NCBI GenBank assembly: GCA_003194525.1
Contig: NBIV01000147.1
Span: 146,144-210,143, forward strand
DNA from: Gracilariopsis chorda
Lineage: Eukaryota > Rhodophyta > Florideophyceae > Gracilariales > Gracilariaceae
Length of the DNA: 64,000 nucleotides
Reading direction: 5' to 3'
Below the pieces are notes generated by a model. It did no database searches. It was not told where the DNA came from and saw nothing but the letters and a program-made list of their open reading frames with translations. This document shows, piece after piece, positions 1 to 64,000 of this stretch. The position numbers and the translations under genes were made by a program. Within the stretch, counting starts at the first letter, position 1, and each line of letters opens with the position of its first letter.

Positions 1-152
1 ATGCGCCCGCCCGACGCCGACAGTCGCCACCGCGTGGCGCCGACAAACAGCCGTAAAGTTTACACCCCACACCTGGCGCTGTCATCCGCGCCGGCAACAC
101 AGCACCGCGCTGCAAACGCTCACCACCCCCTTTTTCTACAAGCCGCGCAAAG

Positions 153-1820
153 TTACACCGGGATCGGCTGCGCGTTCAGAAAGAACAGGTACGGGTCGTA
201 ACGCCGCTTGAGCCGTTGCAGCCGCTGCAGGCTGCTTCCCCAATACGCGCTCGCGTACCGCCGCAGTCGCAGCTCCGGGTAATTCACGTACACGCCCGAC
301 GTGTACGCCGCCAGGTGTCGCCGCATCCACTCGTACAGCCGCACCTGCTCCTCCACGCTGCCGCCGCCAATGATGTAGTGCGTGATCAGCCGCGCCTCAC
401 GGTGAGCAAATGAATTGTTGCGTCTCCTATCAATCGCGTTGTTAAACAAATTCATCTCGCACACCACGAATTCCACCCCCCTCCCGCCCACGGGACGTCC
501 GCAGAACTCCGCATACCGCTGCCAGAACCACACCGGCGGCGCGTGCCCCGGCCCCCACTTCAGAAACGTCGACTGGTACAGCCGGTCGTTGCCGGCGTTC
601 GCCCCGCGGTACTTCTGCACCCGCAACGCCTTCGATATGTCCACCGCCCGCTCGCGCCCCCACCGCCCCTCCGGCCCGAAGAATGCGTGCACGTCCAGTG
701 CGTTGATGCTTTCGCCGAACAATATCGTGCGACGCCCCTTCACATGGAAGAAAGCATTCCTGGCGAGCCGAGTCCAACACTCGTCCTTCCCGCCCGTCAC
801 GTTGTAACACGCCCCGAATCCATGTAGCCCGCCATCCCCCAGTCGATCCAGGTACATCTCCACCCGGAACCACACATCTCCCCCGGCCTCATCGTACTGT
901 TGCCATCCATGCAACACCTGCCCCGCCACAGCCGTTGGCCACTTGAACCGGAACACCACCGCCTTGTCAAACGGCGCAGACGACGCCGTCCTCACCCTGA
1001 AATTCGTCACTATCCCAAATTGACTGCCCCCCGCCCCGAGCACCCCCCAGTACAGCTCCTCGTTCTGCGTCTCGCTGGCCACTATCACCCGTCCGAAGCG
1101 GTCAATCATGCGCACTTGCTCCACCGAGTCGCACCCCAGCCCGAGCCGACCCTCGTACGGCCCGTGCCCACCGCCCAGCGTGTACCCGCCCATGCCCACC
1201 GCCGGGCACACCCCCGCCGCATACCACCGTCCAAACTTGTGCACGCCCCACAACACGTCGCCCATCGTCGCCCCCGGCCCGATGTCGAACACGTCACCAC
1301 CCACGTGCGTTACATGTTCTATTGAACCCACGTCCACAACAATGCCCTGACACAGCGACTTGCCCACCAGCGAGTGTCCGCCCGCCCGCGCGCACACCGG
1401 AATTCTCAGCGCCTGCGCGCAGAACAACACCAGTTGAACGTCGCCTTCTTTGCGCGCCTCCACAAACGCCATGGGCGCCGATCGGTTCGACTGGTACGAC
1501 CGCTGTCGACGCATTTCATACTCGGGCGACCCGAATATCGTCACGGCCGGCCCGGAAAGCGGTCGCGGAAGGCATCGCAGAAAGTGGTGAAGCGTTGATA
1601 ACGGCGGCGGCGCAGTTGCGGCTAGAATCTGCGCGGTTAGTGGTCGCGGCGGATTCGGATCGCTTGCAGAGTACAGCGATACGGGCCCGTGGGGCGCCAG
1701 CGGAGGCAGAGGCGGCACGGGATGCGACTGTAACAGCGGGTGGTTGTAGTACGCCACGCAAGTTGGCACCACAAGCGACAGCAGCAGTAGCACCATCGTG
1801 GCGGTTAGCGAAGCGCCCAT
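153..1820 (-). CDS. Secreted FAD-linked oxidase, berberine-bridge-enzyme (BBE) type
   Basis: The protein has 555 codons and an ATG start. Residues 1-23 form a hydrophobic signal peptide, so it is probably secreted. An FAD-binding PCMH domain spans about residues 105-285. It contains RAGGHS with H149 and a CPAVGMGGYTLGGG segment with C205, the two positions that carry bicovalent flavin in this family. GAGGSQFG lies near residue 263. The C-terminal BBE domain is seen as YVNYPE (about 521) followed by YWG and a KRRYDP motif. Family members oxidise sugars, oligosaccharides or alcohols with oxygen and release peroxide; the substrate here cannot be read from sequence. The length is normal and there are no frameshifts. 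It lies alone at the GC-rich left edge, with no neighbouring protein gene on the same strand. Confidence 0.92.
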   Translation of the reverse strand: MGASLTATMVLLLLSLVVPTCVAYYNHPLLQSHPVPPLPPLAPHGPVSLYSASDPNPPRPLTAQILAATAPPPLSTLHHFLRCLPRPLSGPAVTIFGSPEYEMRRQRSYQSNRSAPMAFVEARKEGDVQLVLFCAQALRIPVCARAGGHSLVGKSLCQGIVVDVGSIEHVTHVGGDVFDIGPGATMGDVLWGVHKFGRWYAAGVCPAVGMGGYTLGGGHGPYEGRLGLGCDSVEQVRMIDRFGRVIVASETQNEELYWGVLGAGGSQFGIVTNFRVRTASSAPFDKAVVFRFKWPTAVAGQVLHGWQQYDEAGGDVWFRVEMYLDRLGDGGLHGFGACYNVTGGKDECWTRLARNAFFHVKGRRTILFGESINALDVHAFFGPEGRWGRERAVDISKALRVQKYRGANAGNDRLYQSTFLKWGPGHAPPVWFWQRYAEFCGRPVGGRGVEFVVCEMNLFNNAIDRRRNNSFAHREARLITHYIIGGGSVEEQVRLYEWMRRHLAAYTSGVYVNYPELRLRRYASAYWGSSLQRLQRLKRRYDPYLFFLNAQPIPV

Positions 1821-1883
1821 GGCTGGCAGATGTGCTCTTCAGTACGTGAGCAATGGGGCACATGCGGCAGGCGAACAGGCCGC

Positions 1884-1896
1884 CGCTTATAAAGGG
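1884..1896 (-). promoter_or_regulatory. Possible TATA-like core promoter of the oxidase gene
   Basis: Read on the minus strand, a TTTATAAG-like box lies about 68 bases upstream of the oxidase ATG. The core is nearly palindromic, so orientation is ambiguous. No initiator was identified. Confidence 0.25.
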
Positions 1897-2190
1897 GGGT
1901 GAAGCGACTCACGGCGATACGCGCCGCCGCAGCCTAAGCCGCCACGCGACCCTCGCGGCGACACCCGCTTGAACAGCTTGAACAGTCGGTGGTGTCCATC
2001 GTCAGAGCGCTGCGGTCGCACAACGTACGTCGAGCACACGGCTCAACGTGGACGTTGTTCCAGGCGCATCCCTCGCCACGTGGAGCGGCTGCGAGCAAAA
2101 TGTGCTCCCTCGCGACGGAGCGCCGCACCACGTCGCGAGACGTCATTGGCTTCGCCCGCGTACACCCCAACCGATAAAACATAAATGACG

Positions 2191-2194
2191 AAAA
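2191..2194 (-). terminator. RNA polymerase III terminator of the tRNA gene
   Basis: A run of four T on the minus strand begins 20 bases after the 3' end of the tRNA-Pro. Four T is the minimum for Pol III, and the tract is not flanked by other T runs. Confidence 0.5.
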
Positions 2195-2213
2195 GAAGCG
2201 CGAAACGCTGGCG

Positions 2214-2285
2214 GGCGTCTACCGGGGTTCGAACCCGGGACCTCTTCCACCCTAAGGAAGAATCTTACCTCTAGACCATAGACGC
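2214..2285 (-). tRNA. tRNA-Pro, anticodon AGG
   Basis: 72 bases fold into a complete cloverleaf. The acceptor GCGTCTA pairs fully with TAGACGC, and the discriminator is C73, as in eukaryotic tRNA-Pro. The D stem is GTCT/AGAT. The anticodon stem CTTCC/GGAAG encloses loop TTAGGGT, giving anticodon AGG with U33 and G37, the usual proline-isoacceptor context. The variable loop has five bases and the T arm is CCGGG-TTCGAAC-CCCGG. No intron and no encoded CCA are present, so it is a nuclear-type gene. The T arm serves as the B box of the internal Pol III promoter. Confidence 0.95.
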
Positions 2286-2289
2286 CTGG

Positions 2290-4208
2290 AGGAGCCCGTC
2301 TGTCAGCTGTCACACGTGCGCCGTCGTCTCTCCCACCCGTATTTCAAATTGCCCGCGCTCTCTCGCTCCACCACCGCCGCTCATCTCAAGTCTCGTGTTC
2401 AACCTCTCCACACTTCCTCGTAAATACGTATCTTGATACGGGTGCGATGGCGTGCCGGTACCAAACTGCTCGATCTACGTGCTGGCAAACTTCAAACTTC
2501 GCTCGCAGCTTCCACTCCGGCCTGCCGTTATTCGCACACAACGTCCAAGTATCCATGGGTAACATAAGAGCGATACAACGCGCATCGCTTCGCCTCGAAC
2601 AATCGCTCAAACAACCGCTCCAACAGCGCTCACCACTTGAGCTGTAATCCGATACGTCCTCCTCCCCATGTACCCGCAGTCGTGCCAGTCCCGCGTCTTA
2701 GCACCACAACCGTCTGTCCGGACACAATCACGCTACTTTCATCAACAAAAACTTGTTCCCACACCCTACGCCCACAACATCAACATCACTTATCCCCACC
2801 GCGCAAATCCCTTGCCGACTCGTCATCCATTCACTCCGTTCCATGCGCGTCGCCATGCACCCTCTTCACAACTCAATTCGTGTTGAAACTTCCTGACAGC
2901 TAGCCTTGTCACCCTCAGTATACCTTCAACTGAGCGAGAACATAAGTTACGCAACGTTATCGTCTCAACAACTAGCACATATTGCACCCGTATCTTCAGC
3001 CGGCAAATTTCGTTTCTCACGCACACTCTCGGGACATAATCTCTCGCGATGCCATCTGTGCCCGTTCACTCACAATTCATCCCAGCATCCTCCCTTCCCA
3101 TGGTGCGCAACTAAGAGCCAAAAATAACCTCGTATTCACTCGTAAGACCTCCATAATCCTATTTTTTACTCTACTGATCCACAACTGCGAGCAGTATTGG
3201 CAGCTTTCATCATCGTCAACCCGCCACGCGTAAAACCCCCTCCGTCATGAACCCAAAATGCCGCACGCTGGAAATCTTTACTCGCATACTCATTCTTACA
3301 GCGAGGTCACCGTTGGCATGTTATTTGGTGCTTACGGGCCGTGGCCCTAATTCCGAAGCACCAATATTAACCACTATGATTTACAAGACCAATCATGCTC
3401 TCGATGACCAACTTCCCACAATTCACCCATTCGCATCTCCATCTGGCTTCTTCGATTCAGCGGTGTTCGTTCACTGAGCCCTTACCTCGAATAGAAACTA
3501 ACAACACATAACATCCATGTTGCAGTTTATCAAAATCATGAACTGCAGAACTGTGGAAGTCGTTTTCCAAACAAATGACTAGGATGGTGGACGACTTTAG
3601 AGAAACACAAGACCTTCAACAACATTTATCTATTCGCACGAAGACTTCTTTTCATAATGACGAGATATGGCCCGGCAGAGCCCTATTTAGAGTGGAGAAG
3701 TGGTGTTTTGGTTTAGGTGAGCTGCCGTTATGAGCTGCATTGCTAGCTCTCCTCTTCAAACGCAAAAGGAGAGTTTTGTATCTATTGCTCTAAGATTAAT
3801 CAATTCTCTACCATTCAAACGGAGAGTTTGCCTTTTCTGGAGAGTTCTGGGTAGTAACTTTCGCCCATAGAATCAGAACTTTGATTTCTGGTCCACTGTT
3901 GCGTTCTTTATCGTGTACCGTTCACAAAAGGCTGGTTTTGGAAAAAGGTCGATCCCGGAAACTATAATTGTCCAGCCGATATCTTTGAGCCATTGCATTG
4001 GCTCTCAAATCTCATCTGACCATTTGCTTTGTCTCACTGAGACGAAGAGAACAATGTAGAAAAGGCGCTACATTCAAACAACATACGCGCAGAGCCAATA
4101 AAAACCTCGATGAGGATGATGTGTTTATTGTCGATGTTCATCTTCTAACTTCTCCTTGCCTTTGCACGCATCGCTCTCGGGACTCCCAACTCACCACACA
4201 TTTTCTCA
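2290..4208. other. No gene recognised
   Basis: Only short open frames without recognisable domains or motif conservation occur here. Composition drops from GC-rich near the tRNA towards AT-rich at 3.5-4.0 kb. The last 200 bases may hold the leader of the pogo-like element that follows, but I could not identify its terminal inverted repeat. Confidence 0.5.
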
Positions 4209-5756
4209 ATGGCATTGTCCATGCGGAAACAGACCATTCGTCCTAAACGAGCCCAAGCCAGAGCCAAGCACCTGCATCAAATGAAGCACGTAGCAGTATC
4301 TATGCTGCAGCACAAGAAGAGCAAATATAAGATTTGCGACATCGCCAAACGAACACGATTAAGCAAAAGCACAATCTATAATCTCAAAAACCTTGTAGAC
4401 ACACAAAACAAAGAGAAGCTACTCCAAATTCTCAGCGATGAGACCTATTTAAAACTAGATAGTCCTACTGTTCTAACATCAGATGAAGAGAAACTTCTTA
4501 TTGTGAGCAGAATGTTAAAACCCGCTGAACTTGGATTTGTGGTAGATAATGACACATTGAAGTACTTCATGGGGCGTGTAGCTCCCGACGAGCGAGCTGG
4601 ATGGACGAATTGCACTCCATCTGAGTACGCTATTAGGTCATTTCGCGCAAGACACCGTGAGCTGAGATACAAAACGCATCACCCAAAATACAACCCGAAA
4701 CTGAAAGGAAAATCTTATGAGCACATAAAAACTTTCTTCGATGTTTTTGAAAATCTTGAAGCCAAGCATCCTAGTATCCTTCAAGATCCTTCACGCATCT
4801 GGAACACGGACGAGACGGCTGTAGACGGCACGTGAGTTGACGCTCCGAAGGCTTACGGATAGGCCACATCCAAACATGGAGGCTGCAGGGTCGCTTAAAA
4901 GGTACAAGGCGCAAATAAGCACATTTCTGCCGTGTTTGTGTACTCTGCATTTGGGTTGAAAGCACCACCATTCTTCATAAACGCCGGGAAGAATGTTATG
5001 AACAATTGGTTCCATCCAGTTCCAAATATCTACACAAAAAGCTTCACCGATTACAATGAGTTTCAGAGATCTCTCTGGATGCCACGTGATGCTGTCGTGA
5101 AGGGCACAGAACATGGATCAATGGACAGTCAGATTATTGAAGTGTTTATGAAACATATTAACAAGTTTGTACATAAGCACATCCCTGCATCCGAATCATA
5201 CCTGCTAACTCTGAACGGTGCTTTTTGTCGCAAAGGGATCCGGTGGGTGATGTAGTGCGAATAAAACGATTTTATCCCTGTTCTGAAGCCGAAAAACACT
5301 TCTCACATACTGCCGCCATGTGACAGAAGAATCAACATAACCTTCAAAGTGTCCATGAGGTATTTGTGAGACCACTTTGGCCGCTTCGCCGTGTCTGAGA
5401 CCAGAGTTCCGCGGTTCAATCTCGGGTGTGCTGTGTATTCACATGCTACTATATCCGCGCAAGTAATCAAGAATTCATTCGAGGACACTTGGTTATATCC
5501 TTTTAGCCCAGCATTTTCAAATAGTTACAAGGTGGAAGACCTGGAAGGTTGCTCCATAACACAGTCCAAGTGTGACAGTATTGCAGACAGGAATCTTCGT
5601 GTCCACATAAGAGGAAGCGATGCAGAAGTCTGCAAAAAAGCGCGAGACATATTTGAGAACGAACAAAGTGATACAGTGAGATCTGGCTACATGGGCAGTG
5701 CAACGCGCGCTAGACCAATTGATGAGTGTGCCACATGGGTGACACTGGCTAACTAA
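4209..5756 (+). pseudogene. Pogo-like (DDE_1) transposase, broken
   Basis: An ATG-started 208-codon frame (4209-4835) has a basic N-terminus and a Psq-type helix-turn-helix (ICDIAKRTRLSKSTIYNLK, about residues 64-82). It ends at the first catalytic motif, IWNTDET. The following sequence continues the same protein in other frames. One stretch with VFVYSAFGLKAPPFF runs from about 4932 to 5255. Another (about 5391-5756) resembles the family C-terminus with an F..TWLYPFSP block. At least two frameshifts and a TGA interrupt it. The second catalytic site reads LLTLNGAFC, where the family normally has Asp, so it is Asn here. It is therefore inactive. I could not define TIRs or a TA duplication. Confidence 0.8.
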
Positions 5757-5765
5757 TTAATTGAC

Positions 5766-5785
5766 TTATTTATTTATTTATTTTA
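5766..5785. repeat. (TTTA)n simple repeat
   Basis: Five near-perfect TTTA units just after the pogo remnant. This could be the A/T tail of a lost element. Confidence 0.8.
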
Positions 5786-5811
5786 GATAGGTAGTGAAAC
5801 CCCGCTACTGT

Positions 5812-5906
5812 GGTGTGGGGGCATACCACTAGGACCAGCCCCAACCTATGTCACGTAGCCAAGTGCACCTGAAGTTAAGCCTCGCTCACCCATAAGGTCG
5901 GTGCAG
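5812..5906 (+). other. Possible 5S rRNA-derived fragment
   Basis: CATACCAC at 5822 and GAAGTTAAGC at 5871 match two strongly conserved blocks of eukaryotic 5S rRNA in the right order. The spacing is about 11 bases too long and the 3' half is not recognisable. It could be a degenerate pseudogene or the head of a 5S-derived SINE. The TIR element begins directly after it. Confidence 0.25.
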
Positions 5907-5917
5907 CACTCCCTTAC

Positions 5918-6131
5918 CCCCATGACACTTGGGTGACGAATTTTCGTCACCGTATTTTTTGGGTGAACTGGGTGATTCGGTCCCACTGCACCCTGCGTCG
6001 GTGACGGTGCGTGATGCTTGGGTGAACATCACCGACCGTCGGTGAATTCACCCAGCATGTCACCCTGGAATGAGCTTGACTAGACGGGCTTTTCGGCTCT
6101 TCTACGAAACTTTGGCCAGTTCCGTGCCCTT
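5918..6131 (+). repeat. Left terminal inverted repeat
   Basis: 214 bases pairing with 10293-10506 with about six mismatches. It contains a palindrome (GGTGACGAA/TTCGTCACC) 15 bases from the end. The hexamer GGGTGA or its complement TCACCC recurs about six times, which suggests binding sites for the element's own transposase. Confidence 0.93.
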
Positions 6132-6345
6132 TACGATCGCTCAATACAACGAATCTAATCAACGTCAAGAGCTTTGCGGTGTAACAACGTGAATTGTCGA
6201 CAACGCGACCTGGTTTATTGCCCACAACTCTATAATTGCGCACAATACATCATCTCTTTTACATGATGAATACCCTCGCAGAAGAGGCCTTATAATGTAC
6301 TTTTTTTCAGCTTTTCGAGTTCATGTCTTGGAATTGTTGCTCTGA

Positions 6346-9300
6346 CTAACACGCGATCACTGTGCCATGAATTCCAACATGCAGAACATATTGCCTGCCT
6401 ACATGTGCGGCACCATTGTGTTTGCCTTGAACCTCCCTTTTTCTATATTGCTTCCCATTCTTACGAATTGTGTGACTGTACGAACACAAGCAACAGTATG
6501 AAGGTTTTGATTTGACCTTTTCATGTGGTAGTGAGCGCGACAAACGTCGTTGTGTTTCATCAATCCTGTTGTACTTCTCGACCACATTCCGTTTGAACAG
6601 TGGAGCAATATTGCTCTCACGCGATTGCTCTTGTACACTTTGAACTATGTTTTGACTTCGACATGTCTGCTTTGAACACTCCTTTTGCCATAAAACTTTG
6701 AATTCTTTTGCAAGTTGACGAGCATAATCTGCGAATGATGATGATCTCGAAACATTATGACGAAGCTCCCGATACCCGTACGTGTTCGCAACTTTACAAA
6801 CGTCGTCAGGGAGCGCACCGCTATTTTTCGCTCGCGATAATCTATGCACCACTGCTGCATTGTTCACCTGGGCACACAAAAGTCTTCCGATGATGCTCAC
6901 GATTGGGTTTTCAGAAGCATTTGTTAAACAAAGCGAGGTTAGTGCGCGACTGAACTCGTCAACGCCACGTTTCAGGTGATTCCAATAGACTAGAACGGTC
7001 GGTCTAATCATACGAGCGGGTGGAAGTGTACCTTGCTGCCTGACCAGAGCTCGGTACGCCTGGCTGAGGCTGTAGTAAGTTGCGTAAGAATGAAGATCTG
7101 TCGCATGCGACGATCTTAACATAGAATCGTATTCTTCAGGAATATGTCGGGCTTCTTTCCCAATCCAATTAAAGGCAGTTGCACGTATTGCTGCTAATAT
7201 ATAGCTATAACTTGAAAGTATCGACGGAACAAACTCAATAAGAGCGACATAAATTATCTCTCCCATTCCACAGTTACTTCCTTTGGCTACAACAAAGCAC
7301 ACCGTTTTCGTTTGAAGGCACATGGCATGGTGCAAGCATTGTAGTCGGTATTCTGTTGATGGAACCAGGTCATGAAATACCTTTGCAGCATCTGCACTGC
7401 GCCCAACCTCAAGAATAAAATTTGCAGCACCGTATCTACGTCGGACATTTCTTGCAGATTCGATAGTACGCAAAGCGCTCATGGTCTTGACCTCCAAAGC
7501 ACATACTGTGCGACATTGTTCATCATCAATGTAAACCATTAAACCGTCTGGACTGTCGAAAACCATTGCATCAAATCGCGACGCGACCAGCCCTACCGTC
7601 CTAATGTAGTCCACGACAAGTTTGCGTTCTCCTTGATTCACCGTTTTTGAACTCCATACTTTGACATGAGAGCAATCAAAAAACTGCGGTAATGCCTTAA
7701 GGACCTGTGCCTCATTGAATGTACCTTCCTTCATTCCAGCCGTGCTGACAAGCGGTTTCATCACCCAGGACTCCAACGACCTGCTGTACAAGTCTTCCCG
7801 TAGCTTCTTCATTTCGGCCTGCGTTTGCTGCTCCTCCGAAAGGGGCTCCGAGATAGTTTCATGTAGCGCAACAGCTCCGCTTTGAACATCAGCTTGCAGC
7901 TTGATGATCTTGTCAATGACTTCCCCTTTTCTTAGTGCGCCAGAAAGGGAACAACCAATACGGTTCATGGCTGACAAAAGGTCTGCTTTTGTCTTCCTGT
8001 TTAGTTCTGCAACGGTAGAGGACAAGAGAAAAGCCTTAGTTTCCTGAAATGGACTTTCTGCAGTAGCAGACGCAGTATTCATATTAAGAACTTCACATAG
8101 ACTTTGGAAGCGCAATCGTAAAACGCTCTTAGCCTCTTCGGAACTTTCCGGGAAACATGACATACCGTATCCTGTTAGCTTACCCCACACATGCTCCGCT
8201 AACGCCCGGATATTGATCTCATAGTTGTTTGCAAGAACGCGAAGAAAATTGCTCGTTGTTCGCGAAGTATACTGAAAGGCCCTTGCCAAAAACCATCCAG
8301 GATCTTCGGATTGCAGCACGGTGATTTCAGTCACCCCAGCGAGTACTTGTGCCACTTTTGATCGGGATTGATAGGGTAGAAGGACGCCGTTTTGGTATGG
8401 GGCGACATTGTGCTCTGCAACTCTCTCATACACACGATGAAATTCTTCAAGATGTTCCCGGCACTTGAATAATCTGAATCCGGTCTTCGGTATTGGCGTG
8501 AACTTTGATGCTTTAAACATTTCATCGTTGTTGTGGTAAACAGCAGCAACACGCCCACTATAACTCTCCCGGTAGACAATAGCCTCCACTGGGCGGCCAG
8601 AGACAGTATGAGGCTTACGTCGGGCTGAGTAAACTGCACGACAGCCCTTTTCACTCACTTCAACACCCTTATGCCGTTTCCGTAATGGTCCGTCGCCGAA
8701 AATGAATGGATAGTCCAAAGAGCGTTTGTGTGTGCCAAGCACAGTAGCACCCAGTCTGTCATTCAGAAAGTCAATTGCGCATTGATGACTATAACCACGA
8801 TCAGCGGCAAAGGTATGGTCAGTCATCGGTCGAATAGGCCCCGTGGTTGGTACCCCTTGAAGCAATCGTATGAGTCTCTCCCATATATCGATTGACTTTT
8901 CACCTGTTCGTGAATAGTGACTGGCAAGAAAGACAGGGTTCAGAGCAGAACAAATTGCATTGTTGACTGGACCTAATGCCTTTTTCGGATTGTTCACGTG
9001 ACTCATTGCCGTCAATTGGGCTACAGCTCTAGATCGTAATCTCTGATGATCGTCGTCGAGACTGAGAATTGTCTGTTGCGAGATTAACAAGAAAAGCCTA
9101 TTGATTGCAGCAAACTCGTCTTCCAACTCCGTCGCCAAAGAGTTCGCTCGAAGGGGTATATTTGACCAACCACTACCACACTGTTCTACTCGCTGTCTTC
9201 TGCCAACAGTACAGCAGAGCGCAGACCACACTTGGTTGTATCGTTCTCCATTTATGCCAATCTGAAAGAAGAACTCTTTGTTTTCCCGGGAGGTCATGGT

Positions 9301-9750
9301 AGAAACACATGAAGAATAAGAAGCTGCCAGAATATGCAGAATTATGATTCCTTTCAGCTCAACTGAGGAGGTGCTCTCTTGCCTCCTTGCTTTCAAAACT
9401 CTGTTCACATTCGTGGCTATCTTTGCCAATATGTATTCTGGTAGAAAAACGTCAAATATAGCTAGGCGGGAAAGATCACATTCACTAACGCCTCTCTTGT
9501 CTTCTGATACCTCCCTTATTTCTTTCGTTACGCTTCGAAGAATTGCGTTCGCTTCATAAACAAATTGGCGACCAAGTTGGACATTGATTCCGTCAACATC
9601 TATCTCGATCGAATCAAAAGGAGAGGAATATGTCCAGTCTTTCAACCCTTGTCCGAGATTGCCTCTGTTGCTACCATCAGTACTGTTTGAATTATTCTCC
9701 GGCTCTAAGACATCATTGGAATCCAAGCTGAAATCCATGGTGCAGTCCAT
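6346..9750 (-). CDS. Large DDE/E transposase with SAP-like and YqaJ-like nuclease domains
   Basis: 1134 codons from the ATG at 9750. Residues about 225-410 resemble an IS4/piggyBac-type catalytic core: LSLDDDH (D232-D234), then ADRGY (D317) followed by LGTHKR, then VYRE (E395). Residues 577-620 look like a SAP DNA-binding motif (ADLLSAMNRIGCSLSG). Residues about 670-840 match the YqaJ/PD-(D/E)XK nuclease pattern: E680 in GTFNEAQVL, D727 in SRFDAMVF, E753 and K755 in ALEVK, and Q804 in the helix after it. The function inferred is cutting and joining of the element's ends, with a second nuclease of unknown role. The frame continues upstream past one TGA into the 9814-10278 ORF, so this ATG may not be the true start. 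The domain calls come from motif reading, not a profile search. Confidence 0.8.
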   Translation of the reverse strand: MDCTMDFSLDSNDVLEPENNSNSTDGSNRGNLGQGLKDWTYSSPFDSIEIDVDGINVQLGRQFVYEANAILRSVTKEIREVSEDKRGVSECDLSRLAIFDVFLPEYILAKIATNVNRVLKARRQESTSSVELKGIIILHILAASYSSCVSTMTSRENKEFFFQIGINGERYNQVWSALCCTVGRRQRVEQCGSGWSNIPLRANSLATELEDEFAAINRLFLLISQQTILSLDDDHQRLRSRAVAQLTAMSHVNNPKKALGPVNNAICSALNPVFLASHYSRTGEKSIDIWERLIRLLQGVPTTGPIRPMTDHTFAADRGYSHQCAIDFLNDRLGATVLGTHKRSLDYPFIFGDGPLRKRHKGVEVSEKGCRAVYSARRKPHTVSGRPVEAIVYRESYSGRVAAVYHNNDEMFKASKFTPIPKTGFRLFKCREHLEEFHRVYERVAEHNVAPYQNGVLLPYQSRSKVAQVLAGVTEITVLQSEDPGWFLARAFQYTSRTTSNFLRVLANNYEINIRALAEHVWGKLTGYGMSCFPESSEEAKSVLRLRFQSLCEVLNMNTASATAESPFQETKAFLLSSTVAELNRKTKADLLSAMNRIGCSLSGALRKGEVIDKIIKLQADVQSGAVALHETISEPLSEEQQTQAEMKKLREDLYSRSLESWVMKPLVSTAGMKEGTFNEAQVLKALPQFFDCSHVKVWSSKTVNQGERKLVVDYIRTVGLVASRFDAMVFDSPDGLMVYIDDEQCRTVCALEVKTMSALRTIESARNVRRRYGAANFILEVGRSADAAKVFHDLVPSTEYRLQCLHHAMCLQTKTVCFVVAKGSNCGMGEIIYVALIEFVPSILSSYSYILAAIRATAFNWIGKEARHIPEEYDSMLRSSHATDLHSYATYYSLSQAYRALVRQQGTLPPARMIRPTVLVYWNHLKRGVDEFSRALTSLCLTNASENPIVSIIGRLLCAQVNNAAVVHRLSRAKNSGALPDDVCKVANTYGYRELRHNVSRSSSFADYARQLAKEFKVLWQKECSKQTCRSQNIVQSVQEQSRESNIAPLFKRNVVEKYNRIDETQRRLSRSLPHEKVKSKPSYCCLCSYSHTIRKNGKQYRKREVQGKHNGAAHVGRQYVLHVGIHGTVIAC

Positions 9751-9813
9751 CTCGTTGCTGAATAGCGATGACCAGACGTCTTCTACGGCAACAGTACGTG
9801 CTTCAACAGCATT

Positions 9814-10278
9814 TCATGTTTTGTACTGAGTATTGTCATTTGTTCTGTTGTCAAACTCCGCTTTAAGGAGGCGGATTTCTTCTTCAGGTATAACATGATT
9901 GTGATTACGTTGCTCGGTTTGTGACAGACTTGAAGAACTTTCTGACTGGTTAATGTCGAGATTGTTGTACTCAAATGAAGGGTCATCATCGCTATTGAAA
10001 GAATCATTTGCAGTAGATTCAATACTGTTGATGAATTGCTGAAGATTTTGTTCTGAAACGTTTGAAGGCAGTACTGCAAGACCATTTTCTGGAGCGCTTT
10101 TGTCAGAAATATTAAAGGAAATTGGAGACAAGCTGTTCTGGATGGGTGAGGATAGTGACTGCTGATCATGTGCTTCAGATGTACTGTTTCGCGAGATGGT
10201 TAAGTGATCTTGTGAAGCAGAACAACTGGATTTCTTGAGAGGGCTTGGCACAAATGTGTCAACTTTACGTCGACTCAT
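9814..10278 (-). CDS. N-terminal part of the transposase, Ser/Asn-rich acidic
   Basis: 154 codons from ATG 10278 in exactly the same frame as the 1134-codon ORF, separated from it by one TGA (9814-9816) and 20 sense codons. It begins MSRRKVDTF, is rich in Ser, Asn and Asp, and shows no catalytic motif. It starts 15 bases inside the right TIR. Most likely it is the first part of the same protein. Either the TGA lies in a 69-base in-frame intron (9758-9826, GTACAA...TTCAG) or it is a nonsense mutation in a dead copy. A separate small protein is possible but less economical. Confidence 0.6.
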   Translation of the reverse strand: MSRRKVDTFVPSPLKKSSCSASQDHLTISRNSTSEAHDQQSLSSPIQNSLSPISFNISDKSAPENGLAVLPSNVSEQNLQQFINSIESTANDSFNSDDDPSFEYNNLDINQSESSSSLSQTEQRNHNHVIPEEEIRLLKAEFDNRTNDNTQYKT

Positions 10279-10292
10279 TTTGAACGATGATG

Positions 10293-10506
10293 AAGGGCAC
10301 GAAACTGGCCAAAGTTTCGTAGAAGAGCCAAAAAGCCCGTCTAGTCAAGCTCATTCCAGGGTGACATGCTGGGTGAATTCACCGACGATCGGTGATGATC
10401 ACCCAAGCATCGCGCACCGTCACCGACGCAGGGTGCAGTGGGACCGAATCACCCAGTGCACCCAAAAAATACGGTGACGAAAATTCGTCACCCAAGTGTC
10501 ATGGGG
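10293..10506 (-). repeat. Right terminal inverted repeat
   Basis: Inverted partner of 5918-6131. It carries the putative promoter side of the transposase gene, because the ATG at 10278 lies just inside it. Confidence 0.93.
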
Positions 10507-10510
10507 TTAC

Positions 10511-11904
10511 TAAACATGGTAAAGGTAAGCAGCTCTTGGCTAAGTGTGATATCAACTGGTTCCTACAGTCACCCTCATGGTTTAGCTAAAAACATTCAGG
10601 GTTTACTAACCCGTGCGCGCCGTACTACCAACACTATCAATCGGTTACGGTAAGCCTGCCTAGTTATCTTGCGCCCCTAGTGTTTTCCTGCTGCCACACC
10701 GATTCGGTTACCCAAATTCCACCCTTGAGGTCAAGCGCTCGTCACGATCCCGCCAAAAGTTTTGCAAACGAATTACCGTGCTGGGAATTGACACCCAATA
10801 GCCGATACCACACTAAAATGAGTTTTTGATCATTCACCAGCTCTCAATGCTGTTTAGAAGTGCAGAAACGCTAAGCAGTATACTTATGGAAGCCATACCT
10901 TTACTCAAGACAGAACGAGAGTTGATTGGATTAGGTTTATCTCTTTCGAAGCTGTTATCACTCGATGTTCGTGCTCCAGCTAAAGATAAAACTTTTGCGC
11001 AAATATTGGAAAACTGCCTATGTAAGATGCCAAAAAGCAAGTAACAGAATGTCATGGAGCGTAACAACCAAGTTCAGGAGCAAAACGCAAATTAAAAAAG
11101 CTACAGAGACAGAGCCGTCGATCAGGGAAGAAAAAACAGCAGCTTCCTAGCGCTGGAAGAAGATTGCAAAAGCAGGCTACTCAGTTTGGTTAGTGCATTC
11201 GTACGTCCAAAGTAAGGGCTGCGAAGCATCAAAGGCATCGTATTGTAGCTCTAATTTGTAATAAACAGAAAAAGGAAGCGTTCGTGGCCTCAAATATCAC
11301 CATAGACGTTTTTCAGGCGTTGTATGTGGCGCTCTTGGCATAGAACACTTTCCTAAATCGAGCTTAGGTCTATGCTTTGGAGAGGCGCTGGATGAAGGGT
11401 ATGCTTGAAATCTGGCTGGAGTTAGGATTGGTTTGGAAGCTTAGAAGCTGAGTTCCTAATGGAACAGAGGACGGCAAAGCCATTACGCATAGTTTTGAAT
11501 TGCAAAACAAAACGGCTTTTGGGATACAGTAAAACCTTTGGAAATGTCTCCTAAATGAGCCTTTTGTGAATGGTACCGTTCATAAGAAGCTTGAACTGTA
11601 CACTTTTTCAAATTTTCTCAAGATATCTCAGAAACTACTTTATTTTGGTGTTTGAAATGTTGTGCAATCGCTCTGGCGTACAGTGCGCACAGCTTCTTAA
11701 AGCACACGCATCCACATCCAACTGGCAACGAAAGTGTTTTTTGTATGCAAGCATGACACAAATGATGCTTGCACGCACAAAACCGGGTTGTCAAAAATGA
11801 CCTATAAAACCGTTTGCACTAGTTCCATATCATTTGGATCACAGGTGCAAATCATGCCGCGAAACATATTCATCCACGCCAAACAGTATATGACACACAT
11901 ACTA
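10511..11904. other. No gene recognised
   Basis: AT-rich sequence with short frames only. A frame at 10826-11044 (72 codons) has no motif I recognise. A short palindromic block around GGTACC at 11558-11585 shares 18 of 19 bases, inverted, with 3915-3933, which may mark ends of decayed transposons. Confidence 0.4.
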
Positions 11905-12246
11905 AAATAGAGACTCTTTATTCTTTTTGTACTTTGTAGCAATCTCACGTTTGTCCATTTCAACCAACAGACATCTAGAAATAGATCGAAAAAGCCTTTG
12001 CATGTATTCTGCGGTCAAACTGCGAGAAACATTGACAATGGACTCTATCAAATATTCAAAATTGTCAAACTGCTTTACGTTGGCGTACACCATCCTAGCC
12101 ATTAATCCCCAAACATTCTGTATAGTAGTTAGGTCCGGAGACTTATCGAGCCATGATAGGTACGAACTTGGTGGTCATGTAGCCAGTTTTGCATATAATT
12201 AAAGTGATGAATGGAAGCATTTTCTTGTTGAAAGATCCAGGTTGAC
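11905..12246 (-). pseudogene. Tc1/mariner transposase C-terminal remnant
   Basis: The minus strand reads WIFQQENASIHHF, the second catalytic block of Tc1/mariner transposases, normally FQQDNA, with Glu in place of Asp here. After a frameshift near 12140 comes SPDLTTIQNVWGLMARMVY, the third block, normally SPDLNPIE. It ends with a typical tail RSISRCLLVEMDKREIATKY. The N-terminal half is not recognisable. The catalytic changes and the frameshift make it inactive. Confidence 0.75.
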
Positions 12247-13090
12247 ATTAGTATGGAGCAATAACACTAGGCGGAAAACCCTCCCAAGGTGTTCGCAGCT
12301 TTGCTCTCTTGTGAGGTAGGCGCAGTGACAGGGCCCTCCGTACCACACGTTGTTCGGGTGTACAACCAAGGTAGCTTCCGGCAATACCGACGGAGGTGAT
12401 ACCAATGTTAGAATTAGTTACTATTTCTCTTTCTTTGAGTATAGTTGGTCTATCATCAGTTCTAACGTGCATAACCAGCTATTTTTATTCTAATCGATCT
12501 GCTGAAGAAATCCGTTACCCATTTTCCATACCAAACTTACCTCAAAGCCGAGTTGACATCTTCGTGACACCTTTTCAATATGACATGACAACATGTTCAT
12601 TTCAAAGAAGTCTTGGTTGACCACGTGGACATATTGGCTCTAAAGTACACGTTGCCTACTACTAACAACGTTGACAGACACTTCACACCGTACAGCAGGG
12701 ATCGAACGGTCATGGAAGATTTCCGAGGGAGTTGTGCCAAGTCATCACTGGCACCCTGGGTTCATGCGAGATCATTAAGACCTTGTCCGATGACAAGGCA
12801 TCAGCATTGATGGAATTTACCAAGTCATTAAACGACTACATCTGGCACTGAACCCGGTAAACCAGTCGCGTACGGTGGCCAGCACGAACCCCAAGCATCA
12901 TACCGTTTAACTCGGACGAATTCTCATCGACTAGTGGCACTCATAGAACTAGAATAGAAACTCTATATAAACCCCAATGGATATTTCGAACTTCTAAGTC
13001 GGATCATCACCATCGACTTCCAACCAAATCAACCACGGCACCTCTGTTCCTAACATTTAATTCAATGGATGAAGAACACAAAAAATATGA
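12247..13090. other. No intact gene; possible coding scrap at 12700-12847
   Basis: A plus-strand frame ending at about 12848 reads VITGTLGSCEIIKTLSDDK and continues to a stop. It has coding-like composition but no start and no family match that I recognise. A TATATAAA box occurs at about 12962. Nothing else is supported. Confidence 0.3.
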
Positions 13091-16000
13091 TTATGGTTGT
13101 GGAGGGATGCAGACCTGAATGGCTTCAGGCAGCACTGGGTTCATGAGAGCCACAGGCATGGGATGAATTGTGTGCGCATTCGTGGACGTAAACTGCGGGT
13201 CATGCAGGAGCAGCACATGGTCGTTCGTTCGAACCGGCGACAATGCAACATACAACTGATCGGCGCAGATGAAGTTGGATCTCACATCCGCAACCAAGCC
13301 ATCCAAGGTCTTTCCCTGTCCTTTTTGAATGGTAGCTGCAAACGCCAAACGAATGGGAAACTGCATTCGAATCATGCGAATGTGTGGGAAAGAAAACTCA
13401 AAGTCGATACAATGTAGGAGCTGTCGTTCCAGCACCTGTCTGTTTTCGTCAAATCGAGCCACCTGCATCGTAAATTGATCGACACGCACGACTACGAACA
13501 GCTTTCCGTTGACCACAGCGGGATTCATCACGTTTCGAATTACCATAACTGGCACATCGATCTTCAAGTCCAGGTTATGAGGCGGTACTCCAGTAGGCGC
13601 ATACTGATATGCAAACTCGGGGACCATAGTACTGGCGAAGTAAGACTCTGGGTTTTGTCCACAATCAGGTTGTAGAGTCGTCGCGGACGGAAAACTGAGG
13701 CACTCACCAGTAACCAGATCCAGCGCTGCCACATTATGTTATTCGACCAACTGGTTTGTGGATGCAATGAGCATTTTGCTAAGATCCACATCCTCCTTGC
13801 ATCGTGTTGTGAGCCACTTACACAGGAATTTGTAGGTGGTTTGCATGCCACCGGTAGATCTGAGTGGTAATGGAATGTTGTTGGATATTGTGTTTCGTGC
13901 AATGGAACGTAACAGTGACGCAAATGCCGGCTTTGCGTACTTTTTCGGTGAGATACAGCACTTGAACCGAGCACAACGTTTACAGATCACTCTTCCACGG
14001 CAAGTCTATAAGAATGTTTGTGTACACTCGTCTCACATTTCTACTTGGATCGGTCTCCATGCACACTTGCGGCACCACTGGAATCAACTGGGTGTAGTCG
14101 CCGGATAGAACGATGGTCAAGCTCCCAAATGGAGGGGGGTTTTCCATTCCACTGCAGTGAAGATCTTAGATCAACGCATCCATCAGTTCAAATATCTTTC
14201 GTGAGAGCATCGACGTCTCATCCAAGACGAGCAGTTGGCGTACCCTGACTGCAACGTTGACGCATTTGGTACCATTCGCCTGTCTCGAGTTGTTGTAGCT
14301 CGATTCGCCTCAGTCAATGCTGCATGATCCTGCTGTAGGTGTTGGAAGAAGAAGCTGTGATTGCGAAGCAGTTTTCCACCATGCCATTCTGGGATCTCCA
14401 CCACACGTCGATACATTTCTTGCTTTCGTTACTGCTCATCTCCTGTATGTATGTCGGTACATAGCGCCTCCCAGTTCTCGACGGCCAATTTCTCTGGGTC
14501 TGCGCCTTGTTGGTATAGTGTGACAACCAGACATTCTAGCTCGGAGAACGTGCTGGAGATCTGCAATTCTTCTTGAAATGCAATATCAAAATCGGATCCG
14601 TCCGCGAGCAGTCCGATTGCAATCGCGGTTTCACTATAAGTTTCATACTGCTGTTCATTGAAAGTCCTTGCGCCTTCATAAGAGCTCGAGCCGTGATTCA
14701 TGAGCAGCAAGCGCAGATCAAATAGCTCAATGTCCCACGGTGAGACACCTCTGAGCTTTGCGACGCACTGCTCGTCTTCCGTGCGCTCTACCACGTACAT
14801 GGGCAAATCGGAGTCGTCTTTGGTCACTTGAGTGCTTTCTACGTCGTATTGGTTAAGCATGCGGGCAGAAAAAGTGCGGTACGATCGCACGTTTTCGAAT
14901 TATGCAACGTACTCGAGGTTCGCATATGCTTCGAGCCCTGCAAATTATTTCTCCAACGTAGACGGCTGTGATGCGGAATGGATTTGATTTGTACCTCTGA
15001 GCAGAAATTTTCGCTCTCCTTCCAAGTGAATGGCCAGTCGCTCTACCTTTGGTACGATTTGAACATGTCGAAACGCGAAAATTCTCCAAGCTGCATTGAC
15101 AGCGCCCACCACACGCCCTCGCATGTATGCACAAATGTCGTTCTGCACTTTCGGCTCTTGTTGCTGCTCGTTCTGTTTACCTGTCTCATTAGCACCACTC
15201 ACATTGAGCACCACTTTCTGAGCTTTGGGCTGCTTGGACGTTTACCTCATCAGATAAGCCACTGCGCCTCCTCGTTGCGTGCGTTATACGTTGATATGAG
15301 AGCTTTACTTCTTGTTCAAAGTTGGGTTTTACGTTTTACGCACAATCCTGGGGTCTTGTTGCCTTCTTCTGCCGTAGGTTACGCGATTCGTGCCTTTTTC
15401 AATGTACTTCTCTGGCACAATCATGTTGCTGTCTTATCCCAACTTGCACCACCCAGCGTGATTCCGGCAATAGAAGGAGTGGTGGTGCCTGTGCATGGAA
15501 CGAATGAGGCCACAAAACGCGTCATCATCGCCCGAAAGGGGAAGTTCTGCACGAATCAGCTCGTCGATGACATCAACTTCTTCAATCACGCCTGCTTGGA
15601 GCCACACGAGCATGTGGTGATGAAACACATTGCGCTCTTGAAACTGGAGCCTTAATGCAGGCCCCAGGCACTTCATTCCAAAGATGTGCTACGAATTCTT
15701 CTACAAGTCCTTCATGAAGTCGTTTGCGTACTGTTTTTACACCCTTGCAAGCAGATTCGGTTGATGAAACGGTGGACGGCGGTTACTCTTTGCCGTAAAC
15801 GCGCTCCGAATGCTGGTATCCATACCAAGGCACTGGATGTCGTCTCGCCAGATGTGCATGTTGATTGTAATACACTGAGAAGGCGGTCGTCTCGGGGCCA
15901 CTATTGCCTGTACATCCATGCACTTGTTATTTCTGTATGCTGCTGAGCTGACCAAGTCGTCGGGCAGAAAGATGCGTCCCATTTGTGCGAACTGTGATGA

Positions 16001-16850
16001 TGAAACATGACCTGGTTGCTGTTGTGCTTGCTGGATCTTTTGCTCTTGTACAAAAAAGTGCCTTTTGTTCTCTATCCAAGAAATGTAGCTGCATGGCTTC
16101 AATGTTTGTGTGCGTGCGAAGCCTCCACATCTGCATCAACGGTCCACTGTTTAGGAGGATTTTGTCTGAGTACAGACTTCGCTTCGCGTTCTCAGCGCAG
16201 TTGAGGTTTTGTAGCTTCCACTCGTTGAAGCTGAGACCTGTGATTTGCTGTGTGGAGTTCCTTGCATCTAGAAACCGACCGATGTCAAACTGTTCAATAT
16301 GATCACAGTACGGGTATAGAAGAGGGAAATTGCCCTTCTCTGCAAGTTTGGAGGTCGGTTTCAGAAGTCGGTATTGCACAAGCGCATTGTTTGCGGCATT
16401 AGCAATCGCCCCTGCTCCAGCAACAGTAGCAGTCGTCACTGCAGTGCGCTCTTCAGTAACGGTTCCTTCTACTAAGCACGGTACTTGAGACCCCATTCGG
16501 TACAGGCCAGTCGGATCAACCACGAGCGTTCACATCATGGGTGGCACCGCACCAGGAACATCTTCAGGGAGAGGGCCAGCACCTGCATGAAGAGCACTGA
16601 CTGTAGCAATTCTGGTTCCTTCGTATCCACGTACGACTACTCCTTGTTCCGCTGCTTTCAAGCTGATATGGATGGCGGTCTCTGCATTTTTTTGTTGTTG
16701 TTGTTGTTGCTGTTGCCTGTTAAGCATGGATCCTTAACGTTCGCCCAGAACGTCGGGCGTTGGCTGAATCCTATCGTACAACTTGGGTACGATTTCTCTT
16801 ACATTGATGTCCTGAATGAACACACGCAGATTAGCACGCGCATAGTGAGA
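13091..16850 (-). pseudogene. Helitron Rep/helicase, heavily frameshifted
   Basis: Reading down the minus strand, pieces of one large Helitron protein follow in order. About 15927-16523 holds the Helitron-like N domain (FPLLYPYCDHIEQFDIGRF). About 15434-15676 holds the Rep HUH region (LQFQERNVFHHHMLVWL, with H-x-H kept). About 14945-15214 holds AAWRIFAF and VERLAIHL. About 14429-14890 is the region before the helicase. Around 14070-14235 lie PIF1-type motif II (LVLDETSMLS) and motif III (LSGDYTQLIPV). At 13091-13732 the C-terminal motifs V/VI appear (ATIQKGQGKTL, QLYVALSPV). Frame changes between nearly every block and stops within them mean no function. I did not find convincing TC/CTRR ends. 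The right end is cut by the Copia-A fragment. Confidence 0.85.
16691..16717. repeat. (TTG)n microsatellite
   Basis: Nine near-perfect trinucleotide units. On the minus strand they encode a Gln run within the Helitron region. Confidence 0.85.
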
Positions 16851-16902
16851 TGGATCCAAGGAAGGCGGACCGGTGCCCAACAGAAAGCAGTATCGCGTGT
16901 TG

Positions 16903-17290
16903 TGCTGGTAGAAAACAAGCGTCAGTTGCGCTATCAACTGGCGAGGGGGAGTACTATGCTCTGACTTTGGCTGCACGAGAAGTGGCATGGGTTGCTCGTG
17001 TGCTACGAGAATGGGGCTTTGACGTGAAAAGTTTGGTTCCTCTACACTTTGACAACCAGTGCGCATTGGAGTGGGCTGGTGGTGAAAGGTGCCCTTCTAG
17101 TAGTGCTAAGCACATTGATGTAAAGGTTCACTTTATCCTAGATCTTATAAGAGACAATGTGATTAGTGTTCAATACGTCCCAAGTGAGCTGAACGATGCC
17201 CATTTACTCACCAAGCCATTGGGACGTATGAGTGTTAATGCAATTCTCAAACGTCTTGGTGTTGGACAGGAACTCGAGAAGGAGTGTTGA
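16903..17290 (+). pseudogene. Copia-A fragment A0: RNase H end of pol
   Basis: From GGTAGAAAACAAGCG onward this matches the last 129 codons of Copia-A pol: STGEGEYYAL, DNQCALEWAGG, KHIDVK and the C-terminal LGQELEKEC. Here Glu of STGEAEY is followed by Gly rather than Ala. The 5' side is fused abruptly to Helitron sequence, giving a chimeric open frame from 16850. It is followed by the first Copia-A LTR, so it is the 3' end of an element whose body has been lost. Confidence 0.88.
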
Positions 17291-17340
17291 ACTTTAGAAG
17301 TGGTCGACTGCCTGGCCAACCCCCACAGAAGGTCTCAGCT

Positions 17341-18009
17341 TGGTCTAAAACCAAACCTTTAGGGGACGATGGGCACTTTTGGAGCCCCTTGCTGCAAAAG
17401 CGCATATGCCCCTCTGCTCAAACATAACGTGAAACGGCAATGTGATTGGCTAGTGCAAAATGCTATATGCATTGTATACCGTACAAGTGTTATGGAGTGT
17501 ATGGTACTGGATTGTAGATATGCACAAGTGGAGCAATGTGGTTGGTCCAAGTGTGCGCGCAGTAGACGGTTGTGCTGCAATGCTGAAGATGCGAATGGGA
17601 GCTGTATTGGGAGATTTGGGACAATGTGCGTTTGTGGGCTGCGCTGAGGGGTTGGAGTGCCAGGATGGAAATTGTTGATTTTTTAGAGCTGCTTCCAGAC
17701 CAAGGGACTGGCAATGGATTTGCTGCATTGATTGATTGAGTTATTTGAAATTGTGACCCTCTAAATTGTGCGCTCTTTTCGTGTACACCTGCACACACGA
17801 ATAACGTGTAGTGTAATGGTGCGACCACCGCCGTCGCTTGCTGCGACGACGGTGAAGTGTGTGCAGTAGGGTATATCTAGATTAGCTTTGCCTGGCGTCG
17901 AGTACACTGGTCGACTAAGGCTGATAACCTTCCTTGTTTCACTTTCTTGTTTGTTCTTCCTCCCTTTATTTCGTACCTTTTGTTTTCATAACCAGCGTGA
18001 GTTGCGATA
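17341..18009 (+). repeat. Copia-A LTR 1
   Basis: It begins TGGTCTAAAACC after the pol end and stops directly before the primer-binding site. Its terminal bases are GCGATA rather than the expected CA. The recombinant LTR at 53745 ends GCAACA, so the end here is probably mutated. Confidence 0.75.
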
Positions 18010-18023
18010 GGTTATGGGCCCAG
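18010..18023 (+). other. Primer-binding site of A1 (half initiator tRNA-Met)
   Basis: GGTTATGGGCCCAG is complementary to the anticodon arm of initiator tRNA-Met. This is the site used by the 39-base half-tRNA primer of Drosophila copia. It is intact only in this Copia-A copy. Confidence 0.85.
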
Positions 18024-19430
18024 AGCGTTGACTTTTTGCAGACGTCGCACTCTACTGATATCTATGTGGATTCTATGAAGACTGGTTTTTCTTTCGCGCA
18101 GGTACGCGTTGCGTTGCGAGCGAGCGAATCTTGTAGAAGTCGAGTGGCAGTGGTGAAAGTAGGCAAAGTGTTCAGGGACTCGTCTCTGGTAAACGGACCT
18201 GCGCCTGTTCCGATCCCTGCTTCTTTGCTCCAGCGCACAAGGACGACCACGCTATTTTCCGGCAAGGGTCTAGAAGGGGTTCACTGGTGAAAGCTTATCG
18301 CGTCAGCTACTAGCCTCCCTTGGACGTCTCGTACGGATTGTAAAGCCCCTCGCTCTGAAGTGCGTAGAGCAGGATTGGTCGCAGAAACCGCATCCCACCT
18401 GGAGAGAGTTACCAGGGACCAGAGGATTCGGATCTCTAGGGTAGCTGGGATTGTATCTCCTGCCATTGCGCCCGTCATAAGAAGTTATGTTTGTGTCCAG
18501 GCTCGTATCAGTACGTCCTGTGAGTATACTCTGGGCGTTGAGTACCCGAGCTCCGCCTGTGATCGCGTACAAGACGCGTCTTTACAAGCGTAGTAGACTT
18601 GGTTACAAGGTCTCCGCTGACGTTTTCGCTGTTGAGTGTTTGAGATTCCTCTCCACTCCAGTGTTTTTGGGTCTTTGTGTAACGGAAGCCTTGAAATCCC
18701 TCCTTCAGCTTCACTACATTGTGTGGATATCAATTCATTTGACATCTACATAGTTGCTTTTGTTGCTTTTCTTTGGTTCTAGTCCTGTAGGAACCATGTC
18801 GCACTTCGACTTTGAAACGGAATCCACCTCTGGAATGAAAATTCCTCGTTTCCATGGTAAACGTGGTGATGCTTATATGCTGTGGCGTCACCGTCTTCGT
18901 GCTGCATGCCGTATTAATGGTGTCTGGAATGTCGTAAATCTCTCTGGGGTCCAATCTACCACAGATATTTCAACTCAAGACACAACTACCGCAGGTAGTC
19001 GCACTGAAATAGCAACTCCACGTATCATTGCGAAACGAGAAAAGGCTTGTGTTATCATCATCTGTGCTCTTGGTGATGCTCCATTACGCGTAGCCATGGA
19101 CGTGGATGATGATCCTGCACGTATGTTGCAACTCTTGGATGGACGTTATGCCTCCAATAGGACTGTATCTAGAATTGCAGTGCAGACACGATTGTTCCGA
19201 ATGTCGTACAGCGGTGAGAACATGTCCAGCTATGTGGATCAATACACGGCATTGTTCGCTCAGTTAGACCGTATGGGCAAGGATGCTGCTATACCGGAGT
19301 CTCACAGGGCACCTATGCTACTTGCTTCCGTTGATCCGAACAGTTCGTTGGAGTCCACGGCTGCTACACTACGTACAAAGTACATATCAGAACTCACTTG
19401 GGACTATGTGGCAACCACTTTAATCGATGA

Positions 19431-20209
19431 TGTTGGCAGTAGTACCTGTGCTGTCACTGAAAACCAAATGTTCCGGGGAGCATGGGCTGTTTTGCAGGGT
19501 ACCTCTGCAAAAGCGCATATGCACGTGTGCGCGAACCCAACGTGAAACTGGCTTCTGATTGGCTACTGCAAATGTACATATGCAACGTGGTGCGTACAAG
19601 TGGTATGGCATAACTGGATCGGTTGGACACACCCACGTGTCCAGCTACTACAGTGGTCACCGTGTACGTTGTGTGCAGGGGATACTGGTGAAGTGGTTGA
19701 CACCTGGTACAAGTGGTACAGCAGTGGTTGGTACAATGGTAAGGTGCGCATGCACTGTCAACAGGTTTACCTATGCACGGGTATATTGATGACGTGGGTG
19801 TTGTGTGCATTGCCACTTGATGACATGGCAATAACACCACAGGTTACGTGCCGACTTACCGTGACGTGTTGACTTACCGTGATGTGTTGGCATGTGCTGG
19901 CGTGTGTTGGAGTCGTGAATTTGTGCCTTGTCATGGTCATGTGTATGCACGTAACTATTACGGAACGTTGGTGCGTTGTTGTGCGTTGATATAATGAGGT
20001 TGTGCTGAGCTTGCTATGTCATGTTAGAGGATGATTGGTAGTATTGAGTGTCCCTGCTTAGTGGTTTAGGTTTTACTTGTAGTTGGTGTTCCCGCGCAAT
20101 TCGAGTTTAGAGTGGTATATAAGATGTGCCTGAAGGACCTCCAAGTAAATCCAAGCTAGAGCTGGCGAACTTCCCTTCCATCCCCTCAACTTCCTTACAA
20201 CTTTCAACA
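19431..20209 (+). mobile_element. Solo Copia-B LTR inserted in A1 gag
   Basis: 779 bp, TGTTGGCAG...TTTCAACA, flanked by a perfect 5-bp duplication GATGA (19426-19430 and 20210-20214). Removing it restores the gag reading seen in the other copies. It is the product of recombination between the two LTRs of a full insertion. Confidence 0.95.
20116..20123 (+). promoter_or_regulatory. TATA box of Copia-B LTR
   Basis: TATATAAG about 87 bases from the LTR end. It is present in the solo LTR and in the minus-strand copies, and altered to TACATAAG in B1 and B2. Confidence 0.6.
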
Positions 20210-20685
20210 GATGAGTACAATGCTCGTCTAATCAGTTCTTCTAGTTCTGGACGTACGCAAAGTCGAAAGAACAACAGAAGCAAAGGTTCTGGGGGTTCAC
20301 GTGTGTCCCAAAACTGTAGTCACACTCACATCAGGGACGGAAGTGACTCTGATGATCGGCCAAGTACAGCTGGTAGAGCATACGTTGTGTCCAGTAACCG
20401 AACTTATCACTGTGAATTCTGTGATCGTGATGGTCACACAAAGCGCGTATGCCATGTGAATCCCAATAACCCAGATAATCACTTACCCAAACGCATCCTG
20501 GATAAGCTTAACATCATATCGAAGAGCAAATCTGGGACGTCCAAGTCTTGCAATAAGCCGGCTGGTAGTTCATCAAAGATTGCGTTATGTCGTATGGCAC
20601 TGGAAAAGTCTTCCATCGTACCTCCCGACTGTTGCGATATGGACACGTATGCCGATAGTGGTGCTACATCACAATTTTTCATTCG

Positions 20686-23600
20686 GTGTCTGCGTTTATT
20701 CCCGAGTCCTTGCACAAAGTAGAAACTCGAACCATCATGCTTGCCGAGAACACTGAATTATGTGCAACGCAGCGGGGTGACATAGTATTTCCATTTGAGT
20801 GCGCAAACCTAGGATTGACTGATGTCCTGTTCGTTCCAGAACTGGAATACAGTTTGGTGTCCGTAGGATGCTTGGCGGACAAGGGCATTGAATCCTTCTT
20901 TCGCTCAAGTGAAGTTCGTATCACCTTGGACGATGGGTTTGTAGTCGGCAGTGGCCATGGCGATCGACGCTCGGGGTTGTACACCTTACCCGATCCGATA
21001 TTGCAAGGTACCAACCCAACCTCACCCTCTTCACCAACTAGTGGAGATCATTGCATGAAGACATCGGAGTCCAGTATTGCTAATCTATGGCCTCGGCAAC
21101 TTGCCCACATCAATGCGCGCGACCTCCAGTCAGCTTACAAACATGCTGAGTCGGTGCCGAAGATGTCGGAAATGGAGGAGATCTGCCACCCGTGTATGCT
21201 TGGTAAGGCGCATAAACTTCCGTTTCCTGACAAATACGACCGAGGATCAGCCGTAGGTGAGGTGTTACATTCCGATATACTAGGACCCCTTGTACCGTCA
21301 TTCCCACAAATGTTTCAGTATGCCTCTACCTTCCTTGACGAGCATTCACGGTATGCACTATTAGGCTTCATGACCCATAAAAGTGAAATTGTTGTATTCG
21401 ATGCAGTTGAGCACACGTTCCAGCAGCTTGGAGGAGTGGCCATTGCGAAAGTGCACTCGGATACTGCCGAAATGTATATTGCGTTGCAGCTGAGCCCTGC
21501 TAACAATCTTCAAGACACTTCTTTCTCTCCTCCGTATACTCCGGAACACAATGCAATAGCCGAGCGCATCAATCGCACTATGGAGGAAGCTGCTCGAGCT
21601 TTGCTCATACAGGCAAGTATCCCAGAGTGCTGGTGGCCATACGCATTAAAGCACGTCATACATGTTTGCAACAGGTTTTGTCACTCAGCATCTGGAAGCA
21701 GCCCCTACCTTTTGATGACTGGTTCAAAACCATCCCTGAAGCATGTCAAAGTGTTTGGGTGTGCTGCGTTCGTGCTTAAGATGAAACCGGATACCAAGTT
21801 CGAGTCTCGTGCACTTGAGGGAGTGTACTTGCAGACTCTTGAGCATGGTGTGTATGATGTTTTAGTCAATGATAATGATTAGATTCCACGCATTGTAAAG
21901 TCTCGGCATGTGACATTTGACGAGTCCAAGTTCCCTGGGGCATAATTTCTGGAACATGTTATGAGTGATGAAGGTGCATCAGATGATACTTATGAATGCG
22001 CAGATCACTCTGAAATGGATACTGAGAGTGGTAGTATGGTTTCTGTGGACAATCCATTCGACATTGAGAGTGATACGGAACATATTGAATCCACTCCTAT
22101 ACCAACGGCACAGAGCACTGAAAGCGGTGCCAAGCATCCAGATGATAGCGAGCATACGTCTGATGACGATTCGGACTCAGACAATGATGTTGAGCATGCC
22201 CCAAGTGTTAGTCAACATACTTCGGACTCTGAACTCTTACAGAAATTTGACCCAGAACCACGCTATCGTCACCGTACAGGACGTGCACAGGCTAAGTGGT
22301 GGTACATGGCCGGTATTGCAACGTCACAAATGGATATTACTACCACTGATGAACGTACTCTGGGCGAAGCACTGTCTGCTACACCACTTGATCAGAGCCT
22401 TTGGAAGAATGCCATTGATGAAGAACTGACATCTCTGGAGGAGAAGAACACTTGGGAGGAGGACGAATCACCTGCCTCTCAGCCTCTTCCTACTCATCTC
22501 ATTTTAAACGTCAAGCGCGATGCCAAAAGATCGGTTGATAGATTCAAGGCTAAGGCTGTGGCTGGTGGCAATCACCAGACATATGGGCAGAACTACATGG
22601 AGACATATGCCCCAGTGCGGCCATTTAGTCTGGTCTGCATGCTACTGTACGTTGCAATTTGTCTTCAGATGTATGTGGCTTAAGTAGATGTTAAGATTGC
22701 ATTTCTCAACGGTGAGCTTAAAGAAGACTTGTGGATGATGTCGCTGCGTGGTGTTCCTGGTGTGACTGCAAAGTGCTATAAGTTACTCAAGGCTATAAAC
22801 GGTTTGAACAAGGCTCATCTAGTATGTCACAACAAGTTCAACGCAGACATGAAGAGGTTGGGTTTTGAGGAGCTACCCAGTGCACCGTGCGTATTCAAGC
22901 GAAAGGTTGGAGATGGCATGTATACCTACATACTCGTATACGTGGACGACATTCTGGTGTTCACGCCAACTCTGGAGCAACGGACTACATTGTTAGAGGA
23001 GCTCAAAACACTCTATGACCTCCGCATTGAGAACCGAATCACTCTGTAACTTGGCGTGGAGCTGTCATGGAAGATAGGTAGAGCCGGACAACTCCTTGGT
23101 GTCAAGCTGGGACAGTCGCTGTATATTGAAAGTATACCTCGACGATTTGGTCTCCAGAACGCTAAGCCAGGACCTAGCCCTATGGTAGAGTGCTTCTTCA
23201 CATCTCTAGCAACGGAGGAAGGCAAATCACCAATGGATGTGCAGTTGTACCAGCAGATGATCAGGTCTCTGCTGTACATGGCACTACGGACTAGGGTGGA
23301 TATACTGGCTCCAGTTCTCATCCTGGCTCATTTTCAGAGTGCTTCTACCGCTTGGTTTCACAAAGCTGTGAGCGTGTGATCAGATATCTGTGTGGAATGT
23401 GACAGCATGGGCTATGCTAGAGGCCTGGATCGCTAGGTCTACATGGTTTTCTGGACTCTGACTACGCTGGAGAGACTACGAGTCGGAAGTCGATGTCCGG
23501 GTATATCGGTAAACTTTGGTCAGCAACCTGCTGGTATGGTGGTAGAAAACAAGCGTCAGTTGCGCTATAAACTGGCGAGGCGGAGTACTATGCTCTGACT

Positions 23601-23924
23601 TTGGCTGCACAAGAAGTGGTATGGGTTCCTGTTGTGCTACGGGAATGCGGTTTTGACGTGAAAACTTTGGTTTCTCTACATTCTGACAGCCAGTGCGCAT
23701 TGGAGTGGGCTGGTGGTGAAAGGTGCCCTTCTAGTCGTGCTAAGCACATTGATGTAAAGGTTCACTTTATCTTAGATCTCATAGGAGACAATGTGATTAG
23801 TGTTCAATACGTCCCAAGTGAGCTGAACGATGCCCATTTACTCACCAAGCTATTGGGACGTATGAGTGTTAATGCAATTCTCAAACGTCTTGGTGTTGGA
23901 CAGGAACTCGAGAAGGAGTGTTGA
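20686..23924 (+). pseudogene. A1 pol (protease end, integrase, RT, RNase H), multiple stops
   Basis: It continues the protein in the -1 frame relative to gag. Integrase keeps HSDILGP and HSDTAE with the distal Glu in AERINRT. A TAG ends the first block at 21882, TAA follows near 21943, TAA at 22681 interrupts reverse transcriptase, and TAA at 23049 and a frameshift near 23370 break RNase H. The RT active site LVYVDD is present near 22936. It ends LGQELEKEC. From 21668 onward it is the left end of the large tandem duplication. Confidence 0.88.
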
Positions 23925-23974
23925 ACTTTAGAAGTGGTCGACTGCCTGGCCAACCCCCACAGAAGGTCTCAGCT

Positions 23975-24642
23975 TGGTCTAAAACCAAACCTTTAGGGGA
24001 CGATGGGCTCGTTTGGAGCCCCTTGCTCCAAAAGCGCATATGCCCCTCTGCTCAAACACAACGTGAAACGGCAATGTGATTGGCTAGTGAAAATGCTATA
24101 TGCATTTTATACCGTACAAGTGTTATGGAGTGTATGGTACTGGATTGTAGATATGCACAAGTGGAGCAATGTGGTTGGTCCAAGTGTGCGCGCAGTAGAC
24201 GGTTGTGCTGCAATGCTGAAGATGCGAATGGGAGCTGTATTGGGAGATTTGGGACAATGTGCGTTTGTGGGCTGCGCTGAGGGGTTGGAGTGCCAGGATG
24301 GAAATTGTTGATTTTTTAGAGCTGCTTCCAGACCAAGGGACTGGCAATGGATTTGCTGCATTGATTGATTGAGTTATTTGAAATTGTGACCCTCTAAATT
24401 GTGCGCTCTTTTCGTGTACACCTGCACACACGAATAACGTGTAGTGTAATGGTGCGACCACCGCCGTCGCTTGCTGCGACGACGGTGAAGTGTGTGCAGT
24501 AGGGTATATCTAGATTAGCTTTGCCTGGCATCGAGTAAACTGGTCGACTAAGGCTGATAACCTTCCTTGTTTCACTTTCTTGTTTGTTCTTCCTCCCTTT
24601 ATTTCGTACCTTTTGTTTTCATAACCAGCGTGAGTTGCGATA
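23975..24642 (+). repeat. Copia-A LTR 2
   Basis: 668 bp, serving both as the 3' LTR of A1 and the 5' LTR of A2. The adjacent primer-binding site at 24643 reads GGTTATCGGTCCAG, two bases off the tRNA match. Confidence 0.8.
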
Positions 24643-25428
24643 GGTTATCGGTCCAGAGCGTTGACTTTTTGCAGACGTCGCACTCTACTGATATCTATGT
24701 GGATTCTATGAAGACTGGTTTTTCTTTCGCGCAGGTACGCGTTGCGTTGCGAGCGAGCGAATCTTGTAGAAGTCGAGTGGCAGTGGTGAAAGTAGGCAAA
24801 GTGTTCAGGGACTCGTCTCTGGTAAACGGACCTGCACCTGTTCCGATCCCTGCTTCTTTGCTCCAGCGCACAAGGACGACCGCGCTATTTTCCGGCAAGG
24901 GACTAGAAGGGGTTAACTGGTGAAAGCTTGTCGCGTCAGCTACTAGCCTCCCTTGGACGTCTCGTACGGATTGTAAAGCTCCTCGCTCTGAAGTGCGTAG
25001 AGCAGGATTGGTCGCAGAAACTGCATCCCGCCTGGAGAGAGTTACCAGGGACCAAAGGATTCGGATCTGGAGGGTAGCGGGGATAGTATCTCCTGCCATT
25101 GCGCCCGTCATAAGAAGTTATGTTTGTGTCCAGGCTCGTATCAGTATGCCCTGTGAGTATACTCTGGGCGTTGAGTACCCGAACTCCGCCTGTGATCGCG
25201 TACGAGACGCGTCTTTACAGGCGTAGTAGACTTGGTTACAAGGTCTCCGCTGATGTTTTCGCTGTTGAGTGCTTGAGATTCTTCTCCACTCCATTGTTTC
25301 TGGGTCTTTGTGTAACAGAAGCCTTGAAATCCCTCCTTCAGCTTCACTACATTGTGTGGATATCACTTCATTTGATATCTACATAGTTGCTTTTGTTGCT
25401 TTTCTTTGGTTCTAGTCCTGTAGGAACC

Positions 25429-27118
25429 ATGTCGGACTTCGAAGTTGAAACGGAATCCAGTTCTGGAATGAAAATTCCTCGTTTCCATGGTAAACGTGGT
25501 AATGCTTATATGCTGTGGCGTCACCGTCTTCGTGCTGCATGCCGTAATAATGGTGTCTGGAATGTCGCGAATCCCTCTGGGGTTCAATCTACCACAGATA
25601 TTTCAACTCAAGACACAACTACCGCAGGTAGTCGCACTGAAATAGCAACTCCCCGTATCATTGCAAAACGAGAAAAGGCTTGTGTTATCATCATCTGTGC
25701 TCTTGGTGATGCTCCATTACGCGTAGTCATGGACGTGGATGATGATCCTGCACGTATGTTGCAACTCTTGGATGGACGTTATGCCTCCAATAGAACTGTA
25801 TCTAGAATTGCAGTGCAGACACGATTGTTCCGAATGGCGTACAGCGGTGAGAACATGTCCAGCTATGTGGATCAATACACGGCATTGTTCGCTCAGTTAG
25901 ACCGTATGGGCAAGGATGCTGCTATACCGGAGTCTCACAGGGCACCTATGCTACTTGCTTCCGTTGATCCGAACAGTTCGTTGGAGTCCACTTCTGCAGC
26001 ACTCCGTACCAAGGACATATCGGAACTGACTTGGGACTATGTGGCAACCACTTTGATCGATGAGTACAATGCTCGTCTGGTCAGTTCTTCTAGTTCTCGA
26101 CGTACGCGAAGTCGAAAGAACAACAGAAGCAAAGCTTCTGGTGGTCCACGTGTGTCCCAAAACTCTAGTCACACTCACATCAGGGACGGAAGTGACTCTG
26201 ATGAACGGCCAATTACGGCTGGTAGAGCATACGTGGTGTCCAGTAACCGGACTTATCACTGTGAATTCTGTGATCGTGATGGTCACACAAAGCACATATG
26301 CCATGTGAATCCCAATAACCCAGATAATCACTTACCCAAACGCATCCTGGACAAGCTTAACATCAAATCGAAGAGCAAATCTTGGGCGTCCAAGTCTTGC
26401 AATAAGCCGGCTGGTAGTTCATCAAAGATTGAGGTATGTGGTATGGCACTGGAAATGTCTTCCATCGTACCTCCCGACTGTTGCGATATGGACACGTATG
26501 CCGATAGTGGTGCTACATCACAATTTCTCATTCGGTGTCTGCGTTTATTCCCGAGTCCTTGCACAACGTAGAAACTCGAACCATCATGCTTGCCGACAAC
26601 ACTGAATTATGTGCAACGCAGCGGGGTGACATAGTATTTCCATTTGAGTGCACAAACCTAGGATTGACTGATGTCCTGTTCGTTCCAGAACCGGAATACA
26701 GTTTGGTGTCCGTAGGATGCTTGGCGGACAAGGGCATTGAATCCTTCTTTCGCTCAAGTGAAGTTCGTCTCACCTTGGACAATGGGTTTGTAGTCGGCAG
26801 TGGCCATCGCGATCGACGCTCGGGGTTGTACACCTTACCCGATCCGATATTGCAAGGTACCAACCCAACCTCACCCTCTTCACCAACTAGTGGAGATCAT
26901 TGCATGAAGGCATCGGAGTTCAGTATTGCTAATCTATGGCCTCGGCAACTTGCCCACATCAATGCGCGCGACCTCCAGTCAGCTTACAAACATGCTGAGG
27001 GGGTGCCGAAGATGTCGGAAATGGAGGAGATCTGCAACCTGTGTATGCTTGGTAAGGCGCATAAACTTCCGATTTCTGACGAATACGACCGAGGATCAGC
27101 CGTAGGTGAGGTGTTACA
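25429..27118 (+). pseudogene. A2 gag-protease and N-terminal integrase, cut by B1
   Basis: An ATG at 25429 opens 380 codons of gag with the CCHC knuckle CEFCDRDGHTKHIC and YADSGATSQF, ending at 26571. The protein continues in the -1 frame (from about 26524) through the protease end and the integrase zinc region (LAHINARD...CMLGK). It stops at GEVLH, where Copia-B element B1 is inserted. The remaining half resumes at 33217. Here the slippery T run of other copies reads TTTCTC. Confidence 0.88.
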
Positions 27119-27897
27119 TGTTGGCAGTAGTACCTGTGCTGCCACTGAAAACCAAATGTTCCGGGGAGCATGGGCTGTTTTAGAGGGTACCACTGCAAAA
27201 GCGCATATGCGCGTGTGCGCGAACCCAACGTGAAACTGGCTTCTGATTGGCTACTGCAAATGTACATATGCAACGTGGTGCGTACAAGTGGTATGGCATA
27301 ACTGGATCGGTTGGACACACCCACGTGTCCAGCTACTACAGTGGTCACAGTATACGTTGTGTGCAGGGGATACTGATGAAGTGGTTGACAGCTGGTACAA
27401 GTGGTACAGCAGTGGTTGGTACAATGGTAAGGTGCGCATGCACTGTCAACAGGTTTACACATGCACGGGTATATTGATGACGTGGGTGTTGTGTGCATTG
27501 CCACATGATGACATGGCACTAACACCACAGGTTACGTGCCGACTTACTGTGACGTGTTGACTTACCGTGATGTGTTGGCATATGCTGGCGTGTGTTGGAG
27601 TCGTGAATTTGTGCCTTGTCATGGTCATGTGTATGCACGTAACTATTACGGAACGTTGGTGCGTTGTTGTGCGTTGATGTAATGAGGTTGTGCTGAGCTG
27701 GCTATGTCATGTTAGATGATGATTGGTAGTATTGAGTGTCCCTGCTTAGTGGTTTAGGTTTTACTTGTAGTTGGTGTTCCCGCGCAATTCGAGTTTAGAA
27801 TGGTACATAAGATGTGCCTGAAGGACCTCCAAGTAAATCCAAGCTAGAGCTGGCGAACTTCCCTTCCATCCCCTCAACTTCCTTTCAACTTTCAACA
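27119..27897 (+). repeat. B1 5' LTR
   Basis: TGTTG...CAACA, 779 bp. The TATA position (27804-27811) reads TACATAAG. Confidence 0.93.
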
Positions 27898-27911
27898 GGT
27901 TATGGGCCCAG
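27898..27911 (+). other. B1 primer-binding site
   Basis: GGTTATGGGCCCAG immediately after the LTR CA end. Perfect match to the half initiator tRNA-Met primer. Confidence 0.9.
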
Positions 27912-28270
27912 GCCCGCTGACCGCTGCCGCTATCCCTTTCCGTATCGTTCGTCTGTCGCCGCTCTCCCTCACCGCCGTTCATCCGTTTCGCTGTTGTTGC
28001 CTCTTTCGTCGTTGCGTCGGGTGTCTTGATCCCATTGTTGGTCGGTGTTGGTCATTCTCCTTTGGTTTGCGTTCCTCCCTGAGGGCGTTGTGGTGGTAGT
28101 GGTTCGACGTTTACTTCCTATCGTCGTAGAGAGCGACGCATCTTCTCCTTAGACGTAGGAGAGGGAAGACAGAAGAAGACGTCTTGTACCCGGAGCATCT
28201 CCGGGGGCCAGGAGTCCGACACCCTAGGGTAGCGGAGGTAGTTTCTCCCGTCAGTGCGCCCGAATTTGAA

Positions 28271-28326
28271 GTTTTGTTGTTGTTGTTGTCGTTGTTTTTG
28301 TTGTTATTGTTGTCGTTGTTGCCATT
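28271..28326. repeat. (GTT)n tract in B1 leader
   Basis: Imperfect trinucleotide repeat in the untranslated leader about 70 bases before the gag ATG. It is also present in B2 and B4. Confidence 0.85.
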
Positions 28327-28391
28327 TTTGTACTACTTAAGTGCCGTAGGTCTTTCATCGCACCTGTGCTGTTTGTTGAAATCTACCAAGC

Positions 28392-31300
28392 ATGGATTCA
28401 TTCGGTGGCATCAAGATTGAAAAGTTGGGCGAGGATAACTTCCATGTATGGAAGCAAAAGGTTGAGTTGCTGCTTGCACTCAAGGACCTCGATGACCATC
28501 TTGAATCAACCAGGTTTACGGACGATGACGAGTTGTCAGCATGGAAGAAGAAAGACGCCAAGGCCAGCGCTGTTATTGGTCTCAGCATCAGTGATGAGCA
28601 TTTGGACCATGTGAGGGATACCGAGAATGCTGCGGAAATGTGGAAAGCCATTTGCGATGTGTTCCATCGTAAAACGCTGCTCAACCGAATCAATGCAAGA
28701 CGTGCCTTCTACACAGCCAAGATGCGAGATGATGAGAAAATGTTACACTTCATCAATCGTGTTCGTCATCTTGCATCGGATCTGAAAAGCATGGACGTAG
28801 TGGTTGAGGAGGAAGACATCGCTATGGCAATCCTATGTGGGCTACCAGACCGCTTCGAACACCTCATTGTCGCTATTGACACCACGATTGGTGATCGTAA
28901 ACTCGATTTAGAGTTTGTGAAGAGTCGTTTGCTGCAAGAGGAACAGCGAATGAACGATCGTGCCAAGGAGGAGTCCGGAAGTGAAACGGCTTTGGTCGGT
29001 GCGCAGTCACGAAAAAAGTCCATGGTGTGCTACTACTGTGGTAAGAAGGGGCATATCCAGAGAAACTGTTTCAAGAGACAACGTGACGAAGCTAGCAAAG
29101 AGCAGAGTGCTGCCGCAAACCCAGCTGTGCAGACCGATCTCGGCAACGAGAAACGAGGATGTGACAGTGACTCTGACTTTGCTTGTCTCATTGCGACAGG
29201 TTCTGTGGAAGAAAGTATCAGTGACTGGATCATTGACTCTGGTGCCACCGCCCATATGACGTATGACGAGTCCATGTTTGACAGTTATAGCAAAAGAGAG
29301 TCTGCCGGTGTGAGTATCGGCAATGACTCGAAGCTGGAGTCTCTTGGTCATGGCAGTGTCCACCTCGATCTCGCTGTTGAAGGGCGTAAGAGCAAGTGCC
29401 GGTTGGGTGAAGTAGTGCACGTACCGAATTTAAGGTATCATCTGCTGTCAGTATCTGCGATGTGTGACCGGGGTGCGCCAGTGGTGTTTGACAAAACCAA
29501 AGTATGTGTATACAAAGGCAACACCATGATCGCCCAGGGCCGTCGCATCAAAGGACTGTACTACCTATGTACCGCGATTGAAGTAGCAGAAGACATGGAC
29601 AACGCACTTGTGACTGACCTGTCACTATGGCATGCTCGAATGGCTCATGTGAATGTGGATGGTAACAAACATATGGCTCGTAACGGTGTTGTGTCAGGGC
29701 TGAATGTGGACTTGAATCAATCGATGGATGTGTGTGACTCTTGTGTAGTGGGAAAATCTACACGTGCTCCAACTCCCAAGCAAGGGGGGGAACGGGCTTT
29801 GCACCCATTGGACCTAGTGCATTCGGACATTTGTGGTCCAATCCAAGTAGGTTCCTTGGGAGGTTCACGCTACTTCGTCACATTCATCGATGATCACTCC
29901 CGTTTTTGCTTCTTGTACATGCTCAAGACCAAGGATGAGGTGTTCCACGTGTTCGTGAAGTGGCTCAAGATGGTTCAAAATCAGAGTGACCGACATGTGA
30001 AAACCATCACCGCACGTGAGTCTGTGCTACATGCGTTACGCACAGACAATGCTGGTGAATATGTGTCAAAGAAGTTTTCACAAGAGCTTGAACGTCACGG
30101 TATTGAACATCAGCGAACGGTGCCTTACAATCCACATCAGAATGGTCTGGCCGAACGGTTCAACCGAACACTCATGGACTTGGTGAGATCGATGCTGCAT
30201 CACAAGAAACTGCCAAAGAGCTTTTGGGCTGAAGCATTGAACGTTGCAGTGTATGTGCGCAATCGAGTCACCTGCAAGGCCCTTCCGAGTGACGTGACAC
30301 CACTCGAGATGTGGAGTGGATATGAACCTGACTTGAGCAATCTGCGTGTGTTCGGTAGCCGGTGCTGGTACAAAGTGGTGGACCACAAGCTGAAGAAGCT
30401 GGAGCAACGTGCCGTGGAGGCGATCTTTATTGGGTACACATCTGGATCGAACGGTTATAAACTGTGGGATGCGCAAAAGAAGAAGGTGGTTGTGTCGAAA
30501 GATGTGAGGTTTGACGAATGTAGTGGTTCAGATCAAGGTACTGACCACGTTGATGATGACGACTATGCTGAGATCGACATCTCGGACAAGCCGAAATCAA
30601 ACATCACCTCCACCTCTACTAAACCCACCGATGCTGCCCAAGTTGAACCCGCTGCACCAGATACTCCACCAGAAGAAGCTTCAGGCAGTGGCCACGATGA
30701 GCTCACAGCTGAGACAGAAGTTGAGCCAGACGTACCAGATCCACCACCACTTCGGAGATCCACTCGTGAGCGTAGAGCGCATACCTCGTGGTGGCGCGGA
30801 ACTGCCCTACTCACTGCCAGTGATGACGTCCCATCCTCATACTCCGATGCGGTGTCACGTCCTGATTCAAAAGCGTGGACCAAGGCCATGAACAGTGAGT
30901 ACGAGTCTCTGATGGAGCATGACACATGGGAGTTAGTGCCAAGGCCAGCTGACAGCAACGTGATATCATCCAAGTGGGTACTTTTGCAAAAATATGAGGC
31001 TGGCGACAACGATGAACCGACAGTGAGGTACAAGGCTCGTGTGGTGGCTCGAGGGTTTCTGCAGATCGAAAGTGTAGACTTCTCCGAGACGTATGCACCA
31101 GTGGTCAAATTCACATCCATTAGAATGATTCTGTCCATTGTAGCAGTGCAGGACTATCATCTGCACCAGATGGATGTGAAGACTGCATTCTTGAATGGCG
31201 ACCTGGAAGAGACTGTGTACATGGAGCAGCCGGACGGATTCATCAAACCTGGGAGCAAGGACTTGGTATGCCTTCTCAAGAAAGCCATCTATGGGCTACG

Positions 31301-32417
31301 ACAGGCATCAAGGCAGTGGTTTGCAAAGATGTACTTGTTCCTCGTTGGTTGGATGGGTCTGAAGCCAAACGTCGCAGACGAGTGCGTCTACACCGGAGAG
31401 GTACTGGGAGCGCTTGTGATCATTGCTCTTTATGTGGACGACTTGCTCATTGCGAGTCCAAGTATGGAGACAATGAATCGCGTAAAGCGTGAACTGTCAA
31501 AACGTTTTCAGATGAAGGATCTCAGTGAAGTGCGCATGGTACTTGGGTTCGAGATCCATCGTGATCGATCCAAAAGACAGCTGTACCTGACACAGTCTGC
31601 ATACACGCGTAAGGCCTTAGAAAGTTTTGGCATGTTGCAGTGCAAACCAATGGACACTCCCATGGACTCCGGTGCTGACCTCACTAAGGTAGAAGAGCCT
31701 CTGACGAACATCCCGTATCGCCAGGTGATCGGTTGTCTGATGTATCTCTCTGTTGGCACTCGACGGGACATCTCGTTTGCAGTGTCCAAGCTAGCCAAGT
31801 ATGTCGAGAAACCTGGAGAGACTCATTGGAAAGCGTTCGAGCGTGTTCTGCGTTACCTCAATGGCACTCGCTCCCTCGGACTTACTTATGGCACCACGAC
31901 TGATACTCAGCTGTATGGATACGTAGACTCTGACTGGGCAGGTGATACATCCAACCGCAAGTCCACCAGTGGGTATGTGTTCATGATGTGCGGTGCTCCT
32001 GTGTCTTGGAGCTCGCGCCAACAGGAAGTAGTTGCATTGTCTAGCGCTGAGGCTGAGTATGTGAGTCTGTGCAGTGGGACGAAGGAAGCGATCTGGCTGA
32101 GACGACTGTGGAGTGGCATTGGCAACGCAAGTGGACTACACGTGGATGAGTCAGTGACGCTAATGGTTGAGCCCACAACTGTGTACGTGGACAACCAAGG
32201 TTGCATCGACCTTGCTCGAAATGAAGTTGTGAAAAAGCGTACTAAGCACATTGATATTCGCTTTCACTTCACCAGAGAGGCTCTACGCGACAAAGCCGTC
32301 CAGTTGCAGTACTGTTCCACGGAAGACATGGTTGCCGATATGCTGACGAAAGCGCTCGGTCTAGTTAAGCTGGCAAGGTTCCGCGGTGACTGTGGCTTGC
32401 TCCCCTTAGACCTTTGA
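28392..32417 (+). CDS. B1 gag-pol polyprotein, intact
   Basis: 1341 codons in one frame, ATG at 28392. Gag occupies about residues 1-230, with a CCHC knuckle C213-C226 (CYYCGKKGHIQRNC). The protease site is D282 in IIDSGATAHM. The integrase zinc part runs from LWHARMAH (about 411) to CDSC. The integrase core has D479, D552 and E588 (D,D35E). Reverse transcriptase has D928 in MDVKTAFLNG and YVDD at 1014-1017. RNase H has D1179 and D1267 with SSAEAEY between. The order PR-IN-RT-RH is diagnostic of Ty1/copia. The conserved TRPDI after RT reads TRRDI here, unlike B3 and B4, and may reduce activity. The leader lacks another start. This is the likely source of proteins for trans mobilisation of the family. 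Confidence 0.95.
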   Translation: MDSFGGIKIEKLGEDNFHVWKQKVELLLALKDLDDHLESTRFTDDDELSAWKKKDAKASAVIGLSISDEHLDHVRDTENAAEMWKAICDVFHRKTLLNRINARRAFYTAKMRDDEKMLHFINRVRHLASDLKSMDVVVEEEDIAMAILCGLPDRFEHLIVAIDTTIGDRKLDLEFVKSRLLQEEQRMNDRAKEESGSETALVGAQSRKKSMVCYYCGKKGHIQRNCFKRQRDEASKEQSAAANPAVQTDLGNEKRGCDSDSDFACLIATGSVEESISDWIIDSGATAHMTYDESMFDSYSKRESAGVSIGNDSKLESLGHGSVHLDLAVEGRKSKCRLGEVVHVPNLRYHLLSVSAMCDRGAPVVFDKTKVCVYKGNTMIAQGRRIKGLYYLCTAIEVAEDMDNALVTDLSLWHARMAHVNVDGNKHMARNGVVSGLNVDLNQSMDVCDSCVVGKSTRAPTPKQGGERALHPLDLVHSDICGPIQVGSLGGSRYFVTFIDDHSRFCFLYMLKTKDEVFHVFVKWLKMVQNQSDRHVKTITARESVLHALRTDNAGEYVSKKFSQELERHGIEHQRTVPYNPHQNGLAERFNRTLMDLVRSMLHHKKLPKSFWAEALNVAVYVRNRVTCKALPSDVTPLEMWSGYEPDLSNLRVFGSRCWYKVVDHKLKKLEQRAVEAIFIGYTSGSNGYKLWDAQKKKVVVSKDVRFDECSGSDQGTDHVDDDDYAEIDISDKPKSNITSTSTKPTDAAQVEPAAPDTPPEEASGSGHDELTAETEVEPDVPDPPPLRRSTRERRAHTSWWRGTALLTASDDVPSSYSDAVSRPDSKAWTKAMNSEYESLMEHDTWELVPRPADSNVISSKWVLLQKYEAGDNDEPTVRYKARVVARGFLQIESVDFSETYAPVVKFTSIRMILSIVAVQDYHLHQMDVKTAFLNGDLEETVYMEQPDGFIKPGSKDLVCLLKKAIYGLRQASRQWFAKMYLFLVGWMGLKPNVADECVYTGEVLGALVIIALYVDDLLIASPSMETMNRVKRELSKRFQMKDLSEVRMVLGFEIHRDRSKRQLYLTQSAYTRKALESFGMLQCKPMDTPMDSGADLTKVEEPLTNIPYRQVIGCLMYLSVGTRRDISFAVSKLAKYVEKPGETHWKAFERVLRYLNGTRSLGLTYGTTTDTQLYGYVDSDWAGDTSNRKSTSGYVFMMCGAPVSWSSRQQEVVALSSAEAEYVSLCSGTKEAIWLRRLWSGIGNASGLHVDESVTLMVEPTTVYVDNQGCIDLARNEVVKKRTKHIDIRFHFTREALRDKAVQLQYCSTEDMVADMLTKALGLVKLARFRGDCGLLPLDL

Positions 32418-32427
32418 AGTCAGTGAC

Positions 32428-32437
32428 AGAGGGGGGG
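32428..32437 (+). other. B1 polypurine tract
   Basis: AGAGGGGGGG directly before the 3' LTR, the expected plus-strand primer. Confidence 0.85.
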
Positions 32438-33216
32438 TGTTGGCAGTAGTACCTGTGCTGTCACTGAAAACCAAATGTTCCGGGGAGCATGGGCTGTTTT
32501 AGAGGGTACCACTGCAAAAGCGCATATGCGCGTATGCGCGAACCCAACGTGAAACTGGCTTCTGATTGGCTACTGCAAATGTACATATGCAACGTGGTGC
32601 GTACAAGTGGTATGGCATAACTGGATCGGTTGGACACACCCACGTGTCCAGCTACTACAGTGGTCACAGTATACGTTGTGTGCAGGGGATACTGATGAAG
32701 TGGTTGACAGCTGGTACAAGTGGTACAGCAGTGGTTGGTACAATGGTAAGGTGCGCATGCACTGTCAACAGGTTTACACATGCACGGGTATATTGATGAC
32801 GTGGGTGTTGTGTGCATTGCCACATGATGACATGGCACTAACACCACAGGTTACGTGCCGACTTACTGTGACGTGTTGACTTACCGTGATGTGTTGGCAT
32901 ATGCTGGCGTGTGTTGGAGTCGTGAATTTGTGCCTTGTCATGGTCATGTGTATGCACGTAACTATTACGCAACGTTGGTGCGTTGTTGTGCGTTGATGTA
33001 ATGAGGTTGTGCTGAGCTGGCTATGTCATGTTAGATGATGATTGGTAGTATTGAGTGTCCCTGCTTAGTGGTTTAGGTTTTACTTGTAGTTGGTGTTCCC
33101 GCGCAATTCGAGTTTAGAATGGTACATAAGATGTGCCTGAAGGACCTCCAAGTAAATCCAAGCTAGAGCTGGCGAACTTCCCTTCCATCCCCTCAACTTC
33201 CTTTCAACTTTCAACA
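32438..33216 (+). repeat. B1 3' LTR
   Basis: 779 bp, differing from the 5' LTR near its start (C/T), in the GCGCGTGTGCGC block (G/A) and at ATTACGGAACG (G/C). Confidence 0.93.
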
Positions 33217-35878
33217 TACATTCCGATATAATAGGACCCCTTGTACCGTCATTCCCACAAATGTTTCAGTATGCCTCTACCTTCCTTGACGAGCATTCAA
33301 GGTATGCACTAGTAGGCTTCCTGACCCATAAAAGTGAAATTGCTGTTGTATTCGATGCAGTTGAGCACACGTTCCAGCACCTTGGAAGAGTGGCCATTGC
33401 GAAAGTGCACTCGGATAATGCCGAAAATTATATTGCGTTGCAGCTGAGCCCTGCCAACAATCTTCAAGACACTTCTTTCTCTCCTCCGTATACTCCGGAA
33501 CACAATGCAATAGCCGAGCGCATCAATCGCACTATGGAGGAAGCTACTCGAGCTTTGCTCATACAGGCAAGTCTCCCAGAGTGCTTGTGGCCATACGCAT
33601 TAAAGCACTTCATACATGTTCGCAACAGGTTTTGTCACTCAGCATCTGGAAGCAGCCCCTACCTTTTGATGACTGGTTCAAAACCATCCCTGAAGCATGT
33701 CAAAGTGTTTGGGTGTGCTGCGTTCGTGCTTAAGATGAAACCGGATACCAAGTTCGAGTCTCGTGCACTTGAGGGAGTGTACTTGCAGACTCTTGAGCAT
33801 GGTGTGTATGATGTTTTAGTCAATGATAATGATTAGATTCCACGCATTGTAAAGTCTCGGCATGTGACATTTGACGAGTCCAAGTTCCCTGGGGCATAAT
33901 TTCTGGAACATGTTATGAGTGATGAAGGTGCATCAGATGATACTTATGAATGCGCAGATCACTCTGAAATGGATACTGAGAGTGGTAGTATGGTTTCTGT
34001 GGACAATCCATTCGACATTGAGAGTGATACGGAACATATTGAATCCACTCCTATACCAACGGCACAGAGCACTGAAAGCGGTGCCAAGCATCCAGATGAT
34101 AGCGAGCATACGTCTGATGACGATTCGGACTCAGACAATGATGTTGAGCATGCCCCAAGTGTTAGTCAACATACTTCGGACTCTGAACTCTTACAGAAAT
34201 TTGACCCAGAACCACGCTATCGTCACCGTACAGGACGTGCACAGGCTAAGTGGTGGTACATGGCCGGTATTGCAACGTCACAAATGGATATTACTACCAC
34301 TGATGAACGTACTCTGGGCGAAGCACTGTCTGCTACACCACTTGATCAGAGCCTTTGGAAGAATGCCATTGATCAAGAACTGACATCTCTGGAGGAGAAG
34401 AACACTTGGGAGGAGGACGAATCACCTGCCTCTCAGCCTCTTCCTACTCATCTCATTTTAAACGTCAAGCGCGATGCCAAAAGATCGGTTGATAGATTCA
34501 AGGCTAAGGCTGTGGCTGGTGGCAATCACCAGACATATGGGCAGAACTACATGGAGACATATGCCCCAGTGCGGCCATTTAGTCTGGTCTGCATGCTACT
34601 GTACGTTGCAATTTGTCTTCAGATGTATGTGGCTTAAGTAGATGTTAAGATTGCATTTCTCAACGGTGAGCTTAAAGAAGACTTGTGGATGATGTCGCTG
34701 CGTGGTGTTCCTGGTGTGACTGCAAAGTGCTATAAGTTACTCAAGGCTATAAACGGTTTGAACAAGGCTCATCTAGTATGTCACAACAAGTTCAACGCAG
34801 ACATGAAGAGGTTGGGTTTTGAGGAGCTACCCAGTGCACCGTGCGTATTCAAGCGAAAGGTTGGAGATGGCATGTATACCTACATACTCGTATACGTGGA
34901 CGACATTCTGGTGTTCACGCCAACTCTGGAGCAACGGACTACATTGTTAGAGGAGCTCAAAACACTCTATGACCTCCGCATTGAGAACCGAATCACTCTG
35001 TAACTTGGCGTGGAGCTGTCATGGAAGATAGGTAGAGCCGGACAACTCCTTGGTGTCAAGCTGGGACAGTCGCTGTATATTGAAAGTATACCTCGACGAT
35101 TTGGTCTCCAGAACGCTAAGCCAGGACCTAGCCCTATGGTAGAGTGCTTCTTCACATCTCTAGCAACGGAGGAAGGCAAATCACCAATGGATGTGCAGTT
35201 GTACCAGCAGATGATCAGGTCTCTGCTGTACATGGCACTACGGACTAGGGTGGATATACTGGCTCCAGTTCTCATCCTGGCTCATTTTCAGAGTGCTTCT
35301 ACCGCTTGGTTTCACAAAGCTGTGAGCGTGTGATCAGATATCTGTGTGGAATGTGACAGCATGGGCTATGCTAGAGGCCTGGATCGCTAGGTCTACATGG
35401 TTTTCTGGACTCTGACTACGCTGGAGAGACTACGAGTCGGAAGTCGATGTCCGGGTATATCGGTAAACTTTGGTCAGCAACCTGCTGGTATGGTGGTAGA
35501 AAACAAGCGTCAGTTGCGCTATAAACTGGCGAGGCGGAGTACTATGCTCTGACTTTGGCTGCACAAGAAGTGGTATGGGTTCCTGTTGTGCTACGGGAAT
35601 GCGGTTTTGACGTGAAAACTTTGGTTTCTCTACATTCTGACAGCCAGTGCGCATTGGAGTGGGCTGGTGGTGAAAGGTGCCCTTCTAGTCGTGCTAAGCA
35701 CATTGATGTAAAGGTTCACTTTATCTTAGATCTCATAGGAGACAATGTGATTAGTGTTCAATACGTCCCAAGTGAGCTGAACGATGCCCATTTACTCACC
35801 AAGCTATTGGGACGTATGAGTGTTAATGCAATTCTCAAACGTCTTGGTGTTGGACAGGAACTCGAGAAGGAGTGTTGA
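33217..35878 (+). pseudogene. A2 pol second half, hybrid of two lineages
   Basis: It resumes integrase after B1 (HSDIIGPLVPS, HSDNAENYI). Up to 33621 it matches the copy at 45.17 kb; from 33897 on it matches A1. It shares all A1 stops downstream (TAG at the end of the first block, TAA near 33898, 34635 and 35003, and the RNase H frameshift). IDQEL replaces IDEEL at about 34373. No product is possible. Confidence 0.9.
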
Positions 35879-35928
35879 ACTTTAGAAGTGGTCGACTGCC
35901 TGGCCAACCCCCACAGAAGGTCTCAGCT

Positions 35929-36596
35929 TGGTCTAAAACCAAACCTTTAGGGGACGATGGGCTCGTTTGGAGCCCCTTGCTCCAAAAGCGCATATGCCCC
36001 TCTGCTCAAACACAACGTGAAACGGCAATGTGATTGGCTAGTGAAAATGCTATATGCATTTTATACCGTACAAGTGTTATGGAGTGTATGGTACTGGATT
36101 GTAGATATGCACAAGTGGAGCAATGTGGTTGGTCCAAGTGTGCGCGCAGTAGACGGTTGTGCTGCAATGCTGAAGATGCGAATGGGAGCTGTATTGGGAG
36201 ATTTGGGACAATGTGCGTTTGTGGGCTGCGCTGAGGGGTTGGAGTGCCAGGATGGAAATTGTTGATTTTTTAGAGCTGCTTCCAGACCAAGGGACTGGCA
36301 ATGGATTTGCTGCATTGATTGATTGAGTTATTTGAAATTGTGACCCTCTAAATTGTGCGCTCTTTTCGTGTACACCTGCACACACGAATAACGTGTAGTG
36401 TAATGGTGCGACCACCGCCGTCGCTTGCTGCGACGACGGTGAAGTGTGTGCAGTAGGGTATATCTAGATTAGCTTTGCCTGGCATCGAGTAAACTGGTCG
36501 ACTAAGGCTGATAACCTTCCTTGTTTCACTTTCTTGTTTGTTCTTCCTCCCTTTATTTCGTACCTTTTGTTTTCATAACCAGCGTGAGTTGCGATA
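35929..36596 (+). repeat. Copia-A LTR 3
   Basis: Duplicate of LTR 2. It joins A2 and A3. The primer-binding site at 36597 carries the same two mismatches. Confidence 0.8.
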
Positions 36597-37382
36597 GGTT
36601 ATCGGTCCAGAGCGTTGACTTTTTGCAGACGTCGCACTCTACTGATATCTATGTGGATTCTATGAAGACTGGTTTTTCTTTCGCGCAGGTACGCGTTGCG
36701 TTGCGAGCGAGCGAATCTTGTAGAAGTCGAGTGGCAGTGGTGAAAGTAGGCAAAGTGTTCAGGGACTCGTCTCTGGTAAACGGACCTGCACCTGTTCCGA
36801 TCCCTGCTTCTTTGCTCCAGCGCACAAGGACGACCGCGCTATTTTCCGGCAAGGGACTAGAAGGGGTTAACTGGTGAAAGCTTGTCGCGTCAGCTACTAG
36901 CCTCCCTTGGACGTCTCGTACGGATTGTAAAGCTCCTCGCTCTGAAGTGCGTAGAGCAGGATTGGTCGCAGAAACTGCATCCCGCCTGGAGAGAGTTACC
37001 AGGGACCAAAGGATTCGGATCTGGAGGGTAGCGGGGATAGTATCTCCTGCCATTGCGCCCGTCATAAGAAGTTATGTTTGTGTCCAGGCTCGTATCAGTA
37101 TGCCCTGTGAGTATACTCTGGGCGTTGAGTACCCGAACTCCGCCTGTGATCGCGTACGAGACGCGTCTTTACAGGCGTAGTAGACTTGGTTACAAGGTCT
37201 CCGCTGATGTTTTCGCTGTTGAGTGCTTGAGATTCTTCTCCACTCCATTGTTTCTGGGTCTTTGTGTAACAGAAGCCTTGAAATCCCTCCTTCAGCTTCA
37301 CTACATTGTGTGGATATCACTTCATTTGATATCTACATAGTTGCTTTTGTTGCTTTTCTTTGGTTCTAGTCCTGTAGGAACC

Positions 37383-39072
37383 ATGTCGGACTTCGAAGTT
37401 GAAACGGAATCCAGTTCTGGAATGAAAATTCCTCGTTTCCATGGTAAACGTGGTAATGCTTATATGCTGTGGCGTCACCGTCTTCGTGCTGCATGCCGTA
37501 ATAATGGTGTCTGGAATGTCGCGAATCCCTCTGGGGTTCAATCTACCACAGATATTTCAACTCAAGACACAACTACCGCAGGTAGTCGCACTGAAATAGC
37601 AACTCCCCGTATCATTGCAAAACGAGAAAAGGCTTGTGTTATCATCATCTGTGCTCTTGGTGATGCTCCATTACGCGTAGTCATGGACGTGGATGATGAT
37701 CCTGCACGTATGTTGCAACTCTTGGATGGACGTTATGCCTCCAATAGAACTGTATCTAGAATTGCAGTGCAGACACGATTGTTCCGAATGGCGTACAGCG
37801 GTGAGAACATGTCCAGCTATGTGGATCAATACACGGCATTGTTCGCTCAGTTAGACCGTATGGGCAAGGATGCTGCTATACTGGAGTCTCACAGGGCACC
37901 TATGCTACTTGCTTCCGTTGATCCGAACAGTTCGTTGGAGTCCACTTCTGCAGCACTCCGTACCAAGGACATATCGGAACTGACTTGGGACTATGTGGCA
38001 ACCACTTTGATCGATGAGTACAATGCTCGTCTGGTCAGTTCTTCTAGTTCTCGACGTACGCGAAGTCGAAAGAACAACAGAAGCAAAGCTTCTGGTGGTC
38101 CACGTGTGTCCCAAAACTCTAGTCACACTCACATCAGGGACGGAAGTGACTCTGATGAACGGCCAATTACGGCTGGTAGAGCATACGTGGTGTCCAGTAA
38201 CCGGACTTATCACTGTGAATTCTGTGATCGTGATGGTCACACAAAGCACATATGCCATGTGAATCCCAATAACCCAGATAATCACTTACCCAAACGCATC
38301 CTGGACAAGCTTAACATCAAATCGAAGAGCAAATCTTGGGCGTCCAAGTCTTGCAATAAGCCGGCTGGTAGTTCATCAAAGATTGAGGTATGTGGTATGG
38401 CACTGGAAATGTCTTCCATCGTACCTCCCGACTGTTGCGATATGGACACGTATGCCGATAGTGGTGCTACATCACAATTTCTCATTCGGTGTCTGCGTTT
38501 ATTCCCGAGTCCTTGCACAACGTAGAAACTCGAACCATCATGCTTGCCGACAACACTGAATTATGTGCAACGCAGCGGGGTGACATAGTATTTCCATTTG
38601 AGTGCACAAACCTAGGATTGACTGATGTCCTGTTCGTTCCAGAACCGGAATACAGTTTGGTGTCCGTAGGATGCTTGGCGGACAAGGGCATTGAATCCTT
38701 CTTTCGCTCAAGTGAAGTTCGTCTCACCTTGGACAATGGGTTTGTAGTCGGCAGTGGCCATCGCGATCGACGCTCGGGGTTGTACACCTTACCCGATCCG
38801 ATATTGCAAGGTACCAACCCAACCTCACCCTCTTCACCAACTAGTGGAGATCATTGCATGAAGGCATCGGAGTTCAGTATTGCTAATCTATGGCCTCGGC
38901 AACTTGCCCACATCAATGCGCGCGACCTCCAGTCAGCTTACAAACATGCTGAGGGGGTGCCGAAGATGTCGGAAATGGAGGAGATCTGCAACCTGTGTAT
39001 GCTTGGTAAGGCGCATAAACTTCCGATTTCTGACGAATACGACCGAGGATCAGCCGTAGGTGAGGTGTTACA
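37383..39072 (+). pseudogene. A3 gag-protease and N-terminal integrase, cut by B2
   Basis: Duplicate of 25429-27118, with one residue change (AIL for AIP near 37881). The gag frame is open to 38525, then a -1 continuation runs to the B2 insertion. Confidence 0.88.
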
Positions 39073-40221
39073 TGTTGGCAGTAGTACCTGTGCTGCCACT
39101 GAAAACCAAATGTTCCGGGGAGCATGGGCTGTTTTAGAGGGTACCACTGCAAAAGCGCATATGCGCGTGTGCGCGAACCCAACGTGAAACTGGCTTCTGA
39201 TTGGCTACTGCAAATGTACATATGCAACGTGGTGCGTACAAGTGGTATGGCATAACTGGATCGGTTGGACACACCCACGTGTCCAGCTACTACAGTGGTC
39301 ACAGTATACGTTGTGTGCAGGGATACTGATGAAGTGGTTGACAGCTGGTACAAGTGGTACAGCAGTGGTTGGTACAATGGTAAGGTGCGCATGCACTGTC
39401 AACAGGTTTACACATGCACGGGTATATTGATGACGTGGGTGTTGTGTGCATTGCCACATGATGACATGGCACTAACACCACAGGTTACGTGCCGACTTAC
39501 TGTGACGTGTTGACTTACCGTGATGTGTTGGCATATGCTGGCGTGTGTTGGAGTCGTGAATTTGTGCCTTGTCATGGTCATGTGTATGCACGTAACTATT
39601 ACGGAACGTTGGTGCGTTGTTGTGCGTTGATGTAATGAGGTTGTGCTGAGCTGGCTATGTCATGTTAGATGATGATTGGTAGTATTGAGTGTCCCTGCTT
39701 AGTGGTTTAGGTTTTACTTGTAGTTGGTGTTCCCGCGCAATTCGAGTTTAGAATGGTACATAAGATGTGCCTGAAGGACCTCCAAGTAAATCCAAGCTAG
39801 AGCTGGCGAACTTCCCTTCCATCCCCTCAACTTCCTTTCAACTTTCAACAGGTTATGGGCCCAGGCCCGCTGACCGCTGCCGCTATCCCTTTCCGTATCG
39901 TTCGTCTGTCGCCGCTCTCCCTCACCGCCGTTCATCCGTTTCGCTGTTGTTGCCTCTTTCGTCGTTGCGTCGGGTGTCTTGATCCCATTGTTGGTCGGTG
40001 TTGGTCATTCTCCTTTGGTTTGCGTTCCTCCCTGAGGGCGTTGTGGTGGTAGTGGTTCGACGTTTACTTCCTATCGTCGTAGAGAGCGACGCATCTTCTC
40101 CTTAGACGTAGGAGAGGGAAGACAGAAGAAGACGTCTTGTACCCGGAGCATCTCCGGGGCCAGGAGTCCGACACCCTAGGGTAGCGGAGGTAGTTTCTCC
40201 CGTCAGTGCGCCCGAATTTGA

Positions 40222-40277
40222 AGTTTTGTTGTTGTTGTTGTCGTTGTTTTTGTTGTTATTGTTGTCGTTGTTGCCAT
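40222..40277. repeat. (GTT)n tract in B2 leader
   Basis: Same tract as in B1. One G upstream of it (near 40157) is missing compared with B1. Confidence 0.85.
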
Positions 40278-40343
40278 TTTTGTACTACTTAAGTGCCGTA
40301 GGTCTTTCATCGCACCTGTGCTGTTTGTTGAAATCTACCAAGC

Positions 40344-43300
40344 ATGGATTCATTCGGTGGCATCAAGATTGAAAAGTTGGGCGAGGATAACTTCCATGTA
40401 TGGAAGCAAAAGGTTGAGTTGCTGCTTGCACTCAAGGACCTCGATGACCATCTTGAATCAACCAGGTTTACGGACGATGACGAGTTGTCAGCATGGAAGA
40501 AGAAAGACGCCAAGGCCAGCGCTGTTATTGGTCTCAGCATCAGTGATGAGCATTTGGACCATGTGAGGGATACCGAGAATGCTGCGGAAATGTGGAAAGC
40601 CATTTGCGATGTGTTCCATCGTAAAACGCTGCTCAACCGAATCAATGCAAGACGTGCCTTCTACACAGCCAAGATGCGAGATGATGAGAAAATGTTACAC
40701 TTCATCAATCGTGTTCGTCATCTTGCATCGGATCTGAAAAGCATGGACGTAGTGGTTGAGGAGGAAGACATCGCTATGGCAATCCTATGTGGGCTACCAG
40801 ACCGCTTCGAACACCTCATTGTCGCTATTGACACCACGATTGGTGATCGTAAACTCGATTTAGAGTTTGTGAAGAGTCGTTTGCTGCAAGAGGAACAGCG
40901 AATGAACGATCGTGCCAAGGAGGAGTCCGGAAGTGAAACGGCTTTGGTCGGTGCGCAGTCACGAAAAAAGTCCATGGTGTGCTACTACTGTGGTAAGAAG
41001 GGGCATATCCAGAGAAACTGTTTCAAGAGACAACGTGACGAAGCTAGCAAAGAGCAGAGTGCTGCCGCAAACCCAGCTGTGCAGACCGATCTCGGCAACG
41101 AGAAACGAGGATGTGACAGTGACTCTGACTTTGCTTGTCTCATTGCGACAGGTTCTGTGGAAGAAAGTATCAGTGACTGGATCATTGACTCTGGTGCCAC
41201 CGCCCATATGACGTATGACGAGTCCATGTTTGACAGTTATAGCAAAAGAGAGTCTGCCGGTGTGAGTATCGGCAATGACTCGAAGCTGGAGTCTCTTGGT
41301 CATGGCAGTGTCCACCTCGATCTCGCTGTTGAAGGGCGTAAGAGCAAGTGCCGGTTGGGTGAAGTAGTGCACGTACCGAATTTAAGGTATCATCTGCTGT
41401 CAGTATCTGCGATGTGTGACCGGGGTGCGCCAGTGGTGTTTGACAAAACCAAAGTATGTGTATACAAAGGCAACACCATGATCGCCCAGGGCCGTCGCAT
41501 CAAAGGACTGTACTACCTATGTACCGCGATTGAAGTAGCAGAAGACATGGACAACGCACTTGTGACTGACCTGTCACTATGGCATGCTCGAATGGCTCAT
41601 GTGAATGTGGATGGTAACAAACATATGGCTCGTAACGGTGTTGTGTCAGGGCTGAATGTGGACTTGAATCAATCGATGGATGTGTGTGACTCTTGTGTAG
41701 TGGGAAAATCTACACGTGCTCCAACTCCCAAGCAAGGGGGGGGAACGGGCTTTGCACCCATTGGACCTAGTGCATTCGGACATTTGTGGTCCAATCCAAG
41801 TAGGTTCCTTGGGAGGTTCACGCTACTTCGTCACATTCATCGATGATCACTCCCGTTTTTGCTTCTTGTACATGCTCAAGACCAAGGATGAGGTGTTCCA
41901 CGTGTTCGTGAAGTGGCTCAAGATGGTTCAAAATCAGAGTGACCGACATGTGAAAACCATCACCGCACGTGAGTCTGTGCTACATGCGTTACGCACAGAC
42001 AATGCTGGTGAATATGTGTCAAAGAAGTTTTCACAAGAGCTTGAACGTCACGGTATTGAACATCAGCGAACGGTGCCTTACAATCCACATCAGAATGGTC
42101 TGGCCGAACGGTTCAACCGAACACTCATGGACTTGGTGAGATCGATGCTGCATCACAAGAAACTGCCAAAGAGCTTTTGGGCTGAAGCATTGAACGTTGC
42201 AGTGTATGTGCGCAATCGAGTCACCTGCAAGGCCCTTCCGAGTGACGTGACACCACTCGAGATGTGGAGTGGATATGAACCTGACTTGAGCAATCTGCGT
42301 GTGTTCGGTAGCCGGTGCTGGTACAAAGTGGTGGACCACAAGCTGAAGAAGCTGGAGCAACGTGCCGTGGAGGCGATCTTTATTGGGTACACATCTGGAT
42401 CGAACGGTTATAAACTGTGGGATGCGCAAAAGAAGAAGGTGGTTGTGTCGAAAGATGTGAGGTTTGACGAATGTAGTGGTTCAGATCAAGGTACTGACCA
42501 CGTTGATGATGACGACTATGCTGAGATCGACATCTCGGACAAGCCGAAATCAAACATCACCTCCACCTCTACTAAACCCACCGATGCTGCCCAAGTTGAA
42601 CCCGCTGCACCAGATACTCCACCAGAAGAAGCTTCAGGCAGTGGCCACGATGAGCTCACAGCTGAGACAGAAGTTGAGCCAGACGTACCAGATCCACCAC
42701 CACTTCGGAGATCCACTCGTGAGCGTAGAGCGCATACCTCGTGGTGGCGCGGAACTGCCCTACTCACTGCCAGTGATGACGTCCCATCCTCATACTCCGA
42801 TGCGGTGTCACGTCCTGATTCAAAAGCGTGGACCAAGGCCATGAACAGTGAGTACGAGTCTCTGATGGAGCATGACACATGGGAGTTAGTGCCAAGGCCA
42901 GCTGACAGCAACGTGATATCATCCAAGTGGGTACTTTTGCAAAAATATGAGGCTGGCGACAACGATGAACCGACAGTGAGGTACAAGGCTCGTGTGGTGG
43001 CTCGAGGGTTTCTGCAGATCGAAAGTGTAGACTTCTCCGAGACGTATGCACCAGTGGTCAAATTCACATCCATTAGAATGATTCTGTCCATTGTAGCAGT
43101 GCAGGACTATCATCTGCACCAGATGGATGTGAAGACTGCATTCTTGAATGGCGACCTGGAAGAGACTGTGTACATGGAGCAGCCGGACGGATTCATCAAA
43201 CCTGGGAGCAAGGACTTGGTATGCCTTCTCAAGAAAGCCATCTATGGGCTACGACAGGCATCAAGGCAGTGGTTTGCAAAGATGTACTTGTTCCTCGTTG

Positions 43301-44370
43301 GTTGGATGGGTCTGAAGCCAAACGTCGCAGACGAGTGCGTCTACACCGGAGAGGTACTGGGAGCGCTTGTGATCATTGCTCTTTATGTGGACGACTTGCT
43401 CATTGCGAGTCCAAGTATGGAGACAATGAATCGCGTAAAGCGTGAACTGTCAAAACGTTTTCAGATGAAGGATCTCAGTGAAGTGCGCATGGTACTTGGG
43501 TTCGAGATCCATCGTGATCGATCCAAAAGACAGCTGTACCTGACACAGTCTGCATACACGCGTAAGGCCTTAGAAAGTTTTGGCATGTTGCAGTGCAAAC
43601 CAATGGACACTCCCATGGACTCCGGTGCTGACCTCACTAAGGTAGAAGAGCCTCTGACGAACATCCCGTATCGCCAGGTGATCGGTTGTCTGATGTATCT
43701 CTCTGTTGGCACTCGACGGGACATCTCGTTTGCAGTGTCCAAGCTAGCCAAGTATGTCGAGAAACCTGGAGAGACTCATTGGAAAGCGTTCGAGCGTGTT
43801 CTGCGTTACCTCAATGGCACTCGCTCCCTCGGACTTACTTATGGCACCACGACTGATACTCAGCTGTATGGATACGTAGACTCTGACTGGGCAGGTGATA
43901 CATCCAACCGCAAGTCCACCAGTGGGTATGTGTTCATGATGTGCGGTGCTCCTGTGTCTTGGAGCTCGCGCCAACAGGAAGTAGTTGCATTGTCTAGCGC
44001 TGAGGCTGAGTATGTGAGTCTGTGCAGTGGGACGAAGGAAGCGATCTGGCTGAGACGACTGTGGAGTGGCATTGGCAACGCAAGTGGACTACACGTGGAT
44101 GAGTCAGTGACGCTAATGGTTGAGCCCACAACTGTGTACGTGGACAACCAAGGTTGCATCGACCTTGCTCGAAATGGAGTTGTGAAAAAGCGTACTAAGC
44201 ACATTGATATTCGCTTTCACTTCACCAGAGAGGCTCTACGCGACAAAGCCGTCCAGTTGCAGTACTGTTCCACGGAAGACATGGTTGCCGATATGCTGAC
44301 GAAAGCGCTCGGTCTAGTTAAGCTGGCAAGGTTCCGCGGTGACTGTGGCTTGCTCCCCTTAGACCTTTGA
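40344..44370 (+). pseudogene. B2 gag-pol, single frameshift in integrase
   Basis: Identical in domain order to B1, but the G run at 41736-41743 has eight G instead of seven. The gag-PR-IN frame ends at 41846 (500 codons), and the rest is open in the next frame (about 41744-44370, carrying the integrase core, RT with YVDD, and RNase H). One further difference is Gly for Glu near 44178. The homopolymer change could be a real mutation or a sequencing error. Confidence 0.92.
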
Positions 44371-44390
44371 AGTCAGTGACAGAGGGGGGG

Positions 44391-45169
44391 TGTTGGCAGT
44401 AGTACCTGTGCTGTCACTGAAAACCAAATGTTCCGGGGAGCATGGGCTGTTTTAGAGGGTACCACTGCAAAAGCGCATATGCGCGTATGCGCGAACCCAA
44501 CGTGAAACTGGCTTCTGATTGGCTACTGCAAATGTACATATGCAACGTGGTGCGTACAAGTGGTATGGCATAACTGGATCGGTTGGACACACCCACGTGT
44601 CCAGCTACTACAGTGGTCACAGTATACGTTGTGTGCAGGGGATACTGATGAAGTGGTTGACAGCTGGTACAAGTGGTACAGCAGTGGTTGGTACAATGGT
44701 AAGGTGCGCATGCACTGTCAACAGGTTTACACATGCACGGGTATATTGATGACGTGGGTGTTGTGTGCATTGCCACATGATGACATGGCACTAACACCAC
44801 AGGTTACGTGCCGACTTACTGTGACGTGTTGACTTACCGTGATGTGTTGGCATATGCTGGCGTGTGTTGGAGTCGTGAATTTGTGCCTTGTCATGGTCAT
44901 GTGTATGCACGTAACTATTACGCAACGTTGGTGCGTTGTTGTGCGTTGATGTAATGAGGTTGTGCTGAGCTGGCTATGTCATGTTAGATGATGATTGGTA
45001 GTATTGAGTGTCCCTGCTTAGTGGTTTAGGTTTTACTTGTAGTTGGTGTTCCCGCGCAATTCGAGTTTAGAATGGTACATAAGATGTGCCTGAAGGACCT
45101 CCAAGTAAATCCAAGCTAGAGCTGGCGAACTTCCCTTCCATCCCCTCAACTTCCTTTCAACTTTCAACA
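44391..45169 (+). repeat. B2 3' LTR
   Basis: 779 bp; carries the same three differences from its 5' LTR as B1. Confidence 0.93.
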
Positions 45170-47832
45170 TACATTCCGATATAATAGGACCCCTTGTACC
45201 GTCATTCCCACAAATGTTTCAGTATGCCTCTACCTTCCTTGACGAGCATTCAAGGTATGCACTAGTAGGCTTCCTGACCCATAAAAGTGAAATTGCTGTT
45301 GTATTCGATGCAGTTGAGCACACGTTCCAGCACCTTGGAGGAGTGGCCATTGCGAAAGTGCACTCGGATAATGCCGAAAATTATATTGCGTTGCAGCTGA
45401 GCCCTGCCAACAATCTTCAAGACACTTCTTTCTCTCCTCCGTATACTCCGGAACACAATGCAATAGCCGAGCGCATCAATCGCACTATGGAGGAAGCTAC
45501 TCGAGCTTTGCTCATACAGGCAAGTCTCCCAGAGTGCTTGTGGCCATACGCATTAAAGCACTTCATACATGTTCGCAACAGGTTTTGTCACTCAGCATCT
45601 GGAAGCAGCCCCTACCTTTTGATGACTGGTTCAAAACCATCCCTGAAGCATGTCAAAGTGTTTGGGTGTGCTGCGTTCGTGCTTAAGATGAAACCGGATA
45701 CCAAGTTCGAGTCTCGTGCACTTGAGGGAGTGTACTTGCAGACTCTTGAGCATGGTGTGTATGATGTTTTAGTCAATGATAATGATTAGATTCCACGCAT
45801 TGTAAAGTCTCGGCATGTGACATTTGACGAGTCCAAGTTCCCTGGGGCACCATTTCTGGAACATGTTATGAGTGATGAAGGTGCATCAGATGATACTTAT
45901 GAATGCGCAGATCACTCTGAAAGGGATACTGAGAGTGGTAGTATGGTTTCTGTGGACAATCCATTCGACATTGAGAGTGATACTTAACATATTCAATCCG
46001 CTCCTATACCAACGGCACAGAGCACTGAAAGCGGTGCCAAGCATCCAGATGATAGCGAGCATACTTCTGATGACGATTGGGACCCAGACAATGATGGTGA
46101 GCCTGCCCCAAGTGTTAGTCAACATACTTCGGACTCTGAACTCTTACCGAAATTTGACCCAGGACCACGCTATCCTCGCCGTAGAGGACGTGCACAGGCT
46201 AAGTGGTGGTACATGGCCGGTATTGCAATGTCACAAATGGATATTACTACCACTGATGAACCTACTCTGGGCGAAGCACTGTCTGCTACACCACTTGATC
46301 AGAGCCTTTGGAAGAATGCCATTGATGAAGAACTGACATCTCTGGAGGAGAAGAACACTTGGGAGGAGGATGAATCACCTGCCTCTCAGCCTCTTCCTAC
46401 TCATGTCATTTCAAACGTCAAGCGCGATGCCAAAAGATCGGTTGATAGATTCAAGGCTAAGGCTGTGGCTAGTGGCAATAACCAGACATATGGGCAGAAC
46501 TACATGGAGACATATGCCCCAGTGCGGCCATTTAGTCTGGTCTGCATGCTACTGTACGTTGCAATTTGTCTTCAGATGTATGTGGCTTAAGTAGATGTTA
46601 AGATTGCATTTCTCAACGGTGAGCTTAAAGAAGACTTGTGGATGATGTCGCTGCGTGGTGTTCCTGGTGTGACTGCAAAGTGCTATAAGTTACTCAAGGC
46701 TATAAACGGTTTGAAAAAGGCTCATCTAGTATGTCACAACAAGTTCAACGCAGACATGAAGAGGTTGGGTTTTGAGGAGCTACCCAGTGCACCGTGCGTA
46801 TTCAAGCGAAAGGTTGGAGATGGCATGTATGCATACATACTCGTATATGTGGACGACATTCTGGTGTTCACGCCAACGCTGGAGCAACGGACTACGGTGT
46901 TGGAGGAGCTCAAAACACTCTATGACCTCCGCATTGAGAACCGAATCACTCTGTACCTTGGCGTGGAGCTGTCATGGAAGATAGGTACAGCCGGACAACT
47001 CCTTGGTGTCAAGCTGGGACAGTCGCTGTATATTGAAAGTATACTTGGACGATTTGGTCTCCAGAACGCTAAACCAGTACCTATCTCTATGGTAGAGTGC
47101 TTCTTCACATCTCTAGCAACGGAGGAAGGCAAATCACCAATGGATGTGCAGCTGTACCAGCAGATGATCAGGTCTCTGCTGTACATGGCACTACGGACTA
47201 GGGTGGATATACTGGCTCCAGTTCTCATCCTGGCTCGTTTTCAGAGTGCTCCTACCGCTTGGTTTCACAAAGCTGTGAAGCGTGTGCTCAGATATCTGTG
47301 TGCAACGCAACAGCATGGGCTATGCTACAGGCCTGGATCGCTAGATCTACATGGTTTTCTGGACTCTGACTACGCTGGAGAGACTACCAGTCGGAAGTCG
47401 ATGTCCGGGTATATCGGTAAACTTTGGTCAGCAACCTGCTGGTATGGTGGTAGAAAACAAGCGTCAGTTGCGCTATAAACTGGCGAGGCGGAGTACTATG
47501 CTCTGACTTTGGCTGCACAAGAAGTGGTATGGGTTGCTCTTGTGCTACGGAAATGCGGTTTTGACGTGAAAACTTTGGTTTCTCTACATTCTGACAGCCA
47601 GTGCGCATTGGAGTGGGCTGGTGGTGAAAGGTGCCCTTCTAGTCGTGCTAAGCACATTGATGTAAAGGTTCACTTTATCTTAGATCTCATAGGAGACAAT
47701 GTGATTAGTGTTCAATACGTCCCAAGTGAGCTGAACGATGCCCATTTACTCACCAAGCTATTGGGACGTATGAGTGTTAATGCAATTCTCAAACGTCTTG
47801 GTGTTGGACAGGAACTCGAGAAGGAGTGTTGA
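45170..47832 (+). pseudogene. A3 pol second half
   Basis: Integrase resumes with HSDIIGP and HSDNAENYI. Up to about 45849 it equals 33217-33896, then diverges from A1/A2: CC for TA at 45850, TAA near 45985, and a more complete RT-RNase H block at 46636-47478 with LVYVDD. TAA at 47476 interrupts RNase H. This is the ancestral right-hand partner of the crossover. Confidence 0.88.
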
Positions 47833-47882
47833 ACTTTAGAAGTGGTCGACTGCCTGGCCAACCCCCACAGAAGGTCTCAGCT

Positions 47883-48550
47883 TGGTCTAAAACCAAACCT
47901 TTAGGGGACGATGGGCTCGTTTGGAGCCCCTTGCTCCAAAAGCGCATATGCCCCTCTGCTCAAACACAACGTGAAACGGCAATGTGATTGGCTAGTGAAA
48001 ATGCTATATGCATTTTATACCGTACAAGTGTTATGGAGTGTATGGTACTGGATTGTAGATATGCACAAGTGGAGCAATGTGGTTGGTCCAAGTGTGCGCG
48101 CAGTAGACGGTTGTGCTGCAATGCTGAAGATGCGAATGGGAGCTGTATTGGGAGATTTGGGACAATGTGCGTTTGTGGGCTGCGCTGAGGGGTTGGAGTG
48201 CCAGGATGGAAATTGTTGATTTTTTAGAGCTGCTTCCAGACCAAGGGACTGGCAATGGATTTGCTGCATTGATTGATTGATTTATTTGAAATTGTGACCC
48301 TCTAAATTGTGCGCTCTTTTCGTGTACACCTGCACACACGAATAACGTGTAGTGTAATGGTGCGACCACCGCCGTCGCTTGCTGCGACGACGGTGAAGTG
48401 TGTGCAGTAGGGTATATCTAGATTATCTTTGCCTGGCGTCGAGTAAACTGGTCGACTAAGGCTGATAACCTTCCTTGTTTCACTTTCTTGTTTGTTCTTC
48501 CTCCCTTTATTTCGTACCTTTTGTTTTCATAACCTGCGTGAGTTGCGATA
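47883..48550 (+). repeat. Copia-A LTR 4
   Basis: 668 bp joining A3 and A4. The primer-binding site at 48551-48564 reads GGTTATCGGTCCAG, as at LTRs 2 and 3. Confidence 0.8.
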
Positions 48551-49336
48551 GGTTATCGGTCCAGAGCGTTGACTTTTTGCAGACGTCGCACTCTACTGAT
48601 ATCTATGTGGATTCTATGAAGACTGGTTTTTCTTTCGCGCAGGTACGCGTTGCGTTGCGAGCGAGCGAATCTTGTAGAAGTCGAGTGGCAGTGGTGAAAG
48701 TAGGCAAAGTGTTCAGGGACTCGTCTCTGGTAAACGGACCTGCACCTGTTCCGATCCCTGCTTCTTTGCTCCAGCGCACAAGGACGACCGCGCTATTTTC
48801 CGGCAAGGGACTAGAAGGGGTTAACTGGTGAAAGCTTATCGCGTCAGCTACTAGCCTCCCTTGGACGTCTCGTACGGATTGTAAAGCTCCTCGCTCTGAA
48901 GTGCGTAGAGCAGGATTGGTCGCAGAAACTGCATCCCGCCTGGAGAGAGTTACCAGGGACCAAAGGATTCGGATCTGGAGGGTAGCGGGGATAGTATCTC
49001 CTGCCATTGCGCCCGTCATAAGAACTTTTATTTGTGTCCAGGCTCGTATCAGTACGTCCTGTGAGTATACTCCGGGCGTTGAGTACCCGAGCTCCGCCTG
49101 TGATCGCGTACGAGACGCGTCTTTACAAGCGTAGTAGACTTGGTTACAAGGTCTCCGCTGATGTTTTCGCTGTTGAGTGTTTGAGATTCTTCTCCACTCC
49201 ATTGTTTCTGGGTCTTTGTGTAACAGAAGCCTTGAAATCCCTCCTTCAGCTTCACTACATTGTGTGGATATCACTTCATTTGATATCTACATAATTGCTT
49301 TTGTTGCTTTTCTTTGGTTCTCGTCCTGTAGGAACC

Positions 49337-50479
49337 ATGTAGGACTTCGAAGTTGAAACGGAATCCACCTCTGGAATGAGAATTCCTCGTTTCCATGGTA
49401 AACGTGGTAATGCTTATATGCTGTGGTGTCACCTTCTTCGTGCTGCATGCCGTAATAATGGTGTCTGGAATGTCGCCAATCCCTCTGGGGTCCAATCTAC
49501 CACAGATATTTCAACTCAAGACACAACTACCGCAGGTAGTCGCACTGAAATAGCAACTCCACGTATCATTGCGAAACGAGAAAAGGCTTGTGTTATCATC
49601 ATCTGTGCTCTTGGTGATGCTCCATTACGCGTAGTCATGGACGTGGATGATGATCATGCACGTATGTTGCAACTCTTGGATGGACGTTATGCCTCCAATA
49701 GGACTGTATCTAGAATTGCAGTGCAGACACGATTGTTCCGAATGTCGTACAGCGGTGAGAACATGTCCAGCTATGTCGATCAATACATGGCATTGTTGGC
49801 TCAGTTAGACCGTATGGGCAAGGATGCTGCAATACTGGAGTCTCACAGGGCACCTATACTACTTGCTTCCGTTGATCTGAACAGTTCGTTGGAGTCCACA
49901 TCTGCTGCATTACGTACCAAGTACATATCAGAACTCACTTGGGACTATGTGGCAACCACTTTGATCGATGAGTACAATGCTCGTCTGGTCAGTTCTTCTA
50001 GTTCTGGACCTACGCAAAGTCGAAAGAACAACAGAAGCAAAGCTTCTGGTGGTTCACGTGTGTCCCAAAACTCTAGTCACACTCACATCAGGGACGGAAG
50101 TGACTCTGATGAACGGCCAATTACGGCTGGTAGAGCATACGTGGTGTCCAGTAACCGGACTTATCACTGTGAATTCTGTGATCGTGATGGTCACACAAAG
50201 CACATATGCCATTTGAATCCCAATAACCCAGATAATCACTTACCCAAACGCATCCTGGACAAGCTTAACATCAAATCGAAGAGCAAATCTTGGGCGTCCA
50301 AGTCTTGCAATAAGCCGGCTGGTAGTTCATCAAAGATTGAGTTATGTCGTATGGCACTGGAAAAGTCTTCCATCGTACCTCCCGACTGTTGCGATATGGA
50401 CACATATGCCGATAGTGGTGCTACATCACAATTTTTCATTCGGTGTCTGCGTCTATTCCCGAGTCCTTGCACAACGTAG
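49337..50479 (+). pseudogene. A4 gag-protease with a stop at codon 2
   Basis: The gag ATG at 49337 is followed at once by TAG (49340), where A2 and A3 have TCG. The next ATG, 49376, opens 367 codons lacking 13 N-terminal residues. The CCHC knuckle and YADSGATSQFF are intact. The frame ends at 50479, and the protein continues only after a -1 shift at the T run 50432-50436. Some frameshift-competent product starting at 49376 remains conceivable. Confidence 0.88.
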
Positions 50480-53400
50480 AAACTCGAACCATCATGCTTG
50501 CCGAGAACACTGAATTATGTGCAACGCAGCGGGGTGACATAGTATTTCCATTTGAGTGCGCAAACCTAGGATTGACTGATGTCCTGTTCGTTCCAGAACT
50601 GGAATACAGTTTGGTGTCCGTAGGATGCTTGGCGGACAAGGGCATTGAATCCTTCTTTCGCTCAAGTGAAGTTCGTCTCACCTTGGACAATGGGTTTGTA
50701 GTCGGCAGTGGCCATGGCGATCGACGCTCGGGGTTGTACACCTTACCCGATCCGATATTGCAAGGTACCAACCCAACCCCATCCTCGTCACTAACTAGTG
50801 GAGATCATTGCATGAACACATCGGAGTCCAGTATTGCTAATCTATGGCATCAGCGACTTGCCCACATCAATGCGCGCGACCTCCAGTCAGTTTACAAACA
50901 TGCTGAAGGGGTGCCGAAGATGTCGGGAATGGAGGAGATATGCCGCCCGTGTATGCTTGGTAAGGCGCATAAACTTCCGTTCCCTGACAAATACAACCGA
51001 GCATCAGCCGTAGGTGAGGTGGTACACTCCGCTATACTAGGACCCCTTGTACCTTCATTCCCACAAAGGTTTCAATATGCCTCTACCTTCCTTGACGAGC
51101 ATTCAAGGTATGCACTCTTAGGCTTCATGACCCATAAAAGTGAAATTGCTGTTGTATTCGATGCAGTTGAGCACAAGTTCCAGCAGCTTGGAGGAGTGGC
51201 CATTGCGAAAGTGCACTCGGCTAATGCCCAGGAGTATATTGCGTTGCAGCTAAACCCTGCCAACAATCTTCAAGACACTTCTTTCTCTCCTCCGTATACT
51301 CCGGAACACAATGCAATAGCCGAGCGCATCAATCGCACTATGGAGGAAGCTGCTCGAGCTTTGCTCATACAGGCAAGTCTCCCAGAGTGCTTGTGGCCAT
51401 ACGCATTAAAGCACGTCATACATGTTCGCAACAGGTTTTGTCACTCAGCATCTGGAAGCAGCACCTACCTTTTGATGACTGGTTCAAAACCATCCCTGAA
51501 GCATGTCAAAGTGTTTGGGTGTGCTGCGTTCGTGCTTAAGATGAAACCGGATACCAAGTTCGAGTCTCGTGCACTTGAGGGAGTGTACTTGCAGACTCTT
51601 GAGCATGGTGTGTATGATGTTTTAGTCAATGATAGTGATGAGATTCCACGCATTGTAAAGTCTCGGCATGTGACATTTGACGAGTCCAAGTTCCCTGGGG
51701 CACCATTTCTGGAACATGTTATGAGTGATGAAGGTGCATCAGATGATACTTATGAATGTGCAGATCACTCTGAAATCGATACTGAGAGTGGTAGTATAGT
51801 TTCTGTGGACACCCCATTCGACATTGAGAGTGATACGGAACATATTGAATCCACTCCTATACCAACGGCACAGAGCATTGAAAGCGGTACCGATCATCCA
51901 GATGATAGCGAGCATACTTCTGGTGACGATTCGGACCCAGACAATTGTGGTGAGCATGCCCCAAGTGCTAGTCAACATACTTCGGACACTGATGTCTTAC
52001 AGGAATCTGAACCAGAACCACGCTATCCTCGCCGTACACGACGTGCACCAGCTAAGTGGTGGTACATGGCCGGTAGTGCAACGTCACAAATGGATATTAC
52101 TACCAGTGATGAACCTACTCTGGGCGAAGCACTGTCTGCCACACCACTTGAGCAGAGCCTTTGGAAGGGTGCCATTGATGAAGAACTGACATCTCTGGAG
52201 GAGAAGAACACTTGGGAGGAGGATGAATCACCTGCCTCTCAGCCTCTTCCTACTCATGTCATTCTAAACGTAAAGCGCGATGCAAAAGGATCAGTTGAGA
52301 GCTTCAAGGCTAGGGTTGTGGCTGGTGGCAATCACCAGACATACGGGCAGAACTACATGGAGACATATGCGCCAGTAGTGCCATTTAGCCTGGTCCGCAT
52401 GTTCCTGTACGTCGCACTTTGTCTTCAGATGTATGTGGCTCAAGTAGATGTTAAGACTGCATTTCTCAACGGTGAGCTTAAAGAAGACGTGTGGGTGATG
52501 TCGCCGCGTGGTGTTCCTGGTCTGACCACAAAGTGCTATAAGTTACTCAAGGCTATGTACGGTTTGAAACAGGCTCATCTAGCATGGCACACCAAGTTCA
52601 AAGCAGACATGAAGAGGTTGGGTTTTGAGGAACTACCCAGCGCACCGTGCGTATTCAAGCGAAAGGTTGGAGATGGCATGTATGCCCACATACTCGTATA
52701 TGTGGACGACATTCTGGTGTTCACGCCAACGCTGGAGCAACGGACTACGGTGTTGGAGGAGCTCAAAACACTCTATGACCTCCGCATTGAGAACCGAATC
52801 ACTCTGTACCTTGGCGTGGAGCTGTCATGGAAGATAGGTACAGCCGGACAACTCCTTGGTGTCAAGCTGGGACAGTCGCTGTATATTGAAAGTATACTTG
52901 GACGATTTGGTCTCCAGAATGCTAAGCCAGTACCTAGCCCTATGGTGGAGTGCTTCTTCACATCTATAGCAACGGAGGAGGACAAATCACCAATGGATGT
53001 GCAGTTGTACCAGCAGATGATCGGGTCTCTGCTGTACTTGGCACTACGTACTAGGTTGGATATACTTGCACCAGTTCTCATCCTGGCTCGTTTTCAGAGT
53101 GCTCCTACCGCTTGGTGTCACAAAGCAGTGAAGCGTGTGCTCAGGTACCTGTGTGGAACGCGACAGCATGGGCTATGCTACAGGCCTGGATCGCTAGATC
53201 TGCATGGTTTTGTGGACTCTGACTACGCTGGAGATACTACGAGTCGGAAGTCGATGTCCGGGTATATCGTTAAACTTGGGTCAGCAACCTGCTGGTATGG
53301 TGGTAGAAAACAAGCGTCAGTTGCGCTATCCACTGGCGAGGCGGAGTACTATGCTCTGACTTTGGCTGCACAGGAAGTGGTATGGGTTGCTCGTGTGCTA

Positions 53401-53685
53401 CGGGAATGCGGCTTCGACATGAAACCTTTGGTTCCTCTACACTCTGACAACCAGTGCGCATTGGAGTGGGCTGGTGGTGAAAGGTGTCCTTCTAGTCGTG
53501 CTAAGCACATTGATGTAAAGGATCACTTTATCCGAGATCTCATAAGAGACAATGTGATTAGTGTTCAATACGTCCCAAGTGAGCTGAATGATGCCGATTT
53601 ACTCACCAAGCCATTGGGACGTATGAGTGTTAATGCAATTCTCAAACGGCTTGGTCTTGGACAGGAACTCGAGGAGGTGTGTTGA
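50434..53685 (+). CDS. A4 pol, longest Copia-A frame, integrase catalytic residues replaced
   Basis: About 1083 codons with no ATG of its own near the start, so it needs -1 frameshifting from gag. The order is protease end (HSVSASIPES), integrase zinc region, integrase core, RT (VDVKTAFLNGEL, LVYVDDILV) and RNase H (FVDSDYAGD, STGEAEYYAL, DNQCALEWAG), ending LGQELEEVC. The first two integrase aspartates are Ala (HSAILGP at 51031, HSANAQEY at 51220), while the Glu at 51322 remains. Integrase activity is therefore not expected, although RT and RNase H look complete. The other Copia-A copies keep both aspartates. Confidence 0.85.
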   Translation, partial: FHSVSASIPESLHNVETRTIMLAENTELCATQRGDIVFPFECANLGLTDVLFVPELEYSLVSVGCLADKGIESFFRSSEVRLTLDNGFVVGSGHGDRRSGLYTLPDPILQGTNPTPSSSLTSGDHCMNTSESSIANLWHQRLAHINARDLQSVYKHAEGVPKMSGMEEICRPCMLGKAHKLPFPDKYNRASAVGEVVHSAILGPLVPSFPQRFQYASTFLDEHSRYALLGFMTHKSEIAVVFDAVEHKFQQLGGVAIAKVHSANAQEYIALQLNPANNLQDTSFSPPYTPEHNAIAERINRTMEEAARALLIQASLPECLWPYALKHVIHVRNRFCHSASGSSTYLLMTGSKPSLKHVKVFGCAAFVLKMKPDTKFESRALEGVYLQTLEHGVYDVLVNDSDEIPRIVKSRHVTFDESKFPGAPFLEHVMSDEGASDDTYECADHSEIDTESGSIVSVDTPFDIESDTEHIESTPIPTAQSIESGTDHPDDSEHTSGDDSDPDNCGEHAPSASQHTSDTDVLQESEPEPRYPRRTRRAPAKWWYMAGSATSQMDITTSDEPTLGEALSATPLEQSLWKGAIDEELTSLEEKNTWEEDESPASQPLPTHVILNVKRDAKGSVESFKARVVAGGNHQTYGQNYMETYAPVVPFSLVRMFLYVALCLQMYVAQVDVKTAFLNGELKEDVWVMSPRGVPGLTTKCYKLLKAMYGLKQAHLAWHTKFKADMKRLGFEELPSAPCVFKRKVGDGMYAHILVYVDDILVFTPTLEQRTTVLEELKTLYDLRIENRITLYLGVELSWKIGTAGQLLGVKLGQSLYIESILGRFGLQNAKPVPSPMVECFFTSIATEEDKSPMDVQLYQQMIGSLLYLALRTRLDILAPVLILARFQSAPTAWCHKAVKRVLRYLCGTRQHGLCYRPGSLDLHGFVDSDYAGDTTSRKSMSGYIVKLGSATCWYGGRKQASVALSTGEAEYYALTLAAQEVVWVARVLRECGFDMKPLVPLHSDNQCALEWAGGERCPSSRAKHIDVKDHFIRDLIRDNVISVQYVPSELNDADLLTKPLGRMSVNAILKRLGLGQELEEVC

Positions 53686-53744
53686 AGTGTTGAACTCTAC
53701 AAGTGGTCGAGTGCCTGGCCAACCCCCACAGAAGGTGTCAGCTT

Positions 53745-54564
53745 TGTTGGCAGTAGTACCTGTGCTGTCACTGAAAACCAAATGTTCCTGGGAGCATGGG
53801 CTGTTTTAGAGGGTACCTCTGCAAAAGCGCATATGCGCGTGTGCGCGAACCCAACGTGAAACTGGCTTCTGATTGGCTACTGCAAATGTACATATGCAAC
53901 GTGGTGCGTACAAGTGGTATGGCATAACTGGATGGGTTGGACACACCCACGTGTCCAGCTACTACAGTGGTCACAGTGTACGTTGTGTGCAGGGGATACT
54001 GATGAAGTGGTTGACAGCTGGTACAAGTGGTACAGCAGTGGTTGGTACAATGGTAAGGTGCGCATGCACTGTCAACAGGTTTACACATGCACGGGTATAT
54101 TGATGACGTGGGTGTTGTGTGCATTGCCACATGATGACATGGCACTAACACCACAGGTTACGTGCCGACTTACTGTGACGTGTTGACTTACCGTGATGTG
54201 TTGGCATGTGCTGGCGTGTGTTGGAGTCGTGAATTTGTGCCTTGTCATGGTCATGTGTATGCACGTAACTATTACGGAACGTTGGTGCGTTGGTGTGCGT
54301 TGATGTAATGAGGTTGTGCTGAGCTGGCTATGTCATGTTAGATGACGATTGGTAGTATTGACTGTCCCTGCTTAGTGGTTTAGGTTTTACCTGTAGTTGG
54401 TGTTCCCGCGCAATTCGAGTTTAGAGTGGTGTATAAGATGTGTCTGAAGGACCTCCAAGTAAATCCAAGCTAAGGCTGACAACCTTCCTTGTTTTATTTT
54501 CTTGTTTCTTCTTCCTCCCGTTGTTTCTTTTCTTTTGTTTTCATAACCCGCGTGCGTTGCAACA
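53745..54564 (+). repeat. Chimeric LTR, Copia-B front and Copia-A end
   Basis: 53745-54470 matches Copia-B LTR from TGTTGGCAG to AATCCAAG. After a shared CTA (54471-54473) it matches the last 90 bases of the Copia-A LTR (AGGCTGA-AACC, TTTTCATAACC) and ends GCAACA. It is positioned as the 3' LTR of A4. No primer-binding site follows. Confidence 0.85.
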
Positions 54565-55583
54565 GGCAGTGGCCATCGCGATGGACGCTCGGGGTTGTAC
54601 ACCCTACGCGATCCTATATTGCAAGGTACCAACTCAACCTCACCCTCTTCACCAACTAGTGGAGATCATTGCATGAAGACATCGGAGTTCAGTATTGCTA
54701 ATCTATGGCCTCGGCAACTTGCCCATATCCATGCGCACGACCTCCAGTCAGCTTACAAACATGCTGAGGGGGTGCCGAAGATGTCGGAAATGGAGGAGAT
54801 CTGCCACCCGTGTATGCTTGGTAAGGCGCATAAACTTCCGTTTCCTGACAAATACGACCGAGCATCAGCCGTAGCTGAGGTGTTACATTCCGATATACTA
54901 GGACCCCTTGTACCGTCATTCCCACAAATGTTTCAGTAGGCCTCTACCTTCCTTGACGAGCATTCAAGGTATGCACTAGTAGGCTTCCTGACCCATAAAA
55001 GTGAAATTGCTGTTGTATTCGATGCAGTTGAGCACACGTTCCAGCAGCTTGGAGGAGTGGCCATTGCGAAAGTGCACTCGGATAATGCCGAAAAGTATAT
55101 TGCATTGCAGCTTAGATCTGCTAACAATCTTCAAGACACTTCTTTCTCTCCTCCGTATACTCCGGAACACAATGCAATAGCCAAGCGCATCAATCGCACT
55201 ATGGAGGAAGCTACTCGAGCTTTGCTCATACAGGCACGTCTCCCAGAGTGCTTGTGGCCATACGCATTAAAGCACTTCATACATGTTCGCAACAGGTTTT
55301 GTCACTCAGCATCTGGAGGCAGCCCCTACCTTTTGATGACTGGTTCAAAACCATCCCTGAAGCATGTCAAAGTGCTTGGGTGTGCTGCTTTCGTGCTTAA
55401 GATGAAACCGGATACCAAGTTCGAGTCTCGTGCACTTGAGGGAGTGTACTTGCAGACTCTTGAGCATGGTGTGTATGATGTTTTAGTCAATGATAATGAT
55501 TAGATTCCACGCATTGTAAAGTCTCGGCATGTGACATTTGACGAGTCCAAGTTCCCTGGGGCACCATTTCTGGAACATATTAT
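54565..55583 (+). pseudogene. Copia-A fragment A5: protease end and integrase
   Basis: It starts abruptly in the protease end (GSGH) directly after the LTR and runs through the integrase zinc region and core (HSDILGP, HSDNAEKYI, with Lys in AKRINRT replacing the catalytic Glu) to GAPFLEH. There is a TAG at 54937 and another at 55501. It is cut at 55583 by the inverted Copia-B element. Confidence 0.88.
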
Positions 55584-56362
55584 TGTTGAAAGTTGAAAGA
55601 AAGTTGAGGGGATGGAAGGGAAGTTCGCCAGCTCTAGCTTGGATTAACTTGGAGGTCCTTCAGACACATCTTATATACCACTGTAAACTCGAATTGCGCG
55701 GGAACACCAACTACAAGTAAAACCTCAACCACTAAGCAGGGACACTCAATACTACCAATCATCATCTAACATGACATAGCCAGCTCAGCACAACCTCATT
55801 ACATCAACGCACACCAACGCACCAACGTTCCGTAATAGTTACGTGCATACACATGACCATGACAAGGCACAAATTCACGACTCCAACACACGCCAGCACA
55901 TGCCAACACATCACGGTAAGTCAACACGTCACAGTAAGTCGGCACGTAACCTGTGGTGTTAGTGCCATGTCATCATGTGGCAATGCACACAACACCCACG
56001 TCATCAATATACCCGTGCATGTGTAAACCTGTTGACAGTGCATGCGCACCTTACCATTGTACCAACCACTGCTGTACCACTTGTACCAGGTGTCAACCAT
56101 TTCACCAGTACCCCCTGCACACAACGTACACTGTGACCACTGTAGTAGCTGGACACGTGGGTGTGTCCAACCGATCCAGTTATGCCATACCACTTGTACG
56201 CACCACTTTGCATATGTACATTTGCAGTATCCAATCAGAAGCCAGTTTCACGTTGGGTTCGCGCATACGCGCATATGCGCTTTTGCAGAGGTACCCTCTA
56301 AAACAGCCCATGCTCCCCGGAACATTTAGTTTTCAGTGACAGCACAGGTACTACTGCCAACA
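55584..56362 (-). repeat. B3 3' LTR (minus strand)
   Basis: 779 bp, reading TGTTGGCAG...CAACA on the minus strand, with a 7-base C run (polypurine tract complement) to its right. Confidence 0.93.
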
Positions 56363-56382
56363 CCCCCCCTCTGTCACTGACT

Positions 56383-59181
56383 TCAAAGGTCTAAGGGGAG
56401 CAAGCCACAGTCACCGCGGAACCTTGCCAGCTTAACTCGACCGAGCGCTTTCGTCAGCATATCGGCGACCATGTCTTCCGTGGAACAGTACTGCAACTGG
56501 ACGGCTTTGTCGCGTAGAGCCTCTCTGGTGAAGTGAAAGCGAATATCAATGTGCTTAGTACGCTTGTTCACAACTCCATTTCGAGCAAGGTCCATGCAAC
56601 CTTGGTTGTCCACGTACACAGTTGTGGGCTCAACCATTAGCGTCACTGACCTATCCACGTGTAGTCCACTTGCGTTGCCAATGCCACTCCACAGTCGTCT
56701 CAGCCAGATCGCTTCCTTCGTCCCACTGCACAGACTCACATACTCAGCCTCAGCGCTAGACAATGCAACTACTTCCTGTTGGCGCGAGCTCCAAGACACA
56801 GGAGCACCGCACATCATGAACACATACCCACTGGTGGACTTGCGGTTGGATATATCACTTGCCCAGTCAGAGTCTACGTATCCATACAGCTGAGTATCAG
56901 TCGTGGTGCCATAAGTAAGTCCGAGGGAGCGAGTTCCATTGAGGTAACGCAGAACACGCTCGACCGCTTTCCAATGAGTCTCTCCAGGTTTCTCGACATA
57001 CTTGGCTAGCTTGGACACTGCAAACGAGATGTCCGGTCGAGTGCCAACAGAGAGATACATCAGACAACCGATCACCTGGCGATACGGGATGTTCGTCAGA
57101 GGCTCTTCTACCTTAGTGAGGTTAGCACCGGAGTCCATGGGAGTGTCCATTGGTTTGCACTGCAACATGCCAAAACGTTCTAAGACCTTACGCGTGTATG
57201 CAGACCGTGTCAGGTACAGCTGTCTTTTGGATCGATCACGATGGATCTCGAACCCAAGTACCATGCGCGCTTCACTGAGATCCTTCATCTGAAAACGTTT
57301 TGACAGTTCACGCTTTACGCGATTCATTGTCTCCATACTTGGACTCGCAATGAGCAAGTCGTCCACATAAAGAGCAATGATCACAAGCGCTCCCAGTACC
57401 TCTCCGGTGTAGACGCACTCGTCTGCGACGTTTGGCTTCAGACCCATCCAACCAACGAGGAACAAGTACATCTTTGCAAACCACTGCCTTGATGCCTGTC
57501 GTAGCCCATAGATGGCTTTCTTGAGAAGGCATACCAAGTCCTCGTTCCCAGGTTTGATGAATCCGTCCGGCTGCTCCATGTACACAGTCTCTTCCAGGTC
57601 GCCATTCAAGAATGCAGTCTTCACATCGCTCTGGTGCAGATGATAGTTCTGCACTGCTACAATGGACAGAATCATTCTAATGGATGTGAATTTGACCACT
57701 GGTGCATACGTCTCGGAGAAGTCTACACCTTCGATCTGCAGAAACCCTCGAGCCACCACACGAGCCTTGTACCTCACTGTCGGTTCATCGTTGTCGCCAG
57801 CCTCATATTTTTGCACAAATACCCACTTGGATGATATCACGTTGCTGTCAGCTGGCCTTGGCACTAACTCCCATGTGTCATGCTCCATCAGAGACTCGTA
57901 CTCACTGTTCATGGCCTTGGTCCACGCTTTTGAATCAGGACGTGACACCGCATCGGAGTATGAGGATGGGACGTCATCACTGGCAGTGAGTAGGGCAGTG
58001 CCGCGCCACCACGAGGTAGGCGCTCTACGCTCACGAGTGGATCTCCGAAGTGGTGGTGGATCTGGTACGTCTGGCTCAACTTCTGTCTCAGCTGTGGGCT
58101 CATCGTGGCCACTGCCTGAAGCTTCTTCTGGTGGAGTATCTGGTGCAGCGGGTTCAACTTGGGCAGCATCGGTGGGTGTAGTAGAGGTGGAGGTGATGTT
58201 TGATTTCGGCTTGTCCGAGATGTCGATCTCAGCATAGTCGTCGTCATCAACGTGGTCAGTACCTTGATCTGAACCACTACATTCGTCAAACCTCACATCT
58301 CTCGACACAACCACCTTCTTCTTTTGCGCATCCCACTGTTTATAACCGTTCGATCCAGTTGTGTACCCAATAAAGATCGCCTCCACGGCACGTTGCTCCA
58401 GCTTCTTCAGCTTGTGGTTCACCACTTTGTACCAGCACCGGCTACCGAACACACGCAGATTGCTCAAGTCAGGTTCATATCCACTCCACATCTCGAGTGG
58501 TGTCACGTCACTCGGAAGGGCCTTGCAGGTGAATCGATTGCGCACATACACTGCAACGTTCAATGCTTCAGCCCAGAAGCTCTTTGGCAGTTTCTTGTGA
58601 TGCAGCATCGATCTCACCAAGTCCATGAGTGTTCGGTTGAACCGTTCGGCCAGACCATTCTGATGTGGATTGTAAGGTACCGTTCGCTGATGTTCAATAC
58701 CGTGACGTTCAAGCTCTTGTGAAAACTTCTTTGACACATATTCACCAGCATTGTCTGTGCGTAACGCATGTAGCACAGACTCACGTGCGGTAATGGTTTT
58801 CACATGTCGGTCACTCTGATTTTGAACCATCTTGAGCCACTTCACGAACACGTGGAACACCTCATCCTTGGTCTTGAGCATGTACAAGAAGCAAAAACGG
58901 GAGTGATCATCGATGAATGTGACGAAGTAGTGTGAACCTCCCAAGGAACCTACTTGGATTGGCCCACAAATGTCCGAATGCACTAGGTCCAATGGGTGCA
59001 AAGCCCGTTCCCCCCCTTGCTTGGGAGTTGGAGCACGTGTAGATTTTCCCACTACACAAGAGTCACACACATCCATCGATTGATTCAAGTCCACATTCAG
59101 CCCTGACACAACACCGTTACGAGCCATATGTTTGATACCATCCACATTCACATGAGCCATTCGAGCATGCCATAGTGACAG
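56383..59181 (-). pseudogene. B3 pol lacking leader, gag and protease
   Basis: One open frame of about 932 Copia-B codons, from LWHARMAHVN (integrase zinc region) through the D,D35E core, RT with YVDD, and RNase H to the normal C-terminus. It keeps TRPDI. The frame runs on into the LTR on its right (to 59265), but that extension starts with GTG, not ATG. The first usable Met is in HARMAHVN. The roughly 1.7 kb holding primer-binding site, gag and protease is absent, so the copy cannot prime or package itself. Confidence 0.9.
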
Positions 59182-59960
59182 TGTTGAAAGTTGAAAGGAA
59201 GTTGAGGGGATGGAAGGGAAGTTCGCCAGCTCTAGCTTGGATTTACTTGGAGGTCCTTCAGGCACATCTTATATACCACTCTAAACTGGAATTGCGCGGG
59301 AACACCAACTACAAGTAAAACCTAAACCACTAAGCAGGGACACTCAATACTACCAATCATCATCTAACATGACATAGCCAGCTCAGCACAACCTCATTAC
59401 ACCAACGCACACCAACGCACCAACGTTCTGTAATAGTTACGTGCATACACATGACCATGACAAGGCACAAATTCACGACTCCAACACACGCCAGCACATG
59501 CCAACACATCACGGTAAGTCAACACGTTACGGTAAGTCGGCACGTAACCTGTGGTGTTAGTGCCATGTCATCATGTGGCGATGCACACAACACCCACGTC
59601 ATCAATATACCCGTGCATGTGTAAACCTGTTGACAGTGCATGCGCACCTTACCATTGTACCAACCACTGCTGTACCACTTGTACCAGGTGTCAACCACTT
59701 CATCAGTATCCCCTGCACACAACGTACACTGTGACCACTGTAGTAGCTGGACACGTGGGTGTGTCCAACCGATCCAGTTATGCCATACCACTTGTACGCA
59801 CCACGTTGCATATGTACATTTGCAGTAGCCAATCAGAAGCCAGTTTCACGTTGGGTTCGCGCACACGCGCATATGCGCTTTTGCAGAGGTACCCTCTAAA
59901 ACAGCCCATGCTCCCCGGAACATTTGGTTTTCAGTGACAGCACAGGTACTACTGCCAACA
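59182..59960 (-). repeat. Copia-B LTR shared by B3 and B4
   Basis: 779 bp. It acts as the 5' LTR of B3 and the 3' LTR of B4, so the two share it in tandem on the minus strand. Confidence 0.93.
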
Positions 59961-59980
59961 CCCCCCCTCTGCCACTGACT

Positions 59981-62673
59981 TCAAAGGTCTAAGGGGAGCA
60001 AGCCACAGTCACTGCGGAACCTTGCCAGCTTAACTCGACCGAGCGCTTTCGTCAGCATATCGGCAACCATGTCTTCCGTGGAACAGTACTGCAACTGGAC
60101 GGCTTTGTCGCGTAGAGCCTCTCTGGTGAAGTGAAAGCGAATATCAATGTGCTTAGTACGCTTGTTCACAACTCCATTTCGAGCAAGGTCGATGCAACCT
60201 TGGTTGTCCACGTACACAGTTGTGGGCTCAACCATTAGCGTCACTGACTTATCCACGTGTAGTCCACTTGCGTTGCCAATGCCACTCCACAGTCGTCTCA
60301 GCCAGATCGCTTCCTTCGTCCCACTGCACAGACTCACATACTCAGCCTCAGCGCTAGACAATGCAACTACTTCCTGTTGGCACGAGCTCCAAGACACAGG
60401 AGCACCGCACATCATGAACACATACCCACTGGTGGACTTGCGGTTGGATGTATCACCTGCCCAGTCACAGTCTACGTATCCATACAGCTGAGTATCAGTC
60501 GTGGTGCCATAAGTAAGTCCGAGGGAGCGAGTGCCATTGAGGTAACGCAGAACACGCTTGACCGCTTTCCAATGAGTCTCTCCAGGTTTCTCGACATACT
60601 TGGCTAGCTCGGACACTGCTAACGAGATGTCCGGTCGAGTGCCAACAGAGAGATACATCAGACAACCGATCACCTGGCGATACGGGATGTTCGTCAGAGG
60701 CTCTTCTACCTTAGTGAGGTCAACACCGGAGTCCATGGGAGTGTCCATTGGTTTGCACTGCAACATGCCAAAACGTTCTAAGACCTTACGCGTGTATGCA
60801 GACTGTGTCAGGTACAGCAGTCTTTTGGATCGATCACGATGGATCTCGAACCCAAGTACCATGCGCGCTTCACTGAGATCCTTCATCTGAAAACGTTTTG
60901 ACAGTTCACGCTTTACGCGATTCATTGTCTCCATACTTGGACTCGCAATGAGCAAGTCGTCCACATAAAGAGCAATGATCACAAGCGCTCCCAGTACCTC
61001 TCCGGTGTAGACGCACTCGTCTGCAACGTTTGGCTTCAGACCCATCCAACCAACGAGGAACAAGTACATCTTTGCAAACCACTGCCTTGATGCCTGTCGT
61101 AGCCCATAGATGGCTTTCTTGAGAAGGCATACCAAGTCCTCGTTCCCAGGTCTGATGAATCCGTCCGGCTGCTCCATGTACACAGTCTCTTCCAGGTCGC
61201 CATTCAAGAATGCAGTCTTCACATCCATCTGGTGCAGATGATAGTTCTGCACTGCTGCAATGGACAGAATCATTCTAATGGATGTGAATTTGACCACTGG
61301 TGCATACGTCTCGGAGAAGTCTACACCTTCGATCTGCAGAAACCCTCGAGCCACCACACGAGCCTTGTACCTCACTGTCGGTTCATCGTTGTCGCCAGCC
61401 TCATATTTTTGCATAAATACCCACTTGGATGATATCACGTTGCTGTCAGCTGGCCTTGGCACTAACTCCCATGTGTCATGCTCCATCAGAGACTCGTACT
61501 CACTGTTCATGGCCTTGGTCCACGCTTTTGAATCAGGACGTGACACCGCATCCGAGTATGAGGATGGGACGTCATCACTGGCAGTGAGTAGGGCAGTGCC
61601 GCGCCACCACGAGGTAGGCGCTCTACGCTCACGAGTGGATCTCCGAAGTGGTGGTGGATCTGGTACGTCTGGCTCAACTTCTGTCTCAGCTGTGGGCTCA
61701 TCGTGGCCACTGCCATGACCAAGAGACTCCAGCTTCGAGTCATTGCCGATACTCACACCGGCAGACTCTCTTTTGCTATAACTGTCAAACATGGACTCGT
61801 CATACGTCATATGGGCGGTGGCACCAGAGTCAATGATCCAGTCACTGATACTTTCTTCCACAGAACCTGTCGCAATGAGACAAACAAAGTCAGAGTCACT
61901 GTCACATCCTCGTTTCTCGTTGCCGAGATCGGTCTGCACAGCTGGGTTTGCGGCAGCACTCTGCTCTTTGCTAGCTTCGTCACGTTGTCTCTTGAAACAG
62001 TTTCTCTGGATATGCCCCTTCTTACCACAGTAGTAGCACACCATGGACTTCTTTCGTGACTGCGCACCGACCAAAGCCGTGTCACTTCCGGACTCCTCCT
62101 TGGCACGATCGTTCATTCGCTGTTCCTCTTGCAGCAAACGACTCTTCACAAACTCTAAATCGAGTTTACGATCACCAATCGTGGTGTCAATAGCGACAAT
62201 GAGGTGTTCGAAGCGGTCTGGTAGCCCACATAGGATTGCCATAGCGATGTCTTCCTCCTCAACCACTACGTCCATGCTCTTCAGATCCGATGCAAGATGA
62301 CGAACACGATTGATGAAGTGTAACATTTTCTCATCATCTCGCATCTTGGCTGTGTAGAAGGCACGTCTTGCATTGATTCGGTTGAGCAGCGTTTTACGCT
62401 GGAACACATCGCAAATGGCTTTCCACATTTCCGCAGCATTCTCGGTATCCCTCACATGGTCCAAATGCTCATCACTGATGCTGAGACCAATAACAGCCCT
62501 GGCCTTGGCGTCTTTCTTCTTCCATGCTGACAACTCGTCATCGTCCGTAGGCCTGGTTGATTCAAGATGGTCATCGAGGTCCTTGAGTGCAAGTAGCAAC
62601 TCAACCTTTGCTTCCATACATGGAAGTTATCCTCGCCCAACTTTTCAATCTTGATGCCACCGAATGAATCCAT
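59981..62673 (-). pseudogene. B4 gag-pol with frameshift and in-frame integrase deletion
   Basis: The ATG at 62673 (MDSFGGIKIEKLGED) shifts frame near 62607, where three A replace four on the coding strand. The remaining 878-codon frame (59981-62617) has gag with the CCHC knuckle, the protease site DSGATAHM, then a direct jump from SLGHGS to GHDEPTAET. This loses 444 codons: the end of protease, all of integrase and the linker. RT (YVDD) and RNase H follow. TRPDI is retained. Confidence 0.9.
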
Positions 62674-62739
62674 GCTTGGTAGATGTCAACAAACAGCACA
62701 GGTGCGATGAAAGACCTACGGCACTTAAGTAGTACAAAA

Positions 62740-62797
62740 ATGGCAACAACGACCACAATAACAACAAAAACAACGACAACAACAACAACAACAACAA
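62740..62797. repeat. (AAC)n tract in B4 leader
   Basis: Complement of the (GTT)n tract of B1 and B2. Confidence 0.85.
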
Positions 62798-62947
62798 AAC
62801 TTCAAATTCGGGCGCACTGACGGGAGAAACTACCTCCGCTACCCTAGGGTGTCGGACCCCTGGCCCCCGGAGATGCTCCGGGTACAAGACGTCTTCTTCT
62901 GTCTTCCCTCTCCTACGTCTAAGGAGAAGATGCGTCGCTCTCTACGA

Positions 62948-63672
62948 GGCTTCCAGAGGATGGTTAATGACCCAAGATATGCCTTCACCAAGTATAACCC
63001 TCTCTGGCCTCTTGCAAGAACTTGCGCGACCTCGCAACTGAAGCTACTATGGCAACCAAAGTACGCTGCTAACGCGCAACCACTTAAGGTCACACGCGGC
63101 CTGATCCTAAGAAGGAGGTCAGCCTACGCCACGTCGCCTCCCCGCACAAACGCCCAAGGTCAGATGCACGGATCAAAAGCTCGTTATGGAATACCTTCGC
63201 AACAGCCCAAGAATCCCGACACGCAGTCAGGATCAAAACAAATAATTCAATCACCCGCACCAGCGCAGTACGCCACGGCACCCCGTCCACAGATGCACCC
63301 GCTGAACTTACCAGGTCTTAACGACCTTCACCGTTATCTGTCCAAATGGACCGGTGGGAAGCCGCTCGACAGTACACCCGCTTTGGTTCAAGCCGCCAGG
63401 CTCACGTCCCCGGATACCTGGAATCACCCAAAGTAACCCGGATCAACCGCTCGTCGCACTGGACACCAGATGATGATTAAGAAACACGAAAGAACAAGCA
63501 ACTGCTGAGCACACGATCACGGAGCCCAGACTTCGAAACTAGACCGACTCGACCTCACGGATACGACCCGACAAACGACTCGGGGATCCCAAAACACAAG
63601 ATAGAGGGAGTGTCACACACAAAGTAGATAGCGATCGACAACACGGGCAACAACGGAGGCCCAACTCAACAA
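62948..63672. other. Extra 725-bp segment in the B4 leader
   Basis: The sequence on either side aligns with the B1 leader (28072-28140), but this block is missing from B1 and B2. It holds no convincing gene; an open plus-strand frame (to 63436) has no recognisable motif. The edges share only ACGA, so it may be a captured sequence or an ancestral part lost from B1. Confidence 0.7.
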
Positions 63673-63884
63673 CGATAGGAAGTAAACGTCGAACCACTAC
63701 CACCACAACGCCCTCAGGGAGGAACGCAAACCAAAGGGGAATGACCAACACCGACCAACAATGGGATCAAGACACCCGACGCAACGACGAAAGAGAAAAC
63801 AACAGCGAAACGGATGAACGGCGGTGAGGGAGAGCGGCGACAGACGAACGATACGGAAAGGGATAGCGGCAGCGGTCAGCGGGG

Positions 63885-63898
63885 CTGGGCCCATAACC
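63885..63898 (-). other. B4 primer-binding site
   Basis: Minus strand GGTTATGGGCCCAG adjoining the LTR CAACA end. Perfect match to the half initiator tRNA-Met. Confidence 0.9.
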
Positions 63899-64000
63899 TG
63901 TTGAAAGTTGAAAGGAAGTTGAAGGGGATGGAAGGGAAGTTCGCCAGCTCTAGCTTTGGATTTACTTGGAGGTCCTTCAGGCACATCTATATATACCACT
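63899..64000 (-). repeat. B4 5' LTR, partial
   Basis: First 102 bases of the inverted LTR; truncated by the window edge, including the TATATA box region at its end. Confidence 0.9.

What the first reader, a model, noticed from the sequence alone, without database searches (positions are those of the whole stretch)
5918..10506. TIR transposon whose single protein seems to fuse a DDE/E transposase, a SAP-like motif and a YqaJ-like nuclease
Seen: 214-bp TIRs, TTAC target duplication, and one frame of about 1310 codons. Motifs are D232-234, D317 and E395 (IS4/piggyBac-like order), a SAP-like segment at 577-620, and E680-D727-E753xK755 of PD-(D/E)XK type. Known: ISL2EU elements carry YqaJ nucleases as a separate protein with a 2-bp duplication, and piggyBac and Kolobok use TTAA. 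The combination of fusion, TTAC site and CCCC ends fits none of these.
Basis: partly seen in the sequence, partly recalled or inferred. Interest (0 to 1): 0.75.

Follow-up and report, generated by a model that had tools for sequence, protein, structure and literature searches.

The report
piggyBac-like transposon with nested nuclease
This is a jumping-gene family whose cut-and-paste enzyme resembles piggyBac but carries a second, phage-exonuclease-like DNA-cutting domain in the middle of its catalytic domain; what that second domain does is an open and testable question.

Summary
The element is real: TIRs identical at 208 of 214 bases, TTAC duplication, and six of six checked empty sites with one 4-bp site. 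It belongs to a family (A) of about 37 places in this genome. The window copy is broken; relatives with open frames exist.

I place it at D931, behind the nuclease: a distant second family (B) aligns there to piggyBac D447. The N-terminal half of A aligns with canonical piggyBacs of the same genome, score 44.0 against at most 28.5 in 200 shuffles.

So a YqaJ/lambda-exonuclease-type domain (E680, D735, E753, K755) sits inside a piggyBac-like RNase H domain, where piggyBac has its insertion domain. YqaJ passes Pfam's cut-off in B; in A it rests on homology to B, and a direct comparison with phage exonucleases was not significant. Targets are relaxed (NTAN in A, ATAT in B), so it is not filed as a strict TTAA piggyBac. 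New variant of a known kind. The nuclease's role, probably processing of DNA ends, is inferred, not shown.

The parts
5918..10506 (-). whole element, family A copy, coding strand minus
   Evidence: TIRs, duplication and empty sites
5914..5917 (.). left target site duplication TTAC
10507..10510 (.). right target site duplication TTAC
5918..6131 (+). left TIR, 214 bp, begins CCCC
   Evidence: 208 of 214 identical to the right TIR
10293..10506 (-). right TIR
5932..5951 (.). palindrome GGTGACGAATTTTCGTCACC at TIR bp 15-34
10473..10492 (.). same palindrome in the right TIR
6346..10278 (-). coding frame of the transposase, broken by one in-frame stop
9814..9816 (-). in-frame TGA
6346..9750 (-). ORF of 1134 aa used for numbering
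9214..9462 (-). residues 97-179, weak match to the N-terminal part of DDE_Tnp_1_7 (helical end-binding region in piggyBac)
   Evidence: E 0.012 here; 22.9 bits, cut-off 22.4, in the C36 copy
9052..9057 (-). first catalytic Asp, D232 or D233 (SLDDDH)
8800..8802 (-). second catalytic Asp, D317 (ADRGY)
8242..8304 (-). nuclease motif 1, W..R....T (residues 483-503)
   Evidence: the equivalent stretch of family B aligns with lambda exonuclease
7897..8019 (-). SAP-like stretch, residues 578-618, between nuclease motifs
   Evidence: by eye only; no Pfam support
7486..7713 (-). nuclease core: E680 (7711-7713), D735 (7546-7548), E753 and K755 (7486-7494)
7279..7353 (-). nuclease Q motif, Q804
6946..6990 (-). 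VYWNHLKRGVDEFSR with third catalytic Asp, D931
   Evidence: family B counterpart aligns with piggyBac 438-503 including D447; D in 22 of 22 readable copies
6302..6501 (-). C-terminal Cys-rich region, interrupted by a frame change near 6436-6442

Best explanation
A cut-and-paste DNA transposon of a piggyBac-related lineage. Its single protein is a DDD transposase (helical end-binding region, RNase H domain, C-terminal Cys-rich region) with a YqaJ/lambda-exonuclease-type nuclease nested between the second and third catalytic Asp, where piggyBac has its insertion domain. Supported by sequence: the order of the domains, the 4-bp duplication, the end structure and the conservation of both sets of catalytic residues. 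Inferred: the DDD site nicks, makes and opens the hairpin and joins the ends to a 4-bp NTAN target, as in piggyBac. Inferred with less certainty: the nuclease, held beside flanking or target DNA, resects the 5' ends of the donor break after excision, which would push repair towards copying from the sister chromatid and so regenerate the donor copy.
For: Transposase: N-terminal half of A against canonical piggyBacs 44.0, reversed 16.9, best of 200 shuffles 28.5; A against B 42.6, best of 200 shuffles 24.6. PF13843 matched by 8 of 26 members at E up to 10, one over its cut-off. B tail against piggyBac 438-503 with D447, E 0.025. Nuclease: B over the YqaJ cut-off, B against lambda exonuclease plus ten phage proteins 46.0, best of 100 shuffles 29.9; A against B 64.3. 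Both catalytic sets kept in 26 of the 37 places read: D 21/23, 22/25, 22/22; nuclease E 23/25, D 21/22, E 18/22, K 20/22. Duplications exact at 4 bp in 7 of 9 A copies with both ends and ATAT in B. Insertion domain position and D268/D346/D447 from passages of PMC7351741.
Against: A_nuc against the phage exonucleases directly is not significant: 19.4, shuffles up to 23.5. The best YqaJ match in A, C36, is below the cut-off (17.1 against 22). In the PDB search with whole B, piggyBac came eleventh with E 0.31, behind matches to an RG-rich stretch; the E 0.025 is for a 156-aa piece chosen after that. Whole-protein hhalign of A or B against canonical piggyBac gave nothing convincing, nor did B's N-terminal half. 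No usable structure model. Nothing here shows what the nuclease does; resection is an analogy with lambda exonuclease.
Confidence: 0.75

Rival explanations
1. Same architecture, but the nuclease takes part in the cutting itself: it cleaves the non-transferred strand or opens the hairpin, as TnsA works beside TnsB in Tn7 (recalled).
For: It lies where piggyBac's insertion domain lines the channel for hairpin and target DNA (passages), and its catalytic residues are kept.
Against: The DDD set is kept as well, and in piggyBac that site alone makes and opens the hairpin. The nearest nuclease relatives are exonucleases.
Confidence: 0.25
2. The nuclease domain no longer cuts and serves as a DNA-binding insertion domain that shapes target choice.
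For: The ExK Glu is lost in 4 of 22 readable copies; target choice is relaxed compared with TTAA.
Against: Losses of the same order occur in the DDD set of these decaying copies (D1 2 of 23, D2 3 of 25), and both families keep E, D, ExK and Q.
Confidence: 0.15
3. A transposase unrelated to piggyBac (IS4-like or a new superfamily) with D, D, E395, and the nuclease simply following it.
For: E395 is conserved in 23 of 26 copies; direct sequence matches to piggyBac are weak one by one.
Against: The colinear alignment with canonical piggyBacs beats 200 of 200 shuffles, the GGVD motif behind the nuclease aligns with D447, and ends and stagger agree.
Confidence: 0.12
4. Chance nesting or an assembly join of two unrelated genes.
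For: Nested insertions occur: the two ends of the C37 copy are about 20 kb apart.
Against: The same order recurs in relatives at about 46% identity and in family B, in open frames of 1349 and 1094 aa.
Confidence: 0.01

Closest known systems
piggyBac superfamily (T. ni piggyBac, piggyBat; Pfam DDE_Tnp_1_7)
   Same: Order of the three Asp with GGVD, helical region before it, C-terminal Cys pattern, CCC ends, 4-bp stagger, palindrome near bp 24 in the clearer ends
   Different: Nuclease of several hundred residues between the second and third Asp (614 residues apart here, 101 in piggyBac), target NTAN or ATAT instead of strict TTAA, divergence below most Pfam cut-offs
ISL2EU (PHIS superfamily)
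   Same: A DDE transposon with a YqaJ nuclease (PMC4482050, passages)
   Different: There the nuclease is a second ORF, the duplication is AT and ends usually begin GG
YqaJ / lambda exonuclease family of phages
   Same: Motifs W..R..T.S, GxxxE, SPDG, ExK and Q, in family B at 46.0 against shuffles up to 29.9
   Different: In phages it stands alone beside annealing proteins; in family A a SAP-like stretch of unknown meaning separates motif 1 from the core
Tn7-type TnsA with TnsB (recalled)
   Same: A PD-(D/E)XK nuclease working with a DDE transposase
   Different: There it is a separate or end-to-end fused subunit of another nuclease family, not nested in the RNase H domain; not tested here

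Membership tests
piggyBac superfamily | DDD triad with the third Asp in a GGVD motif | tested here: met
   alignment to D447 for family B, A aligned to B, first two Asp by hhalign; from sequence only
piggyBac superfamily | match to DDE_Tnp_1_7 over the curated cut-off | tested here: inconclusive
   8 of 26 members match at E up to 10; of the individual scores seen only C36 is over the cut-off, 22.9 against 22.4, on 98 of 349 positions
piggyBac superfamily | 4-bp target duplication | tested here: met
   exact in 7 of 9 A copies with both ends, one base different in 2; empty sites
piggyBac superfamily | target strictly TTAA | tested here: not met
   TTAC, CTAG, TTAG, TTAT as well as TTAA in A; ATAT in B, 9 of 9 left and 7 of 7 right flanks
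piggyBac superfamily | C-terminal cross-brace Cys-rich domain | tested here: inconclusive
   pattern YCxxC..CxxC..C in A and B by eye; no significant profile match; zinc binding not testable
piggyBac superfamily | palindromic binding site near TIR bp 17-33 | tested here: inconclusive
   11 of 23 ends score 7 or 8 of 8 paired bases, 10 of these centred at 22.5-28.5; the other 12 are no better than shuffles
ISL2EU | transposase and YqaJ in two ORFs | tested here: not met
   one frame in the open relatives; definition
ISL2EU | AT duplication and GG ends | tested here: not met
   4 bp, CCCC or CCCTAG ends
YqaJ / lambda exonuclease family | YqaJ profile match over the cut-off | tested here: inconclusive
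   met in family B (eight places over the cut-off; 31.4 bits); not met in A, best 17.1 against 22
YqaJ / lambda exonuclease family | catalytic E, D, ExK and Q | tested here: met
   E680, D735, E753, K755, Q804, kept in most copies, aligned through B
SAP domain | match to a SAP profile | tested here: not met
   no SAP family listed at E up to 10 for 26 members

The most novel reading that the evidence does not exclude
A DDD transposase with a working exonuclease nested in its RNase H domain couples excision to processing of the donor break, so that a jump tends to be repaired by copying and the element multiplies: a built-in link between cut-and-paste transposition and homologous repair, reached separately by piggyBac-like elements and by ISL2EU.
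Probability: 0.3. Interest if true: 0.85.

Novelty: new variant of a known kind. Interest (0 to 1): 0.62.

Why it matters
PMC4482050 says that the function of the additional proteins of these transposons, the YqaJ protein of ISL2EU among them, is unknown (passage). Here the same kind of nuclease lies inside the transposase of another lineage, at the place that in piggyBac lines the hairpin and target channel. Point mutants of one protein could separate the two activities and show what the nuclease does. It would also show that the insertion site of the RNase H domain can take up a whole second enzyme, and that piggyBac-like targeting can relax from TTAA to NTAN or switch to ATAT.

Tried and rejected
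E395 as third acid: not supported. SAP domain: no profile support. ISL2EU: rejected on ORFs, duplication and ends. Structure prediction from the window protein alone, whole and nuclease segment: mean pLDDT 35 and 38, so no fold search was made. PDB sequence searches with the open A relative, the A2 profile and a C36 piece gave nothing useful. Whole-protein hhalign against four canonical piggyBacs found nothing convincing for A or B; with seven more varied ones, the N-terminal half of A aligned, while the A DDE segment alone, the A C-terminal half and B's N-terminal half did not. Only the pairs A_N/piggyBac and A_N/B_N were then given the shuffle control. Relatives in viral contigs: none in three scans; none in one scan of bacterial and archaeal genomes. 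Other eukaryotic genomes could not be searched. dN/dS between near-identical copies is 0.55 to 1.25 over whole frames, as expected for decaying copies, and is no evidence of selection. In one search the left end of family B was cut one base short, so its centre is one higher than printed. The list of 4-bp flanks was made with a pattern that demands NTAN, so it is biased; the seven left flanks were not so chosen and are 7 of 7 NTAN.

Full report
What is there. The window element spans 5918-10506. Its TIRs are identical at 208 of 214 bases and it is flanked by TTAC. The flanks belong to a repeat found elsewhere in the genome: a search with the joined flanks lists 40 matches, one of them the occupied site's own left flank. 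I read the junction in the six that were cut out: 6 of 6 have one copy of the 4-bp site (TCAC in five, TCGC in one) and no gap there. A second case: the C1 copy and the C177 relative lie in the same TTAA of one repeat, and an empty copy of that repeat lies beside C177. So the 4-bp duplication is shown.

The family. A protein search of the whole genome gave 55 matches, which I group by hand into 37 places. Six copies carry the window's TIR at both ends, 12 matches at 96-100% identity; a thirteenth match, at C305, is partial at 78%. C177 has an open frame of 1349 aa; C181 and C307 are 96-98% identical to it over their longest pieces. The window copy is broken: an in-frame TGA at 9814-9816 and a frame change in the Cys-rich region. 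I call all this family A. A second family, B, came to light because its YqaJ domain passes Pfam's cut-off, in eight places. Nine places carry its left end, seven of them among those eight. It has an open frame of 1094 aa and ends in CCCTAG.

Targets. Family A copies with both ends readable: TTAC (window), CTAG (C5), TTAG (C91), TTAA (C37), TTAA (C177), TTAG (C86) and TTAT (C43) exact, 7 of 9; C1 (TTAA/CTAA) and C255 (ATAA/AGAA) differ at one base. Family B: ATAT in 9 of 9 left flanks and 7 of 7 right flanks. The stagger is that of piggyBac; the sequence is relaxed or changed.

The transposase. Pfam's DDE_Tnp_1_7 matches the window protein weakly (E 0.012) and the same region of the C36 copy just over its cut-off. 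The N-terminal half of family A, aligned with seven canonical piggyBacs of the same genome, scores 44.0; reversed 16.9; 200 block shuffles at most 28.5. The alignment runs from the helical region over the first Asp (LDDD against VDEG) to the second (ADRGY against ADSFF) and the strand behind it (GTHK against GVVK). Segments given alone (the A DDE part, the A C-terminal half, B's N-terminal half) did not align significantly. The genome holds 119 canonical matches, and one of them matches piggyBat at E 1.4e-12, so the yardstick is sound. For the third Asp: in a PDB search with whole B, piggyBac came eleventh at E 0.31, behind matches to an RG-rich stretch. With a 156-aa piece of B's tail it is the best match, E 0.025: LYSRTKGGVD against YYNQTKGGVD ending at residue 447. 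A and B align over this stretch. In A the motif is YWNHLKGGVD (C177) or YWNHLKRGVD (window), and the Asp is present in 22 of 22 readable copies of the 26 examined. That D268, D346 and D447 are the catalytic residues, and that the insertion domain is 372-433 after the fifth strand, I take from passages of PMC7351741.

The nuclease. It lies between the second and third Asp, 614 residues apart in the window protein against 101 in piggyBac. In B it matches YqaJ at 31.4 bits, cut-off 22, and aligns with lambda exonuclease and ten phage proteins at 46.0, best of 100 shuffles 29.9. A against the phage set directly is not significant (19.4, shuffles up to 23.5); A against B gives 64.3, without a shuffle control of its own for this segment. 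In A the residues are E680, D735, E753, K755 and Q804 in window numbering. Kept, of readable copies among 26 of the 37 places: E 23/25, D 21/22, E 18/22, K 20/22; DDD 21/23, 22/25, 22/22. Six near-identical copies weigh heavily in these counts. In four of four comparisons with copies at about 60% identity the nuclease has dN 0.39-0.42 and the N-terminal DDE part 0.17-0.28, with synonymous sites saturated: both are constrained, the nuclease less.

Ends. Family A ends in CCCC, B in CCCTAG. A palindrome lies at bp 15-34 of the window TIR. Of 23 ends examined, 11 reach 7 or 8 of 8 paired bases, 10 of these with centre 22.5 to 28.5 and one at 14; the other 12 are no better than shuffles. In piggyBac a dimer of the Cys-rich domain binds a palindrome at bp 17-33. 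A keeps the Asn that in piggyBac (N440) contacts a hairpin base; B has Ser there. I note this without resting on it.

How it works. Likely as piggyBac: nick, hairpin, opening and joining by the DDD site, with the Cys-rich region on the palindrome. The nuclease is an addition to a machine that needs none. Since its nearest relatives digest from an end (recalled for lambda exonuclease), I think resection of the donor break most likely (about 0.4 given the architecture), a direct part in cutting next (0.25), a non-catalytic role after that (0.15). None of this is tested here.

Known or not. Searches of the paper library for YqaJ with piggyBac, with transposase and oomycete, DNA transposon and superfamily, ISL2EU, transposase and fused and Phytophthora, for piggyBac with oomycete, and for a transposase with nuclease and insertion domains, listed no paper whose title or shown abstract describes this. 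I saw listings only, apart from passages of PMC4482050 and PMC7351741. Repbase itself, where such elements may already be filed, could not be searched.

Noticed in passing
G000 C21:327735-327954 and C202:14171-14390: Two places carry the left end of family B but are not among the eight YqaJ matches; they may be shortened copies.
   Followed up: no
L060 994-1011, 1047-1064, 4588-4605, 4792-4809: Family B ends hold several copies of a GGTTCCATATATGGAACC-type palindrome, at both ends of the element.
   Followed up: partly
L052 2015-2134 and 6579-6972; L025 586-688: The C177 and C1 elements sit in the same TTAA of one repeat, and further copies of this repeat, in inverted order, lie beside C177; the repeat was not identified.
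   Followed up: partly
L053 7793-8872: An open frame that looks like a Harbinger-type transposase (by eye, recalled motifs) lies next to the C86 element.
   Followed up: no
L032 and L033 (C306, C283): These two copies share the flank TAGGTAGG-TTAG and the same altered nuclease residues, which suggests a duplicated segment rather than two insertions.
   Followed up: no
window 5818-5917 and 10511-10610: The window element lies in a repeat with at least 39 other listed places at 81-88% identity; the repeat was not identified.
   Followed up: partly
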